Below, piece by piece: positions 1 through 64,000 of a stretch of DNA of 64,000 nucleotides. Each line of letters starts with the position of its first letter. Position 1 is the first letter of the stretch. The position numbers and the translations under genes are program-made. Under the pieces are notes generated by a model that was not told the DNA's origin, ran no database searches, and was given only the letters and a program-made list of their open reading frames with translations. Origin of the DNA: Chlorobiaceae bacterium (GTDB lineage Bacteria > Bacteroidota > Chlorobiia > Chlorobiales > Chlorobiaceae); contig JAAXXI010000001.1 in NCBI GenBank assembly GCA_013334565.1, positions 1 through 64,000 on the forward strand, given 5' to 3'.

Positions 1-1
1 T

Positions 2-610
2 TTTTCTGTCTTCCTGCATGAATTCAGTCTCGAAGAATACGCACCCAACCTGCTTCTGTACGATCCGTCCACCGAAGCCCAGACCAACTTCGATGTCCAC
101 AAGGGCTTGACAACATCGTGGAAAGGCTGCGATGTCCTTATTGTGGATTACCTGCCTTCGGCGCTGCCGACAGAAGACGGCACCCTCAAACCAGTGGCAT
201 CGAAAGGCCTTCCGTTCGTCAAAGTCAGGATCAGCTCCGACGGCCGGCAAGAGGAAGGCTGGGTAGGGGTGACGCTTCCTTCGCAAAAACCCGTTCCGGT
301 AAAAATCGGCAATTTGCTGGTGCTGCTCTGGCCGGGCAATCCGAAGGCCTTCCGTTCGGCCGTAACCCTGCAGGGCGATAACGGCCAGACGCTCATGGCG
401 AACCTCGAAGTGAACAAACCGGTGGGTTTCATGGGCTGGAAACTTTACCAGATGGGGTACGATGAAAAAGCCGGAAGGTTTTCGAAGCTGAGCCTCATCG
501 AAGCGATCAACGACCCCTGGCTGCCTGCCGTTTACCTGGGATTCTTCATGATCATGGCTGCAAACGTCCTGTTTTTCTGGAACGGCATTAAACGCTCAAA
601 CAAAGCATGA
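2..610 (+). CDS. ResB/Ccs1-like cytochrome c biogenesis protein, 3' part
   Basis: The frame is open to the left edge, so the true start lies outside the window; the first internal start-like codon is TTG at 107. The visible 200 or so residues are a periplasmic-type beta-rich stretch followed near the C-terminus by one hydrophobic segment (PAVYLGFFMIMAANVLFF) and a short basic tail. This matches the end of ResB/Ccs1 proteins, which with CcsA deliver and attach haem to apocytochromes c. The stop overlaps the start of the next gene by four bases (ATGA), as expected for a coupled resB-ccsA pair. The family call rests mainly on this neighbour and the general layout. Confidence 0.75.
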   Translation, partial: FSVFLHEFSLEEYAPNLLLYDPSTEAQTNFDVHKGLTTSWKGCDVLIVDYLPSALPTEDGTLKPVASKGLPFVKVRISSDGRQEEGWVGVTLPSQKPVPVKIGNLLVLLWPGNPKAFRSAVTLQGDNGQTLMANLEVNKPVGFMGWKLYQMGYDEKAGRFSKLSLIEAINDPWLPAVYLGFFMIMAANVLFFWNGIKRSNKA

Positions 611-1407
611 TGGCAATAGACTTCACTACCGCGGCAACTGCCGCAATGATCTGCTGGGCCGTCGGGGCCCTGCTCGGAATCGCCGCCGGAAAAGTTCCGG
701 CCCTGAAACTTCCGGGATTCATCCTCTCCATCGTCGGTTCGGCTGTGGTCATCGGCTATATCGCCTGGTACTGGAATTTCCTCGGGCGGCCACCGCTCAG
801 GACGCTTGGCGAAACCAGGCTGTGGTATGCGGCGCTCATCCCTCTTGTAGGCTTCATCGTCGAGTTCCGTTGGAAAATTTCCTGGCTCAAATACTACTGC
901 ATGGGGCTTGCGACTTTTTTCCTCGTGATCAACCTGATGCACCCTGAGGTTTTCGACAAGACCCTCATGCCTGCGCTGCAGAGCCCCTGGTTCGTACCGC
1001 ATGTCGTCGTCTACCTTGTCGGCTACGTGTTTCTTGCTGCCTCATCGACCGCTGCCGCACATAACGTCTATCTCGGATTGCGTTCGAAAACGGCCGAAAC
1101 CGGCAGTATGGTATCGCATTACCTCGCCATTCTCGGCTTCGTCTTCCTCACGTTCGGCCTCATCTTCGGCGCCCTCTGGGCGAAAGAGGCCTGGGGCCAT
1201 TACTGGACCTGGGACCCGAAAGAAACCTGGGCGTTCCTTTCATGGCTGGCCTACCTGGGCTATCTCCATGCCAACAGCTACAAAATCGACAGGGGCAAGC
1301 TGCAGTGGTACCTCGCCCTTTCGTTCATCGTCCTGCTGGTCTGCTGGTTCGGAGTAAACTACCTGCCTTCCGCCCAGAACAGCGTTCATACCTACTCCCA
1401 GAGCTGA
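607..1407 (+). CDS. ccsA: CcsA/ResC-type cytochrome c biogenesis protein
   Basis: A 266-residue, highly hydrophobic protein with about eight membrane segments. It carries the haem-handling tryptophan-rich signature WGHYWTWDPKETW (residues about 198-210) followed by a conserved region with histidine, the hallmark of the CcsA/CcmC/CcmF family. CcsA exports haem and, with ResB, ligates it to CXXCH motifs of cytochromes c on the periplasmic side. The start codon lies in the ATGA overlap with the resB-like gene, so the two are translationally coupled. Length is usual for stand-alone CcsA. A long hairpin follows 70 bases after the stop and probably ends the transcript. Confidence 0.92.
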   Translation: MMAIDFTTAATAAMICWAVGALLGIAAGKVPALKLPGFILSIVGSAVVIGYIAWYWNFLGRPPLRTLGETRLWYAALIPLVGFIVEFRWKISWLKYYCMGLATFFLVINLMHPEVFDKTLMPALQSPWFVPHVVVYLVGYVFLAASSTAAAHNVYLGLRSKTAETGSMVSHYLAILGFVFLTFGLIFGALWAKEAWGHYWTWDPKETWAFLSWLAYLGYLHANSYKIDRGKLQWYLALSFIVLLVCWFGVNYLPSAQNSVHTYSQS

Positions 1408-1477
1408 TCGACAAGTCCTGCACGGTTTTCATCGCAAGAGAAAGCCGTGCAGGGACTTCGCCCCCTTCCAATGAATC

Positions 1478-1540
1478 GGCAAAAAACAGAAAGATCGCCT
1501 CCCCGGATAACCGCTGAAGGCGATTTTACTGTTTTTTGCC
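1478..1540. terminator. Long inverted repeat, likely bidirectional terminator
   Basis: GGCAAAAAACAG (1478-1489) pairs with CTGTTTTTTGCC (1529-1540), and ATCGCCT (1494-1500) pairs with AGGCGAT (1518-1524). The four bases between the two arms pair almost fully, giving about 23 bp around a 17-base loop. The T-run sits in the 3' arm, and the matching A-run in the 5' arm would serve the other strand. It lies just after ccsA. Confidence 0.7.
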
Positions 1541-1682
1541 CTCTCATCTTTCCGTAAATTTCCACTATACAGCTGAATCATTGTGCAATAGGGCGTACCA
1601 AGGAGCCGATCTGTATTCCTGATCTTGTGTTGTTTATTACTCCGGCAACTATAGCTCGCAAATACATTCTGAAGGAAGGTCT

Positions 1683-1770
1683 GTCATTCCGCAATGAAGC
1701 GTAGCGTAGTGAAGAACTCATCTGCTTATAAAACAAAACCGTATGGATTCTTCGCTCCGCTCGGAATGAC
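1683..1770. repeat. Dispersed GTCATTC palindromic repeat
   Basis: The element begins GTCATTCCGC and ends GCTCGGAATGAC, with GAAG/CTTC-rich arms, so it is an imperfect palindrome of about 88 bases. Related copies occur at 50426-50857. The rest of 1408-1893 shows no gene. Confidence 0.6.
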
Positions 1771-1893
1771 AAGAATCAAGATTTTGCCTGAAAGATAGCT
1801 GATACCTTTCATCGCCGGAGCAATAATGAAAATTAACCCATACCGCTCTTCTGCATTCACTGATTTACCGGCAACAATCAACAATTCGATTCA

Positions 1894-3561
1894 ATGAATT
1901 TCCTCGAGGTTCAAACCATGGTATTCCAGGCCCTGGGAGGGCTCGGCCTGTTCATGCTCGGCATGCATTTCCTGTCCGACGGTATCCAGATCCTTGCGGC
2001 AGCCAGGATGAGAACCATCATGGAGCGTCTTGCACGCAACAGGGTTCTCGGACTGCTGAGCGGTGCTTTCGTTACGGCTGTTGTACAGTCGAGCACCCTT
2101 GTGACGGTAATGATCGTGGGATTCGTCAGCAGCAGCATCATTACGCTCGAACAGGCAATCGCACTCATCATGGGGGCGAACATCGGCACAACGGTTACAA
2201 CCATCATAATTTCCCTGCCGATAACCAAGTATGGACTTCCGTTCGCCGGCGTGGCCGCGCTGATCTATGTTTCGTCTCACCACGAAAAAATACGTTACGG
2301 GGCACTGACGGCCATTGGCCTCGGTCTTATCTTTTTCGGGCTCGATCTCATCATTTCCGGCTTTCAACCCATCAGGACCCTGCCCGAAGTGGTATCGTTC
2401 ATCGCCACATTCGACGCCGGCTCGCTCTTCGGTATTATCAAGTGCGTGTTCATGGGGGCGGTCCTGACTGCAATCATACACTCGTCTTCAGCAATGAACG
2501 GTATTGTCATGGGTATGGCCGCTTCCGGCATCCTTGGCTGGCAGACATCTCTCGCAGTCGTTCTCGGGTCCGAAATCGGCACGACCGTCACATCCCTCCT
2601 CGCAGCTTCGACCCTTTCGATCAACGCAAAACGGACAAGCTATGCGCATCTCGGATTCAATCTCATCGGCGCAACTATGGCCATAGCTGCTTTCCCGCTG
2701 CTCTCTACGCTTGTGGCGTTCCTTGTCGGAGGCAATCCCGGCAAGCCGATGGTCGTTGCAGGCATGACCTCCTATCCCCTCGCACCCGTGGCAATCGCAA
2801 CATTCGTTACCAGCTTCAATATCCTCAGCACCTGCATACTGCTTCCTTTCGTCCCCCAGGGCGCCCGACTTCTGAACAGAATAGGCGAAAACAAAACCGA
2901 GGCGGACGATCTTTCCGTACCGAAGTATCTGTTCATGAAAGCACTCGATGAGCCGCAGATGGCACTTACCCTGTTCGAAAAGGAACAGAACCGCTTCCTT
3001 CTTGGACTTACCGGGTTGCTCGACACGATCTGCAGGCCCGGAAACGGCACGCAGGCACCGACAAAACTGCTGTCGGCCCTGGAATCGCTGCACCGGGAAA
3101 TCATTGATTTCGGCGAACGTCTCTGCAGCCGGGAACTCGAGTCTGAAACGGCCTCTCAAGTCATAAATCTGGTTCAGCTCCAGGAGACATCATCCGTGCT
3201 GATGCAACGCTTATGTGCAATCTCCGTGCTTTTCCAGCAGCAGGGCCCCGAAAACGCCGCAATGCAGAAAGCCGCCGCCTGGATAGAGGCGCTCGATGCA
3301 TTGCTGGGTGAAACAGCAGAAGCTATGGAGAGAGGTGACGTCGGGCAATTGAAACTCCTGAAAGAGATGACATCGGACAGGGCCCCGGGTCTGGAGGCCA
3401 TCCGTCAGCGTTACCTTGAGGACGGAGAACATTTCAGCATAAAGGACCGCCAGTTCTTGGTTAAAATTCTGGGACATTTCGAAGGTTGCATCTGGATGCT
3501 CAACATTCTGGCTCAAGCAGGAATGCACAGCACGGGCAGGGACGCTGCAGACAGAACCTGA
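1894..3561 (+). CDS. Na/Pi-cotransporter family protein, copy 1
   Basis: A 555-residue membrane protein of the Na+/phosphate symporter (NptA/PNaS) family with a C-terminal PhoU-like helical domain. The inverted-repeat transport core is visible: QSSTLVTVM at residues 65-73 with GANIGTTVTT just after, and a second repeat with HSSSAMNG followed by GSEIGTTVTS. Residues about 350-550 are soluble and helix-rich, as in PhoU-fused members. The likely role is sodium-coupled uptake of phosphate, or phosphate efflux, across the inner membrane. The start was chosen because the paralogue keeps the same extra N-terminal residues; an ATG at 1918 with a weak GAGG upstream is the alternative. The next gene is a tandem duplicate. 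Confidence 0.87.
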   Translation: MNFLEVQTMVFQALGGLGLFMLGMHFLSDGIQILAAARMRTIMERLARNRVLGLLSGAFVTAVVQSSTLVTVMIVGFVSSSIITLEQAIALIMGANIGTTVTTIIISLPITKYGLPFAGVAALIYVSSHHEKIRYGALTAIGLGLIFFGLDLIISGFQPIRTLPEVVSFIATFDAGSLFGIIKCVFMGAVLTAIIHSSSAMNGIVMGMAASGILGWQTSLAVVLGSEIGTTVTSLLAASTLSINAKRTSYAHLGFNLIGATMAIAAFPLLSTLVAFLVGGNPGKPMVVAGMTSYPLAPVAIATFVTSFNILSTCILLPFVPQGARLLNRIGENKTEADDLSVPKYLFMKALDEPQMALTLFEKEQNRFLLGLTGLLDTICRPGNGTQAPTKLLSALESLHREIIDFGERLCSRELESETASQVINLVQLQETSSVLMQRLCAISVLFQQQGPENAAMQKAAAWIEALDALLGETAEAMERGDVGQLKLLKEMTSDRAPGLEAIRQRYLEDGEHFSIKDRQFLVKILGHFEGCIWMLNILAQAGMHSTGRDAADRT

Positions 3562-3836
3562 ACTGCGAACACTGGAAAACGGTCCTGTTTCCCGCGCCGT
3601 ACATGCCGGCATGAATCGTTCAGGCAGCTGTTTTATTACGAAGAAACCGGAAAGGAATGCCCGTACAACACCTTTTTTTTAATAATTATATCGCTATTTT
3701 ACACATCGAGTTGCAACGGGAAACCCGGATTATCCGGACGAATCGTACCGGCCGCTACGATGCTTGAGCTGTACGTATTTTACAGGTTGTCCAGCCTGTT
3801 TCCGGAACTACTATAAAAACAAAACCCTTCCCGGCA

Positions 3837-5519
3837 ATGACCTACTCCCAGATCGAGCTCATGATTTTCCAGGCCCTTGGAGGGCTCGGACTTTTCATGC
3901 TGGGCATGCATTTCATGTCCGACGGCATCCAGGCACTTGCCGCCTCAAGGTTGAGAGCTTTTATGGAGAGGCTGGCAGGCAACAGGATACTTGGGATGCT
4001 GAGCGGAGCCTTTGTCACAGCCGTCGTGCAATCGAGCACGCTGGTAACCGTGATGGTCGTCTGTTTTGTCGCGAGCAGCATCATAAGCCTCGAGCAGGCT
4101 ATAACCCTGATTATCGGCGCAAATATCGGCGATACCATAACAACCATCATCATAGCCCTGCCGGTCACGAAATACGGCCTGCCGCTTGCCGGTATAGCCG
4201 CGCTTGTCTATGTCTATGTCGAACATGAACAGGTGCGTTACGGAGCGATGACTGCCCTGGGGCTCGGGATGGTCTTTTTCGGCCTCAATCTCATCATTTC
4301 AGGATTCGGGCCCATCCGGTCGATGCCCGAAGTGATCTCGCTCATCGAAACATTCGATGCCAACTCGCTTGCCGGTATTCTCAAGTGCGTCCTGATGGGA
4401 GCGGTGCTCACGGCAATCATCCACTCCTCTCCCGCCGTTGACGGTATCGTGATGGGTATGGCCGCATCGGGAATCCTCGGATGGCAGACATCCCTCGCCT
4501 TCGTGCTCGGCTCGGAAATCGGCACGACCTTCACCTCGATCCTTGCCGCAACAAGCCTGTCGGTCAATGCAAAACGGGCAAGCTATGCCCATTTTGCCTA
4601 CAATGTCATCGGTGTCGTGCTTGCGATTGCAGCCTTTCCCTTCCTCTCGTCGATTGTCGCGTTCCTTGTCGGCGGTAATCCGGCAAAACCTGTCGTGATA
4701 GCAGGCGTGACCACGTACCCGCTTGCTCCTGTCGCCATCGCAACATTCGTAACGAGCTTCAATATCCTCAGCACCATCCTGCTCATGCCATTCGTTCCCC
4801 AGGGTGCTCGCCTGCTCAGCCGAATCGGGGCCGGCCAGACAGAAGAGGACGACCTTTCCGTGCCCAGGTTCCTTTACGGAAAAGCCCTCGACGAACCGCA
4901 GATGGCGCTCTCACTCCTCGAAAAAGAACAGAACCGCTTCAGGGCTGCATTCACAGGCTTCCTTGATGCCATCTGCCGTCCCGGAAAAGCAGGGTCCCCC
5001 CGTATTGGAACCCTTCGGCACGCACTCGAAACGCTGCACCGTGAAATCATCGACTTCGGTGAACGCCTGTGCAGCCGGAAAATGGAATCGGCGACAGCTT
5101 CACATGTCATCAACCTGGTCCAGGCCCAGGAAACGGCATCGGCCCTGATGCAGCGGCTTTCAGCTCTTGCGGATCTTTACGGGCAACAGGAGGCGGAAAG
5201 CGTTTCACGGGAAAAAGTCGCTTCATGGATCGAAGCGCTCGACGCTCTGCTCAGCGAAACCGTCGAAGCCCTCGGGCAGCAGGATTTCAGACAGCTGGAA
5301 CTTCTCCGCGAAATGACTTCAGACCGCGGTCCCGGCCTTGAAGCCATGCGCCGCCGTTACCTCGAAGACGGCGACAATTTCACGGTTCGCGACCGCCAGT
5401 TCATGATCAAGGCGCTCGGGCACATCGAGGGGTGCATCTGGTCGCTCAACCGCCTCACGCAGATCGGCGCGTTCATGCAGAAAAACAACGGCGTCAAACT
5501 GGTTGCCGAATCGGCATGA
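3837..5519 (+). CDS. Na/Pi-cotransporter family protein, copy 2
   Basis: A 560-residue paralogue of the preceding gene, colinear along its whole length with the same transport core and PhoU-like tail. At transport-motif positions it differs: GANIGDTITT replaces GANIGTTVTT, and HSSPAVDG replaces HSSSAMNG. A threonine-to-aspartate and a serine-to-proline change in the repeat signatures could alter ion or substrate selectivity. The 275-base spacer from copy 1 is AT-rich and contains a T8 run but no clear gene. The family is well supported; the substrate is inferred. Confidence 0.87.
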   Translation: MTYSQIELMIFQALGGLGLFMLGMHFMSDGIQALAASRLRAFMERLAGNRILGMLSGAFVTAVVQSSTLVTVMVVCFVASSIISLEQAITLIIGANIGDTITTIIIALPVTKYGLPLAGIAALVYVYVEHEQVRYGAMTALGLGMVFFGLNLIISGFGPIRSMPEVISLIETFDANSLAGILKCVLMGAVLTAIIHSSPAVDGIVMGMAASGILGWQTSLAFVLGSEIGTTFTSILAATSLSVNAKRASYAHFAYNVIGVVLAIAAFPFLSSIVAFLVGGNPAKPVVIAGVTTYPLAPVAIATFVTSFNILSTILLMPFVPQGARLLSRIGAGQTEEDDLSVPRFLYGKALDEPQMALSLLEKEQNRFRAAFTGFLDAICRPGKAGSPRIGTLRHALETLHREIIDFGERLCSRKMESATASHVINLVQAQETASALMQRLSALADLYGQQEAESVSREKVASWIEALDALLSETVEALGQQDFRQLELLREMTSDRGPGLEAMRRRYLEDGDNFTVRDRQFMIKALGHIEGCIWSLNRLTQIGAFMQKNNGVKLVAESA

Positions 5520-5960
5520 GCAAAACCTGGGGAAGGTCTCACTTTACGATGCAGAAAGTGACACAAATTCGTTTAATTGTTGTTTTATTAAACTTTATAG
5601 AAATAATAAGTTGAAGCATAAGCAATATTTACAACAAAACGAGCAGACAAGTCTTATTTAGAGCGAACCATCATCTACTCCAAGAATGAAAGACAAAGCT
5701 GTTCGATGCACACGTTATCACTGCAGCTGTCTTTGTCATCTAAAGTGAACTCGATCGGAGTTTCTGTCACTATTTTGGTGAACACCTTACTATAAGCTTG
5801 CAATTTTAGTAGGTGTTCTATATTTCAGGGATTCTATAGCAGGTCAAAAAAGTCATTGTTTGAAAAAAAAATGCTAAAATGTGTTATCTAGTATGCATAC
5901 TTCTTTGATTACGCATACTATACGCCCTTTACCCACCATTAAAACGCAGAGTCTTAAGTT
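5520..5960. other. AT-rich intergenic boundary with hairpins
   Basis: No gene is seen. Composition drops sharply in GC from about 5560. GAACACCTTACTA (5780-5792) and TAGTAGGTGTTC (5807-5818) form a 12-bp stem with one bulged base. A weaker inverted pair lies at 5691-5701 and 5724-5737, and TCACTTT/AAAGTGA pair at 5539-5561. This marks the left edge of the accessory block. Confidence 0.5.
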
Positions 5961-6983
5961 ATGGAACTTAACGAAGCTTTACAGCATTATACTGGCGATG
6001 TTATCTTATACTACGGACGAATATCAAGGGAAGGGTATCACCAATTATCAAATATTCTAGAACAAAAAGTCCTTACAGGTAAAAAATCAAGGGTTTGCCT
6101 TATTCTTGCCACTAATGGAGGAGACCCTGATGCTGGTTACCGAATTGCCAGGGCACTTAATCACTATTACAAAGGCAGTGTAGAAATCCTGATCCCTGAT
6201 GTGTGTAAATCCGCAGGGACATTGATATGCATAGGAGCATCAAAAATTATAATAGGCGATAGAGGTGAGTTAGGCCCCCTTGACGTTCAACTCTCCAAGC
6301 AGAATGAAATGTTTGAAAACATGTCTGGCTTGGTAATTTTCAATTCGCTTACAGACCTGCAAAACAGAGTAATTAATTCCTTTAATGATTATTTGTTTAA
6401 AATTCGGGTCAAAAACCGGATATCAACAAAAATCGCTGCAGACATTGCAGTTGAACTAACGCAAGGATTAATCGCCCCAATAGTTGATAAGCTTGACCCT
6501 ATTACTTTAGGAGAACACCTGCGAGCGATGGCGATTGCCTATGAATACGGAAGGCGTCTCAATGATTTGACTGACTCACTAAACGAAAAATCCTTGGAGT
6601 CTTTATTAAGTGATTATCCGTGTCATAGTTTTGTAATTGACAGAAAAGAGGCCAGAACATTATTTAAAAATGTTGAATGTCCCGATGAGATAACAGGAGT
6701 ATTTTACGAAACAATTAGAGGGGCAATCGCCAAAGGCGCACTATCAGACCAGACCGTAACAGTTATTGAACTCAAAGATTCATCACAAAACAATAACAAG
6801 GGAAACTCGCATGAACAAGATACTACAGGAGAAAACGCCTGCAAGCCCACAGATGGAGCAGAACAGAAAGATGGAGCTCCTGATAGAGAGGCAAACCGAG
6901 AGGGCGAGGTTCATGAGCCAGTTAATGATGAACCAAGCACTAAAGAAACAGGAGAGGGAGTACACGGAAAAAGAGGAGCATAG
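5961..6983 (+). CDS. SDH-type Clp-fold serine proteinase
   Basis: A 340-residue protein of the serine dehydrogenase proteinase (SDH_protease) group in the ClpP/crotonase superfamily. Family features are in order: ATNGGDPDAGYRIAR (residues 50-64), KSAGTL with the presumed nucleophile Ser84, then RGELGPLDVQL (101-111), LGEHLRAMAIAYEYG, and the C-terminal YPCHSFVID. The recognisable domain ends near residue 274. The remaining charged tail overlaps another reading frame and may not be conserved. There is no signal peptide, so a cytoplasmic protease or peptidase is likely, with unknown substrate. AT-rich codon use unlike the flanking core genes suggests transfer. No Shine-Dalgarno is seen before the ATG. 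Confidence 0.82.
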   Translation: MELNEALQHYTGDVILYYGRISREGYHQLSNILEQKVLTGKKSRVCLILATNGGDPDAGYRIARALNHYYKGSVEILIPDVCKSAGTLICIGASKIIIGDRGELGPLDVQLSKQNEMFENMSGLVIFNSLTDLQNRVINSFNDYLFKIRVKNRISTKIAADIAVELTQGLIAPIVDKLDPITLGEHLRAMAIAYEYGRRLNDLTDSLNEKSLESLLSDYPCHSFVIDRKEARTLFKNVECPDEITGVFYETIRGAIAKGALSDQTVTVIELKDSSQNNNKGNSHEQDTTGENACKPTDGAEQKDGAPDREANREGEVHEPVNDEPSTKETGEGVHGKRGA

Positions 6984-7008
6984 CAGCCAGTCATTAAATT
7001 ACTTATAA
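6811..7008 (+). CDS. Small coiled-coil-like protein overlapping the proteinase tail
   Basis: A 65-residue frame in +1 relation to the proteinase gene, overlapping its last 173 bases. It has its own ATG preceded by a good ribosome site, AAGGGA at 6798-6803, seven bases upstream. The product is charged and helix-prone (RKMELLIERQTERARFMSQL), as expected of a small coiled coil. Either this is a real downstream partner gene, in which case the proteinase tail is a by-product of the overlap, or the reverse. The better ribosome site and more protein-like composition favour the small gene. Function unknown. Confidence 0.5.
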   Translation: MNKILQEKTPASPQMEQNRKMELLIERQTERARFMSQLMMNQALKKQEREYTEKEEHSSQSLNYL

Positions 7009-7035
7009 ATAGTTATTTATTTTTTGCAAAGTCAA

Positions 7036-7075
7036 GAGGCTGTCTCAAAAGCGAAACTGAGATAGCCTCTTTTTT
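7036..7075 (+). terminator. Rho-independent terminator-like hairpin
   Basis: GAGGCTGTCTCA pairs with TGAGATAGCCTC around an 11-base loop, followed by TTTTTT. It lies 27 bases after the small overlapping gene. It could instead be a transposon-end remnant, since IS relics begin 50 bases on. Confidence 0.65.
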
Positions 7076-7125
7076 ATTGTCGTTTTGTGTATTTGGAGTC
7101 TCGGAACTTGCCCCGTTTACGGTAA

Positions 7126-7344
7126 TACCTGGATTTGGAAATTCTCCTCAAAAAGCGCTTTATCGAACAGGCCCTTGAAGCTGAAATGGATGAGCATCTC
7201 GGCTATCCAAAACATGCTCCGTTCGGCACAAACAGCGGCAACTAACGAAATGGAAGCGGCAGCAAAACCATAATTGTTGATAACGATCAGCTGGAAATTA
7301 GCCCACCCCGAGACCGTAACAGTGAGTATTCTGGGGAAATTGTA
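7126..7344 (+). pseudogene. N-terminal relic of a second IS256-type transposase
   Basis: One frame reads LLKKRFIEQALEAEMDEHLG, then YPKHAPFGTNSGN, a TAA stop at 7243, RNGSGSKTI, and QLEISPPRDRNSEYSGEIVP. This is the conserved N-terminus of IS256 (mutator) transposases, interrupted by one in-frame stop where serine is usual. Similarity ends near 7344, shortly before the intact IS on the other strand. It is not the same protein as that IS encodes, so it is a relic of an older insertion. Confidence 0.8.
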
Positions 7345-7384
7345 CCACCCGTTCTGCAGCAAAGTGTACCACTGATTCCGGAGG

Positions 7385-8751
7385 AGAGATATTTCCAAAT
7401 GTTGTGTTTGAAAAAATCTAAGCGGCAAGTGTATTCTCTATTCCGTTGATGAATTTTACGCCATTAATAACCTTTGGCAGCTGATGGTGGCCGCGTAACC
7501 GCTTCCAACGAAGCTGTGCCCGTTCTGCAAGTTTGAACACCATGGCCAAGGTCGTCGCCATCGTTCCCTGGCCACGTGTTTTGGCTGTACGCAGGCGCAC
7601 CGTCGAGAATGCCGATTCGATCACGTTGGTGCTCCGGATATGCTGCCAGTGCTCTGCCGGATAGTGGTAGAAGGTAAAGAGCGTGGCTTCGTCCTTCATC
7701 AGGTTTTCAACGGCTTTCGGATACTTGGCCTGATAGCGCTCCTGAAAACGTTGGTAAGCCGATCTGGCATCGGTTTCGGTCTCGGCACGGTAGATATCAT
7801 GAATGAGTGACTTGGCGCTTGGCTGTATGCTCTTTGGCATTTTGTCCAACACGTTGGCTGTCTTATGCACCCAGCATCGCTGGTGTTCAGCGGCAGGGTA
7901 CACCTGACGGATAGCCTTCCAGAATCCGAGGGCTCCGTCGCCTATGCAAAGGTTGGGAGAGGGCATACCCCGCTCCTTGAGGTCACGCAGAATCTCCAGC
8001 CAGGACTCAGCGCTCTCCCGGTAGCCGCCGCTGACGGCAACCAGCTCTTTCTGACCGTCGGGCGTGGCTCCGATAAGAACCAGCACACACAAGCGTCCCT
8101 CGTCAAGTCGCAGGTTAAAATGGATGCCATCTGCCCACAGGTAGCAGTAGCGTGACAGACTGAGATCCCGCTTGTTCCAGGCTTTATGCTCCTCAAGCCA
8201 CAGCTGCTTCATTCGGGTAATAGACGCCGATGAAAAGCCGACGGGAAGCTCGCCGAATAGCTTTTCAAAAGCCGGAATGAAGTCGTTATTGGACAGGCCG
8301 CCAAGATAGAGCAGCGGTACGGCTTCCTCAAGTTTGAGCGTTTTTCTCATGTATCTGGGTATCAATGCACTGACAAAGGGTTTCAGGGTCTCGACGCTTG
8401 AACGGGTCCGCGGTACCCGGACTGAAATCGGACCGGCGCTGGTGGTAATGGATCGTTCCGGCAGATATCCGTTGCGTACCATAGCTGCTTTGCCCTCAGA
8501 GATGGTGATATGCTGGAACTGCTCCACATAGGCTTTGACTTCGGCTTTGACTTCGGCTTCGACGGCTATGGCGATCATCCGTTGTGCTCCGACCCTGACA
8601 ATCTCTTCGATGGTTGGATGCTGGATGCTCGACAAGCCGTTCAACATGCTCAGTTCTGGCTTCATTGGTGTGCTCCTTTTTTGGGCTCTAAGGTAGCACT
8701 TGCCTTTCAGTTACTCAATTCCTCTGAAACACAACTTTTGAAGATAACTCT
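7385..8751 (-). mobile_element. Intact IS256-family insertion sequence
   Basis: Imperfect 25-bp terminal inverted repeats bracket the transposase gene: 7385-7409, starting AGAGATATTTCC, and the complement of 8727-8751, starting AGAGTTATCTTC. Both share AAAxGTTGTGTTT. The element is about 1.37 kb, normal for IS256. The flanking 9-mers TTCCGGAGG and ATACGAAAT do not match, so no target duplication is visible. Relics of two unrelated transposases sit directly outside the two ends. Confidence 0.75.
7418..8665 (-). CDS. IS256-family (mutator) transposase
   Basis: A full-length 415-residue transposase of the IS256/mutator-like DDE family. Recognisable blocks are VRNGYLPERSITTSAGPISV, WADGIHFNLR (first catalytic Asp), CIGDGALGFWKAI (second Asp), HQRCWVHKTANVLDKMPK, and NVIESAFSTVRLRT (catalytic Glu region). 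It cuts and pastes its own element by the terminal repeats. The start has a good ribosome site (AGGAGC). No stop or frameshift is seen, so it may be active. Confidence 0.93.
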   Translation of the reverse strand: MKPELSMLNGLSSIQHPTIEEIVRVGAQRMIAIAVEAEVKAEVKAYVEQFQHITISEGKAAMVRNGYLPERSITTSAGPISVRVPRTRSSVETLKPFVSALIPRYMRKTLKLEEAVPLLYLGGLSNNDFIPAFEKLFGELPVGFSSASITRMKQLWLEEHKAWNKRDLSLSRYCYLWADGIHFNLRLDEGRLCVLVLIGATPDGQKELVAVSGGYRESAESWLEILRDLKERGMPSPNLCIGDGALGFWKAIRQVYPAAEHQRCWVHKTANVLDKMPKSIQPSAKSLIHDIYRAETETDARSAYQRFQERYQAKYPKAVENLMKDEATLFTFYHYPAEHWQHIRSTNVIESAFSTVRLRTAKTRGQGTMATTLAMVFKLAERAQLRWKRLRGHHQLPKVINGVKFINGIENTLAA

Positions 8752-8767
8752 ATACGAAATCGAGGTT

Positions 8768-8836
8768 TCAGAAGCCCTGAACGGCAGTTGCCCCAGATGC
8801 TGTCCGAACCGTTCTGATTGTCAAGTCTCCGCGCAT
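8768..8836 (-). pseudogene. N-terminal relic of an IS1634-like transposase
   Basis: An ATG at 8836 reads MRGDLTIRTVRTASGATAVQ and then a stop at 8768. The pattern TVxTxSGATAVQ is typical of the N-terminus of IS1634/IS4-related transposases. Similarity ends about 25 bases outside the IS256 element, so most of the gene has been lost. Confidence 0.55.
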
Positions 8837-9208
8837 GGAGGAATGATACCATTAGTGCGAAAACTCGAGACCGAAAAAATATTAAGTGACAGAAATATTA
8901 TGACTTATTTTTCAGTCGCCCGAAAATAGGGTCAATGTGTCGAAGTCAGGAAGGATTGGGCTTTTTCCGGTCGACAAACAGGCTTTGGACTATCTCCGAG
9001 GCCTTTTTGTTTTTACGGGAAAACTTTTCTGTTAAGCTCTTTGCTTTTGAGAATGCGGCCCACCGCTGTACTCATACTAAAGCCATCCTTTAATATAAAC
9101 GAGTCTTCTTCCTGTATGAATCTCTGCCTTTACTATGGAACTTCCGGAAATACACAAAGTCCTTCCATTGCTGAAGAATGGAAATCGAAGCATGTGATAA
9201 AGCTGCAT
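8837..9208. other. Non-coding stretch with degraded sequence
   Basis: No intact gene. On the minus strand, 9115-9005 reads FIQEEDSFILKDGFSMSTAV then GRILKSKELNRKVFP before a stop, perhaps a fragment of a lost gene, family not recognised. Composition is mixed and AT-rich. Confidence 0.4.
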
Positions 9209-9973
9209 TCAGTTTTGGCAAAGCTGCGCCGCGGTCTGAAGCACCTTCATTGAATAATCATCCTCTAGCCAGTAGCGATTTGCAATTTCGCACACCTCTT
9301 TCCATGAGATATCAGGATCATATCCCTTTGTATCGGGCTTGCTGAGACCCAGTTTGCGTACCACTAAATCAGGCTCGACTTCAAAACCTAAATCCTTGTA
9401 TAGCAGCTTTGCCCATACCTTACCGATCAGCCTTGTCCTTTCAAGCTGCGCTTCGTCGAAAGGCATGGTGTACTTTGCCTCGTAGATATAAAGGGTATTG
9501 TCAGCGCAGATGACAAGATCGGGCTTAGCGTTGAACATGGCCTGGAGTGAACCGTAAACATCAGCATCTCTTGGCTTCTGTATTGCTCCGGATTCTTTGA
9601 GTTTGTACGCAATCTGTTTGGGATGTGTCAGCCTTGGGTTTCTTAGGGTTTCCGGCTGCAGTTCCGAAAACCGTGTGTATTCGTCTGGTGCTGCTTCAAG
9701 CATGGTTGCTATCAGGTCACATATGCCATCAAGGAAGTTGATTGTTCCTGGTTCTCCATCATCAGCTTTTTCCGGTTTTCTGGCATAGTAGGCGTCTCGG
9801 ATCACGGCTGCTTCACAGAACAATTGTGGAGAACCAATGAAATCTCTGTCGAGAAAATCTTTTAAGGGTTGCCAGTTTGGCTGATCTTCGAGAAGAAGCC
9901 TAAATAGGTGAGCGCATAAGTCCCTTTCTTCTCTGTTGTATGCTAAATAAGATAGCCCCACGATGTTAAGCAA
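9209..9973 (-). CDS. Putative PD-(D/E)XK nuclease-like protein
   Basis: A 254-residue soluble protein of unrecognised family. Residues 151-167 (PDLVICADNTLYIYEAK) fit a PD-(D/E)XK nuclease core, with Asp152, Glu165 and Lys167 on predicted beta strands. This fold is common in restriction and defence enzymes. The start is uncertain: TTG at 9973 is used here, a GTG lies four codons later, and no ATG or ribosome site is near. It follows the NACHT gene on the same strand after 123 bases, so the two are probably cotranscribed. Base use is more AT-rich than core genes. Nuclease activity is inferred from the motif only. Confidence 0.6.
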   Translation of the reverse strand: MLNIVGLSYLAYNREERDLCAHLFRLLLEDQPNWQPLKDFLDRDFIGSPQLFCEAAVIRDAYYARKPEKADDGEPGTINFLDGICDLIATMLEAAPDEYTRFSELQPETLRNPRLTHPKQIAYKLKESGAIQKPRDADVYGSLQAMFNAKPDLVICADNTLYIYEAKYTMPFDEAQLERTRLIGKVWAKLLYKDLGFEVEPDLVVRKLGLSKPDTKGYDPDISWKEVCEIANRYWLEDDYSMKVLQTAAQLCQN

Positions 9974-10096
9974 ACCGTTATAACTGGTTAATTATCATTT
10001 ACATAGTTCTGATACTCCAGGGTCTTCCGATTCAATAATTGATAAACTCTCTCGCCCTCATTAGTCCTTGAGAACTTTTGATGAAATAGCTATTTC

Positions 10097-13000
10097 TTAC
10101 TTTTTTTCTTTTTTTAATCTCTTTTCAGTCGGAAGTCTTGGCCGAAGGTCCAGTGCATGAACATGTATACGAAGCCCCCCAATGTTGTTCATAATTCGTT
10201 GAGCCTCTTTGTTGAGAAGATGAATAAGTGTATTGAAATCGATGTATGAGTTGTTGTCAGGATGCTTCCACTTCTTTTCTTTTGCAAGCGTTATCAACAA
10301 ACAGCCAGATCGACGATTTTCAGGTGCCATGTATTTTTTTACAAGCTGATTTTTGAGTGTATTACGTAGCGTGCGTGCCGAATATTCTTTATCAGCAAGT
10401 TTTAGTTCAATAACAGCTTCGTGATTGGAATGTTTTGAATAAAGCCGGATATCCGTCTCTTTTTCATCACCAGTCACAGCTTCTTGATTAGCTTTGAACA
10501 TACCATTCGCTTTGTTCTCCAACTCACGGGCAATTTCACGACGCATAAGTTTTTCTTCATCGATTCGAGCCCACAACTCACGAGGCGATCCATCACTTGC
10601 CAATAAAAGACTTATATCCTCAAGCCTACCGACCATCACGTTGAACATAGCTTCGTTTGTAGATGGAGGGGCTTCGTATTTCGTATCGAGAGCTACTGCT
10701 TGTTCATTATCATACATATCAGTATCGATTTCCTCAGCCCATCGCTCTTCAGCTATCGCCTGAATTCTTTCCTTCAAATTGTCGAATAGCGGATCAGCCA
10801 CTATTTCCATCTTCGCCAACCAGGCTTTTTCCCCTTTTGAATTGAGCAACGCCATAAGGATTGCATTACGAACACGTTCGGCATTATCGCGCGAGTCAGG
10901 GTGAAAAACCCCATCATGTTGAATATCGTCCGCAGGCCTAACGTGAAGGTAGGACAACCTGAGTAGACGCAGTAATAAATCGGGTGTAAATTGAGAGTCA
11001 TTCAAATTCAGCCCATTATTTCGTTCACCGAAGAGAATGCTGAACCAGGTAACCGCTTCACTGTATTGAGCAGGAATAAGCTTATTGAGCCTTTTTTCAA
11101 GCACGTCTACCCCTCCTCTGACATTGAGTTGCATCAATACTGGTAACCAGATAGCTGCTATTGAAAACGGTATTTTCTTACGTAGATTTTTCTTGGCTAT
11201 CGTATGGATCTGATGCAGCATATCTTCATCACCATGTTTGACCAGTGTCTCGACAACCATGTTGAGTCTTCTTATTTCACCGCGACTGTCTTCATCCTTG
11301 GAAGTAATATTTTTTGCAATGAACCAATTCCAAAGACGAGGCAAAAAAGCTTTGTTAATGGTAGTTGAAGCATAGCTGATATTCTGCAACAACATTGATT
11401 GCCATTGTGCATCTGCCGGACAGTTCATCTCCCGACTCAGTTCCTCACCAAGTGTTGCATCTAAAGCCGTGGGGTGCACTTGAGCCAAAATATCCAGCCA
11501 TAACGGAAAGCCATTGAGTTCTAAAAGTGCGTAACGAGCAGCGAGCTTTGCCTCTTCTTCAGAAAGCTTCATTGCCCATTGCGGATCTTCTGCTTCAGCA
11601 TATAAACCAGCAAGACCTTGCCGCCATCTCACAAGTGTTGTGCCTCTCAATTCAACCGGGCGTTCACTTGGCAGTGTCGGAAGGTCATTTCTCCATTGTT
11701 TCATCAAGGTAAGACGGAGAAAATCAGCTGTCTCCTTGTCAAATTGCGTTTCAATGAACCGCCGGTTCCAATTGTCATTGCCGACTTGGTTCATGACACG
11801 CCACAGATTCCATGCCGTGTTCTCACTTTTCTCAGCTGAAAAAGCCGTAACACAATCCTCAGTAAGCTCACGCCATAACACCACCCAACTCGCAAAGGCC
11901 TTTTTTTCTTTTCTTTCCTGTTTTTTCTTTCGCTTAGCATCTTGAATTTCCTCGCATCTGTGCTCCTGATCTTGCTTTATTAATTTCTTGTATCTATCCT
12001 CAATCCTGGTAAGCAGTTCAGGCTTGTCAACAACCAGAGATTTCAAACCGATAATATGATCAAATTTTTTCTCCTGACGGAGCCCAAGCCATAGAGCTGC
12101 TTCTAGAAACAAAGCCCGATCAGCAGGTAATCGACTGGTATCAGAAAGCATTTTCTTAATCCAGTCAACATCACGGAATAAATCCAGTGTTAAGGAGCCA
12201 TCAATAGCAACTTCATAGAAACGATCCCATGGATCGTCAATCGAGTGAAGGGACTGAAGTAAGGCATCCTCGGTCCAAAATAGCAGCTCTTGATACTTGG
12301 CAGGCAATTCTGCAAGCATTTGACTAAGTTTCTTGAACACATCATCATGCTCCGTATTTGGATCACATAACCGAAGGACAAGAGCGCTTGGCCGAAGCCA
12401 GTCAACTACCGGACCGTTTTTCAATCCACGAATGCACGCTGCGGCAAGCGCACTGCATAATTTTGAATTATTTGATATAAAATGCGGCCTATCGTCTTGC
12501 CATCGTAATCCTTCAGTGATAAGGTCGTACAAACGGTCACGCAACTCATTCAACGAAAAGAGATTCAAATCAGCTTTCGTGATCAAATCGGTCAGTTGCC
12601 ACCCGATAGAATCAATACTTTTTACTTTGATTCTTGCAAGAATCTTGCAGAATTGCGTAGCGGCAAGGTACTTAGGGAAAAGAAGAAATGGCGTCCTCCG
12701 AGCCATAGTGTCAGGCAGTGTGTTTGCATTATCGGCAATTTCGGCAGCCACAGATACAAGACGCGGATCATCAAGTTTTACCAATGCGTTCAACGCATGC
12801 AGACGTTCACCATTCGCAGAGCTCTTGTTTTGTGATGAGTCATGGGCAATATCCGAACATTCCGTAATTCGACCAGTGCCAATAATATCCAGCAATAGCT
12901 CACGAATTTCCGGGTTCGCAATACCAGAATTCCAGAGGTTATTGATTTCAAACGCAAGTTCCGTTGATGCAAAGCGATGTATCTGAATTTCAGGAATCTC

Positions 13001-14395
13001 CAGACCACGGTAACCTCCGTTGCCATAGCGTTCGACATAGGCGCGAAGAGCCTCGGCTCTCTGAAAAATCGTCAACGATTCGGGATCGCCTTCACTTAGC
13101 AGTACCGAGGGTTCATGATCGCGGAGCATTTCAAATACCATGCTCTCTTTAAGGGCGAGCCATCCGGCAACAGATCTTTTAGATGGACGAACGATGATAT
13201 TGTCTTTCGTCTCTGCAAATATCAGTTGTTGAAGGACTCGTGTTGTCATTCCCTTTTTTCGCAAATCTAAAAGGCGTTTGGCTGCGAGATACTCGGCAAC
13301 TGATCTATGGTGAAAGCGTACCCTCCCGTAATTCGCAAATCCAAACAAAGGACGTTCCAGCAAGACTTTTATCTCTTCTGGATTCCAGTCGGTAAGAATT
13401 AAAGCTGGATCGAGAGCAAGATCGTCGCTGATAGTATCCTTTTCAGAATCATACCTGATTGTGAGTCGGCGAGTGACCAGCATGGCCAGTGCGATTCGAC
13501 TTGCTCCATCAATCGCTTTATCCGTAGAAAGAGCAAGTCGTTCCAAGCGGTTATTGCGAGGCTTCGACTTGATTAGAATATTGTTCAGAACTTGCTCTTC
13601 ATGTTTGCGAATGCGTTTTGAACTTCGCCAATCTTCACAAAGCTCGATCAAATCTTGTGGTCTGCGAGCAAATTCCTGTGCATTATTTTTCTTAAGGGCG
13701 TCAAGTAGTTCGTGAGGATTATCTACTTTTTTATCATAGGCGAAATCTATGATTTGATCGTCAGACAATGGTAAAAGAGCCACTGTACGAAATTCATGAG
13801 GTATTTGATTTTCTTTTTCGCGCCCTTGTCTGTTAGCGTTACCATGCATGGCAATTCGAGCAAACGTCTCACCAGTAACCACAACCTGTTCTTGCTTCGG
13901 TATTTCAAGAATTTCATGTACAAGATCTATATCGAAGGCGGTTGGTCTTGTTGTAATAATGATACGTGCTCGGCTCAACTGTTCGTCAATGCCTTTACGT
14001 AGACTAACGAGTGCCTGCTTGAATGAACCCTGACTGATATTCAGTTCATCGATTGAATCAAGAAAAAATGTAGCAATATCTGATTGTGAAGTAATCCATG
14101 TGTTAAGACGCGTTTCCTGCTCGCCAAACAGCATTTCACGCAATTTATTTTTTGCCAATACACTTAACTCAAGGAAAAAGGCCGGTTCACCTTTCTCCCA
14201 TAGAGCTTCTTGCTGCTTTTTGCATTCATATGTTTTTCCTGCACCCGCTTCAGAAATAATCAAAATGCGTTTCGAGCGCAATAAATCATGCCATTCCGTA
14301 TCACGAATACGGGCTAATGTCGAAAGATATGACTGCTGATCAGCCTTGCTTATATCCTCCGAAGGGATGTCCTGAAACGTTCTCTCGATTGCCAT
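10097..14395 (-). CDS. NACHT NTPase with putative C-terminal PD-(D/E)XK nuclease
   Basis: A 1432-residue STAND protein. The NACHT module is N-terminal: Walker A SEAGAGKT (48-55), Walker B FFLDSIDEL (110-118) in the NACHT form, sensor-like RIIITTRP (144-151), and the FHHRSVAEYLAA box (361-372) seen at the end of many NACHT modules. Residues about 400-1290 are a long, mainly helical repeat-like region with a basic patch near 840. The C-terminal about 130 residues hold TDIRLY (Asp1315), IELKL (Glu1330, Lys1332) and QLVKKY (1350-1355), the arrangement of Mrr/DUF4263-like PD-(D/E)XK nucleases. Bacterial NACHT proteins are known anti-phage sensors; a cleavage effector set off by sensing fits here. 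It lies 40 bases after mnmE on the same strand. The frame is intact. Confidence 0.8.
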   Translation of the reverse strand: MAIERTFQDIPSEDISKADQQSYLSTLARIRDTEWHDLLRSKRILIISEAGAGKTYECKKQQEALWEKGEPAFFLELSVLAKNKLREMLFGEQETRLNTWITSQSDIATFFLDSIDELNISQGSFKQALVSLRKGIDEQLSRARIIITTRPTAFDIDLVHEILEIPKQEQVVVTGETFARIAMHGNANRQGREKENQIPHEFRTVALLPLSDDQIIDFAYDKKVDNPHELLDALKKNNAQEFARRPQDLIELCEDWRSSKRIRKHEEQVLNNILIKSKPRNNRLERLALSTDKAIDGASRIALAMLVTRRLTIRYDSEKDTISDDLALDPALILTDWNPEEIKVLLERPLFGFANYGRVRFHHRSVAEYLAAKRLLDLRKKGMTTRVLQQLIFAETKDNIIVRPSKRSVAGWLALKESMVFEMLRDHEPSVLLSEGDPESLTIFQRAEALRAYVERYGNGGYRGLEIPEIQIHRFASTELAFEINNLWNSGIANPEIRELLLDIIGTGRITECSDIAHDSSQNKSSANGERLHALNALVKLDDPRLVSVAAEIADNANTLPDTMARRTPFLLFPKYLAATQFCKILARIKVKSIDSIGWQLTDLITKADLNLFSLNELRDRLYDLITEGLRWQDDRPHFISNNSKLCSALAAACIRGLKNGPVVDWLRPSALVLRLCDPNTEHDDVFKKLSQMLAELPAKYQELLFWTEDALLQSLHSIDDPWDRFYEVAIDGSLTLDLFRDVDWIKKMLSDTSRLPADRALFLEAALWLGLRQEKKFDHIIGLKSLVVDKPELLTRIEDRYKKLIKQDQEHRCEEIQDAKRKKKQERKEKKAFASWVVLWRELTEDCVTAFSAEKSENTAWNLWRVMNQVGNDNWNRRFIETQFDKETADFLRLTLMKQWRNDLPTLPSERPVELRGTTLVRWRQGLAGLYAEAEDPQWAMKLSEEEAKLAARYALLELNGFPLWLDILAQVHPTALDATLGEELSREMNCPADAQWQSMLLQNISYASTTINKAFLPRLWNWFIAKNITSKDEDSRGEIRRLNMVVETLVKHGDEDMLHQIHTIAKKNLRKKIPFSIAAIWLPVLMQLNVRGGVDVLEKRLNKLIPAQYSEAVTWFSILFGERNNGLNLNDSQFTPDLLLRLLRLSYLHVRPADDIQHDGVFHPDSRDNAERVRNAILMALLNSKGEKAWLAKMEIVADPLFDNLKERIQAIAEERWAEEIDTDMYDNEQAVALDTKYEAPPSTNEAMFNVMVGRLEDISLLLASDGSPRELWARIDEEKLMRREIARELENKANGMFKANQEAVTGDEKETDIRLYSKHSNHEAVIELKLADKEYSARTLRNTLKNQLVKKYMAPENRRSGCLLITLAKEKKWKHPDNNSYIDFNTLIHLLNKEAQRIMNNIGGLRIHVHALDLRPRLPTEKRLKKEKK

Positions 14396-14435
14396 GAATT
14401 ATTTGTGCTTTTAAAGAACAAGATCACCTATTCCC

Positions 14436-15857
14436 TCACTTTCCAATACAAAACCGCTCGAAAATCAGGTTGAGTATCTCCTCGTTTACGACCTTTCCTG
14501 TGATTTCACCGACATAGTCGAGCGCGGAACGCAGCTCGAACGCGATCAGCTCCGTTCCTTCGCCGCTTTTGACGAGAAGCAGCGCGTTGTCGAGCGAGTC
14601 AGATGCGTTGCGGAGCGCTTCGTAGTGGCGCAGGCTGGTCACGAGCACGCTCGCGTCGTGGATCTTGTCGAGCCTTTCGACTATTGATGCCATCGCATGC
14701 AGCAGCCCGTCCAACCCCTCGCCTTTCGCTGCCGACAGACCGCATACTTCACACCCGGTCTCCTGCCGGAGCATCTGCAGCTTTTCCGGCGCATCCCCGG
14801 CCAGGTCGGTTTTGTTCGCCCCGACGATCAGGCGCGCCGCAGGATACTCCTCATGAAACTGCCTGATCCGTGATAGTTCGCCGGAAAGGTCGTCTCCCGA
14901 GATATCGACGAGGTAGAGGATCAGGTCGGCCTCAGAAATCTTGCGGTAGCTCCGCCGCACCCCTTCGTGCTCGATCTCTTCATCGGCCTCGCGAAGCCCG
15001 GCGGTGTCGGTCAGGCGGAACATGGTCTTTTCGTGGATTAAGCACTCCTCGATGTAGTCGCGCGTCGTGCCGGGCATGTGGCTCACGATCGCCCGCTCTT
15101 CGCCGAGCAGGGCATTGAGGAGGGTCGATTTTCCGGCGTTCGGCTTTCCGGCTATCACCGTCGCGACACCCTCTTTCAACAGCCGCCCCTGCCGGTACGA
15201 GTCGATCAGTTTGCGCAGTTCTTCCTTCAGTGCAGCAAGTTCCCTTTCGAGCTCGCCACGGCTCTGGAACTCGACATCCTCCTCGCTGAAATCAAGTTCG
15301 AGCTCAAGCAGGGCGCACGATTGCAGGAGCCGTTCCCTCATGGTTTCGAGGCGCACCGAAAGCGTACCCTGCATCTGGGTGACCGCCGTCCTGAACGCGG
15401 ATTCCGTGCGTGCATGGATCATCTCGCCTATGGCTTCGGCCTGGAGAAGGTCGATCCGGCCGTTCAGGAACGCCCGTCGCGTGAACTCTCCCGGTTCGGC
15501 AAGCCTGCACCCTTCGTCGAGCAATACCTGAAGGACATGGCGGACGACGACCGGCCCGCCGTGACAGGAAAACTCGATCACATCTTCCATGGTGAAGGAG
15601 TTCGGAGCCCTGAAGACAAGGGCGATGACCTCGTCGATCAGTCCCTCCCTGTCGTACATGGTGCCGAAATGTGCCCGGTATCCTTTCGACCGGGAAAACC
15701 GGAACTCCGGGTCCCCTGTCTTGCGGAATACCCTCTGGGCGATATCGAAAATACCCCTGCCGCTGATGCGGACGACGGCAAGCGCCCCCGCCCCGACCGG
15801 TGTTGCGATTGCAGCAATGGGTTCGGACTGCTCTTTGTGAACGTTCTGTTCGCTCAT
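14436..15857 (-). CDS. mnmE: tRNA modification GTPase MnmE
   Basis: A 473-residue protein colinear with MnmE (TrmE). It has the N-terminal folate-binding domain beginning IAAIATPVGAGALAVVRISG, the helical domain, and an inserted Ras-like G domain with GKPNAGKSTLLN (G1), TRDY (G2), DTAGLRE (G3) and NKTD (G4). It ends in the catalytic FCIGK motif. With MnmG it installs 5-carboxymethylaminomethyl or related groups on wobble U34 of several tRNAs. An SDR gene is 26 bases upstream. The NACHT gene starts 40 bases downstream with no clear terminator between, so read-through is possible. Confidence 0.97.
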   Translation of the reverse strand: MSEQNVHKEQSEPIAAIATPVGAGALAVVRISGRGIFDIAQRVFRKTGDPEFRFSRSKGYRAHFGTMYDREGLIDEVIALVFRAPNSFTMEDVIEFSCHGGPVVVRHVLQVLLDEGCRLAEPGEFTRRAFLNGRIDLLQAEAIGEMIHARTESAFRTAVTQMQGTLSVRLETMRERLLQSCALLELELDFSEEDVEFQSRGELERELAALKEELRKLIDSYRQGRLLKEGVATVIAGKPNAGKSTLLNALLGEERAIVSHMPGTTRDYIEECLIHEKTMFRLTDTAGLREADEEIEHEGVRRSYRKISEADLILYLVDISGDDLSGELSRIRQFHEEYPAARLIVGANKTDLAGDAPEKLQMLRQETGCEVCGLSAAKGEGLDGLLHAMASIVERLDKIHDASVLVTSLRHYEALRNASDSLDNALLLVKSGEGTELIAFELRSALDYVGEITGKVVNEEILNLIFERFCIGK

Positions 15858-15883
15858 GTTCTTGAAAAACTTGTTGGATAAAA

Positions 15884-16555
15884 TCAGGTCGGCCGGATGA
15901 CAATCTGGTCGGGGATGATACCGTCAGGGGTCTCGATCGCCGAAACGATTATTTGCGCGACCTCTTCCGGCTTCATCAGTTTCTCCGGATGCAGGCCGGT
16001 CCCGCTGAAAAAGGAGGTATCGGTGGAACCCGGATAAATGCAGCTCACCCTGATGCCGAAGGGGCGCAGTTCTTCCATGATCGATTCGGAAAACCCTGCG
16101 ATGCCGAACTTCGTCGCCGAATATGCCGATCCTCCCTTCACTCCGCGTCTTCCGGCTACCGATGAGATATTGAGGATCATTCCCCGTTTGCGTGCCTTCA
16201 TTCCCGGCACAACCTCCGCGGTGCAGAGGAAGGGCGCCGTAAGGTTCACGGCTAACACCCGTTGCCATAGTTCGAACGTGATGGTTTCAACGTCGCCGAA
16301 CGCCCCGAGCCCGGCATTGTTCACGAGGAGGTCGATTGCCGGATGCGCCTTCCGGATTTCGGCAAATGCCGATGCGATCTCTTCCGGCCGGGAGAGGTCC
16401 GCCCTCACCCAGCGGAACCGATCATGCGGGAAAACCGTCTCCCTGCGGCTCAGGCCGTAGACGACAGCACCTTTTTCAAGAAGCAGGCCGGTAATATGGT
16501 TCCCGATCCCGGAACTGGAACCGGTAACGACGGTGACACATCCTTCAATATGCAT
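15884..16555 (-). CDS. Short-chain dehydrogenase/reductase (SDR)
   Basis: A 223-residue classical SDR. It has the N-terminal cofactor motif TGSSSGIG (residues 11-18), the NNAG motif, a catalytic Ser in NISSVAG, and the YSATK active-site YxxxK. Residues SRRE after the second strand suggest an NADP(H) preference. The substrate cannot be told from sequence. It lies just upstream of mnmE on the same strand, with 26 bases between, so they probably form one transcript. Confidence 0.9.
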   Translation of the reverse strand: MHIEGCVTVVTGSSSGIGNHITGLLLEKGAVVYGLSRRETVFPHDRFRWVRADLSRPEEIASAFAEIRKAHPAIDLLVNNAGLGAFGDVETITFELWQRVLAVNLTAPFLCTAEVVPGMKARKRGMILNISSVAGRRGVKGGSAYSATKFGIAGFSESIMEELRPFGIRVSCIYPGSTDTSFFSGTGLHPEKLMKPEEVAQIIVSAIETPDGIIPDQIVIRPT

Positions 16556-16665
16556 GATCCGGGGAGTTGAAAGTTTCGCGTTCCATCAGGAAATTATAAT
16601 GAATACCTGAAAGAAAGAGTAACTTCCCCTGCAGATGCAGGAGCAACTATCCAAAGAAACGGGGC

Positions 16666-17475
16666 ATGAGCGAAAAAACGCCGATGGAAACGATGAAGGA
16701 GGAAATCATGGCACAGCGCCAGAGGGCGCTGCCCGAACATTTCGAACGAGTATGGAAACTGGTGAACGTGCTCAGGCAGGAATGCCCGTGGGACCGGAAG
16801 CAGACACCGGAATCGCTGGCCCACCTCCTGCTCGAGGAGAGCTATGAACTGGTGGACGCCATCGACCGCAATGATGTTCCGGAACTGAAAAAAGAGCTGG
16901 GAGACCTCTTCCTGCACCTCTGTTTCCAGGTCGTGCTTGGTGAGGAAAGCGGCCGTTTTTCCTTCGACGACGTCTTCGAAGCCCTCTGCACCAAACTCAT
17001 CAGCAGGCATCCGCATGTGTTCGGCGATGCGACGGCGGAAACCGAGCAGGACGTCCTGAAAAACTGGGAAACACTGAAAATGAAGGAAGGGCGCAAAAGC
17101 CTGCTCGACGGTGTTCCGAAAGCCATGTCGGAACTGCTGCGCGCCTACCGTGTCCAGAAAAAGGTTTCCGGCGTCGGCTTCGACTGGCCGGACAGCGAAA
17201 GCGTGCTCGAAAAGCTTGCCGAAGAGCTCCAGGAACTGAAGCATGCCCGAAACAGGGAGGAACAGGAGGAGGAGTTCGGCGACCTGCTCTTCACCATCGT
17301 CAACTACAGCCGGTTCCTCGATACGAACCCGGAGGATGCGCTCCGTAAAGCCACCAACAAATTCATGGGCAGGTTCCGCAACGTGGAAGGCGCCGTCGAA
17401 AGCTCCGGACGCGACTGGAGGGATTTTACCGCCGAAGAGCTCGACACGCTCTGGAACCAGGCGAAGCAAAAATAA
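16666..17475 (+). CDS. mazG: Nucleoside triphosphate pyrophosphohydrolase MazG
   Basis: A 269-residue two-domain MazG. The first domain carries the metal-binding helices CPWDRKQTPESL, LLEESYELVDAI and ELKKELGDLFLHL, and the second repeats the pattern with EEEFGDLLFTIVNYSR. MazG hydrolyses NTPs and dNTPs to monophosphates and pyrophosphate, removing aberrant nucleotides and limiting ppGpp-linked effects. Length is normal. It is divergent from the SDR gene. The nucleotidyltransferase pair follows after 22 bases, possibly cotranscribed. Confidence 0.95.
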   Translation: MSEKTPMETMKEEIMAQRQRALPEHFERVWKLVNVLRQECPWDRKQTPESLAHLLLEESYELVDAIDRNDVPELKKELGDLFLHLCFQVVLGEESGRFSFDDVFEALCTKLISRHPHVFGDATAETEQDVLKNWETLKMKEGRKSLLDGVPKAMSELLRAYRVQKKVSGVGFDWPDSESVLEKLAEELQELKHARNREEQEEEFGDLLFTIVNYSRFLDTNPEDALRKATNKFMGRFRNVEGAVESSGRDWRDFTAEELDTLWNQAKQK

Positions 17476-17497
17476 CCATTGAACAGGAACCGTCACC

Positions 17498-18040
17498 ATG
17501 TTACAGGCTGCACTTGAAACAATTGTATGCTGGCTTGAGGAAAAAAAGGTTCCCTACATGGTTTTCGGAGGAATTGCAAACAGCCTCTATGGCAATCCGA
17601 GACAAACCTTCGATATCGATATAAAAATCAGCATTGAAAATCCAGAAGAGGTCAAAGGCTTTGTCCGGGCGATTCAGGAAGTCGCTGCCATTCTGCCCTC
17701 AGATCCTGAAACATTCATCGATGAAACCAACGTACTTCCGGTTTCTATTGATAATGTCAGGGTGGACATCGTGTTCGCACGGTTACCTTTTGAAAAAAAG
17801 GCCATAGAGAGAAGTATCGTCAGGCAGTTCATCTCATTTCCCTTGAGGGTATGCCGCGTTGAAGATTTTATCCTGCAGAAAGTAATCTCGACAAGACAGA
17901 AAGACTGGGATGACATCGCCACCGTGGCCACACTGCAGAAAGAAACTATCGACTGGAACTACCTGTTGAAATACTGCAGGGAATTGGGAGAATTTCTTGA
18001 CGACTCAGAAATAGCAAGGAAAATCGAACGATTGCGATGA
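17498..18040 (+). CDS. Nucleotidyltransferase-fold protein (AbiEii/DUF6036-like)
   Basis: A 180-residue protein with the minimal nucleotidyltransferase pattern: FGGIANSLYGNPRQTFDIDI (residues about 24-43), with GG and the DxD metal ligands, and VDIVFA as the probable third acidic strand. This resembles small nucleotidyltransferases of toxin-antitoxin and abortive-infection type (AbiEii, MNT). The stop overlaps the next start by ATGA, giving a two-gene unit. It might transfer nucleotides to tRNA or to a protein partner; the target is unknown. It could equally be a housekeeping enzyme. Confidence 0.7.
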   Translation: MLQAALETIVCWLEEKKVPYMVFGGIANSLYGNPRQTFDIDIKISIENPEEVKGFVRAIQEVAAILPSDPETFIDETNVLPVSIDNVRVDIVFARLPFEKKAIERSIVRQFISFPLRVCRVEDFILQKVISTRQKDWDDIATVATLQKETIDWNYLLKYCRELGEFLDDSEIARKIERLR

Positions 18041-18267
18041 AAAACCGTTCCTCAGAGCTACTCGAATTACGGGAAAAAATGGACCGTTTCAATGCGTGGG
18101 AAACGACATTCACCCGACAGCTGTCCGATGAAGAACGCTTCGTTCAGTTCAACGACCTTTTTGAACTGGGCATGCGGTTCGATAACGATGTCAGAGAACG
18201 CGCCCACCGGGAACATCTGGTTCCGTTTGCCCGCTTTGCCCGGGCATTGAACATGAAAAAAAGCTGA
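18037..18267 (+). CDS. Small partner of the nucleotidyltransferase
   Basis: A 76-residue charged, helical protein. The start lies in an ATGA overlap with the preceding gene, so translation is coupled and the two products are probably partners. No DNA-binding motif or domain is recognised. The arrangement, nucleotidyltransferase plus small acidic-basic helical protein, recalls two-gene toxin-antitoxin modules. There is no direct evidence of toxicity or neutralisation. Confidence 0.6.
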   Translation: MKNRSSELLELREKMDRFNAWETTFTRQLSDEERFVQFNDLFELGMRFDNDVRERAHREHLVPFARFARALNMKKS

Positions 18268-18276
18268 CAGTAAAAA

Positions 18277-19089
18277 TCAATCTGTTTTCAAGCAATGGTA
18301 GACTTTGTCGGCGATACCGGCAAACCCCATTCGTTCAGCTTCCCCGGCCGAAGCAATTTCTCCAGCCCCGACTGTCCTTACCTCGAAACCGGCATCCCTC
18401 AGCCGGTCCGCATAGTCGGGCCCGTAACGCCGAAGATGGTCCTCCTGGCCGAAGAGCCTGAGCCGTTCGACAGGATCGGTCACCGTAGGGTCCTCAAACG
18501 TCCTGCCCGCCGTAACGGGCACCATCAGGATGGCCCACCCGCCTTTTTTAAGCACCCGGCAGAGTTCCCCGATGGCTTTCCGGTCATCTACGACATGTTC
18601 CAGTACATGGCTGCAGAAGATGATATCGAATGATCCGTCCGGATATCCGATACTGGTGATATCCATTTTCTCCATTGCCCTCGACCCATCGAGATCGGCC
18701 GAAAGGTATCCGTTACCGAACATTTTTCGCAGCCGGGGTTCGAAACACGGTTCCGGAGCCACGTGAAGAAGCTTACGGGGTGGCCCTTGCGGGGAAGGCT
18801 CGTCAAAAAGCGTAGTGTGTCTCCTAAGGTAGAGCCATAACAGGCGATGCCTTTCAAGCGACCCGCATCGGGGGCACTGGGCGTCTGTGCGCTCAACGAC
18901 GCCGAAGTGCATGAACTTTCGCGCGTTCATGCCGCAAACCGGGCAGAAAAGGCGGTTTCCATAAAAGGGGATGGCCCTCACCCGGTATTTCAGGTGAACA
19001 AGAAACGCTCTCTTCCTCCAGGCCATGAACATGTTTCGTTCGCTATGGTTTGTCGCCGGTCCGGACGCTGGCCGGTCAAGATCTTTCAT
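18277..19089 (-). CDS. SAM-dependent methyltransferase with zinc ribbon
   Basis: With the ATG at 19089 the product is 270 residues; a longer frame to 19266 would overlap the upstream esterase fully and is unlikely. An N-terminal zinc ribbon (CPVCG then CPRCGSLERHR) precedes a class I methyltransferase core with LLHVAPEP (motif I region), DITSIGYPDGSFDIIFCSHV and LEHV, then LKKGGWAILMVPV. This ribbon-plus-methyltransferase layout is known in bacteria, often near glycan genes, but the substrate is not known. The start overlaps the esterase stop by 14 bases, so the two are in one operon. Confidence 0.82.
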   Translation of the reverse strand: MKDLDRPASGPATNHSERNMFMAWRKRAFLVHLKYRVRAIPFYGNRLFCPVCGMNARKFMHFGVVERTDAQCPRCGSLERHRLLWLYLRRHTTLFDEPSPQGPPRKLLHVAPEPCFEPRLRKMFGNGYLSADLDGSRAMEKMDITSIGYPDGSFDIIFCSHVLEHVVDDRKAIGELCRVLKKGGWAILMVPVTAGRTFEDPTVTDPVERLRLFGQEDHLRRYGPDYADRLRDAGFEVRTVGAGEIASAGEAERMGFAGIADKVYHCLKTD

Positions 19090-19720
19090 CGACCAGGCGT
19101 TCGAGGAAAACGGCTGCGGCATCGAAATATTCTGATGACGCTTCGTGAACACCCGCGAAGGTGCAGGCAACATGGTCGGCGCCGCCTTCCCTGAAACGCC
19201 TGCAATCGCGGAGGAAATGTTCTTCCCGGTATATCGGGTCCCAGTTTCCGCGGGCAATGTGCACAAGGGGCATCGTTACCGAAACATCGAGCTCGGGAGG
19301 AAAATCCCCGCCAAGCAGCATGAACCCCCATGCGCGATGGCTCCCGAGCATCGCCGCCCTCGACGCCATCCCCGCCCCCTGGGAAAACCCGTGGTAAACC
19401 AGTGCCCCGCCCGGAGTCATCACACGGGATATAACCGTATCGACATACCGGATGTTCTCCGCGATGCGCGTGTCGCGCTGCCGGCTGGTCATCCAGCTGG
19501 CTCCGGGATTTCCTTTGGATGAGTAAAAAGGATGGAGGGCCTCGATGGAACAGAGCGCGAAGCATTCGGTCCCTGGTATCGACTCGAGCAGCCCGAACTC
19601 GTCTTCGGCAGTCTGGCCGTAACCGTGGAACCCGGCAATGAGCACGTGCGCAGCCGCCTGCAGCGGTGGTCGGAACAGGTACCGCCCCTGGACCGTGGTC
19701 TGGATGGAAAATTCTTCCAT
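19076..19720 (-). CDS. Alpha/beta-hydrolase (phospholipase/carboxylesterase type)
   Basis: A 214-residue protein of the phospholipase/carboxylesterase alpha/beta-hydrolase group. Visible features are VLIAGFHGYGQTAEDE near the N-terminus (oxyanion region), the nucleophile elbow GFSQG, and the late GVHEAS histidine. No signal peptide, so probably cytoplasmic. The substrate is unknown. It begins 54 bases beyond the treS terminator and overlaps the methyltransferase gene by 14 bases. Confidence 0.8.
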   Translation of the reverse strand: MEEFSIQTTVQGRYLFRPPLQAAAHVLIAGFHGYGQTAEDEFGLLESIPGTECFALCSIEALHPFYSSKGNPGASWMTSRQRDTRIAENIRYVDTVISRVMTPGGALVYHGFSQGAGMASRAAMLGSHRAWGFMLLGGDFPPELDVSVTMPLVHIARGNWDPIYREEHFLRDCRRFREGGADHVACTFAGVHEASSEYFDAAAVFLERLVDERS

Positions 19721-19773
19721 GATTTCAACTCACGAAGCGCCGACCTTGAAGTCGCCTTCCATAGTTCGGATAG

Positions 19774-19813
19774 AAAAAAGCGAGCATGTCCCATGTACGG
19801 AAAACATGCTCGC
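19774..19813 (-). terminator. Rho-independent terminator of treS
   Basis: On the minus strand GCGAGCATGT and ACATGCTCGC form a perfect 10-bp stem around a 14-base loop, followed by TTTTTTCTA. It begins 15 bases after the treS stop codon. Confidence 0.88.
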
Positions 19814-19828
19814 ATTCATGGTCAGTTC

Positions 19829-22800
19829 TCAGGACTCGAGGATTTTCAGGATGCCCCTCATCGGGATATCCGCCCAGTCCGGACGGCTGTTGAGCTCGTA
19901 TTTCAGCTCGTAAACAGCCTTGTTCATCAGGTAGGCCCGCATGAGATGTTCGCGCTGTTTCGGATCGGCAGGCACGATATCGCTGCCGGCGGTTTTCTCG
20001 AAGTAGGTGTCGATGAAGTGCTGGCCTACATAGAAGCTCCAGCGATCGGCCCACGGCTCGAGCAGCGCACGGTCTTCCGGACGGAAAACCGAACTGCCCT
20101 GATGCAGCACGTTGAACGCGGCATAGTCGAATGAACGGAGCATACCGGAAATATCGCGGAATACCGAGCGCTTGATGCGTCGTTCGGAAAGCGATTTTGC
20201 AGGTTCACCCTCGAAATCGATGATGACGAAGTCCTTGCCGGTGCAGAGCACCTGGCCAAGATGGAAATCGCCGTGGATCCTGACTTTCAGACTGTCGATC
20301 TTCTCTGTCCGGACCGGATCGAACTGCTGCAGTATCTGCTTGTGTTTCTGCAGGAGAAGGGTGCACAGCTGCTGCTGCCCTTCAGACAGCGAAGACTTGA
20401 TTTCGCGGAGCAGGATAACCGTCCTCTTGACCTGCTCGCACATCGCCTGGTAGATCGAGCGCTGATAAAGCGTCGTAAAGGGTTCCGGAGCGAAAGCCGG
20501 TTCGCTGTCGAGCGATGCGAGGGCGAGGTGCATTTCCGCGGTGCGTTCGGCCAGCTTTTCGACCATGCCGAGGTAAGCTTCCCCGAGCAGTTCGTGCATG
20601 ACGGCGGGAAGCTTTACGGGATTGCCGCTCAGCTTCGGAAGTTCGGGAAGGGCCAGGCCTGCGGGGATTTGCGCGAGCACGTCGTCGTAATACCGGTTCA
20701 CATGGCCGAGCGAAAGCTGCCAGGCATCACCCTGGTTCGGGACATAATTCTGCAGGATCCCGAGCGAAAAATGGCTTGCACGGCTCTGGTTGTAATTCAG
20801 AGAACCGAGATAGCGCGGCAGGTTCCTGAAGGATGTCCTGTCGCTCAGCGCGCCGCACATCTCCACTTCCGGCGAAACGCCGTTTTCGATCCTGCGGTAG
20901 AGCTTGAAACAGAGCTCCTTGTGGAACCTGATCGAGGTATTGGTCTGCTCCGCGCCCATCAGCTCGGGTTCGGGCTCACCGTTGGCGATCTTCTCCTGCA
21001 GCGCCTTGATGGCGGCAGATTTGAGGCCTGACACGAACCCGGCTTTGCCCTGCCAGCCATCCTTTCCCGTAAGCAGCTGGAACAGCCTGTCGAGGAAACG
21101 ATTGTCGAAAGTCGCATCGCAGAGATAGCCGTCCTCATCGCCCACGACCGCCCTTGCGATGACGCGCTTGCGGAAATTGTCGTCCGATGGATTGACCGAG
21201 GAGAGAGGTGAAAAAGAGACGGGAAGCTGGTAAAGCTCGTTCTCGCCGCTGGCGTAGTAAACTTCGGTGACAAGCAGCTTCGCCTTGTCAAGGCCGGTAA
21301 CCGGTATGGTATCGGTGATGGCGATGCGCATGATGGTCCTCGCCTTGCCCCCGAACCAGCGGCTGGAACGGTAGAACTGCGGGAGGATCTCCGTTTCGAG
21401 CTTTTCCCTGGACTTGCCCGAAAAAAGCTGCTGCCAGCGGGAAACCGTTGCGACTGGTTTGTCGAGGAATGCCTTGACGTCGGTGCCCTCGGTATCCTTG
21501 ACGAGCTTGAGCCAGAAATATCCGTATGAGCCCAGGGCAACCATGTACGGGGTCTTCCTGATTTTCGGGAAGCGGTTCATGCTGAATACCTCTTCGGGAA
21601 CATACCCCTCGAATTGCGAAAGGTCGAAGGAGACCGCCTGTGCGTTACGCGAAAGGTTCACGACCGTAAGGATGGTCTCGTCCTCGTATTTCCTGATGAA
21701 GCTCAGCACTTTCGGGTTGCTCACCGGCAGGAACTCGATGGAACCCCGGCTGAGCGATTTGTAGCGGCGGGCGGTCGCAAGGGTATGGCGCATCCACCAG
21801 AGCATCGAGTTCACGTTGCTTTCCTGCACCTCCACGTTCACCGCCTCGTAGTGGTATTCAGGGTCGATGATGACCGGAAGGAGCAGCTGCTGCGGGTTTG
21901 CGCGCGAAAAACCGGCGTTGCGGTCGCCGTTCCACTGCATCGGGGTACGCACGCCGTCACGGTCGCCGAGGTAGAAGTTGTCGCCCATGCCGATCTCGTC
22001 GCCGTAATAGAGCACCGGCGTGCCGGGCAGGGAGAGCAGCATGATGTTCATCAGCTCGATCCTGCGGCGATCATTGTTCATAAGCGGAGCAAGGCGGCGT
22101 CTGATGCCGAGGTTGATGCGCGCCTTGGGATCGCGGGCATAGACCCTGCGCATGTAGTCGCGCTCCTCGTCGGTCACCATTTCGAGGGTCAGCTCGTCAT
22201 GGTTGCGCAGGAACGAGGCCCACTGACAGGATTCGGGGATTTCAGGGGTCTGTTCGAGGATGTCGATGATCGGAAAGCGGTCTTCCATGGCAAGCGCCAT
22301 GTACATCCTCGGCATGAGCGGGAAATGGAAGTTCATGTGGCACATGTCGCCCTTGCCGAAATATGCTGCGGAATCCTCGGGCCACTGGTTGGCTTCGGCA
22401 AGCAGCATCCGGTTGGGATAGTGCTCGTCGACGTAGCTGCGAAACTTCTGCAGGAACTCGAAGGTCTGGGGAAGGTTTTCGCAGTTGGTTCCTTCCGCCT
22501 CGTAAAGGTAGGGCACCGCATCGAGCCTCAGGCCGTCAACTCCCATGCCGAGCCAGAAATCGAGCACGTCGAAGAGCGCCCTCTGGACTTCGGGGTTCTC
22601 GAAGTTCAGGTCGGGCTGGTGGTGGAAGAAACGGTGCCAGTAGTACTGCCCCGCGACCGGATCGTAGGTCCAGTTTGACGCCTCGAAATCCTGGAAAATG
22701 ATGCGGGTCTCGGAATATTTGTTCGGATCGTCGCTCCAGACATAGAAATTGCGCTCGGGGGAGCCTGCCGGTGCCCTGCGCGCACGCTGGAACCAGGCGT

Positions 22801-23131
22801 GCTGGTCGGAGGTGTGGTTAACCACCAGCTCGGTGATGACCTTCAGGCCGCGGCTGTGGGCCTCCTCGAGGAATTCCCTGAAATCCTCGAGTGTGCCGTA
22901 GTCAGGATTGACCGACATGTAATCCGCAATATCGTAACCGTCGTCCCGCAGCGGTGAAGGATAGAAAGGAAGGAGCCAGATCGCCGTGACCCCGATACTT
23001 TCGAGATAACCGAGCTTCTGGCGGAGCCCCTGGAAATCGCCGATGCCGTCGTTGTTGCTGTCGTAGAATGTCTTTACATGCGCTTCGTAGATAATTGCGT
23101 CCTTATACCAGAGCGGTTCGGGTTGATACAT
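19829..23131 (-). CDS. treS: Trehalose synthase-maltokinase fusion
   Basis: An 1100-residue fusion. Residues 1-550 are a GH13 trehalose synthase: DGLRLDAVPY gives the nucleophile Asp204, LLAEANQW the acid/base Glu246, and FLRNHDE the stabiliser Asp312. The C-terminal 450 residues are a maltokinase (Pep2/Mak) with IHGDFHLGQVL and VIIDFEGEP, the kinase catalytic and metal-binding motifs. TreS interconverts trehalose and maltose, and the kinase makes maltose-1-phosphate, the GlgE substrate encoded next door. The start at 23131 (MYQPEPLWYKDA) is preferred over an upstream ATG that would overlap glgE; the gap to glgE is 52 bases. Confidence 0.94.
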   Translation of the reverse strand: MYQPEPLWYKDAIIYEAHVKTFYDSNNDGIGDFQGLRQKLGYLESIGVTAIWLLPFYPSPLRDDGYDIADYMSVNPDYGTLEDFREFLEEAHSRGLKVITELVVNHTSDQHAWFQRARRAPAGSPERNFYVWSDDPNKYSETRIIFQDFEASNWTYDPVAGQYYWHRFFHHQPDLNFENPEVQRALFDVLDFWLGMGVDGLRLDAVPYLYEAEGTNCENLPQTFEFLQKFRSYVDEHYPNRMLLAEANQWPEDSAAYFGKGDMCHMNFHFPLMPRMYMALAMEDRFPIIDILEQTPEIPESCQWASFLRNHDELTLEMVTDEERDYMRRVYARDPKARINLGIRRRLAPLMNNDRRRIELMNIMLLSLPGTPVLYYGDEIGMGDNFYLGDRDGVRTPMQWNGDRNAGFSRANPQQLLLPVIIDPEYHYEAVNVEVQESNVNSMLWWMRHTLATARRYKSLSRGSIEFLPVSNPKVLSFIRKYEDETILTVVNLSRNAQAVSFDLSQFEGYVPEEVFSMNRFPKIRKTPYMVALGSYGYFWLKLVKDTEGTDVKAFLDKPVATVSRWQQLFSGKSREKLETEILPQFYRSSRWFGGKARTIMRIAITDTIPVTGLDKAKLLVTEVYYASGENELYQLPVSFSPLSSVNPSDDNFRKRVIARAVVGDEDGYLCDATFDNRFLDRLFQLLTGKDGWQGKAGFVSGLKSAAIKALQEKIANGEPEPELMGAEQTNTSIRFHKELCFKLYRRIENGVSPEVEMCGALSDRTSFRNLPRYLGSLNYNQSRASHFSLGILQNYVPNQGDAWQLSLGHVNRYYDDVLAQIPAGLALPELPKLSGNPVKLPAVMHELLGEAYLGMVEKLAERTAEMHLALASLDSEPAFAPEPFTTLYQRSIYQAMCEQVKRTVILLREIKSSLSEGQQQLCTLLLQKHKQILQQFDPVRTEKIDSLKVRIHGDFHLGQVLCTGKDFVIIDFEGEPAKSLSERRIKRSVFRDISGMLRSFDYAAFNVLHQGSSVFRPEDRALLEPWADRWSFYVGQHFIDTYFEKTAGSDIVPADPKQREHLMRAYLMNKAVYELKYELNSRPDWADIPMRGILKILES

Positions 23132-23183
23132 GGTAACGTCTTGTGGATATTGTTGTTTAAATAAAATTTTCAAAAAATCATCT

Positions 23184-25196
23184 TCAGGAAAGCGTGACCC
23201 GGAATATATGGGCCGGAACCACATGCGGGTTCACTTCGACATAGTTCCATTCGCCGTTCCATTCATAGCGGTTGCCCGTCAGCAGGTCCTCTACCGTAAA
23301 GCGGTGGTCGTACGGTTGCCCGAAAAGCTCCAGAGGGAACCTGAGCCATCCGTTCTGCATGGAGTGCGCATCGAGGTTCACGACCGTCAGGATGATGTTG
23401 CCGCCGTCCGAAGAACGCTTCACATAGCCCATCAGCTGCCCGTGTTCCTCTCCGGGAGCGGCGTCGATGCGGACAAAGGAAATGTCGTTCGTCTGCTGAA
23501 GGGCCGGATTCTCTTTCCTGATCCGGTTGATGCGGGTTATCTCGGCCCGGATGTTTCCCGGACGGTCGAGGTCCCAGCGCTTGATCTCGTATTTCTCCGA
23601 ATCGAGGTACTCCTCCTTGCCCTCGGCTACCGGAACATGCTCGCAGAGCTCGTATGCCGGTCCATACATGCCGTAGTTTGACGAGAGCGTGGAAGCGAGC
23701 ACCAGGCGGATGATGAATGTCGTCCGGTTCCCGCTGTGGAATTCTTCATGCAGGATATCCGGGGTGTTGGGCCAGAAATTCGGGCGCATGAAATGTTTCA
23801 GCGGAGAAGCGGTGAGCTCGGTGAGGTATTCCTGCAGCTCCTGCTTGCTGTTGCGCCAGGTGAAATAGCTGTAGGACTGGCTGTATCCTGCCTTTGCAAG
23901 CCTCGCCATGAGCTTGGGCCTGGTGAAGGCCTCGGCGAGGAACACCGTATCGGGGTGCTCCTGCTTTATCGAAGCGATCGCCCATTCCCAGAAGGGAAAC
24001 GCCTTTGTATGGGGATTGTCAACCCGGAAAATCTTCACACCTTTTTCAACCCAGAAGAGGAATATGCTTTTCAGTTCGATCCAGAGGTTCTGCCAGTCGG
24101 CGGTCTCGAAATCGATGGGCAGGATATCCTCGTACCGTTTCGGCGGGTTTTCCGCAAACTGCACGGTACCGTCGGGCCGCCATTTGAACCATTGCGGATG
24201 CTCCTGAACATAGGGATGGTCGGGTGAACACTGGAACGCGATATCGAGTGCGACGGAAATACCGTGGCTTTCGGCATCCGTGACAAATGCCTCGAAATCC
24301 TCCATGGTGCCGAGTTCAGGATGGACCGCCTTGTGACCGCCGTCCCTGTTACCGATCGCCCAGCAGCTTCCAGGATCATCCGGGCCCGCCGTCAGGGAGT
24401 TGTTTCTTCCCTTTCGTTTGGCATAGCCGATCGGGTGGACCGGCGGAAGGTAGACGATATCGAAGCCCATGCCGGCAATCATCGGCAGGAGGCGGCGGCA
24501 GTCGTTGAACGTGCCGTGCCTTCCGGGTTCCGAAGCCCATGAGCGCGGAAAAAATTCATACCAGGCGCCGAAGCCAGCTTTTTTCTGCTCTGCTGAAACA
24601 CCGAGCACTTTTTCATAGACCGATGCGTGCGATTTATCGGGATAGAGTGCCATGAGTGCGACGAGCTCATCTCCCAGTGCCGCGGAAACAGCCTTTTCCT
24701 TTTTTCCTGAACGAAGCAGTTCCTCAAATTTTTTCAGACTTGCGGCATCCTTTTTCGATGCCTTTGACACCGCTGCGTCAAGGAACTGTGCCCCGATCTG
24801 AAGATCGAGCGAGACGTCCTGGCCTGCCTCGACCTTCTTCGAAAGGCCTTTTTTCCAGGTCAGGAAATGGTCCGCCCATGCCTCGACCGTAAAGCTGTAA
24901 TTGCCGGGGAGGCCTACTCCGAAAGTTCCCTGCCAGCGGTCGTTGCCCACAGGCGCCATCGGCACACGCTGCCAGGCATCGCTCCCTTCAGGACGGAAAC
25001 AGAGCTCCGCGCAGACGGTATCGTGACCGTCGACGAAGATATCCGCCTCGACGTTCACCGAACCTCCTTCGACTGCTTTTGCCCGGTACTTGCCGGCGTC
25101 GAGTTCAGGGGTGACATTTTCAATGACAACCCTCTGGCGGCCGTCGAACTCCTGAATGGCACACTGCGAAACAGCCCTTCGGAATATATTGTCCAT
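23184..25196 (-). CDS. glgE: Alpha-1,4-glucan:maltose-1-phosphate maltosyltransferase
   Basis: A 670-residue GH13 protein colinear with GlgE. It has an N-terminal beta-sandwich (GNYSFTVEAWADHFLTWKKG), a helical insert about 140-200, and the catalytic barrel with WYEFFPRS, IFRVDNPHTK (nucleophile Asp393) and FLAEAFTRPK (acid/base Glu422). It transfers maltosyl units from maltose-1-phosphate to alpha-glucan. The treS-maltokinase gene follows on the same strand, so substrate synthesis and use are in one operon. The gene is divergent from prfB. Confidence 0.95.
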   Translation of the reverse strand: MDNIFRRAVSQCAIQEFDGRQRVVIENVTPELDAGKYRAKAVEGGSVNVEADIFVDGHDTVCAELCFRPEGSDAWQRVPMAPVGNDRWQGTFGVGLPGNYSFTVEAWADHFLTWKKGLSKKVEAGQDVSLDLQIGAQFLDAAVSKASKKDAASLKKFEELLRSGKKEKAVSAALGDELVALMALYPDKSHASVYEKVLGVSAEQKKAGFGAWYEFFPRSWASEPGRHGTFNDCRRLLPMIAGMGFDIVYLPPVHPIGYAKRKGRNNSLTAGPDDPGSCWAIGNRDGGHKAVHPELGTMEDFEAFVTDAESHGISVALDIAFQCSPDHPYVQEHPQWFKWRPDGTVQFAENPPKRYEDILPIDFETADWQNLWIELKSIFLFWVEKGVKIFRVDNPHTKAFPFWEWAIASIKQEHPDTVFLAEAFTRPKLMARLAKAGYSQSYSYFTWRNSKQELQEYLTELTASPLKHFMRPNFWPNTPDILHEEFHSGNRTTFIIRLVLASTLSSNYGMYGPAYELCEHVPVAEGKEEYLDSEKYEIKRWDLDRPGNIRAEITRINRIRKENPALQQTNDISFVRIDAAPGEEHGQLMGYVKRSSDGGNIILTVVNLDAHSMQNGWLRFPLELFGQPYDHRFTVEDLLTGNRYEWNGEWNYVEVNPHVVPAHIFRVTLS

Positions 25197-25451
25197 CTTG
25201 TTTTTTTCCTGGTTGATGCAAGTGACCCGGCTCCTGAAAACACCGACTGCACGGAATCTTCCGGCCCCTGAACCTGTTTGTCATTATCAAGAAGGGAAAA
25301 TAGGAAAACTCCTGTACTTTTCTTGCGCGAATACCCGAGGGATTTTCCCCGGCTGCAAATTCATGAAAATCCGCAGGCACTTTGTTTTCTCTTGAAAAAA
25401 GCATTCTTTGTATGGCAAATTTACAGGAAACAACTACCGGGACAGATAAAC

Positions 25452-26547
25452 ATGTTTGAACCACAAAAGGAAAGACTGCAGGAGATCGATCGTCGCCTGG
25501 AACAGTTACGGAGGTATCTTTGACGTCGACGAGCGCAAAAACAAAATTTACGACCTCGAAAAAATAACCTCCGATCCGGCGTTCTGGAACGACCAGAAAG
25601 AGGCCAATAAGGTGCTCAAGGAGCTCAGCGGGCACAAGACCTGGACGGAAGGGTATGAAAAGCTCGAATCGAGGGCACGGGCTTACCGGGATGAAATCGA
25701 GATTGCCGAAGAGCTTGGTGACGAAACATTCGGCGAGGAGCTGACGGCGACCCTCGATTCGATCGAACAGGAGATCGGGGCACTCGAATTCAAGAACATG
25801 CTTTCGGGCAAGGACGATGCGGGCAACGCCCTCATCACCATCCACGCCGGCGCAGGCGGCACCGAAGCCCAGGACTGGGCGGAGATGCTCTACCGCATGT
25901 ACATGCGCTGGGCGGAACGGAAGGGCTACAAAATCTATACCGACGACTACCAGGAAGGCGACGGAGCAGGCATCAAAACGGCAACGCTTGAAATCCAGGG
26001 CCCATACGCATACGGCTACCTGAAAGCGGAAAACGGTGTGCACCGGCTCGTGCGCGTTTCGCCGTTCGACGCCAACGCAAGGCGCCACACCTCGTTCGCA
26101 AGCGTCTTCACCTATCCCGAAGCACCGCCTGACGCTGAAATCGTGGTGCGCAAGGAAGACATCGAACTCTCCACCTTCCGCAGCGGCGGCAAGGGAGGGC
26201 AGAACGTGAACAAGGTCGAAACCGCGGTACGCATCAAGCATATCCCTACCGGTATCGTGGTGGGATGCCAGGAGGAGCGTTCCCAGCTGCAGAACAGGGA
26301 GCGCGCCATGAAAATGCTCATGGCCCAGCTCTATCAGCGCCAGCGGGAAGAAGAGGAAGCGAAAAAACGTGAGATCGAAGGCAAGAAGAAAAAAATCGAG
26401 TGGGGTAGCCAGATCCGCAGCTACGTGATGGACGACCGGCGCATCAAGGACCACCGGACGAACTACGAACGGTTCGATGTCGAAAATGTGCTTGACGGCG
26501 ATCTCGACGATTTCATGGAGCACTATCTTTCGGAATTCAGCGACTGA
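25452..26547 (+). CDS. prfB: Peptide chain release factor 2 (programmed frameshift)
   Basis: RF2 of 364 residues made from two frames. Frame 1 runs from ATG 25452 to CTT at 25518-25520 and meets TGA at 25521. A +1 shift continues at GAC 25522 to the stop at 26547. The shifted product has the RF2 anticodon-like SPF tripeptide (VRVSPFDAN) and the GGQ motif ([16 protein letters not shown] about 248-250) that triggers peptide release. RF2 ends translation at UGA and UAA. The in-frame UGA lets RF2 limit its own synthesis. It is divergent from glgE. Confidence 0.97.
25510..25524 (+). promoter_or_regulatory. prfB programmed +1 frameshift site
   Basis: GGAGGT (25510-25515), an internal Shine-Dalgarno-like element, stands three bases before the slippery CTT and the TGA, then C. 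This is the same layout as the well-known Escherichia coli RF2 autoregulatory site. Confidence 0.95.
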
Positions 26548-26570
26548 TCAACCGCAATCCGCATTCGAGC

Positions 26571-27365
26571 ATGCGTTTCGGCATCGTCACCGACATCCAT
26601 TTCACCACCGCCGAGGATACTGCGGCTCTCCGCAGCACTATCCTCGGCTGGCATGAAAACGGCATCCGCTTCGCCTTCCAGCTCGGCGACATCATCGCCG
26701 GTGAACCCGGAACCGCTATGGCGGAGCTGGACCAGGTAATCCCGGAATTGAACCGCTACGGCGGGACCATCCGCCATGTCATCGGCAACCACTGCCTTGC
26801 CATTCCCGAAAACACGCTTCTGGGGGCGCTCGGAATGGAGAGGCCATACTACTCTTTCATGGAAGGAGGGTACCGGTTCATCGTGCTGCACGGCATGGAC
26901 GTTTCGGTGCTGTCGATCCCGAAGAGTGCCGAAGACGGCCAGATGCTCGAACGGTTCCGTGCGAACCCGGAACTGCACGACTACTGCGGCGCCATCGGAG
27001 CAATGCAGAAAACATGGCTGAAAGGAATGCTCGAACAGGCCGAACAGGCTGCGGAGCACGTCATCATCATCTGCCACTTCCCCCTGCTGCCCGAAACAAC
27101 CGACCTGAAACACGGGCTGCTCTGGAACCATGGCGACATATCGTCGATCATCGTATCATCCCCTTCCGTCAGGGCCTGTTTCAGCGGTCATTACCACCAT
27201 GGAGCCCATACCGAACGCAACGGCATCCACTTCATCGTCCTTCCCGCCTTTGTCAGACAGGGCGCGGATACCGGGTTCATATCGGGCACCGTCGAAATTG
27301 AAGGTTCACGTCTGACCATCCGTAACCAGAACAATGTGCCGTTTCATGCACTGCAATTACGGTGA
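26571..27365 (+). CDS. Calcineurin-like metallophosphoesterase
   Basis: A 264-residue protein with the full set of metallophosphoesterase motifs: DIHF near residue 8, QLGDII (about 42-47), VIGNHC (about 71-76), IICHFPLL, and SGHYHHGA. It resembles the ADP-ribose/CDP-alcohol diphosphatase type of cytoplasmic phosphoesterase, but the substrate cannot be set from sequence. The start lies 23 bases after prfB, so it may be read from the same transcript. No signal peptide. It is convergent with the next gene. Confidence 0.88.
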   Translation: MRFGIVTDIHFTTAEDTAALRSTILGWHENGIRFAFQLGDIIAGEPGTAMAELDQVIPELNRYGGTIRHVIGNHCLAIPENTLLGALGMERPYYSFMEGGYRFIVLHGMDVSVLSIPKSAEDGQMLERFRANPELHDYCGAIGAMQKTWLKGMLEQAEQAAEHVIIICHFPLLPETTDLKHGLLWNHGDISSIIVSSPSVRACFSGHYHHGAHTERNGIHFIVLPAFVRQGADTGFISGTVEIEGSRLTIRNQNNVPFHALQLR

Positions 27366-27386
27366 GAGAGTATTGGTTTCACCAAT

Positions 27387-29618
27387 TTATTTTGAACCGC
27401 CTTTCATCAGCCCGAAACACCCATTCTTCCAGACACCCACACCGGCACCGACGGAAAGAAGAACGCTCAGCACAAGAACCGTGACAAGCTGCGGGGATTT
27501 CATCCCGGTGATCAGCGCAGCGGCAAGCACGACCGCGCCAAGCCCGCCTCCGGCGAGAGGCGGCATGAGAAGCTGGCAGAGTTCCGGCTTGCATTGCCTG
27601 GACCAGTAGAAAAGAGTGCCCGCAAGCAAGAGAAACAGCGGAATGGCTGATGAAGCAAGTGTCATTCCCGTCATGATGCCTGCAACGGAAAGAAGGGACG
27701 CGACCAGGATGATTCCCAGGAATCCGATCAGCCTGCACTGAGCGTACCCTTTGTTCCAGCGGCCGGATGGTGTTGCAAGGACTTTCCGTGAATCGCCGCC
27801 GAAAGCATCGACACGTGAAGCTTTCTGCTGGACATATTTTCTGAAGACCGGGTACCAGCGATTGCCCTGGGGCAATGATTTTTCTATCCAGCGCAGGTTC
27901 GAGAGCAGCCGTTCTTCCCGTGCCAGCATCTCTTCCTTCCCGCTGACCGGGATGGTGACCTGGAAAGTTCCGAGTATGCACCGGCCTGAACCGCCGCAGG
28001 AACATTCTTCCTCAACAGCCGTATTTTGTCCGTCGCCTTTCCTGATTGCATTGGTTACCTGCCGTACGACAATCGAATAAATCTGGCCTTTTTTGACCGT
28101 CCCGGGCAGGATGATCGAGAGCAGAGCGGTATAGTTGGCACCTTCGCTGTAAGGAACAGGAATATAGGTCACGCCTCCGCTGCCGAATTGCAGGCTGTGT
28201 TCATCGAGACGGTTCAGGGGATGTGTTTTGTAAAGCTTGCCGGCAAGAGCGAGGATTTCCTCCGAATCGATACCCGGGAAATAAAGCGTTGCTGAACCGC
28301 CGGATGGCATATTCCCCCAGTCGATCATCAGTTCGTCGGGCAGTTCGTTCTTTCCCGGCTGAGTCCGGGTCGGCCTGATCTCGAAGGTGCATGTGGCACT
28401 GTCCGAGACCGAATCCCCGGGATTTGCCGATTCGACGACGACAAGGTTCCGCTGTGCAAGTTTGTCGCAGGACGAAGAGGTGGCGCCATGAGGAATGACG
28501 ACCGGATCGAAAACGATTTCGGAAACAAGGCACTGGCTCTGGTTGCGAAGCAGTTCCTGGATCGATTTTCGTGAAGATGCGGTAAAAGGACCGTCCGGAG
28601 GGACCGGACCGATAGGGAACTGGGGCTGGGGCTGGTTGATATCGAGCCAGCAACCGAAGTACCGGACGATCTCGTTCCCGCTCAGGTTCGAAGGGATAAG
28701 CTTCGTATTGGGCTGGTCATTCTGCGCAGAAAGCGAAACTGAAGAAGAATCGATGCGTGGTGCCGCAAAAAAAGGAATGGAAACAACCTCGCCGTCGATG
28801 ATGCCAAGAAGAGGCTTTATGACACCGCCCTGCACGGTCCTGCGGTAGGTCGTCGCCTGGTTGTACTCCACGGAAGTGGAGGATGTCGTGAAAAGCCGGA
28901 AAAAGACCTTGACGTTCTGTGCTGAAACCGAGTTCGATTTGTAACGCACCCTTGCTATCGCAAAATTGTACACCGGTACGCCATCGACCGACTGTGCAAG
29001 CTCAAGCCTTGATGCGAGCGGTGCGGTCGAGATGTTTTCGAACGTTTCGCCTCCTGTCGTGCCATTGTTGAGATTGGTAAGGACGTCGATGATGAAATCG
29101 TTCGGGTCGCTTCGCATCACCTTGTTGAAGCGGAACTGCGATGCCTTCATCTGGAAAATCCTCAGGTCGGTGCTCAACCAGGCTTCCTGCCCGTCTATTT
29201 TAAAAGGATGGGGCTGGCTGACCAGGCACAACGATGCCGTTGCGCTTTCCCTCGACAGGGAGGCTGACATTTCAAGCTCCTGCCTTTTTGGCGCAAAGCC
29301 TTTGGTCCCGCTGAAAAAAAGCCTGTATTTCCAGGTGATCCGCTGTTTTCGGTCAAGGCGGGCCGGTTCCTCGACAGCGATGCCGGGCATGGCATCGATC
29401 GCTATCTGCGGCAGGCAGGGAGAGAACGCTACCGAAGGAAAGACCGGCGGGGTGCCTTCGAGCATGCTGCCGGTGATGCCGAGCTCCATCGGTGAATAAC
29501 CGTCCAGAACCAGAAAAAAAACGCTGTCCAGTTCTGCCGGGCTCCCGCTCCGGAGCATGGCTTCGATCTCATCTTTTGAAACAACGCTTCGATCGACTAT
29601 AAAAAAAAGCTTCTGCAT
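27387..29618 (-). CDS. Large protein of unknown function with C-terminal membrane segments
   Basis: A 743-residue protein that I do not recognise. The first about 640 residues are soluble, beta-rich and serine/proline-rich, with a cysteine cluster EECSCGGSGRC about residue 540. The last about 110 residues hold four hydrophobic segments (IGFLGIILVASLLSVAGIM, SAIPLFLLLAGTLFYW, LGAVVLAAALITG, LVTVLVLSVLLSVGAGVGVW). There is no N-terminal signal peptide, so the large domain should face the cytoplasm. The ATG is preceded by GGATAACC, a moderate ribosome site. It stands alone, convergent with the phosphoesterase. Confidence 0.7.
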   Translation of the reverse strand: MQKLFFIVDRSVVSKDEIEAMLRSGSPAELDSVFFLVLDGYSPMELGITGSMLEGTPPVFPSVAFSPCLPQIAIDAMPGIAVEEPARLDRKQRITWKYRLFFSGTKGFAPKRQELEMSASLSRESATASLCLVSQPHPFKIDGQEAWLSTDLRIFQMKASQFRFNKVMRSDPNDFIIDVLTNLNNGTTGGETFENISTAPLASRLELAQSVDGVPVYNFAIARVRYKSNSVSAQNVKVFFRLFTTSSTSVEYNQATTYRRTVQGGVIKPLLGIIDGEVVSIPFFAAPRIDSSSVSLSAQNDQPNTKLIPSNLSGNEIVRYFGCWLDINQPQPQFPIGPVPPDGPFTASSRKSIQELLRNQSQCLVSEIVFDPVVIPHGATSSSCDKLAQRNLVVVESANPGDSVSDSATCTFEIRPTRTQPGKNELPDELMIDWGNMPSGGSATLYFPGIDSEEILALAGKLYKTHPLNRLDEHSLQFGSGGVTYIPVPYSEGANYTALLSIILPGTVKKGQIYSIVVRQVTNAIRKGDGQNTAVEEECSCGGSGRCILGTFQVTIPVSGKEEMLAREERLLSNLRWIEKSLPQGNRWYPVFRKYVQQKASRVDAFGGDSRKVLATPSGRWNKGYAQCRLIGFLGIILVASLLSVAGIMTGMTLASSAIPLFLLLAGTLFYWSRQCKPELCQLLMPPLAGGGLGAVVLAAALITGMKSPQLVTVLVLSVLLSVGAGVGVWKNGCFGLMKGGSK

Positions 29619-30611
29619 AGGTTATCCTCCATGCGTTATTCAATGCTTGACGGGCGACCAGCAAACCTTTTCCGGGTTTTGCAGAGTCGGCATCATGATA
29701 AATTGCTGGGCACTTACCGGGAACTGGGAACCTATTGTCAGAATCGTTTATCGGAAATAATTGGAGCGATTATGCCTGTTCCGGTTTATTGACGACCCCC
29801 ATTTCAACAGAGACCAATCAGTGTCGCGGTCACAACCTGCAGCGCAACAAATAACAGACAGTACAACCTGTGTTTGAACGACAAACGAACTCGGAGTACA
29901 AAAAAAGCACTTGCTGTCGGATGGAAATCGGTATTCCATGAAAAGATGTGCCGACAGAAATTTTCAGGAACGGTATCAGCGAAACAATAACATGGGGCAT
30001 CGTCACCTTCCGGATAGAATCCGGCAGATCAGGAGCACATAAGCACGGTCATCGATAAAACTTATTAGTTGAATGTTTTACGAGTGGTAATCGTTCCCTT
30101 GGAAACCGGCACGCCATATTTTCTGCCAACAAGGGACCGCTCTCCATTTTGTGCTGATATTTCTTCCGGGTTACAGACGGCAAAAGAAAAAAAATGCAGG
30201 GGGGTTGGGAAAACGAAACCCGGTTCAGTTTTCCCCGATACCGATACCTGCATTTTAAAGTTATTTCCCGTAAAACGAAAACACCAGACCGCCGGACAGT
30301 AATTCAAATTACTAAAACCGTGCACTCTTTCCGGCCCGAAAGCCGCCAATCCCGCTTCGTGTTATAGAAAAAATGTTCGCTCCGCAAGTTTTCGGGAACA
30401 GGCGAAAACAGAAAAGACGATCGAATAACTGAACATTCGACAAGTTGACGGGCTTTATCATTATTTTAAAGTTGTTCCATCTCTATATGTTTTTCACGAT
30501 TAAAGCACGGGTAACCGACTGTTTTCAGTCCTGACGGGCTCGACATTGTTTCCTTGAAAACACCTTTGGGCACCTCTCTTCATTATCATCGACCATGAAA
30601 ACAATACTCCT
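29619..30611. other. About 1 kb without a supported gene
   Basis: Only short frames without protein-like character are present. The stretch holds the nested hairpin at 30191-30256, and at 30568 a lone left end (GGGCACCTCT) of the inverted-repeat element described next. It may include the promoter of the 743-residue protein gene, but no clear -35/-10 pair can be claimed. Confidence 0.5.
30191..30256. terminator. Nested long hairpin in non-coding DNA
   Basis: AAAATGCAGG (30191-30200) pairs with CCTGCATTTT (30247-30256), and inside it GGGAAAAC (30207-30214) pairs with GTTTTCCC (30228-30235). Both stems are perfect. The outer stem has an A-rich left and T-rich right arm, as in bidirectional terminators, but no gene ends nearby, so a small RNA or a mobile-element relic is possible. 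Confidence 0.55.
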
Positions 30612-30762
30612 GGGCACCTCTATTTATTGTCGTGAGAAGCACGAGTGCAAGGCGGACGGAGCGGAGAAACCGGAGTGTACACAGTGTACATGAGGATTTC
30701 GATCCCGATTCATCGGGACCAACACAGCAATAGGGGTTCGGAACAAATAAATAGAAGTGCCC
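30612..30762 (+). repeat. Inverted-repeat element (MITE-like), copy A
   Basis: The 151-base element starts GGGCACCTCTATTTATT and ends AATAAATAGAAGTGCCC, an imperfect 17-bp terminal inverted repeat. The first 43 bases and the last about 35 nearly match copy B at 37799-37928. An internal hairpin GATCCCGAT/ATCGGGA is also shared. It ends two bases before the ATG of the next gene. Confidence 0.75.
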
Positions 30763-30764
30763 TC

Positions 30765-31340
30765 ATGTTCCTGCTGGCGACGGCTCTGCTGCATATGCCA
30801 TCATGCGCGACAGCGGCTTCACAGACTTATGTATCGGTCACTTCCGGCGTCGGAATGATGAACGACTGGGACCAGAACAGCTCAAACAATGCGATAACAT
30901 TCAAGCCGGGCCTGACGGCGTATGGTGCACTTGGCCTGAAAAACAGCATGACGAGAGTGGAGGTTTCCGTGGGATACCAGCACAACATTGTCGATACCGT
31001 CACAGGCGCAAAGTTGATGAACAGCGACAACAGTGCGGATTTCTGGACATGCATGATGAACGGATACCTCGACTGCCGGATCAAGGGAACTCCTGTTGTC
31101 CCCTATATCATGGCAGGGACAGGGTTTGCCGATATCTTCCTCAACGACGACACAGGTTCGGAAACCCATGGGGCCTTTGCCTGGCAGGTCGGAGCCGGGG
31201 CAGGGATCGACATTTCTGAAAACATCACCCTCGACCTGGGATACCGTTACCTTTCGCCGTCGGATATTACCAGCAAAAGCGGGAACAGGTATTCGACGAG
31301 TTCCGGCAGCATCATTGCAAGCCTTCGATTTGCACTCTGA
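30765..31340 (+). CDS. Outer-membrane beta-barrel protein
   Basis: From ATG 30765 the product is 191 residues. It has a signal-like N-terminus (MFLLATALLHMPSCATAA, probable cleavage before SQTYVS), then alternating strands with aromatic girdles and a C-terminal phenylalanine near the end (IIASLRFAL). This is the pattern of OmpA-like or porin-type eight-stranded barrels (OMP_b-brl). The signal lacks the usual positive residue; a longer frame reaching back to 30645 would supply one (QINRSAL) but runs through the repeat element. The element may have replaced the original start region. Function unknown. Confidence 0.75.
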   Translation: MFLLATALLHMPSCATAASQTYVSVTSGVGMMNDWDQNSSNNAITFKPGLTAYGALGLKNSMTRVEVSVGYQHNIVDTVTGAKLMNSDNSADFWTCMMNGYLDCRIKGTPVVPYIMAGTGFADIFLNDDTGSETHGAFAWQVGAGAGIDISENITLDLGYRYLSPSDITSKSGNRYSTSSGSIIASLRFAL

Positions 31341-31354
31341 AAACGCCGACCCTG

Positions 31355-32443
31355 CTACACGATCCGGTCGAGCACGGCGACGATACGCCCAGCCGCCGCT
31401 CCGTCCCATTTCTCCGGGATTTTAGAGCGGCCCTGATGATGACCGTGGGTATCCGGGAGCAGAATGTCCCCGATCCGTCCGATGATCTCTTCAGAGTCGT
31501 CGCCGACGAGAACATTGGTACCGATTTCTATGGTCGAAGGGCGGAACGTCCTCTCCATCATGGTAAGACAGGGAACATTCATGACCGTTGATTCGGCCTG
31601 GAGTTCCCCGTTTTCGGAAAGGAGGAACGCAGCATCCCTGAGCAGGGTAAACAGTTCGCCCGGTCCGGGTTTGTCTATAAGCTTCAATACATCGTTCCCC
31701 TCGAACTCGATGGTATTGAGCAGCCCACCCTGATCGTCGGAAAAAAACACAAGCAGAGGAATCTTCCCTGAAATCTCATGCAGCAGCTTCTGGAGCGTTT
31801 CGTCCTTTACCACATGAACAAACCGTCCCGAGGGGTCAAGGGCCGCAATCGCATACTGTTTGGGCCTAAACCCATACCGTCCTGCAGCATCAAGCCGGCC
31901 GGACTCCCGCATCAGCCCGGCAAGCGAATCGATGAGGAGGTTTCCTGCAAAAAACACCTTTTCATCGGGAACACCCTCGTTGATGAGATTATATGCACCG
32001 CTGTGCTCACTGACAAAATGCAGCTCCGCGATCGCGTCTATAAGCACACGGTTGACTTCGCGGGGATCGTTACGCTCATAGTTCCTGAGCCCGGCATCGA
32101 CAGACGCTACGGAAAGGCCACCCCTCGAAGCTGCAAGGGCGGCGCCGAAAGCGATATCGTCATCGCCGCACGCAAGAACCAGGTCCGGCTTTTCGGAACC
32201 GATAATCTTTTCCATGCCCCTCATCGCCGCCCCCAGCCTTTCTGCCGGAGTTGTTCCGGTCAGCTCCAGTGTCAGGTATGCGCTTTCCATGCCGAAACAG
32301 GCGGAAAGCTCTTTGTTTTCATTCGTTCCGTCGGGCAATACCGCCACCGGGTTGCAGGAACCAGACTTTTTAAGCGCATCGAAAAGGGGGGCGATCAGGG
32401 AAAAGCCTTCTTTGCCGCCGCCGGCAAGAACTAATTTTTTCAC
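31355..32443 (-). CDS. UDP-GlcNAc 2-epimerase-like protein, possibly inactive
   Basis: A 362-residue GT-B fold protein similar to WecB-type UDP-N-acetylglucosamine 2-epimerases. The central block VDAGLRNYERNDPREVNR matches the family HVEAGLRT...PEExNR region, and MNVPCLTMMERTFRPSTIEI and GTNVLVG match the family's late PCxTxRxxTERPET and GTN...VG blocks. Several catalytic positions look changed: HVEAG is SVDAG, PEExNR is PREVNR, and the strand that usually ends in HREN reads LDPSGR. It may bind a UDP-sugar without epimerising it, or act on another substrate. Divergent from the OstA-like gene. Confidence 0.7.
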   Translation of the reverse strand: MKKLVLAGGGKEGFSLIAPLFDALKKSGSCNPVAVLPDGTNENKELSACFGMESAYLTLELTGTTPAERLGAAMRGMEKIIGSEKPDLVLACGDDDIAFGAALAASRGGLSVASVDAGLRNYERNDPREVNRVLIDAIAELHFVSEHSGAYNLINEGVPDEKVFFAGNLLIDSLAGLMRESGRLDAAGRYGFRPKQYAIAALDPSGRFVHVVKDETLQKLLHEISGKIPLLVFFSDDQGGLLNTIEFEGNDVLKLIDKPGPGELFTLLRDAAFLLSENGELQAESTVMNVPCLTMMERTFRPSTIEIGTNVLVGDDSEEIIGRIGDILLPDTHGHHQGRSKIPEKWDGAAAGRIVAVLDRIV

Positions 32444-32519
32444 AGTAATAAAAAGCTTTGTTTACATTATCTCCATCATGACACCAGGCTTACGGCCAGC
32501 GATAAAAACATTTCCCGCA

Positions 32520-33494
32520 ATGAACAAAAAATCCGGAGCGTGCAGACCCGATCAGCCCTCTTCATGGTATGCGAATGCCCTGAGGTATACGACAGAGAGC
32601 GTTATCCTCCTCATGCTTATCCTGTTCCCGGCGTTGAACCATAATACGCTCCGCGCGGAAAATAAGAAAATTATTCTCGAGCACTCCGACACCATCGAAG
32701 GAGGCCAGAATGAAAAGGGGACCTACAAATCGGTTGTTGGAAAGGTCGAGTTCTGGCACAATACCCTGAACCTGAAATGCGACAGGGCCATCAGTTACGA
32801 CCGTGAAAACAGGATCGTGCTTGCAGGCAACATCCAGATAGGCAACGAGACTTTCAATATATTCGGTGACAACGGCGTATACTACCCCGAAACCGAGATC
32901 GGCGAACTGAGTGGAAACATCCGGGGGCTGCTGATCGACAGATCCCTCTACGGCAAGTCGCAGAAAGCGGTTATCAACAGGCCTGCCAGCCAGATATGGC
33001 TCAATGACAGGGCCATCGCCTGGTTCGGCCGCCAGCAGCTCAGCGGCGATATCATCCTGCTCCACCTGAAACAGTCCGCGAAAAACGACGGTAGCATGAC
33101 CATCGATAAAATCCAGATACAGGGTAACGCGTTTTTTGCAGCCGAAGATACCCTTTCCCACGCCCCCCTGGCATACAATCAGCTCGGCGGGAACAAGATG
33201 GCCATCCAGCTTGACGACAATTCCAGAATTACGGGGATAACCGTGTCGGACCAGGCTGAAGGGCTCTATCACCTCTATGGGGAAAATCACGAACCCCGGG
33301 GCATAAACTATTCGAGCGGCAGCGAAATCCGCATGTTTTTCAGGGACGGATCGCTCTACAGGGTAAAAGTATCGGGGAATGTCGAAGGGAAGCACTACCC
33401 GGACAGGTACCGTGGTGACAAGACGATAAACCTGCCGAAATTCGTCTGGAGGGAAAACGAAAATCCGTTCAGACAGGAAAAAAGCCCCCGATAA
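32520..33494 (+). CDS. LptA/OstA-like periplasmic protein
   Basis: From ATG 32520 the product is 324 residues with a membrane or signal segment at about 27-42 (SVILLMLILFPALNHNTLRA) and then an all-beta, repetitive region (TYKSVVGKVEFWHNTLNLKC, IVLAGNIQIGNETFNIFGD) typical of the OstA/LptA beta-taco fold. Such proteins bridge lipopolysaccharide across the periplasm. An ATG at 32478 would add 14 residues. It fits with KdsA and KdsC, encoded about 10 kb away. Divergent from the epimerase-like gene. Its own terminator overlaps the stop. Confidence 0.7.
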   Translation: MNKKSGACRPDQPSSWYANALRYTTESVILLMLILFPALNHNTLRAENKKIILEHSDTIEGGQNEKGTYKSVVGKVEFWHNTLNLKCDRAISYDRENRIVLAGNIQIGNETFNIFGDNGVYYPETEIGELSGNIRGLLIDRSLYGKSQKAVINRPASQIWLNDRAIAWFGRQQLSGDIILLHLKQSAKNDGSMTIDKIQIQGNAFFAAEDTLSHAPLAYNQLGGNKMAIQLDDNSRITGITVSDQAEGLYHLYGENHEPRGINYSSGSEIRMFFRDGSLYRVKVSGNVEGKHYPDRYRGDKTINLPKFVWRENENPFRQEKSPR

Positions 33495-33511
33495 AAATCG
33501 GAGGCTTTTTC
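33484..33511 (+). terminator. Rho-independent terminator overlapping a stop codon
   Basis: GCCCCCGAT and ATCGGAGGC pair with one mismatch around AAAAA, followed by TTTTTCA. The TAA stop of the OstA-like gene lies in the stem-loop. Confidence 0.82.
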
Positions 33512-33560
33512 ATTGCAGGGAAAGCTGGCGCTCCCTCATGCGGAAGCACCATGATCAGAT

Positions 33561-33824
33561 TTATTTATCGGCCATAGGGCAACTGCCGCTTGCGCAGGAG
33601 CCTGCGGAACAGGGGCTCTGTGCCGGTGGGTCTTTCCTGCTCTTGTTGTAGTCCGTTCCGTAAAAACCGGAACCTTTCAGTACAAATCCGCCTTCGGCGC
33701 TGATGACGCGCTCGAGCTCATCCTTCTCGCATTTCGGGCAGTTCGTCAGTGCATTGTCGCTCATTTTCTGAAAAACTTCCAGCTCATTTCCACAGCTTCT
33801 GCAACGGTAATGATAAGTCGGCAT
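33561..33824 (-). CDS. FmdB-type zinc ribbon protein
   Basis: An 87-residue small zinc-ribbon protein of the FmdB putative regulator family. It begins MPTYHYRCRSCG and pairs CRSC with NCPKCEKD to bind zinc. GFVLKGSGFYGTDYN is the family's conserved aromatic segment. A cysteine-rich tail (CSAGSCASGSCP) follows. The ATG has a strong ribosome site, AAGGAGG, nine bases upstream. Function is not established; FmdB was first linked to formamidase regulation. Length is usual. Confidence 0.88.
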   Translation of the reverse strand: MPTYHYRCRSCGNELEVFQKMSDNALTNCPKCEKDELERVISAEGGFVLKGSGFYGTDYNKSRKDPPAQSPCSAGSCASGSCPMADK

Positions 33825-34033
33825 CTTTATTTTCCTCCTTGGTTAATAGCGTTCCGTCTGTTATTGTTCCTTGAAAGCCGCCCGGAAAAGCCTTTTTTTC
33901 ATAGACCGGAAATCCGCGGCCCGTCATTTTCCAGGCAGTCACCTCCGGTGTCTGAACCCTGATTTTGAAGCTGCCTTTTCAGGCAGGAGCAAACGTATAT
34001 ACTTAATATTTCAAAAAATTAAAAAGCCGTGCC

Positions 34034-34816
34034 GTGATCGTCAAAACCAGGGCTGTCGTGCTGAAAGAACTGAAGTACCGCGACCAGTCGAAAATATGCT
34101 CGATCTACAGCCGGGATTTCGGGAAGATGTCCGTCATCGTCAAAGGAGCAAGAAACCCGAAAAACAAACTCAACGGACTGTTCTGCGCAGGCAATGTGAT
34201 CGATGCCGTCATCTATCGGAAAACAGGCAGGGACCTTCAGCTCGTCAGTGATGCAAACCTCGTCACGAGCCCTTTGGTTCCCGAACCGGACCTCGACCGT
34301 TTCGCGGTGCTCTACCGCATCATCGATATCGTAAGGATCACGACGGAAAACGATGAGCAGAACCTGCAGCTCTTTACCCTGCTTTCGGAAACGCTCGAAA
34401 AACTTTACAGCCCCTGCGGGGACTTCCAGCTTCTCTACGCATGGTTCCTGCACCGGTTCATCTCTTTCCTCGGGTTCCAGCCATCGCTCCGGCAATGCGT
34501 TTTCTGCGGTGAAGAGATAGTCCCCGGCGCAAACGGGAACAACCCGGGCATCTACTTCGTCATGAACCCCGGCGGCCTCGCTTTGCCGCACGCCGCGGTC
34601 GGCATCCCTGCCATAAAGCAGCTCGTGCCTGCCGGAACGGCCGAACTGCTGCTGTCCATCGAATCAGCAAACCTTTCCGCTCTCGACCGGATCTCAGCCG
34701 ATCCCGCCGACACAGGCTTCACGGTGAACCTGCTCCAGGAGTATTGCTCCCGCCACCTCGAACAACCCGCTACCAGCAAAAACCTCACCATCGTCTCTCA
34801 AATCGTCCGGCATTGA
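34034..34816 (+). CDS. recO: DNA repair protein RecO
   Basis: A 260-residue RecO. The N-terminal OB fold reads IVKTRAVVLKELKYRDQSKI and then VIVKGARNPKNKLNG, followed by a helical domain with FLHRFISFLGFQPSLRQC. Only part of the family zinc site is seen (CVFC). RecO loads RecA on SSB-coated DNA with RecR, in gap repair. The start is GTG at 34034, chosen because the family begins with MIVKT. A terminator overlaps the stop. Confidence 0.92.
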   Translation: MIVKTRAVVLKELKYRDQSKICSIYSRDFGKMSVIVKGARNPKNKLNGLFCAGNVIDAVIYRKTGRDLQLVSDANLVTSPLVPEPDLDRFAVLYRIIDIVRITTENDEQNLQLFTLLSETLEKLYSPCGDFQLLYAWFLHRFISFLGFQPSLRQCVFCGEEIVPGANGNNPGIYFVMNPGGLALPHAAVGIPAIKQLVPAGTAELLLSIESANLSALDRISADPADTGFTVNLLQEYCSRHLEQPATSKNLTIVSQIVRH

Positions 34817-34833
34817 GGACCGGGCGGTTTTTT
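34804..34833 (+). terminator. recO terminator
   Basis: CGTCCGG (34804-34810) pairs with CCGGGCG (34820-34826), one G-U pair, followed by TTTTTT. The recO TGA is inside the loop. Confidence 0.75.
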
Positions 34834-34926
34834 AGGGTTTTATATCTTCCGGAGTATTTCTATCTTGACCAGACATTTTCATTACACTCATTACGTCTTG
34901 TTCAATACTAAACTGAATTCAGAGAC

Positions 34927-36222
34927 ATGCCTCAGTTAACCAGATCAGCTGAACTCTTTGAAAAAGCGAAGCAGTTCATTCCCGGTGGCGTCAACTCCCC
35001 GGTACGCGCTTTCAAATCCGTCGGGGGAACCCCTATCTACATGGCTCAAGGTTCAGGGGCATACCTGACCGATGTAGACGGCAATACCTATCTCGATTAT
35101 GTCGGTTCATGGGGCCCGTTCATCCTCGGCAGCATGCACCCGAGAGTAACCGCAGCGCTCGATTATACCCTCAAAAACATCGGCACCAGCTTCGGCACGC
35201 CGATCGAGATGGAAATCGAAATTGCCGAACTGCTCTGCAAAATCGTTCCTTCGCTTGAAATGGTCCGCATGGTCAACAGCGGCACCGAGGCAACCATGTC
35301 GGCAGTCCGCCTTGCAAGGGGCTATACCGGCCGCGACAAAATCATCAAATTCGAGGGATGTTACCACGGACACGGCGACAGCTTCCTCATCAAAGCAGGT
35401 TCCGGCGCGCTGACACTCGGCGCCCCCGACAGCCCCGGCGTCACCAAAGGCACCGCACTCGACACGCTCAACGCAACCTACAACGATATCGAATCCGTCA
35501 GGCTCCTCGTCAACGAGAACAAAGGCCAGATCGCCGCTATCATCATCGAGCCTGTCGCAGGCAACACCGGCGTCATCCCCGCAAAGCGCGAGTTCCTCGC
35601 AGCGCTCCGCGAGCTTTGCGACAACGAAGGCATCGTGCTGATTTTCGACGAAGTGATGTGCGGGTTCCGCGTTGCGCTCGGCGGCGCCCAGGAGCTTTAC
35701 GGCATCACGCCTGACCTCACCACCATGGGCAAGATCATCGGCGGCGGCCTCCCCGTCGGGGCATTCGGCGGCAAACGCAAGCTTATGGAACGTGTCGCCC
35801 CACTCGGCGATGTCTACCAGGCAGGTACGCTTTCAGGCAACCCTCTCGCCCTGACCGCAGGCCTCGAGACCCTGAAAGTCCTCATGGAAGAGAACCCCTA
35901 TCCGGAACTTGAAAGGAAAGCCGTCATCCTCGAGGAAGGGTTCAGCGACAACCTGAAGAAACTCGGCCTGAACTATGTCCAGAACCGCGTCGGCTCCATG
36001 TCCTGCCTCTTCTTCACCGGCACTCCGGTCGTCGACTACAAGACCGCCATCACCGCCGACACGAAGAAGCATGCGAAATATTTCCACTCGCTGCTCGATC
36101 AGGGCATCTACACCGCCCCATCCCAATTTGAAGCGATGTTCATCAGCAGCATGCACACCGACGAGGACCTGGAAAAAACCATCAGGGCGAACTACAACGC
36201 CCTTGTCGCGTCAGGCCAGTAA
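34927..36222 (+). CDS. hemL: Glutamate-1-semialdehyde 2,1-aminomutase
   Basis: A 431-residue class III aminotransferase-fold enzyme of full length. [13 protein letters not shown] at the N-terminus, [26 protein letters not shown] and the PLP lysine in [18 protein letters not shown] are all present. It converts glutamate-1-semialdehyde to 5-aminolevulinate, the start of tetrapyrrole synthesis by the C5 path. That supplies haem and, in a phototroph, bacteriochlorophyll. It has its own terminator 27 bases after the stop and stands as a single gene. Confidence 0.97.
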
Positions 36223-36248
36223 GTCCTTTCGCAACAATGCTCTCCGGA

Positions 36249-36276
36249 AAGGCTGCCCGAAATGGCGGCCTTTTCG
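36249..36276 (+). terminator. hemL terminator
   Basis: AAGGCTGCC and GGCGGCCTT form a 9-bp stem with one G-U pair around CGAAAT, followed by TTCGCTTTC. The T-run is short. Confidence 0.7.
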
Positions 36277-36356
36277 CTTTCATGCCGGAAGTTTCAGTGT
36301 TGTCATTCGATAATGCCCGCCCGGACAAGTTCGCGCGTGACCATGACCCGCCCCTG

Positions 36357-36638
36357 CTAATCCCGTACCATCCGTTCAAGCACCGGAAGAGAGGTGTCAT
36401 GCTTTTCGGCGTGATCGATGATTTCGATAACCACCGGAAGGGGGCTGCCGAACTCGATGGCCTTCGAGTTCATGAGCAACAGGTCGTGACCACAGGAAAG
36501 CAGCCCCCTCATGACCTTAACCCCGGCCATTTCCCGCAATCGCGCTTCACGGACGATCTCCTCATAGAGGGGGCGGTGGCCGTACCGGGACTTTTCGCTG
36601 TCGAAGATCCGGAGCATTTCTTTTTTCTGCAAATCCAT
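36357..36638 (-). CDS. DUF190 (PII-like) protein
   Basis: A 93-residue protein from ATG 36638. It matches DUF190: MLRIFDSEKSRYGHRPLYEE, IVREARLREMAGVKVMRG, then LPVVIEIIDHAEKHDTSLPV. DUF190 has a PII-like ferredoxin fold, binds nucleotides and is often encoded next to the fluoride channel gene crcB. Here the upstream neighbour is a short membrane protein that is not CrcB. A longer start at 36674 is possible. Confidence 0.82.
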   Translation of the reverse strand: MDLQKKEMLRIFDSEKSRYGHRPLYEEIVREARLREMAGVKVMRGLLSCGHDLLLMNSKAIEFGSPLPVVIEIIDHAEKHDTSLPVLERMVRD

Positions 36639-36700
36639 AATCTTTCCCGGAACAGATGCCGGAACGCCGAGCACGGGGGCAGAACGCCGCCTTCGCCGTT

Positions 36701-36934
36701 TCAGTGGTTGTGGTTGCAGGTCTGCCGGTCTTCAATCCGCTTGTGGGCGCAGCACATCTCTTCGTGAATGCCGATCAGGATGTTGAACACTCCAAGGCAG
36801 ATGATCGTCGGCGCCCAGAGCCCGATAAAGATCGCGATCAGTTCATGATTTGCCGCAGTCCCGAAAATGAAGACATAAATGGAGAGCAGGATTGACAGAG
36901 CGGCGCCTAAGAAGTAGAAGTAATGCGGCTTCAT
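36701..36934 (-). CDS. Small two-helix membrane protein
   Basis: A 77-residue protein from ATG 36934, with a TTG at 36979 as an alternative. Two hydrophobic segments (YFYFLGAALSILLSIYVFIF and LIAIFIGLWAPTIICLGVFN) are followed by a Cys/His-rich tail, MCCAHKRIEDRQTCNHNH, that could bind a metal. No family recognised. It is 62 bases upstream of the DUF190 gene on the same strand, so the two may be cotranscribed. Small size lowers certainty. Confidence 0.55.
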   Translation of the reverse strand: MKPHYFYFLGAALSILLSIYVFIFGTAANHELIAIFIGLWAPTIICLGVFNILIGIHEEMCCAHKRIEDRQTCNHNH

Positions 36935-37034
36935 ACAGTGAATGGGTTTAATGAGCGGAAGCTTTTCAAAATGTAACAATTACCGAAAAAGGAAAAAAAC
37001 GCGCTTCCGCCCATGCATTGAACAGAAGTACCGT

Positions 37035-37658
37035 TCACTCCACGTCGATATGCACTTCATTCCTTCTCAGGAACGGTATGGTCCATGGCGGATCGTAACT
37101 TGCCGCCCTCGGTTGGGAGATCGCCCTGAAGCCTTTCTTTTCAAGCCACGTATCCAGTTTCACCGAATAGTTCCGCAGGTTGCTTTCGGAATGGAGGCCA
37201 GAATACCGTATGACGGCCGTTTTCTTTCCGGGAACGGCACGAAGGGTGACCGAAGGATCGAGCGGCTCCGGAAGTGACGCGATCGAGGAACCTTCGGGCA
37301 TGACGAACGCCATGACCCATGCCGATCCTTTCCTTTCCTGAAGCACCGGAGCGGTCATGGGCAGCTTCTCGCTGACCGGTTCCTGAATGACGGGCGCGGT
37401 CATCGAAATTTTTTCCTTTTTTCGGTTCTTTCCGAATATGTACCCTGCAAGCCGGCTGAACGCCGTTCCGCTTGTCCGGGAATACTCCCCCTCGACAACG
37501 GTCTCGGCAAGGACCATCTCCCCGTATTGCCTGATCTCGCAGTCGTCCTCTTCCATAATTACGGTAAACGGCGGCTCCGCGGCCTCCCGTTTTCCAAGCA
37601 CCGAGCAGCCGACAAGCAGGGCGCCCATCGCGGAAAGCAGCAATAATCCGTTGTTCAT
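37035..37658 (-). CDS. SOUL-family haem-binding lipoprotein
   Basis: A 207-residue protein with a lipobox LLVGC (Cys18), so it is anchored to a membrane outside the cytoplasm. The SOUL domain shows YCEIRQY-like [18 protein letters not shown], the [10 protein letters not shown] and LPMTAPVLQ blocks, and a C-terminal [13 protein letters not shown] proteins bind haem or tetrapyrroles. The start at 37658 is fixed by the ribosome site GGAGAAGG just upstream. Confidence 0.9.
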
Positions 37659-37798
37659 TTCCTTCTCCTTTTTTTTCGTTTCTTTCAACTGAAACAACGC
37701 CGCAGGGAAAAAGGTTTGGAAGGTTCGGGCCGTATTGCGTAAACTTCCTGCGGTCCATCGCCCGCAAATGTCAGTTGGCCTCTTCCGCATACAATAAA

Positions 37799-37928
37799 GG
37801 GCACCTCTCTTTATTGTCGTGAGAAGCACGAGTGCAAGGCGCAGAGAGCCCCGATCTTATCGGGATAAACTTCAAAACCGGAGTCCCGATGCAATAGAGC
37901 TTCGGAACAGATAAACAGAGGTGTGCCC
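37799..37928 (+). repeat. Inverted-repeat element (MITE-like), copy B
   Basis: The 130-base element starts GGGCACCTCTCTTTATTGTC and ends ATAAACAGAGGTGTGCCC. It shares with copy A the segment GTGAGAAGCACGAGTGCAAG and the TTCGGAACA right arm, plus an internal CCCGAT/ATCGGGA hairpin. It ends 10 bases before the ribosome site of ruvX. Confidence 0.78.
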
Positions 37929-37973
37929 TAACGACAAAAGGAGGACCGTATCGCCCCCGCTCTGAAAAAAAGA

Positions 37974-38378
37974 TTGCTCGCCATCGATTACGGCACGAAA
38001 CGCATCGGGCTCGCAAAAAGCGATCCCCTCCGCCTCTTCGCCCTACCGGTAGGAACCTTCGACAGGGAAGGCCTCTTCAGGGCAGTGCTTGAGCTGCTTG
38101 AAAACGGTGATGTCGAAAAGGTCATCGTCGGGTATCCCCTCAGCGACAACGGCGAAAAAAATGCGATGACCCGGGTGGTCGACAGCTTCATCGCCGAACT
38201 TGGCGAAGCGTTCCCCGCCCTTCCCATCGAGACCTTCGACGAACACTCTTCCTCGTCGAGGGCGAGGAGCATCCTTGTTTCCTCGGGCATATCGAGAAAA
38301 AAACGAGGCGAGAAAGGACGGATCGACAGTGCCGCGGCTTGCGTCATGCTCACCGCCTACCTCGAGAACCATCCGTAA
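37974..38378 (+). CDS. ruvX: Holliday junction resolvase-like protein RuvX/YqgF
   Basis: At least 134 residues with an RNase H fold: LAIDYGTKRIGLA (first Asp), VIVGYPLSDNGEKN, FDEHSSSSRA and the late GRIDSAAACVMLTAYLE. RuvX acts in pre-16S rRNA 5'-end processing and is essential in many bacteria. The start is uncertain. TTG at 37974 gives MLAIDYG, but a strong AAGGAGG at 37938-37944 is followed at 5 bases by an in-frame ATC (37950), not ATG, which would add eight residues ending in KKRL, as is usual for the family. Confidence 0.9.
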   Translation: MLAIDYGTKRIGLAKSDPLRLFALPVGTFDREGLFRAVLELLENGDVEKVIVGYPLSDNGEKNAMTRVVDSFIAELGEAFPALPIETFDEHSSSSRARSILVSSGISRKKRGEKGRIDSAAACVMLTAYLENHP

Positions 38379-38420
38379 AATCAGTAATCCCTGCCGCCCG
38401 GGGACGGACATTTTTCGTCA

Positions 38421-38538
38421 GGGCGCCTCACGGTAACGTCGTCAGAAGCACGTGCCGGAGTCCATTTCGGAACGAGAGTTTCCATGCGGGGGACAAATCC
38501 GGGCAACGGGACTTCGGAACAAATAAATAGAGGGACCC
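38421..38538 (+). repeat. Inverted-repeat element (MITE-like), degenerate copy C
   Basis: It starts GGGCGCCTCA and ends TTCGGAACAAATAAATAGAGGGACCC. It keeps GTCAGAAGCACG near the left end and the TTCGGAACA right arm. The terminal repeats are weakened. It lies upstream of pyrE in the same orientation as copies A and B have to their downstream genes. Confidence 0.55.
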
Positions 38539-38614
38539 TTTAGCTTTTCCTTGCCTCTTCTGTATCTTCAAGGGTAAGACAATACCCACTTTAACGTTTT
38601 CCGATTCCAGCTTC

Positions 38615-39196
38615 ATGAGCACTCCAGCAATGCTTGACGTTTTCAAGTCTACAGGCGCCCTGCTCGACGGCCATTTCCGTCTCACCTCGGGCAGGCACAG
38701 CAATACCTATTTCCAGTGCGCAAAGGTACTGCAGCACCCGGAACACCTTTCCAGGGTCTGCAGTGTCATCGCCGGCCATTTTTCAGGAAAAGGTATCGAA
38801 ACCGTCATTTCGCCCGCTATCGGGGGGATCGTGGTTGGAACGGAAGTCGGAAGGCAGCTTGGCGTAAAAACCATCTTCGCGGAGCGCAAGGAGGGTAAAA
38901 TGACGATCCGGCGCGGGTTCACCCTCGAACCCGGTGAACATGTCCTCGTCATCGAGGATGTCATCACGACCGGCGGCTCGGTCGCGGAAGTTATCGAGCT
39001 CATCAGGGAATCGGGAGCCTCGCTTGTCGGGGTCGGTTCCGTGGTCGACCGCAGCAACGGAAAAGTGAGGCTCGCCGAAGACCAGTTTTCCGTGCTCACC
39101 ATGGAAGTCGTGAGCTATACTCCCGAGGATTGCCCCCTCTGCAGAGAGGGCGTGCCGATCGACTCCCCGGGAAGCAGGCATACCAACCGGAACTGA
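38615..39196 (+). CDS. pyrE: Orotate phosphoribosyltransferase
   Basis: A 193-residue PRTase with [15 protein letters not shown], the [10 protein letters not shown] loop, [15 protein letters not shown] and the PRPP-binding motif [13 protein letters not shown]. It makes OMP from orotate and PRPP in pyrimidine synthesis. The tyrA gene starts four bases after its stop, beginning a pyrE-tyrA-nadK run on one strand. Confidence 0.95.
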
Positions 39197-39200
39197 ACGC

Positions 39201-40070
39201 ATGACCGGACTGCCACCAATCAGGAGCATCTCCTTCATCGGGCTCGGCCTGATAGGGATGTCGCTCCTGCGGGCGATGAAGCACTCCCCTCTGGCAAGGG
39301 AGAGCGGGACCGTTTTTCAGGGTTACGACCCCTATTTTACCCCGCAGGACCGGGAACTCGCAGCTGAACTCGGACTGGACCGTTTCATCGACGATAAAAC
39401 ACTGCTCTACTCGGCAGACCTCATCGTCCTTTGCGCTCCGGTAGAGATCAACATGGCACTGCTTGAAGAGATCAGCCGTCTCGCCCCGCCATCGACGCTC
39501 GTTACCGACATATCGAGCACAAAATCCCTTATCACCCGAAAAGCCATGGAGCTCGGATTGCCGTTTATCGGCATGCACCCGATGGCCGGCAAGGAACAGC
39601 AGGGTTTCCGCGAAAGCCATGAAGACCTGCTCCTGGGACGCCGCATCATCATCTGCGACGAGCTGGGCCTGCTTTTGGGGGAGAAAGGACGTTTCCTTCT
39701 CGGACTTCTGGAATCGGCAGGATGCCGGACACTTCTGATGGGGGCCGAAGAACATGACCGGGTCATCGCGAAAATAAGCCATCTGCCCCAGCTCCTCTCT
39801 ACGCTCCTGATGACCCATTGCGCCGATTCGCTGGAAAAATCGGGGCCCGGCTTTGCGACGCTCTCGCGGCTGGCGGGCAGCTCCTGGCTGATCTGGCGCG
39901 ACATCGTGGCGACCAACAGCGAAAATATCGCAGACGAGCTCGAGCGTTTTTCCCGGGAACTCGCGCTGCTTGCCGGTGAAGTGAAAGAGCGCAGGCTGGA
40001 CCTGCTCGAAGAGCGATTCGATGAAGCAAACCGTTTATACCGGAACCTTAACGAGCTGAACCGCCCATGA
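39201..40070 (+). CDS. tyrA: Prephenate/arogenate dehydrogenase
   Basis: A 289-residue TyrA with N-terminal Rossmann motif [35 protein letters not shown] and [13 protein letters not shown], all typical of the prephenate dehydrogenase family, followed by the helical dimerisation domain. It oxidatively decarboxylates prephenate or arogenate in tyrosine synthesis. Cofactor and substrate preference are not settled by sequence. There is no ACT or chorismate mutase domain. The stop overlaps the nadK start by ATGA. Confidence 0.93.
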
Positions 40071-40924
40071 AATTCGGGATTGTCGTGAACATCGCACGGG
40101 AAAGGGCCCTGGAGCTCGGGCAGAAACTTGCCGCCTGGCTGGACGAGAGGGGGATCGATTACCTGTTCGAAACGAAGTCCGCAGAAAAACTGCATAACGA
40201 GAAATCTGCACCGATCGAACGCCTCAGCCTCTACTGCGACGCATTCATCTCCCTTGGCGGCGACGGGACCCTGCTCTTCACTTCGCATTACGCCATGACG
40301 AAACCGGTGATCGGGGTCAATGTCGGCTACCTCGGGTTCCTGACGGAATTCAGCCAGGACGAGATGTTCTCCGCTATCGAACAGTTCATCGAAGGAACCA
40401 ATACCCTCCACAACCGCTCACAGCTCGAAGCGAGCGTGACCGGCAAAAGCGGACCGCGCCATTTCAGGGCGCTGAACGACGTGGTCATCGAAAAAGGGAC
40501 CTATCCGAGGATACCGACCTTTGTCATCAGCCTCGACGGAGAGCTTCTCAGTGCCTATCGCGCCGACGGCATCATCATCGCCACCTCGACAGGTTCGACC
40601 GCATACTCGATGTCGGCCGGAGGTCCCATCATCGCGCCGAAATCGAATGTTTTCGTCATCACTCCCATCTGTCCACACATGCTGACCGTACGCCCGGTCG
40701 TCGTCAGCGACGACAAGATCATCGAAGTTTCGGTCGATGCACCCGACGGCAATTTCCCCCTGAACTGCGACGGGCACCTCAAAAAGCTGCTCTCCCCCCA
40801 GGAGGTCGTAACCGTGAGGAAATCGTCCGAGACCATCAATCTCGTCGCCAATGAAAACAGGAATTACTTCGAGATCCTCCGCACCAAGCTCCTGTGGGGG
40901 CGCGAGCATATTTTCGGCCAGTAA
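40067..40924 (+). CDS. nadK: NAD kinase
   Basis: A 285-residue NAD kinase with [51 protein letters not shown] and [13 protein letters not shown], the full family signature. It phosphorylates NAD to NADP. It is translationally coupled to tyrA by a four-base overlap. An unrecognised gene follows after 12 bases. Confidence 0.97.
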
Positions 40925-40936
40925 TCAGTACTACGC

Positions 40937-42361
40937 ATGAGCATAACACCGGAAGCACTCAACCACCTTCTCGGCATTCATCCTGAAACCCCTCTCGATA
41001 TCGACGGCATGTGCCGGAGGCTCAGGCCGGTCATCTACCCGGCGCCACAACTCACGGAACGCCTCGATGCCTTCTGCACCGCACTGTGCTCCGCATTTCG
41101 CTCGCTGGGCATACCGACGCCCGGCAGGGATGAGGCAACCGGCAGCGACGGACGCTTTCCGCCGGGAACGGTTATTTTCGCCCCAGGCCATTTTCCGGAT
41201 GACAAGCTCGCCATAAACCGTGTTTCGACGCTCTACAACAACATCATTGTCGGGATCTATGATGAGGAGCCACCGCTCGACAGCAGTTCTCTGCCGCAGG
41301 AACGCCTTGATGCCATCGTTTCGAGGCTGGCAAGGGACATGGTGCATATCCTGGTTTTCGTAACCGCTCGATCCTGGACAGTCTGCACCATGAACGGAGG
41401 CGTGGCGACGTTCGACTCCCCTCTGCCGTCCGTGGAGGATGTCAGAAATATCCTCGTGCCGAAAATTTCCGCGCAGGTCGTTCCGCCGGGACCCGACGAT
41501 ATCGACATGGAACACGGCACGCTCGATACCGGAACAGAGGAGTTCAGGGAGATCGCCAACGATTTCATCCGGTGCAGCGCGCTCTGGAAAAACAATCAAT
41601 GCCTCGTAACCCACACATCGACCGAAGGGCTGGAGTACCGCAACGGCTTTTACCGGCGCATCGTCGCCCGTTACCTCGACCGGCGAAGCGGCATGAGCTA
41701 CGGCTTCTTTGCGCGCCAGCGCCCCCTTGGCGTCACGCCTGCGCTTCATGAACGCCCGCCGGAAAATGACCGTCCGGCCGTCACATTGCTGACGGTGCAC
41801 CTCCAGGGTCGGACCCTGCATGTTCCGGTACCGACAGTCAGCGTCATCACGACACGATCGGGATGCAGGAAACACCTGCTCGATCCTGAAAACGATCTCG
41901 TTGAAATAGGGCTTACCCAGGGAAGACCATGGATGCGGACCCCCGGAAATACAGAAGGGAACCATGACGCCAGACCTTCTTTCGACACCCTGACCATTCT
42001 TGCCCATGCTCTCGGGAACGCCGTTGCGGCAAGTATTCTGAAAACGCTCAGCCCCGGTTCGGAATTTCCGGTACATCTCGAAAGGAACGGCGCATCCATG
42101 ACCCACTGGCATGATTATCCGTCCGACGAACTGCTTCCGAAGGGGTACCACGGACACGGCAGGAGGAACCCGCCCGTATCGTGCTCCACCCCCCAGTCTG
42201 CGGCGTACAGCCTGATGGGCAAGATCGCCGCACTGGAAAAAGCCCTGTCGGAGGGAAAGGAATACCGGGGGGATGTGCATTTCGAACCGAACCACGGGAC
42301 CAACATCGTGGGCATGCTTTCGCTTGCCGAAACAGCGGCGGCGATGAACCCGCGCTGCTGA
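40937..42361 (+). CDS. Protein of unknown function downstream of nadK
   Basis: A 474-residue, probably soluble protein that I do not recognise. It starts 12 bases after nadK on the same strand, so it is probably cotranscribed. The product has ordinary composition, while the long antisense frame is Arg/Cys/His-rich and unlikely. No signal peptide, membrane segment or nucleotide motif was seen. A His-rich stretch MTHWHDYPSDELLPKGYHGH occurs near residue 395. Low-similarity enzyme families cannot be excluded. Confidence 0.7.
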   Translation: MSITPEALNHLLGIHPETPLDIDGMCRRLRPVIYPAPQLTERLDAFCTALCSAFRSLGIPTPGRDEATGSDGRFPPGTVIFAPGHFPDDKLAINRVSTLYNNIIVGIYDEEPPLDSSSLPQERLDAIVSRLARDMVHILVFVTARSWTVCTMNGGVATFDSPLPSVEDVRNILVPKISAQVVPPGPDDIDMEHGTLDTGTEEFREIANDFIRCSALWKNNQCLVTHTSTEGLEYRNGFYRRIVARYLDRRSGMSYGFFARQRPLGVTPALHERPPENDRPAVTLLTVHLQGRTLHVPVPTVSVITTRSGCRKHLLDPENDLVEIGLTQGRPWMRTPGNTEGNHDARPSFDTLTILAHALGNAVAASILKTLSPGSEFPVHLERNGASMTHWHDYPSDELLPKGYHGHGRRNPPVSCSTPQSAAYSLMGKIAALEKALSEGKEYRGDVHFEPNHGTNIVGMLSLAETAAAMNPRC

Positions 42362-42373
42362 CGGACACTGAAG

Positions 42374-42393
42374 CAAAAAGGCCGGTCAGGCCT
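42374..42393 (-). terminator. Probable kdsC terminator
   Basis: On the minus strand AGGCC and GGCCT pair around TGACC and lead into TTTTTG. The stem is short. It lies 12 bases after the kdsC stop. Confidence 0.5.
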
Positions 42394-42404
42394 GGAGAGG
42401 AAGC

Positions 42405-42980
42405 TCAGGCCCCCTCCTGCACCTCTTCCGCATATGGCCATTTACCCTGGCGGGTAAGCAGCATTTCGACAATTTCCCTGATGCACCCTTTTCCACCCTC
42501 GAACCCGGAAATATATCCCACCCTGTTCCTCAGGTAGTCCGCCCCGTCGATCGGGGTTGCCGGAAATCCCGCCTTTTGCAGGACCTCGATATCATGGACG
42601 TCATCACCGATATAGGCGCACTCTTCATCGCCAAGGCTGCGGAACTGCCTGAACTCCTCGTAGGCGGCAAGCAGGTCCGGCTTTCCGAAATATAGATCGG
42701 TAATGCCGATCTCTTCCAGCATTGGCCGGTAACCGTCCGACTCCCTGTCCGACAGGACGGCGACATAAAGACCGTTCTTCAGTGCCTCCCTCAGTGCGAC
42801 CGCATCTCGGACCGACATGGAACAGAGCTCTTTTCCGCTGCTGTCACGGGTGATCCTTCCGCCGTTCAGCACGCCGTCAACGGGAAATACGAGGGCCCTG
42901 ACCATTTTCAGCGCCTGTTCGATCCTCGATGTAGGGTCGGCAATGGAGGGCTCCATGCCGAAATATTGAAATCCTGACAA
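42405..42980 (-). CDS. kdsC: KdsC-like HAD phosphatase lacking the catalytic aspartate
   Basis: A 191-residue protein colinear with 3-deoxy-D-manno-octulosonate 8-phosphate phosphatase, a C0-type HAD enzyme. GKELCSMSVRDAVALREALK, GITDLYFGKPD, AYIGDDVHD and GGKGCIREIVEMLL match KdsC. However, motif I, normally FDVDGV with the first Asp as the nucleophile, reads FPVDGV (Pro33; codon CCC). Motif II ITGRxS-like reads LSDRES. As written it should not form a phospho-aspartate. It is 12 bases after kdsA. Alternative start ATG 42956. It may be inactive, structural, or reliant on another phosphatase. Confidence 0.85.
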   Translation of the reverse strand: MSGFQYFGMEPSIADPTSRIEQALKMVRALVFPVDGVLNGGRITRDSSGKELCSMSVRDAVALREALKNGLYVAVLSDRESDGYRPMLEEIGITDLYFGKPDLLAAYEEFRQFRSLGDEECAYIGDDVHDIEVLQKAGFPATPIDGADYLRNRVGYISGFEGGKGCIREIVEMLLTRQGKWPYAEEVQEGA

Positions 42981-42992
42981 ATTTTCAGTTGT

Positions 42993-43823
42993 TTAACGTG
43001 ATTGAAGAGTCTGCACACACCGGTAAAGCTGCAGCAGTTGTTTGACAATCGAACCGAAATCGCCGAGCGCAATCTGGACGGCCGCATCGGAAAGGGCTTT
43101 CAACGGATCGGGATGGACCTCGAAAAAGAGGCCGTTCACCCCTGCGGCAACCGCAGCCTTTGCCAGAGGGAGCACATACTGGCGCTCTCCTCCGGATACG
43201 CCGCCGCCGGAACCTGGAAGCTGGAGGCTGTGGGTGGCATCGTATAGTACGGGGTATCCCGATTCCGTCATTTTGACGACCCCCCTGAAATCCACAACGA
43301 GGTTATGGTAACCGAAACTCGATCCCCTTTCGGTCAGCAGGATCTTCCGGTTGCCGGTCTCCGCCACCTTCATCGCCGCAAGCGCCATATCTTCCGGCGC
43401 CATGAACTGCCCCTTCTTGATGTTCACGGCAAGGCCGCTTTCCCCTGCGGCAACGAGCAGGTCGGTCTGGCGACAGAGAAATGCAGGTATCTGCAGGAGA
43501 TCGACAAAGCGTGAAGCGAGCGCGACCTCTTTCGTTTCATGTACATCGGTCGTCACCGGCATGCCATAAGCCTCCCTCACGGCGGCAAGTACTTCCAGCG
43601 CTTCGGTATCGCCGATCCCCTTGAACGACGTCCCGGAAGAACGGTTCGCCTTCCTGTAGGACCCCTTGAAAATGAAGCGCACCCCAAGTTCCCGACTTAT
43701 GCGATCGAGCTCTCCGGCAATTTCAAAGGCCATCGCCCGGTTTTCGATAACACAGGGTCCGGCAATCAGGAGCGGAACATTTTCATCAGGCACCGACAAG
43801 GGGCCGAGAGAGAACTTTTGCAC
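42993..43823 (-). CDS. kdsA: KDO-8-phosphate synthase
   Basis: A 276-residue Kds[81 protein letters not shown], and a C-terminal FFEVHPDP. It condenses PEP and arabinose-5-phosphate to KDO-8-phosphate for lipopolysaccharide. kdsC follows after 12 bases in one operon. It is divergent from the short clpB gene, with 120 bases between. Confidence 0.97.
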
Positions 43824-43943
43824 GATGTTATCCGTTGTTCTTGTATCAGTTAACGGCTATGCCGATTGTGACTTTCATATTCTGAGCCTTAAATTTACAA
43901 CAATAATTGGCTATTCACAGCCCGAATCAAATCCTGAAACAGC

Positions 43944-45266
43944 ATGAGTACCGCCGATACGAAACTACGACTTGAAGAGATAGAAAAACAGCTTGCCAAC
44001 CTTGCCGAGGAACAGAGGGTGATCAAGGCGAAATGGGATGGGGAAAAGGAGCTTATCAAAGGTTCACGCGATCTCCAGTCCCAGCTTGAACAGCTCAGGG
44101 TTCAGGCGGAAGAGTACGAACGCCAGGGGGACTACGGCAAGGTCGCCGAGATCCGCTACGGAAAAACCGTACAGATCGAGCGTGAGCTCGAGGAAAACCG
44201 GAAAAAAATCGAGGAGAAGAAAACGGCCGGCGACCTCATCATGAAAGAGGAGATCGATGCGGAGGATATCGCCGACATCGTTTCGAAATGGACCGGCATC
44301 CCGGTCAGCAAGATGCTGCAGTCCGAACGCCAGAAGCTGCTGCACATCGAAGAGGAGCTGCACCGCCGCGTGATCGGACAGGACGAAGCCGTGAACGCCG
44401 TCAGCGAAGCGGTCAAACGCTCTCGTGCAGGTATGGGCGACGAAAAGCGCCCGATAGGCTCGTTCATCTTTCTCGGACCTACGGGTGTCGGGAAAACCGA
44501 GCTTGCAAGGACGCTCGCCGAGTACCTCTTCGACGACGAAGATGCGCTGGTCCGCATCGACATGAGCGAATACATGGAATCACACACCGTGAGCAGGCTC
44601 GTAGGAGCACCTCCCGGCTATATCGGCTACGAGGAGGGCGGACAGCTCACCGAGGCCGTCCGGCGCAAGCCGTTCTGCGTGCTGCTGCTCGACGAGATCG
44701 AGAAAGCGCATCCCGACGTGTTCAACATCCTGCTGCAGATCCTCGACGACGGGCGCCTGACCGACAGCAAGGGGCACACGGTCAATTTCAAGAACTGCAT
44801 CATCATCATGACCAGCAACATCGGCGCCCAGCTCATCCAGGCGGAGATGGAGAAAATCGACGGAGAGGACCGCGAATCCGTTCTTTCCGGCCTGCAGGAC
44901 AAGCTTTTCCAGCTCCTCAAGCAGAAGGTTCGCCCCGAGTTCCTGAACCGCATCGACGAAGTCATCCTCTTCACACCGCTGACAAAAGCAGACCTGAAAA
45001 AGATCGTCCTGATCCAGTTCAACCGTATCAGTTCAACGGCACAGCGCCAGCACATCAGCCTCACGATTACCGACGAGGCGGCAGAGTGGCTCTCCAATGC
45101 GGGATTCGACCCGGCATTCGGCGCCAGGCCTCTCAAACGGGTCATGCAGCGTAAAATCACCAACAGGATTTCGGAGCTTATCCTCTCCGGCGAGGTGCAG
45201 GAAGGCGACAGCGTATCCGTCGAGCTTGAAAAGGGCGAGCTCACCCTGAAGAAAACTGCCGTTTAA
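43944..45266 (+). CDS. Half-length ClpB: M-domain plus second AAA+ module only
   Basis: A 440-residue protein matching only the C-terminal half of ClpB. It begins within the coiled-coil M-domain ([19 protein letters not shown]), then [19 protein letters not shown], Walker A GPTGVGKT (178-185), pore loop GYIGYEEGG, Walker [22 protein letters not shown], and the C-terminal small domain. Full ClpB is about 860 residues; the N-domain and NBD1 are absent. The upstream 120 bases hold no remnant of them, so it is a stand-alone gene, not a frameshifted one. A disaggregase or unfoldase role, or partnership with a full ClpB, is inferred. Confidence 0.9.
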
Positions 45267-45287
45267 CGGACTGAAAGCACCCGGCCA

Positions 45288-46409
45288 ATGAAAAAAACAC
45301 TTTACCCCCTCCTGCTCCTCATGCTGTTCATGATGCCGCAGCAGCTTTCGGCATTCGAGAAGAGGGACAGCCTCTCGATCAAAATCGGCCAGATGCTCAT
45401 GATCGGTTTCCGGGGCTTCACCGTTGCCGAAGCCCCCGGGATTGCCGAAGACATCAGGAAAAGGCTGATCGGCGGCGTGGTGCTTTTCGACTATGACGTC
45501 CCCCTCCATTCGCCATCGAGGAACGTCAACAGCCCGGAACAGCTCTCCCGGCTTACCCTCGACCTGCAGAAGCTTTCCGAAATACCGCTGCTGATAGCGA
45601 TCGACCAGGAAGGAGGCCGGGTGAACCGGCTGAAACCGTCGAAAGGGTTCCCGCCCAGCGTATCCGCAGCCCATCTCGGTGAGCTCGACAATCCCGACAG
45701 CACCAGGGCGGCGGCGCTCCGGACCGCCCGCACCCTCAAAGCCATGCATATCGGCATGAATTTCGCCCCGGTCGCCGATGTGAACGTCAATGCGCAGAAC
45801 CCTGTGATCGGAAAACTCGGAAGGAGCTTTTCCGCCGATCCGTCCGTTGTCGCCCGGAACGACCGCATTACCGTTGACACCTTCCATGAAGAAGGGATCA
45901 TTTCAACCCTGAAACACTTTCCCGGACACGGCAGCTCCACGACCGACACCCACCTCGATTTCACCGACATCACCTCGAGCTGGTCCGAAAAAGAGCTGGA
46001 GCCTTACCGTGCCCTCATAGCCGGAGGCTACCATGATGCCGTGATGACCGCGCACGTCTTCAATGGAAAGCTCGACCCGCAATATCCGGCAACGCTTTCG
46101 AAACCGGTGCTGGACGGCCTGTTGCGCAAAAAGCTCGGGTTCACGGGCGTTATCGTGAGCGACGACATGCAGATGAAGGCCATCGCCGACCGCTACGGGC
46201 TCGAGGAATCGATACGGCTGGCCGTAGAAGCCGGGGTGGATATCCTGCTGTTCGGCAATAACACCTCCTACGATCCCGACATCGCGTCGAAAGCCGCAGC
46301 GATACTGCGCACGCTTGTCGAGAAAAAAATAATCCCTGAAAAACGCATCGACCTCTCCTACCGCAGGATCATGGCGCTCAAGGAGCGTTACCTGTTCCGC
46401 TGCAAATAA
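45288..46409 (+). CDS. nagZ: Beta-N-acetylhexosaminidase, GH3 (NagZ-type)
   Basis: A 373-residue GH3 enzyme with a signal peptide (MKKTLYPLLLLMLFMMPQQL, cleaved about residue 22), so exported, unlike the cytoplasmic NagZ of enteric bacteria. Motifs: IGQMLMIGFRG, AIDQEGGRVNRL, MNFAPVADVN, the catalytic loop KHFPGHGSS and nucleophile Asp in IVSDDMQM. It is likely to split N-acetylglucosamine from cell-wall muropeptides. The start is 21 bases after the short clpB. Confidence 0.9.
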   Translation: MKKTLYPLLLLMLFMMPQQLSAFEKRDSLSIKIGQMLMIGFRGFTVAEAPGIAEDIRKRLIGGVVLFDYDVPLHSPSRNVNSPEQLSRLTLDLQKLSEIPLLIAIDQEGGRVNRLKPSKGFPPSVSAAHLGELDNPDSTRAAALRTARTLKAMHIGMNFAPVADVNVNAQNPVIGKLGRSFSADPSVVARNDRITVDTFHEEGIISTLKHFPGHGSSTTDTHLDFTDITSSWSEKELEPYRALIAGGYHDAVMTAHVFNGKLDPQYPATLSKPVLDGLLRKKLGFTGVIVSDDMQMKAIADRYGLEESIRLAVEAGVDILLFGNNTSYDPDIASKAAAILRTLVEKKIIPEKRIDLSYRRIMALKERYLFRCK

Positions 46410-46443
46410 GCGGCAGCGCATACCGTGCCTGCAAAAGAGAGAT

Positions 46444-46857
46444 TCATTTGATCAGGGTCGGCTCAGGCGGTTTTGGCGGCTCGGGCTGCGGATTCAGCCA
46501 CAGTTTCGCATCGGGAGCAAGCGGTGCGGGCGGCTCGGGTTGCGGGTTCAGCCACAGTTTCGCGTCGGGAGCAAGCGGTGCGGGCGGCTCGGGTTGCGGG
46601 TTCAGCCACAGTTTCGCGTCGGGAGCAAGCGGTGCGGGCGGCTCGGGTTGCGGGTTCAGCCAGTTTCTGCCGCCCCGGTGGTGCTTCACCTGCCTTTTTG
46701 GCGCAAGCGGTTTCTGGACAGTCGATGTTGTTTCAACAGGCTTCGAAACGGTTTCCGTCTTTCCCGAAGATTGTACCGGACCCGCCGCATAAGAGGTCCC
46801 GCAAGACATTGCCATTGCAGCAAGCACTGCAAAACCTGCAACTGAATTGTTCATCAT
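46444..46857 (-). CDS. Exported proline-rich repeat protein
   Basis: A 137-residue protein from ATG 46857 (ribosome site GGAGAA). It has a signal peptide (MNNSVAGFAVLAAMAMSCGT, with the AYA-like SYA site) and then three full plus one partial 18-residue repeats, WLNPQPEPPAPLAPDAKL. A basic patch KRQVKHHRGGRN lies before the repeats. The repeats are likely to be extended and to act at the cell surface or in the periplasm. No family is recognised. A frame to 46905 is longer but less likely. Confidence 0.75.
   Translation of the reverse strand: MMNNSVAGFAVLAAMAMSCGTSYAAGPVQSSGKTETVSKPVETTSTVQKPLAPKRQVKHHRGGRNWLNPQPEPPAPLAPDAKLWLNPQPEPPAPLAPDAKLWLNPQPEPPAPLAPDAKLWLNPQPEPPKPPEPTLIK
46475..46664. 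repeat. 54-bp in-frame tandem repeat
   Basis: Units begin with GGCGGCTCGGG at 46475, 46529, 46583 and 46637, so the period is exactly 54 bases; the fourth is partial. Copies differ at only a few bases, which points to recent expansion. It encodes the 18-residue repeat of the exported protein. Confidence 0.92.
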
Positions 46858-47069
46858 TGAATGTTCTCCGTTTGTTTCGAAAAGATTCGGAACTGCTGCC
46901 GGCAATGATCATGATACAGTAAATTGGACACTGAAAAAATCAGGGAGCCGGAAAAAGGTATCGGAATTTCACCCGAAAAGCATGATTGAAATTCAGGAAA
47001 GCCCTATCTTCCAATAATATAACCTGCTGCATGAAGAGCCGGGGAACGTAAAGATTATCTCATTTTCAG

Positions 47070-47606
47070 ATGAAAACACTTTACATCGTCCGCCACGCCA
47101 AGTCCGGCTGGGAGAGCGGCATCATGAATGATTTCGACAGGACGTTGAGCGACCGGGGGCTCCGTACAGCTCCAGTGATGGCAAAGGTGCTGAAGGAAAA
47201 AAAGATACAGCCCGACCTGATGATATCGAGCCCGGCGGTACGGGCGCTGACCACAGCCAAGCTCTTTTCGGTCATCCTCGGGTATCCGGAAAACCGCATC
47301 GAGGAGAAAATGGAACTTTACGATGCACACTCCGGCACGATCTTCGAAACGATCAGGCAAATCCCCGAAGAGTGCAGGACAGTGATGATTTTCGGCCACA
47401 ACCCATCGCTTCTTGAGTTCGCAAGCCTTTTCGGTGGGAAAAAAATAGACAGCCTCGCTCCCTGCGGCGTTATCCGCATCGATATCGAGGCAAGCTCATG
47501 GAAGGAGTGCTCCTGCCAGTCTGGAAAAAACGTCTGGTACGAGATACCGGAAAAACATACCTACCCGCAGCTCAATCCCGTTCCGCCTTCGGATCACGGG
47601 TCATGA
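47070..47606 (+). CDS. sixA: Phosphohistidine phosphatase SixA-like
   Basis: A 178-residue histidine-phosphatase-superfamily protein. The RHAKS signature (phospho-acceptor His9), [13 protein letters not shown] and the late FGHNPSL are present. SixA removes phosphate from histidine in phosphorelay or PTS proteins; the true target here is not known. The last 35 bases overlap the convergent gpsA gene. Confidence 0.87.
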
Positions 47607-48573
47607 GGTCCAGGATAGCCTGCTCTACGGGCTTTTTCTCGAACAGCATCTCATAGACCGCCTGGGTGATGGGCATTTCAACACCAAGTGAACGGCCGAG
47701 GTCGTAGACCGCCTTCGATGAAAGTACCCCTTCGGCGATCATGTTCATGTGGCTGATGACATCGTCGAGGGAACGGCCCCTGCCGATTTCCTCCCCGACG
47801 TAACGGTTCCTGCTGTGGCGGCTCAGGCAGGTCACCACGAGGTCACCGATGCCGGAAAGGCCGGATATGGTCATGGGGTCGCCGCCCAGCCTCATGCATA
47901 ACCTCGATATTTCCGCAAGCCCCCTGGTGATGATGGCGGCTTTCGCATTGTCCCCGAAGCCGATACCGTCGGAAATACCTGCAGCGATCGCAATGATATT
48001 CTTGACCGAACCAGCAATTTCCACACCGACGATATCGGTATTGACATATACCCTGAAACGGCTGGTATGGAAAACTTCCTGGACCTTTTCGGCGGTTTCG
48101 ATCGAAGAGGACGAGGCGACGACCGTCGTCGGCTGGGCCTTTGCAACCTCCTCGGCATGGCTCGGGCCATAAAGGGCCGCGACCTGGCCCGGCTTCAGCC
48201 CGGGAAGTACTTCGAGCAGCACTTCCGACATGCGCAGGCCTGTACCGAGCTCGATACCTTTCGCCACGTTCACCAGTATCTTCCCCTCGAGGTCAACTCC
48301 GCTGAAACCGGCAACCGTTTCCCGGACAGCCTGGGATGGAACTGCGGTGACGATCATCCCCGCCCAGGCGGCAAGTTCCCCCAGGTCCTCGACGACCTGG
48401 AGGTTTTCAGGAAAAACTACGCCGGCCAGATACCGGCGGTTTTCCCGTTCTTTCTGGAGAAGGGAGGCAAATTCGGGACGATGTGCCCAGAGGCGGACCT
48501 GATAGTTTTTTTCTGCAAGGAGCACGGCAAGGGTTGTTCCCCAACTGCCGGCCCCCAGAACGGCGATATTCAT
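47572..48573 (-). CDS. gpsA: Glycerol-3-phosphate dehydrogenase [NAD(P)+]
   Basis: A 333-residue GpsA: Rossmann [49 protein letters not shown] and [14 protein letters not shown]. It reduces dihydroxyacetone phosphate to sn-glycerol-3-phosphate, the phospholipid backbone. It follows plsY by 18 bases on the same strand, so the two successive steps of phospholipid entry are encoded together. The end overlaps sixA convergently. Confidence 0.96.
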
Positions 48574-48591
48574 CAGTTCGATTTCGGGACG

Positions 48592-49299
48592 TTACGAATG
48601 CTTGCCGAAAGTGATGCGGTTTTCCGTTCCGGAAAGCAGCCTTCTGATATTGGCGCGGTGCGTATAGAGAATGGCAAACGCAACGACAAGCCCGAAAATC
48701 AGAAGGTGATAGTCAAGGCTGTCGTGGAAGGAAACCGAGGAACCGAAAAGACGGATGTAGTAATCGAGGCCGCCGCCGAGCTCGAAGATATACTTGCGGA
48801 TCGCGATGATGAGCGGAAATGCGATTGCGGCAAGTATGGACGCGACCGATACGTAACGGGAGAGGTATATCGTCAGCAGGAAAACGCCTATCACCATCAG
48901 CATGCTTACCGGAGCGATGCCTATGAGCATGCCCGCAGCGGTGCTGACGCCCTTGCCTCCGCGGAAGCCTGCAAAGAGGGTGAAAACATGGCCGATCACT
49001 GCGCTCATGCCGGCAAGCAGGCGGAGCGCCACATCGTTGATATCGGGAAACGAGTCGATGGGATGGTGCCTGAAAAAGGCAACCACGGATACGGCTGCAA
49101 CGATACCCTTGACAATATCGATAAGCGTGACCATAAGGCCCGGTTTCCAGCCGAGCACCCTGAACGCGTTGGTGCCGCCGGCGTTGCCGCTGCCGAATTC
49201 ACGAATGTCGATGCCCTTGAGCATCTTCCCGGCAATCAGGCTCGTGGGGATCGACCCGACGATATAGCTTGCCAGCAGAATTGCAACGAGAGTGAGCAT
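48592..49299 (-). CDS. plsY: Glycerol-3-phosphate acyltransferase PlsY
   Basis: A 235-residue membrane protein with [26 protein letters not shown] and the glycine-rich [13 protein letters not shown], the three PlsY motifs. It has several membrane segments and moves acyl from acyl-phosphate to glycerol-3-phosphate. It lies between purM (39 bases upstream) and gpsA. Confidence 0.96.
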
Positions 49300-49338
49300 A
49301 GTCCAATATGAATTATTGTTTCAGGAATGCAGTCAGGA

Positions 49339-50334
49339 TCACGACGGAGAAACCTTCCCAATAATGTACGCATTTTCTCCCTGTGATTTCAAGGCCGCCA
49401 GAACACGGTCAACGGCATTCTTTTCAACGACCATAACCAACCCGATCCCGAGATTGAACGTTCTCTGCATATCCTCCTCGGGGACCTTTCCCTCCCTGCG
49501 GATGATGTCGAAAATCACCGGCTCCGGCCAGGATTTCCAGTCTACATCGAGCTTCAGCCCGGCAGGAATGATCCGCATGGTGTTGCCGGTGAGGCCGCCG
49601 CCGGTGATATGCGAAAGCCCCCTGAGGTCCGGGGAACCGAAGAAGGGCTCGACAAGGCGCAGGTATGAACGGTGCACCTTGAGCAGCTCTTCGCCGACCG
49701 TGCCTTCGAGTCCGGTAAATGTCCGGTGCAGCCGGCCCTCGAACACTTTCCGGGCCAGTGAGTAGCCGTTGGTGTGCAGGCCGTTGGATGCGATGCCGAG
49801 AAGCACGTCGCCCGCCTGGACCGAGGAGCCGTTGACAATCTTTCCATGATCGACCGCGCCGACGATGCATCCTGCAAGATCGAAATCCTCTGCCTGGTAG
49901 AGCCCCGGCATCTCGGCCGTTTCGCCGCCGATCAGGGCGCAGCCGTTTTCGCGGCATGCCTGGACCATGCCCCGGACCACTTCGGCAGCATTTGCAGGTG
50001 AAAGCTTGCCGCAGGCATAGTAATCGAGGAAGAACAGGGGTTTCGCGCCGCAGACGAGAATATCGTTCACGCAATGGTTGACAAGGCAGGCGCCGACCGT
50101 ATTGTAGATACCCAGCTCGACAGCAATCTTCAGCTTCGTGCCGACACCGTCGATGCTGCTGACCATGACCGGTTTTTCGTAACCTGAAAAATCCGGCATG
50201 AAAAATCCGCCGAAAGCCCCGATATCGGTTATCACGCCTTTCGTGAACGTTCCGCGGACATCGGACTTGATCATCCGGACAAACTCTTCTCCGGCAGTGA
50301 TATCGACACCGGCATTCTTGTAATCCATCTGCAA
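49339..50334 (-). CDS. purM: Phosphoribosylformylglycinamidine cyclo-ligase
   Basis: A 331-residue AIR synthetase: [70 protein letters not shown] and [10 protein letters not shown]. It closes the imidazole ring in purine synthesis. It is the first gene of a purM-plsY-gpsA run. Upstream lies a 600-base repeat-rich spacer. Confidence 0.97.
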
Positions 50335-50425
50335 CCTCTCTCTGATCTTTGTTTTATAAACTTTCTGTCATTAATCCGGCGATTGAAGGTATCAATTGTC
50401 GATTAGCTCAAACGCTTTGCTTATT

Positions 50426-50607
50426 GTCATTCTGAGTTCCCTGTATCCGGCCGCTACCGCACACGGGGGATGAACAATAAATCCGTAAAAAATGGACCGC
50501 GAATTTACGTCATACATCTCTTGTTCATGGAAAGCGAAGCGAAAAATCCTGATATTTTCGTTTTAAAAGATGGATCCTTCACTCCGCTATGCTTTGTTCA
50601 GGATGAC
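50426..50607. repeat. GTCATTC palindromic repeat, disrupted copy
   Basis: It starts GTCATTCTGAG and ends TTCAGGATGAC. The middle is filled by unrelated sequence, so this copy looks disrupted. The whole 50335-50928 spacer holds no supported gene. Confidence 0.5.
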
Positions 50608-50675
50608 ATCTCTATATCAGACCGAACTCCTTGCTCTTTTCATGCCGTCTTTTACTGTCATTCTGCCTTTTTCCT

Positions 50676-50759
50676 GTCATTCTGAACGAAGTGAAGAATC
50701 CATAAAGGGCAAAATCAGGCGATGGATGCTTCACTACATTTCATTGCGTTCAGCATGAC
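50676..50759. repeat. GTCATTC palindromic repeat
   Basis: It starts GTCATTCTGAACGAAGTGAA and ends GCGTTCAGCATGAC, an imperfect palindrome of 84 bases like that at 1683-1770. Confidence 0.65.
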
Positions 50760-50769
50760 GGGACACGAT

Positions 50770-50857
50770 GTCATTCTGAGCAAAGCGAAGAATCCATATC
50801 GTATTGTTCGGCAGTACAATGGATCTTCATTCGGCTGCACTTTCATTGCGCGATGAC
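50770..50857. repeat. GTCATTC palindromic repeat
   Basis: It starts GTCATTCTGAGCAAAGCGAA, right after the previous copy, and ends with a decayed arm CATTGCGCGATGAC. Confidence 0.6.
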
Positions 50858-50928
50858 AGACCCGTTACCTCGATTTCCTCGCGACTTATCGTTGCCTGAA
50901 CAATAAAAACAGTTGAACCACATGTTCA

Positions 50929-52344
50929 TCAGGGCTTTCCGGCCGGTACCTCGAAGATCCCCTCGGTCTCGAGGGCCGAGAAAAATTCGTGGTGAAGGTT
51001 CCTGACCGCGGTGACCACCTCGCACTCCTCGACGACGCATCCGACGTTGATTTCCGACGCGCCCTGGGAAATCATCCTGATATTGACATCCTTCAGCGAG
51101 CTGAAGATCCTGCCTGCAACCCCGCGGGACATCCGGAGGTTATCGCCGACGACACTGATGGTCGCGACATTATGCTCTATTTCAACGTCCGAAAAACTTT
51201 TCAGGTCGCCGATAAGTTCTTCGCTGAAGCTTTGTTCATCGACCGTAAGCGATACGGAAACCTCGCTGGTAGAAATCATTTCGACCGACACGCCGTAACG
51301 GGAAAAAACGTCGAACAACTCGTTCATGAAACCGTGACGCCCCAGCATGCGGTTGGATCGGATATTGATGATGCACTGCCCTTTCTTGACCGCGATCGAT
51401 TTCACAAGGCCGCCGTAGCTCATTCCTGCAAGCCGTTCCGGATCGTTCGTGATCACGGTACCCTTCGCATCGGGATGCCAGGAGTTCAGCACATACACCG
51501 GAATGTCCTTTTCCACCGCAGGCGCGATGGTGTCCGGATGGAGCACCTTCGCACCGAGATAGGCGAGTTCGGCCGCTTCGGTGAAGGTCATCACCCTGAT
51601 GCTCCTCGCTTCAGGGACTACCCTCGGATCGCAGGTCATCACGCCATCGACGTCGGTCCATATCTGGATCGAATTTTCATCGAGCCAGGCACCGAGCAAT
51701 GCGGCCGAAAAGTCGGAGCCGCCACGGCCGAGCGTCGTGGTCCTCCCGTCGGCGGTAGCGCCGATGTACCCCTGGGTTATGACGATGGTGCCCCGCTGGA
51801 GCACCGGCCGGATGATGGTCCTGACATTATCGAGGCAGATGTCGTTCAGGGGACGGGCAAACCCGAAATTGTCGTCGGTGATCATAACCTGGCGAACATC
51901 GAGCCATTCGGCGTCGTAGCCCCGGTCTTTCATGGCTGCCGCGAAAACCGTCGTGGAAAGCAGCTCGCCGAACGAGCAGAACATATCCTTAGAACGCTCA
52001 GTGAGTTCCCCGACGATTTCAATGCCTTTGACGAGCATATCGAGCCTGGCGGCAAACGCATCTATTTTTGCACACAGTTCGTTTCGCAGGACGTTGTCGC
52101 TCACCAGGGCAGCTGCAAGTTCGAGATGATGCCGGCGGACCTCGCCGGCAAGGGCCATCGCCTCGTCCATGGCGCTCCGCCCGGCTGCGTCGGCAATCTT
52201 TATCAGCTTGTTGGTTATGCCGCTGCAGGCGCTGAGCACGACAAGAGGAACACCGTTCTCCTTTTCCCTGGCCACGATGGAGATTGCCTGCTGCATCGCC
52301 TGGGCCGTACCGACGGAGGTCCCTCCGAATTTCATCACTGCCAT
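50929..52344 (-). CDS. lysC: Aspartate kinase (two ACT domains)
   Basis: A 471-residue monofunctional aspartokinase of the LysC/ThrA type: [55 protein letters not shown], then two ACT domains (from about residue 315: [15 protein letters not shown] and [19 protein letters not shown]). It phosphorylates aspartate at the start of lysine, threonine and methionine synthesis, and the ACT domains suggest feedback by lysine or threonine. Divergent from the NlpC/P60 gene. Confidence 0.96.
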
Positions 52345-52464
52345 AATATCTTCAAACAGATGGTTTGACTTGTTCTTGATCCTTTACCTCTTCCCTCATA
52401 GTTCTTATTTTCCTGAATGCGAGAGTAAAAAAACCAGCGCACCGGAAACAGCCCGACCGAACCG

Positions 52465-53082
52465 ATGGTATTGAAAACATCCCTTGCCTGCAAACTTCCA
52501 TCAGGAAGAAAAACCTTGCGGTCCCTGACCGTCAGGGTGACCGTCGCCGCATTGCTGCTGCTCGCCTCCGGCTGCCAGAGCTTCGATGCCGGCAGGGGCG
52601 TCGATCGGGATTGCAAATATAGTGCAAAAAACAGAAAATCGCATATCTCCTGTCTCCCCTGGGGAAGCGCATCCCCGGTCGTCCGGAGCCTGCCGGTCAA
52701 AGTTGACGGCGCATCCATGGAAAACCTCTTCACGTCGATCGGCCTTACCATCGGGACGACATACCGTTACGGCGGAACGACTCCGGACGGTTTCGACTGC
52801 TCGGGGTTCGTCCAGTACCTCTATGAAAAAAACTTCAGGATGCTGCTGCCCAGGACATCGGGAGAGCTGGCTTCGCTTGGAAGCGCGGTTCCGAGGGAGC
52901 GGCTTCATCCCGGCGATCTCGTCTTTTTCAGCGCCGGCGGAAAGATAGACCATGTGGGAATTTTCATCGGCGGAGACAGGTTCGCCCACGCATCGATCAA
53001 CGGAGTGAAAATCAGCAGCCTCCGTGAACGCTGGTACAGAGACCACTATGCCTGTTCGGCAAGGGTGATCACAACCGACTGA
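52465..53082 (+). CDS. NlpC/P60 family lipoprotein endopeptidase
   Basis: A 205-residue protein with a lipobox LLASGC (Cys37) after a basic n-region, so probably a lipoprotein. The C40 domain has TYRYGGTTPDGFDCSGFVQY with catalytic Cys112, then PGDLVFF, IDHVGIFIGGDRFAHAS with the two late histidines. It should cut peptide links in peptidoglycan. A stand-alone gene, divergent from lysC. Confidence 0.92.
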   Translation: MVLKTSLACKLPSGRKTLRSLTVRVTVAALLLLASGCQSFDAGRGVDRDCKYSAKNRKSHISCLPWGSASPVVRSLPVKVDGASMENLFTSIGLTIGTTYRYGGTTPDGFDCSGFVQYLYEKNFRMLLPRTSGELASLGSAVPRERLHPGDLVFFSAGGKIDHVGIFIGGDRFAHASINGVKISSLRERWYRDHYACSARVITTD

Positions 53083-53191
53083 GCTTCGCCGGACAAACCC
53101 TGCTCCGCTGGAGAAAAAGGTGTTCTTTATGCGGTGAAATCATATATTGGGCAAATTTTTCCCGATGCAGAACCGTAAAACATCACCCGTC

Positions 53192-54058
53192 ATGACGCAG
53201 ACCGGAACACACCACTATATCGAGCTCAGCATCGACATCCCTGCGTCGCTGCACGAACTTTACATAGCCCTGCTTTCCAGCGAAGGAATCGAGTATTTCC
53301 AGGAGGAGGACGACAAACTGCTGGCATACCTTCCTGAATCGCAATGGAACCCCGGCAGGGAAGAAAGCATCAGGAGTCTGCTGCAGGAACGGTTCGGCAG
53401 CGTCCCTCCATACAAAGCGAGCTTCATGGCCGACAGGAACTGGAACGCGGAATGGGAAGCTCATCTGCAGCCTATCGAAATTTCCGACCGCATCATCATC
53501 GTCCAGAAAAACAAGGAAATTGTCCCCAAACCGGGTCAGATCGTCATCGAGATCAATCCCAAAATGTCGTTCGGAACCGGTTACCATGCGACGACCAGGC
53601 TCATGCTCAGGCAGATGGAACCGATGGACCTGAAAGAGAAAAAAATCATGGACATCGGCACCGGAACCGGCGTGCTGGCGATCGCGGCCCGCAAGCTCGG
53701 CTGCACCAGGCCCATTCTCGCCTTCGACAATAACAGTTGGGCTGCTGAAAACGCCATGGAGAATATCGTGGAGAACGACACCCCGGACATCGACGTGAAG
53801 ATGCTCGATGCGGAGGAAGACCTGGTGGCCAACCTGCGGGACGGATACGACCTCATCCTGGCAAACATCAACAAAAACGTGATCGACCGCATCCTGCCGG
53901 TCGTCCGCAGGAACGCTCCCGCTTCCGAGGTCCTGCTTTCAGGCATCCTCGTCTACGACGAGCCCTGGCTGAAAAAGCTGCTGAAACGCCTCTCCTATAC
54001 CGTTGTCAACACCGTCTACGAAGACGAGTGGCTGTCGAGCCTCGTGCGTCCGGAGTGA
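53192..54058 (+). CDS. prmA: Ribosomal protein L11 methyltransferase
   Basis: From ATG 53192 the product is 288 residues. An N-terminal substrate-binding domain is followed by MSFGTGYHATTRLMLRQM, MDIGTGTGVLAIAARKLG, DNNSWAAENAMEN and LANINKNVIDRILP, the PrmA signature. It trimethylates ribosomal protein L11. Starts at ATG 53165 or TTG 53147 would lengthen it by 9 or 15 residues. The ppx gene follows after 26 bases. Confidence 0.92.
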   Translation: MTQTGTHHYIELSIDIPASLHELYIALLSSEGIEYFQEEDDKLLAYLPESQWNPGREESIRSLLQERFGSVPPYKASFMADRNWNAEWEAHLQPIEISDRIIIVQKNKEIVPKPGQIVIEINPKMSFGTGYHATTRLMLRQMEPMDLKEKKIMDIGTGTGVLAIAARKLGCTRPILAFDNNSWAAENAMENIVENDTPDIDVKMLDAEEDLVANLRDGYDLILANINKNVIDRILPVVRRNAPASEVLLSGILVYDEPWLKKLLKRLSYTVVNTVYEDEWLSSLVRPE

Positions 54059-54084
54059 CGATAACCGCCAAATCATCGAAAGCA

Positions 54085-55020
54085 ATGAAACGGGTCGCCT
54101 GCATCGATATCGGGACCAATACCGCCCTGCTGCTCATCGCCGACCTCGAGCCGGAAAGCGGCACCGTGCATCCGCTTTTCCACAAGCAGACCATCGTCAG
54201 GCTGGGAAAAAACGTGGATGCCGAAAAAAACATAGACGCCGAGGCGTTCGAGCGGCTGATCGGCTGCCTCGGTGAGTACGCAGCCATCAGCCGCGACCAT
54301 GGCTGCGAATCGATCGTCGCCGCAGGGACAAGCGCCCTGAGGGATGCTGCGAACCGCGACGCGATCATCGGCGAAACAGCCCGCAGAACAGGCATCACGA
54401 TCGAATGCATCTCCGGGCATGATGAAGCGGAGCTGACCTTTTTCGGTGCCGTAGCCGGCATGCCGGACGTACCGGAGCCGTTCACCGTCATCGATATCGG
54501 TGGAGGCAGCACCGAAATCTCGATGGGCTCGCTCTCCAGCGTAACGCGAAGCATAAGCCTCGATATAGGGTCGGTCCGGCTCACCGAACGCATTTTCACC
54601 AGCCTGCCCCCCTCGCGACGCGAAATCGACGAGGCGCAACGGACATTGAACGAGGCCCTCGCATCGGGCATAACGCCTTTTTTCGCTTCGCGCACCAACG
54701 TGTATGGCGTCGCAGGCACCCTCACCAGCATCGCGCAGCTGGCCCAGGGCCTCAGGCACTTCGACCCGCAGAAAGTGCACCAATATGCGCTGACCTACCC
54801 GCAGGTGCATACGATCCTCGAAACGCTGGAACAAAGCACCCTCCAGGAGATTGTCGCCATGGGCGTGCCCGAGGGACGCGCCGACGTCATCACCATGGGA
54901 ACGCTTATCCTGCACCAGTTCATGCGGATGCTCGGCGTTGCGGAAATCAGGGTCAGCATCCAGGGGCTTCGCTTCGGCCTCGCACAGAGGGAGCTGCTGC
55001 GCCTCAGGGAAGGAACCTGA
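54085..55020 (+). CDS. ppx: Ppx/GppA family phosphatase
   Basis: From ATG 54085 the product is 311 residues: ACIDIGTNTALLLIAD (phosphate loop 1), AAGTSALRDAANRD, VIDIGGGSTEIS (loop 2), SLDIGSVRLTERI and VYGVAGTLTS. It is the short exopolyphosphatase/guanosine pentaphosphatase core with no C-terminal HD-like domain. It removes end phosphates from polyphosphate or acts on pppGpp. Its end overlaps the convergent methyltransferase gene by 17 bases. Confidence 0.9.
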   Translation: MKRVACIDIGTNTALLLIADLEPESGTVHPLFHKQTIVRLGKNVDAEKNIDAEAFERLIGCLGEYAAISRDHGCESIVAAGTSALRDAANRDAIIGETARRTGITIECISGHDEAELTFFGAVAGMPDVPEPFTVIDIGGGSTEISMGSLSSVTRSISLDIGSVRLTERIFTSLPPSRREIDEAQRTLNEALASGITPFFASRTNVYGVAGTLTSIAQLAQGLRHFDPQKVHQYALTYPQVHTILETLEQSTLQEIVAMGVPEGRADVITMGTLILHQFMRMLGVAEIRVSIQGLRFGLAQRELLRLREGT

Positions 55021-56218
55021 GCCCGTAAATGCAGATCAGGCTGCCGCTGCTATCCCTGGTGAAGAAAAGGAAGGCCCGGTCGTTTTCCCTGATCCGGAAT
55101 TTTTTGCGGATCTCATCGGGTGAAAGCGGAAAATCGCGCCGCTGCACGCTTGCCCCGGCAACGTCAAGCCGGTGCTTTTCAAGGAAAACCCTGAAAGATT
55201 TCGGTTTGAACGGCACCATATCCTCCACCTCGAAAGATCTGCCGGGAAACTGTTCCGGAACGACATCCGCCGTGAGGTAATCGACAGTACCGTTGACGAA
55301 CTCCATCCCGCATTCGGCGGCAACAGTTGAGGCAAGACCGGTCTTGATGATCGCGGGGTCAGGCTCGAACAGGTAACGCCGTACCGATCCGGCGACAACC
55401 CTTCCGGCGCCGATATCTTCTTTTATTTCGATAATTCCGGACGGCCCCTGTCCAAGGCACACCGCTTTCTTCCCGGGACGTGAACCACGAATATGCCCCC
55501 GCTCAAGCAGCAGGAGCAGTTCCCTGCACTCCCCGTCGAGCGAAACCGCCGCTACGAGCGAAAGCGAGGGAAGGAGGATTTCAAGTCCTTTCAGTTCGAG
55601 GGCGGGAGAAGCCTTGATGCAGACCTTCGGGGCTTTGCGGAGCATCAGGTCATGGATGACGGTAACATCAGGGCTTGCCGACTGAAGCCCGACCGACCGT
55701 CGCCCCTGTTCACGCCTTGCCGGATCGACGAATATCCAGTCGAACCGGTCGTCGTCGCAGGAGGCAAGGAACTCAACGCTGTCGGCATGGTGCACCTCGA
55801 CATTCGATATACCCCCCTTTTTGAAGTTGTAAGCTGCTGCCGCGCACATTACCTCGTCCCGCTCGCAGTAATCGACGTTCCCGAACCGGCCGGAAAGTTG
55901 CATCGTATCGATGCCGAGCCCTCCGCTCATATCGATGAGCCGAGTGCCATCCATGAACGAAGCCCTGTAGGCAGCCACCTGTTCGGAGGTGCATTGTTCG
56001 AGAGCGAGAGAGGTATAGATGAGGCCGTGTGCCGAGAGCGAGGATAATTTTTTGAGGGCTTTTTTTCGGCAGGCGATCTGTTCGGCCATCGCCCTGACCG
56101 GAAGGTCCCTGCGGTCATGGAACCTCATGGAGAAAGCCGCGGGGTCATCCTTGCAATGGAGGGCAAGCTGTTCCTGCACCTTCGGTTCGATCAGCCTGTG
56201 CAGTTCTTCAAGGGTCAT
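55004..56218 (-). CDS. Class I methyltransferase with THUMP-like C-terminal domain
   Basis: A 404-residue protein: an N-terminal helical region, a SAM-binding core (LIDMSGGLGIDTMQLS as motif I, YCERDE, then FDWIFVDPARREQGRR as motif IV), and a C-terminal domain with SFEVEDMVPFKPKSFR and GASVQRRDFPLSPDEIRKKF, as in the THUMP-like family. The DPAR motif suggests an RNA target. The target is not known. It starts 15 bases after the acyl-CoA ligase gene on the same strand. Confidence 0.85.
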   Translation of the reverse strand: MTLEELHRLIEPKVQEQLALHCKDDPAAFSMRFHDRRDLPVRAMAEQIACRKKALKKLSSLSAHGLIYTSLALEQCTSEQVAAYRASFMDGTRLIDMSGGLGIDTMQLSGRFGNVDYCERDEVMCAAAAYNFKKGGISNVEVHHADSVEFLASCDDDRFDWIFVDPARREQGRRSVGLQSASPDVTVIHDLMLRKAPKVCIKASPALELKGLEILLPSLSLVAAVSLDGECRELLLLLERGHIRGSRPGKKAVCLGQGPSGIIEIKEDIGAGRVVAGSVRRYLFEPDPAIIKTGLASTVAAECGMEFVNGTVDYLTADVVPEQFPGRSFEVEDMVPFKPKSFRVFLEKHRLDVAGASVQRRDFPLSPDEIRKKFRIRENDRAFLFFTRDSSGSLICIYGLRFLP

Positions 56219-56233
56219 GGACAGCTTCCCCTT

Positions 56234-57931
56234 CTATCGGGACACTTCCTCGACCGCCAGATGGGCTTCGACAAGTTTGCGGCGGAGCACTTTGCCTACC
56301 GTCGATTTCGGTAGCGTATCCGTGAACTGGATATGTTTTGGGACCTTGTATGCCGCCAGGTCCTTGCGGCAGTGTTCGCGAAGCTCTTCGACCGTAAGGC
56401 TGCAACCCTTCCGCAGGACGACCCATGCTTTGACCGCCTCGCCGTAATAGGGATCCGGAACGCCGGCCACGCCAACCTCGTGCACCGCCGGATGCATGGC
56501 GATAACTTCTTCGACATCGCGGGGCCATACCTGGAAACCGCTCGGCTTGATCACATCTTTCTTGCGGTCCACGATAAACACGTACCCGTCCTCGTCAAGG
56601 TACCCAAGGTCTCCCGTGTAGAGCCAGCCTTCCCTGATAACCGATGCCGTTTCCTCGGGGTGCTGCCAGTATTCCCGCATGAGCTGCGGCGCCTTCATGA
56701 TGATTTCGCCTATCTCGAGCTCCGGAAGAATATCGCTGCCGTTTTCAGCATCGACAATCCTGATCTCGACATCCGGTAACGGAACGCCGACCGAGCCCGG
56801 CTTGTACTTGCCCATGATCGGGGTGAAAACCGCCGCGAGGGCTGATTCGGTCAGGCTGTAGGCTTCGATGATCTTGCCTCCCGTGACTTCCTCGAAACGT
56901 TTTTTCGTTTCGAGCATCAACGGTGCTGCGCCTGAAACACAGAGCTTCAAAGATTTCAGGATGGTATGGTCCCGTTTCACCCGGGGATGGTTCAGGATGG
57001 CGGAAAACAGGGTCGGAACTCCGGGGAGCACTGCGGGCCTGAGCGTTTTGATCGTATGAAGCAGATCGTCGATATCCTTGGGGTTCGGGATCACGGCAAG
57101 CGGATAACGCTCCACGAGCGCCGCCGACAGGATGCCAACCTGTGCATAGACGTGGAAAAGGGGAAGGTTGAGCAGGATCATGTCCTGGCGGCTGTCAAGG
57201 ATCACCTTGAACCAGCTTGCCACCTGCATGCCGGTGATGACGATGTTCCTGTGCGTGATCACCACACACTTGGGATTGCCGGTCGTACCGCCTGAAAACA
57301 GGAAAACCGCAGGATTGTCATGATGAACGGTCTGACGGATGGATTCCGCCGAAGTATGTTCGGACAGCAGGTCCTGAAGCCAGGAGTCCCCCTCGGCAAG
57401 GGTGACCCGGTGCCCGTCCTTTTTTTCTTTCAGCAACGAAAAAAGGAGCTTCGTCACCGGCGGCAGGTACTCCTTGATATTGGTGACGACCACCCGCCGG
57501 ACCCTTGAATCGGGCTGGACCTTTTTGAATTTTTCATAAAAGGAGCTGAGAACGATGGCGGTTTCCGCTCCGCATTCGTTCAGGGCATATTCGATTTCGT
57601 TTTCCGTGTAGAGGGGATTGATCGGGACGACGATCGCCCCGGCCTTCCAAATCCCGAATTCACAGATGATCATCTGCGGGGAGTTCGGCATCAGGAGCAC
57701 CACCCGGTCGCCCTTTCCGACGCCAAGGCCCAGGAGCGCACAGGCAAAGGCATTGCTTTTCCGTTCGAGCTCCGCGTAAGAGAGCTTGGCCCCCTTGAAA
57801 TGCAGCACCGGAATGTTCGGTTCTTCCTCCGCACTCCTTCGCACGTAATTTACCAGGCTCTCTTCAGGGTAGGGGTGAAGGGAATGGGGAACGTTCTTGT
57901 CGTAGTGCTTGATCCAGGGCTTCTCTGACAT
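56234..57931 (-). CDS. Long-chain fatty-acid-CoA ligase
   Basis: A 565-residue AMP-forming enzyme with FLFSGGTTGNPKCVVITHRN (P-loop-like motif A3), AYSLTESAL (A5), YTGDLGYLDEDGY (A7) and DRKKDVIKPSGFQVWPRD (A8), and the C-terminal lysine region GKVLRRKL. It activates fatty acids to acyl-AMP and then acyl-CoA. It lies 69 bases downstream of bioA, so it may be read from the biotin operon, but nothing ties it to pimelate. A stand-alone role is equally likely. Confidence 0.9.
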   Translation of the reverse strand: MSEKPWIKHYDKNVPHSLHPYPEESLVNYVRRSAEEEPNIPVLHFKGAKLSYAELERKSNAFACALLGLGVGKGDRVVLLMPNSPQMIICEFGIWKAGAIVVPINPLYTENEIEYALNECGAETAIVLSSFYEKFKKVQPDSRVRRVVVTNIKEYLPPVTKLLFSLLKEKKDGHRVTLAEGDSWLQDLLSEHTSAESIRQTVHHDNPAVFLFSGGTTGNPKCVVITHRNIVITGMQVASWFKVILDSRQDMILLNLPLFHVYAQVGILSAALVERYPLAVIPNPKDIDDLLHTIKTLRPAVLPGVPTLFSAILNHPRVKRDHTILKSLKLCVSGAAPLMLETKKRFEEVTGGKIIEAYSLTESALAAVFTPIMGKYKPGSVGVPLPDVEIRIVDAENGSDILPELEIGEIIMKAPQLMREYWQHPEETASVIREGWLYTGDLGYLDEDGYVFIVDRKKDVIKPSGFQVWPRDVEEVIAMHPAVHEVGVAGVPDPYYGEAVKAWVVLRKGCSLTVEELREHCRKDLAAYKVPKHIQFTDTLPKSTVGKVLRRKLVEAHLAVEEVSR

Positions 57932-58000
57932 ATGCTGCCTGCGGAAAATTTATGATAAAACTGTATTGTACGCTCTTCGGCGATAAAAAACAAAGATTCG

Positions 58001-59302
58001 TCACGTTCCGGAACTGACATGCCGAACCGCGTCGCACAGTTCTTCGAGCTCACCGTCCCCGATGATGAAGGGAGGCATGAGGTAGACCAGCCTGCCGAAC
58101 GGCCTTATCCATACGCCTCTCCGGATAAACTCTTTCTGCAGGGCTGCCATGTCGACAGGGTTCCGAAGCTCAACGACGCCGATAGCCCCGAGCACCCTCA
58201 CATCCTCAACCTCCGCATGTGAGCGGCACGGCTCCAGTCCAGAACGGAGCTTCCGCTCAATTCGTTTCACCGAGCCCTGCCAGTCGAAGGTCTCCAGAAG
58301 ATCGATGCTGGCGCAGGCTACGGCACAGGCAAGAGGGTTCGCCATGAAAGTAGGGCCGTGCATGAAGAGGCCCGGTTCGCCCGAACAGATACCTTCGGCA
58401 ACCGCGTCGGTTGCCACGGTTGCGGCAAGCGTCATGTACCCTCCCGTGAGCGCTTTGCCCACGCAGATGATATCGGGGACGGTCCCTGCATGTTCGAGCG
58501 CGAACATTTTTCCTGTCCGCCCGAAACCGGTCGCGATCTCATCGAAAATCAGGAGCGCGTCGAAACGGTCGCACAGTTCCCTCAGGCGGACCAGGTAATC
58601 CGGTGAATAAAACCGCATCCCACCGGCTCCCTGGACGACCGGCTCGATGATGACGGCGGCGATTTCCTCGTGATGCCTTTCGAGTTTCATGCCAAGGTCG
58701 GCAATGTCATCCTCGCTGCACGGTTCGTCAAACCTGCACGATGGCGCCGCCGCGAAGTACTGTTCGGGAAATGCGCCCCTGAAGAGGCCGTGCATTCCCG
58801 TCACCGGGTCGCAGACCGACATGGCGGCAAAGGTATCCCCGTGGTACCCCGAACGGACGGTGAGAAGGCGTTTTTTCCCCGGCCGGCCGCATGCCGCCCA
58901 GTACTGCAAAGCCATTTTGATTGCAACTTCGACGGATACAGAACCTGAATCGCTGAAAAAAACTTTCCCGAGGGCATCGGGCAGGAGCCCCGCAAGGCGC
59001 TTCGCCAGGTTCACTGCAGGAGCATGGGTAAAACCGCCGAACATCACATGGCTCATCTCCCGGAGCTGTCGTTCGACCGCACCGTTCAGTGCCGGATGGT
59101 TGTAGCCGTGGATGGCCGCCCACCACGAAGACATCCCGTCGATGAGCTTCGTGCCGTCCTCGAGCTCGATATGGACCCCAGACGCTCGCCTGACCGGATA
59201 AACCGGCAGCGGATCGGTAACCGAAGTATAGGGATGCCAGATATGGGAACGGTCGAAATCGAGGTCGATCGAGCCGGATACGCTGCCCTTGGACATGTTC
59301 AT
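58001..59302 (-). CDS. bioA: Adenosylmethionine-8-amino-7-oxononanoate aminotransferase
   Basis: A 433-residue class III aminotransferase: [36 protein letters not shown] (DAPA-type substrate loop), [49 protein letters not shown] and PLP lysine in [11 protein letters not shown]. It makes 7,8-diaminopelargonate. Its ATG overlaps the bioD stop by four bases. It is the last bio gene of the operon. Confidence 0.96.
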
Positions 59303-59994
59303 TGTGGATTAGCCTGTCGTTGGGGAAACATTGCCGTGATATCGCTGGGCCCGAACCCTTCGGTGCCAAGGTCGATCACCGGTGCTGCGCAGCCCCAGCG
59401 CCCGAGGAAGTGCCGGATAACGTCCCGCGTGTCGCCCGAAATGGGCTCGCCCGGGTCCTGGTAACGATTGTAGATGACCGCCTTCAGGGTTATGCCTCTT
59501 TTCAGGCAGGCCTCGATCGAAAGCAGCGTATGGTTGATGCTTCCCAGCCTCGGCATGGTGACGAGCAGAAGCGGATAACCGGCATCGCGCAGATAATCGG
59601 CAAAAAGCAGATCGGGAGTGAGCGGCACCATAAGGCCCCCTGCGCCTTCGAGCAGTACGATCTCGTACTGACGCTGCAGCGCGAAGGTCGCCCTGCGGAT
59701 TTTCATGACATCGATTTCGCTTCCCTCAAGGCGGGCGGCAAGGTGAGGAGAAGAGGGGTACCTGAAGATGTAGGGACAGGTGTGCCCTTCCCGGTCGGCA
59801 TCGAGCAGCCCAGTGCCCATGAGGCGGCGGTGCTCGATGATGTCTTCAGGGATCCCGTCGGTACCGGTCTGGGTAATTTTCTGGGTGATGACCCTGCGGT
59901 CTTCCCTGAGAAGGGCGGCGGCAAGGGTGCCGGCAGCGAATGTTTTCCCCACACCGGTGTCGATACCGGATATGGCAATGACGGATCCTTTCAT
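59299..59994 (-). CDS. bioD: Dethiobiotin synthetase
   Basis: A 231-residue BioD with the P-loop [42 protein letters not shown] and [17 protein letters not shown]. It closes the ureido ring using CO2 and ATP. Four-base ATGA overlaps join it to bioC before and bioA after. Confidence 0.95.
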
Positions 59995-60764
59995 GAGTAC
60001 GTTGTTTTCAGGCAGCAGTAAATCGGATGATAGGTAAGGGAAACCCCGTCACGCGAGGAAAACCGCTCGCGGTAGGAATCGAGAAAATCGAGATAGCGGC
60101 TTTTCGTCCAGTATCTCCGGGATATCCCGTTCACTCCGGTGGCACGGATATGGCGAAGTACGGCCTCGGGAGAGCTGAATTCCATTTTCACCTGTTCCTC
60201 CCGGCACTCACAGCTTTCGAAGTACCTGCCCGCAAGCCGTTCGATCGTTTCGAGGGAGCGGTAGGCGAGGCCGGTTTGCCCGACAGCGGATATCTCGTGC
60301 ATGTTCAGCGGTCCGAAGGTGCTGAACGCGAGCATGCCTCCGGGATTGAGGCTGCGGCGGGCCTTCAGCAGAAAACCCTCGAAGTCTTCGAGCCACTGCA
60401 GGGTCGCATTGGAAAGCACGAGGTCCAGGCCGTCCGGCATCGCCCCGCCGGATTCGATATCCCCGTCGATAAATCCGAATTCACCGACAGGAAAGCGCTC
60501 GAATACTTTTTTGAGATATGCGTGGCTTTCATCAACCAGGTCATTGGCGAAATAGCTCCCGACCCGGCAACGTTTCAGCAGTTCCCCGGTCAGCGCGCCC
60601 GTCCCCGAGCCGACTTCGAAGACACGTCCGAACGAACGCTCCACGCATGACCTGCAGATCATATCCGACAGCTCCGATGCCATCGCATTCTGGACGACGG
60701 CATGCTCGGCATACGTGGAGAGCGACTTCCGGAACCGTTCCCGAACGAGCTTTTTGTCGATCAT
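59991..60764 (-). CDS. bioC: Malonyl-ACP O-methyltransferase BioC
   Basis: A 257-residue methyltransferase from ATG 60764, chosen because it makes an ATGA overlap with bioG; the frame extends further upstream but into bioG. RFRKSLSTYAEHAVVQN is the BioC N-terminal signature, followed by VFEVGSGTGALTGEL (SAM motif I) and LVLSNATLQWLEDFEGFL. BioC methylates malonyl-ACP so that fatty acid synthesis can build a pimeloyl chain. It is followed by bioD with another ATGA overlap. Confidence 0.93.
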   Translation of the reverse strand: MIDKKLVRERFRKSLSTYAEHAVVQNAMASELSDMICRSCVERSFGRVFEVGSGTGALTGELLKRCRVGSYFANDLVDESHAYLKKVFERFPVGEFGFIDGDIESGGAMPDGLDLVLSNATLQWLEDFEGFLLKARRSLNPGGMLAFSTFGPLNMHEISAVGQTGLAYRSLETIERLAGRYFESCECREEQVKMEFSSPEAVLRHIRATGVNGISRRYWTKSRYLDFLDSYRERFSSRDGVSLTYHPIYCCLKTTYS

Positions 60765-61447
60765 CCCATGCATTCGAGCACCTCCGTGAAAGTCCTGAAA
60801 TGGTAAAACGGAAAATGCGGCATCTCGGCGATGATGGTCTGGGGCACCCCTTTCCATGCATTGAACTGGTTCGAAGCGGGAAAAATCATGTCCCTGCCCC
60901 CGATGATCGCATGGCTGTACTGCCAGGATGCCGGTGAATCGGCAATCTCAGAACGGAGATGGTCGCCGAGGCATGCAAGCTCTTCGAGCTGGTCGGCGGT
61001 GTCCCTGCCGGGTGAGTGCATCGAAAACAGATCGAGCACCTCGCCGCTGCCGCACATCCTGCGGGTGAAACGCTTCCTGTTCTCGTCCGAATAGCCCGAA
61101 AGCGTCGCATTGAAAATATCGGGAGGTATCCCCTCGGAAACGCTGACGGGGTTGCGCGTCCCGTTGACGGCGATGGCCCTGTGGACCCGTTCGAGCCCTG
61201 CATGCTGTGCCGCCCAGACGCCGAACGACCAGGCCACGACCGTTATCCTGCCGTAACATTCAGACAGTGCGGCAAAATCCACCTCCGGCTGAAGGGAGAG
61301 GTAGTCGGAACAGGCGAGCAGGTCCGCCGGAAACTCGTCTGCGCACTGATCATAAAGGAAAGAAGCGATACGGTCGTCCATGCCCCATCCGTTGAAAAAG
61401 AGCACCACTTCATCAACGCCCCGGTTTTTCAGCCATGTGGTCTTCAT
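60761..61447 (-). CDS. bioG: Pimeloyl-ACP methyl ester esterase BioG
   Basis: A 228-residue alpha/beta-hydrolase of the BioG (DUF452) family from ATG 61447: VVLFFNGWGMDD (oxyanion region), the nucleophile elbow VAWSFGVWAA, RMCGSGE, and the late PHFPFYHF histidine. BioG removes the methyl group from pimeloyl-ACP methyl ester, the role BioH plays in Escherichia coli. The start overlaps the bioF stop by ATGA, and the stop overlaps the bioC start. Confidence 0.92.
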   Translation of the reverse strand: MKTTWLKNRGVDEVVLFFNGWGMDDRIASFLYDQCADEFPADLLACSDYLSLQPEVDFAALSECYGRITVVAWSFGVWAAQHAGLERVHRAIAVNGTRNPVSVSEGIPPDIFNATLSGYSDENRKRFTRRMCGSGEVLDLFSMHSPGRDTADQLEELACLGDHLRSEIADSPASWQYSHAIIGGRDMIFPASNQFNAWKGVPQTIIAEMPHFPFYHFRTFTEVLECMG

Positions 61448-62634
61448 CTTCCGGCTCTCCCGAGGAAAAGGTCCGGAAGGGGGGCAAGATCTTCCCATTC
61501 GAGAATGGAACGGAGAGAAATCCTCACCCTGGCGGTATTCTGAGGGACGGTCGGCGGACGGACGGGAAGGCAGAGAAACCCGCTCTCCCTGAGCCGCTGC
61601 GCCAGGCTTACCGCCCGCTCATCGGTCCGGGTGATGACCGGAACGATATGGCTCTCGCCCGGGACGTCAAATCCGCACGCAACAAGTTCGCTGCGCAACC
61701 GCGATGCGATCTGCTGCAGATGCTCCCTCCGGGAGGCCATCGGCACCTGCCCGCGCAGAGTCAGAAGGCTCCAGCCGAGAACCGCGGGAGGAAGGGCGGT
61801 GGTGAAGATGAACGGCCGCACCGTGTTGACGAGGTAATCCCTGAAAAGGGAATCCATCACGGCATAAGCCCCCGTGGAGGCGAATGATTTTCCGAAGGTG
61901 CCGATAACGATATCGATCTCTTTTTGCAACCCCGACACTTCACAGAGGCCGAGCCCCGTTTTACCGAAAACGCCTGCCCCGTGGGCCTCATCGACGAGCA
62001 GCACCGCGTGGTGGCGCTTTTTCAAGGCCACGAGCTTTTCAAGGTCGGCAAGGTCGCCGTCCATGCTGAATACGGATTCCGTGACGATGAACACCTGGCG
62101 GTAACGGCCTTCCGCCGCGGCAAGAAGTTCCTCGAGATGGCCGTAATCCCGGTGCCTGTAGCGCTGAGACTGCGCTTCGGCGAGCCTCATGCCGTCAATG
62201 ATGCTCGCATGGTTCAGTTTGTCGCTGAGAATGAGGTCGTGGCGGCCGCTCAAAGCCGGAAGGATGCCGATGTTGGCATGGTAACCGCTGTTGAAAACCA
62301 GTGCAGCCTGTCGGCCGTAAAGCCTGGACAGCTCATTCTCGAGCTGAGTGTAGAGCGGATGGTTTCCCGTCAGGAGCCTCGAGGAGGAACTGGTCATGGA
62401 ATAGCCCTTCGAACGGCACTCGTCGAGGTAACTGTCGAGAAGCTCACTGTCGTCGCCAATACCGAGGTAATCGTTCGAAGAGAGGTTGAGGAGCCGGCGG
62501 CCGTCCAGTTCGAGGTACTTGCCCGTCCGTGCGGTAACCGGAGGCAGCGCCCTGAAACGATCCACCTTCCGAAGCTCCGAGAGCTCCCGCTCCATTCGTG
62601 CCCTCAATTCGTGCATCCCGTAACCTGCGTTCAA
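61444..62634 (-). CDS. bioF: 8-amino-7-oxononanoate synthase
   Basis: A 396-residue alpha-oxoamine synthase: [62 protein letters not shown] and the PLP lysine in [13 protein letters not shown]. It joins pimeloyl-ACP (or CoA) and alanine. The TTG start at 62634 forms a TTGA overlap with bioB; ATG at 62616 is the alternative. Confidence 0.95.
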
Positions 62635-63653
62635 TTGAAACAGGCTATCTGCTGGGCAAACCTGCGGTCTTCGGCAACATCCCGTCCTCTTGTCGTCAGG
62701 TAGCCGCCCGTCAGGAATCCGTTCGCCCCGGAAAGCATGAGCAGGCCCTGGAAATCCTTCATGACCGTCTCCCTGCCAGCCGCGAACTTGATGATTTTAG
62801 CGGGATGCGCGAGGCGGCAGATCGCGAAGGTTTTCACGATGTCCGTCAGGCAGACTGGCTCGTTGCGGGCAACCGGCGTACCCTCGATCGGCACAAGCAC
62901 GTTGAGCGGAATGACGGTGACGTCGAGCTCCTGCAGGGCGAATATCATGTCGATGCGGTCGGACATGGTTTCGCCGACCCCCATGATGCCTCCGCAGCAG
63001 ACAGAAATACCGTTCTTCCTCAGCAGCCTGATCGTCTCGATGCGATCCCCGATGCCGTGCGTGTCGGAAATGAGCTCCCGGTAACGGTCCGGAGCTACCT
63101 GAATATTGATGTTGTAGTGGGCGATACCGTGCCGTGCAAGCTCGGCGGCTGTCTCCTCGCCGAGCACACCGAGCGACGCACAGACGTTCAGTCCGGGAAG
63201 TTCCGCATGCAGCCTGTCGATCATGGCGAGCAGGCGCCGGAATTCTCCGGACATCTTTTTGAAGCCGTACCCGCTCGTCACGATGCCGAAATGCGAAACG
63301 CCCTCCGCTACGGCATGCCGCGCTTCGATCAGGACCGACTCCTCGCTGACGAGATCGTAGACCTCGATGTTCGCATTGTTGTGTTTGGATTGCGCGCAGA
63401 AACGGCAGTTTTCCCCGCATATCCCCGATTTGGCGTTCATGATGGAGCACGCATGGAATTCGCCGGTTTCCGCTGGAGCACCATACCTGTTCCTTACCTT
63501 GTTTGCAAGGGAAGCGAGGTCGAGCACATGCTCCCCGGAAAGCCTTGAAAGCAGGAGAGCATCTTCCTTCCCGATAGGCTCTCCGGTTTCGAGGACACGA
63601 TATGCGGCGGCAAGCGCCGGATGGAGAAAGTTCATCTGATTTTCCTTGTTCAT
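62631..63653 (-). CDS. bioB: Biotin synthase
   Basis: A 340-residue radical-SAM enzyme with the cluster motif [13 protein letters not shown] (Cys79, 83, 86), [45 protein letters not shown] and [10 protein letters not shown]. It inserts sulfur into dethiobiotin. The start overlaps the birA stop by ATGA, and the stop overlaps bioF. Confidence 0.97.
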
Positions 63654-64000
63654 GGTTGTTCTTTTCTGATATGGGCCTCCCCGGAGGCGACAAAAAGCGG
63701 GCGACCGTCCGCGCCAAGAAGGATAAGCTCCCCTCCCGGGGCAATTCCCGCCACTTTTCCCCGGATGGTCTGCCTGTGCTGATCCACAGCCACCTCCCTG
63801 GCGTTGAGGTACGAATGCTCTTCAAGGTACGGCACGATGAACGAGAGGTCGTCCTTTGAGAGCCATTCGCGATAGAGCGGTTCGAAATGGTTCAGTACTC
63901 CCGCGAGCAGTTCCGGCCGGCAAACAGCACCTCCCGTTTCCAGGGCAAGCGAGGTTGCCATGTGCTGCAGTTCAGGTGAAAAACCTGACTGGTTCACGTT
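63650..64000 (-). CDS. birA: Biotin-protein ligase BirA, C-terminal part
   Basis: The frame runs off the right edge, so only about 116 C-terminal residues are seen. They hold the end of the catalytic core ([19 protein letters not shown]) and the small C-terminal SH3-like domain ([19 protein letters not shown]). The ligase attaches biotin to carboxylases and, if it has an N-terminal helix-turn-helix domain, may repress the bio operon. That part lies outside the window, so this cannot be said. It is first among the visible genes of the operon. Confidence 0.82.

Follow-up and report, generated by a model that had tools for sequence, protein, structure and literature searches.

Chlorobiales KdsC proteins without the nucleophile aspartate: a probable pseudophosphatase family retained beside kdsA

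In HAD chemistry, the first Asp of motif I forms the phospho-enzyme and also binds Mg. The described C0-type HAD proteins closest to the one considered here are the KDO8P phosphatase KdsC, known from E. coli (YrbI; 3hyc/2r8e) and Bacteroides (4hgn), and the KDN-9-phosphate phosphatase BT1713 (3e81). A further relative, the C-domain of the vertebrate CMP-sialic acid synthetase, is a KdsC-like HAD that is reported to lack phosphatase activity and to assemble into tetramers (PMC8636478). The literature searched, which was open-access only, held no earlier description of a nucleophile-less KdsC from the Chlorobiales, nor were Chlorobium essential-gene data found in it. Such a protein is encoded in the window analyzed here, a stretch of 64,000 nucleotides at the start of a contig from a Chlorobiaceae genome of 2.35 Mb in 91 contigs (86.8% complete).

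The gene occupies positions 42405..42980 on the reverse strand and encodes 191 aa from a TTG start codon (42978-42980), whose position is conserved in the Chlorobiaceae loci printed for comparison, with TTG used nearly always and GTG once. This start lies 12 bp beyond the stop of the gene immediately upstream, kdsA, the gene for KDO8P synthase (42993..43823, reverse strand), whose product exceeds the cut-offs of both TIGR01362 (347.6 bits) and NF003543 (370 bits). The window protein is recognized by the TIGR01670 profile of the YrbI subfamily (118.6 bits, cut-off 106.95) and falls short of NF007019, the catalytic KdsC equivalog (112.5 bits against a cut-off of 208), although this failure alone is not decisive, as an Asp-bearing orthologue discussed below (L049) also stays under that cut-off at 138.8 bits. 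Its AF2 model (pLDDT 89.4, pTM 0.85) displays the HAD C0 fold of the solved KdsC structures, the best solved Foldseek matches being E. coli KdsC 3hyc (TMq 0.84) and BtKdsC 4hgn (TMt 0.92), with E ~1e-19. Common descent with known KdsC is recovered in a 72-protein tree, where the window clade is sister to the Bacteroidota KdsC proteins, including Bacteroides 4hgn (support 100/96). The protein is KdsC by descent and by fold, not by catalytic definition. The tree topology needs two changes between Asp and non-Asp; a single clade of all nucleophile-less proteins is not rejected (AU p 0.446), and on these grounds a single loss of the nucleophile is possible. A third, very divergent C0-like HAD with a very long tree branch was seen in one genome (L230:1952-2500, in G007 at G007:C46:153049-153483), and divergent third matches to TIGR01670, all weak, occur in a few other genomes.

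Motif I (LVFPVDGVLNGG) reads FPVDGV, with Pro33 at the nucleophile position; its CCC codon (42882..42884, reverse strand, as for all residues below) is conserved in other assemblies, and the replacement of Asp by Pro requires two base changes. The sequence-only reading of this DNA had recognized the replacement, which the ORF and the alignments confirm, and had named the correct codon while placing it a few bases off, at about 42887-42889. It had also called motif II (LSDRES) unusual, which holds only in part: Ser is an accepted residue in HAD motif II, and in Ser77-Asp-Arg79 (42744..42752) the Arg matches the TGR Arg of E. coli KdsC and is present in 91/91 nucleophile-less proteins. Two further losses were absent from that reading. 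The expected motif III Lys is replaced by Leu103 (42672..42674), at a position where the sister families f2, f3 and f4 keep Lys and where all members of the Chlorobiaceae (f1) seen have lost it, carrying Leu, Pro, Phe or Arg. The substrate-side Arg of the C0 family (Arg64 of BT1713) is replaced by Met87 (42720..42722), in a column that holds Arg in all 41 TGE-type paralogues described below and in 20 of the 22 other Asp-bearing proteins, and mostly Leu, Met or Val in the nucleophile-less ones. Other elements are kept, namely Asp35, the second, acid/base Asp of motif I (42876..42878), the motif IV dyad Asp126-Asp127 within GDDVHD (42600..42605), Arg58-Asp59, and G162, G163, G165, C166 and R168 of the C-terminal GGKGCIRE element (42474..42497), all of them invariant in the Chlorobiaceae (81/81). 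Measured against a catalytic KdsC, the window protein has the motif II Thr/Ser (Ser77) and the motif IV Asp dyad, and lacks both the motif I Asp and the motif III Lys.

As the first HAD Asp is both the nucleophile and a Mg ligand, catalysis by the HAD route is excluded for the window protein, and the residue pattern indicates that it is very probably catalytically inactive. One could still envisage hydrolysis of KDO8P without a covalent aspartyl-phosphate, for instance by a general-base attack of water through Asp35 or motif IV, and the invariance of Asp35, the Asp dyad, Arg79 and GGxGCxRE, like the persistence of the gene with kdsA, would be in keeping with such chemistry. We consider this quite improbable, given the established part of the missing Asp in the mechanism, the additional loss of the motif III Lys and the substrate-side Arg, and the occupancy of the nucleophile position by Pro, Ala, Val, Ser, Thr or Asn, a choice too free for a reinvented active site. 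Nevertheless, the retention of the motif IV dyad and of the motif II Arg in an apparently inactive protein could mean that ligand binding or some residual chemistry is still selected.

The loss extends far beyond the window. A separately assembled MAG of an uncultured Chlorobiaceae bacterium (L083) encodes a protein with 98% identity and the identical CCC codon, at 11 nucleotide differences over 573. Across 81 Chlorobiaceae sequences, a set that includes the window and holds a few species twice via two collections, the nucleophile position is Pro in 64, Ser in 16, Ala in one and Asp in none. The sister families within the Chlorobiales have Thr, Asn, Ser or Val, and the sole Chlorobiales orthologue with Asp is that of ES-bin-17 (L049/L146). 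Among 156 distinct C0-type proteins, the 91 without Asp all fall in the Chlorobiales KdsC clade (P 65, S 17, N 4, T 3, V 1, A 1), one is truncated and 64 bear Asp; 41 of these 64 are TGE-type paralogues. Most of them come from the same genomes, so that they control internally for sequencing error. A base-call error at the Pro33 codon, in favor of which nothing can be cited beyond the window being a single sequence, is rejected by the identical codon in L083 and the non-Asp residues throughout the other Chlorobiaceae assemblies, and its probability is practically negligible. The sequence-only reading had asked whether Pro is lineage-wide and had named a sequencing error, or Asp-bearing orthologues together with an active second copy, as refutations. 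Pro or another non-Asp residue proves to be lineage-wide, so that the first of these fails, and Asp-bearing orthologues amount to one in the order. The order Chlorobiales, ES-bin-17 excepted, has lost the nucleophile Asp and kept the fold, motif IV, the motif II Arg and the GGxGCxRE element.

These proteins can be arranged in a pseudoenzyme series that runs from the intact Asp of ES-bin-17, through f2/f3, where the nucleophile is gone and the Lys and Arg are kept, to the Chlorobiaceae, where all three are gone. Along this series, a distinctive N-terminal motif is present wherever the nucleophile has been lost. In the window protein, it takes the form of a conserved extension (MSGFQYFGMEPSIADPTS; 42927..42980, reverse strand) with the motif FQYFGMxPSxADP, predicted to be flexible: the AF2 model has low pLDDT within residues 1-14, of which 1-5 and 10-14 are flexible. 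Residues 2-18 rank with the best-conserved positions of the protein, and Q5, F7, G8, P11, A14, D15 and P16 do not vary in any of the 81 Chlorobiaceae sequences. A related motif, [ED][FLI][FLM]G[IVM], is found in every f2/f3 member; neither the Asp-bearing L049 nor the outgroups showed such a motif, which is confined to nucleophile-less members. Because the peptide is conserved, flexible and co-occurs with the catalytic loss, we infer that it resembles a docking motif.

The dN/dS of pseudo-kdsC against its four nearest orthologues is 0.065-0.16, within the range of kdsA and nadK, and the gene order clpB-kdsA-kdsC is preserved wherever a Chlorobiaceae contig covers the region. These values and the adjacency to kdsA bear out the earlier remark that the gene, intact beside kdsA, is not an obvious pseudogene; together with the N-terminal motif, they point to a selected pseudoenzyme. 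The stepwise decay of three active-site positions, the nucleophile first in f2/f3 and then the Lys and Arg in f1, might alternatively be ascribed to a functionless relic retained by chance or through its place in the operon. However, with a dN/dS this low, a gene that is unbroken in all kdsA-containing Chlorobiaceae genomes, and a conserved N-terminal motif gained rather than lost, we regard a relic as very improbable. Three genomes (G020, G026, G066) have a match neither to pseudo-kdsC nor to kdsA, consistent with an assembly gap that spans both genes. In some f2 genomes, kdsA and kdsC lie ~7 kb apart or further, and the linkage to kdsA could simply be an operon order that was inherited. A single frame joining kdsA and pseudo-kdsC (about 475-479 aa in L111/L026; L111:5155-6579, forward strand) was considered as Rosetta-stone evidence and rejected: it occurs in one species only, the reading frame shifts within a T/A run close to the end of kdsA and thereby replaces the KdsA C-terminus, and the fusion is probably an assembly error.

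Other genes of the region also drew attention. Convergent with pseudo-kdsC lies a gene for a 474-aa protein (40937-42361, forward strand), which is ~53-75% identical across the Chlorobiaceae with a dN/dS of ~0.15 and has no Pfam or NCBIfam match. On the other side, kdsA is adjoined across the family by a gene for a 440-aa ClpB (43944-45266, forward strand) consisting only of the second AAA domain and the D2-small domain, without the N-terminal half. Further along, a 153-aa protein (46444-46905, reverse strand) comprises four near-identical tandem repeats of the WLNPQPEPPAPLAPDAK type and has no Pfam match.

The source genome contains kdsD, kdsA, kdsB and waaA; for Chlorobaculum tepidum, HPLC has shown Kdo itself (PMC12285230). 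With the pathway genes present and Kdo measured in that relative, another KDO8P phosphatase must act. The sequence-only reading had offered a choice between a different KDO8P phosphatase and a non-catalytic role for this protein; both halves are supported and probably hold at once: the HAD nucleophile mechanism is closed to the window protein, and removal of the phosphate from KDO8P must fall to a different enzyme. The search for a second KdsC that it recommended recovered one more strong C0 HAD in the same genome, a TGE-type paralogue with all HAD motifs complete (G000:C23, L058:7032-7559). This second copy scores higher with the KDN9P phosphatase model NF058599 (142.2 bits, below its cut-off of 180) than with the KdsC model (125 bits), and in the 72-protein tree it groups with the KDN9P phosphatase 3e81 (support 88/98). 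All members of the TGE group (41/41) combine complete HAD motifs with Glu56, Arg64 and Lys67 (BT1713 numbering), which are associated with KDN9P specificity; this role was taken in part from the variant structures 4hgq/4hgr, which were included in the alignment of these positions. Moreover, in most Chlorobiales, as in f5, the TGE-type HAD has a short neuB for its neighbor. Its partner in the locus above (L058:6072-6941, reverse strand) is a 289-aa NeuB-like synthase, with 73-89% identity among most Chlorobiales and f5, in which no C-terminal SAF domain was detected. The tree, the specificity residues and the neuB linkage rule out that the second copy is simply another KdsC. The second of the named refutations therefore applies only by half: a catalytically complete C0 HAD was found, of KDN9P type, and a second KdsC was not.

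Judged by sequence, this paralogue is the leading candidate for having taken over KDO8P hydrolysis, with chances slightly better than even; its three KDN9P-specificity residues and its coupling to neuB make its use on KDO8P a guess. Double use of the paralogue is favored because it is absent from ES-bin-17 (G039), the only Asp-bearing Chlorobiales genome, and because it is the sole type of C0 HAD found, with two protein queries, in an f5 genome (G049) that has kdsA and strong kdsB-like matches. In one genome (G023, 91% complete), the pseudo-KdsC is present and the paralogue was not detected, probably because of an assembly gap. The consistent specificity residues and the neighboring neuB would also suit a paralogue devoted, with neuB, to nonulosonate (sialic-acid-like) synthesis only, the pseudophosphatase being real and KDO8P being cleaved by a non-homologous or broad-specificity phosphatase. 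Relatives indeed have further CTP_transf_3 genes besides kdsB, for a total of two or more (the incomplete source genome yielded one, kdsB). In E. coli, kdsC insertions are tolerated when lptC is expressed (PMC5821084), suggesting that background phosphatases can suffice. Against this stand the gene complement of G049 and the lack of the paralogue in the Asp-keeping ES-bin-17, and we consider a non-homologous or broad-specificity phosphatase rather unlikely.

Taken as a whole, we find it fairly probable that Chlorobiales KdsC is a pseudophosphatase that was replaced by a paralogue and has assumed a non-catalytic partner role. An ancestral KdsC of the Bacteroidota/Chlorobiota type would have turned into a pseudophosphatase along the line common to the Chlorobiales, after or excepting the ES-bin-17 lineage, and KDO8P would be hydrolyzed by another enzyme, most likely the KDN9P-type paralogue, with activity toward C8 as well as C9 ulosonate phosphates. 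The KdsC shell would persist as a subunit without catalytic function, probably in the form of a tetrameric scaffold or lid, that may dock on KdsA, or on the active paralogue, via the FQYFGMxPSxADP peptide, and so might stabilize or regulate KdsA or hand on KDO8P. By analogy, our best guess is a partner or scaffold role, most likely with KdsA; that the partner is KdsA rather than the paralogue or nothing is a tentative proposition, somewhat short of even. The most specific version, in which KdsA has the dead KdsC as an obligate subunit for regulation or scaffolding, attached via the new N-terminal motif, and a KDN9P-type phosphatase was recruited order-wide for both KDO8P and nonulosonate-9-phosphate, appears doubtful; if true, the LPS and nonulosonate pathways would share one phosphatase. 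More generally, annotation by TIGR01670 calls this gene the KDO8P phosphatase of green sulfur bacteria, a function that the alignment denies it, at least as far as the known mechanism goes. This leaves a hole in Kdo synthesis, a core outer-membrane pathway, throughout an order, with the product chemically detected and the TGE-type paralogue as one candidate to fill it.

In comparison with known systems, the window protein shares with KdsC its fold, kdsA neighborhood, motif II Arg, motif IV and C-terminal GGxGxxRE, as well as its tree position beside the Bacteroidota representatives. It differs from them in lacking the nucleophile Asp and, in the Chlorobiaceae, also the motif III Lys and the substrate-side Arg, in the added N-terminal motif and in its score below the NCBIfam KdsC equivalog cut-off. 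BT1713 belongs to the same HAD C0 family, and the second copy lies on its side of the tree; both keep all catalytic residues along with Glu56, Arg64 and Lys67, whereas the window protein has none of these three. The C-domain of the vertebrate CMP-sialic acid synthetase (3ewi) has in common with the window protein the KdsC-like HAD fold and a related ulosonate pathway, and by analogy we think that the window protein works like it. The vertebrate domain, however, is fused to a cytidylyltransferase, whereas the window protein is free-standing and bacterial and its gene adjoins kdsA. Such a free-standing bacterial counterpart of the animal domain would suggest that the KdsC fold has repeatedly become an oligomerization part.
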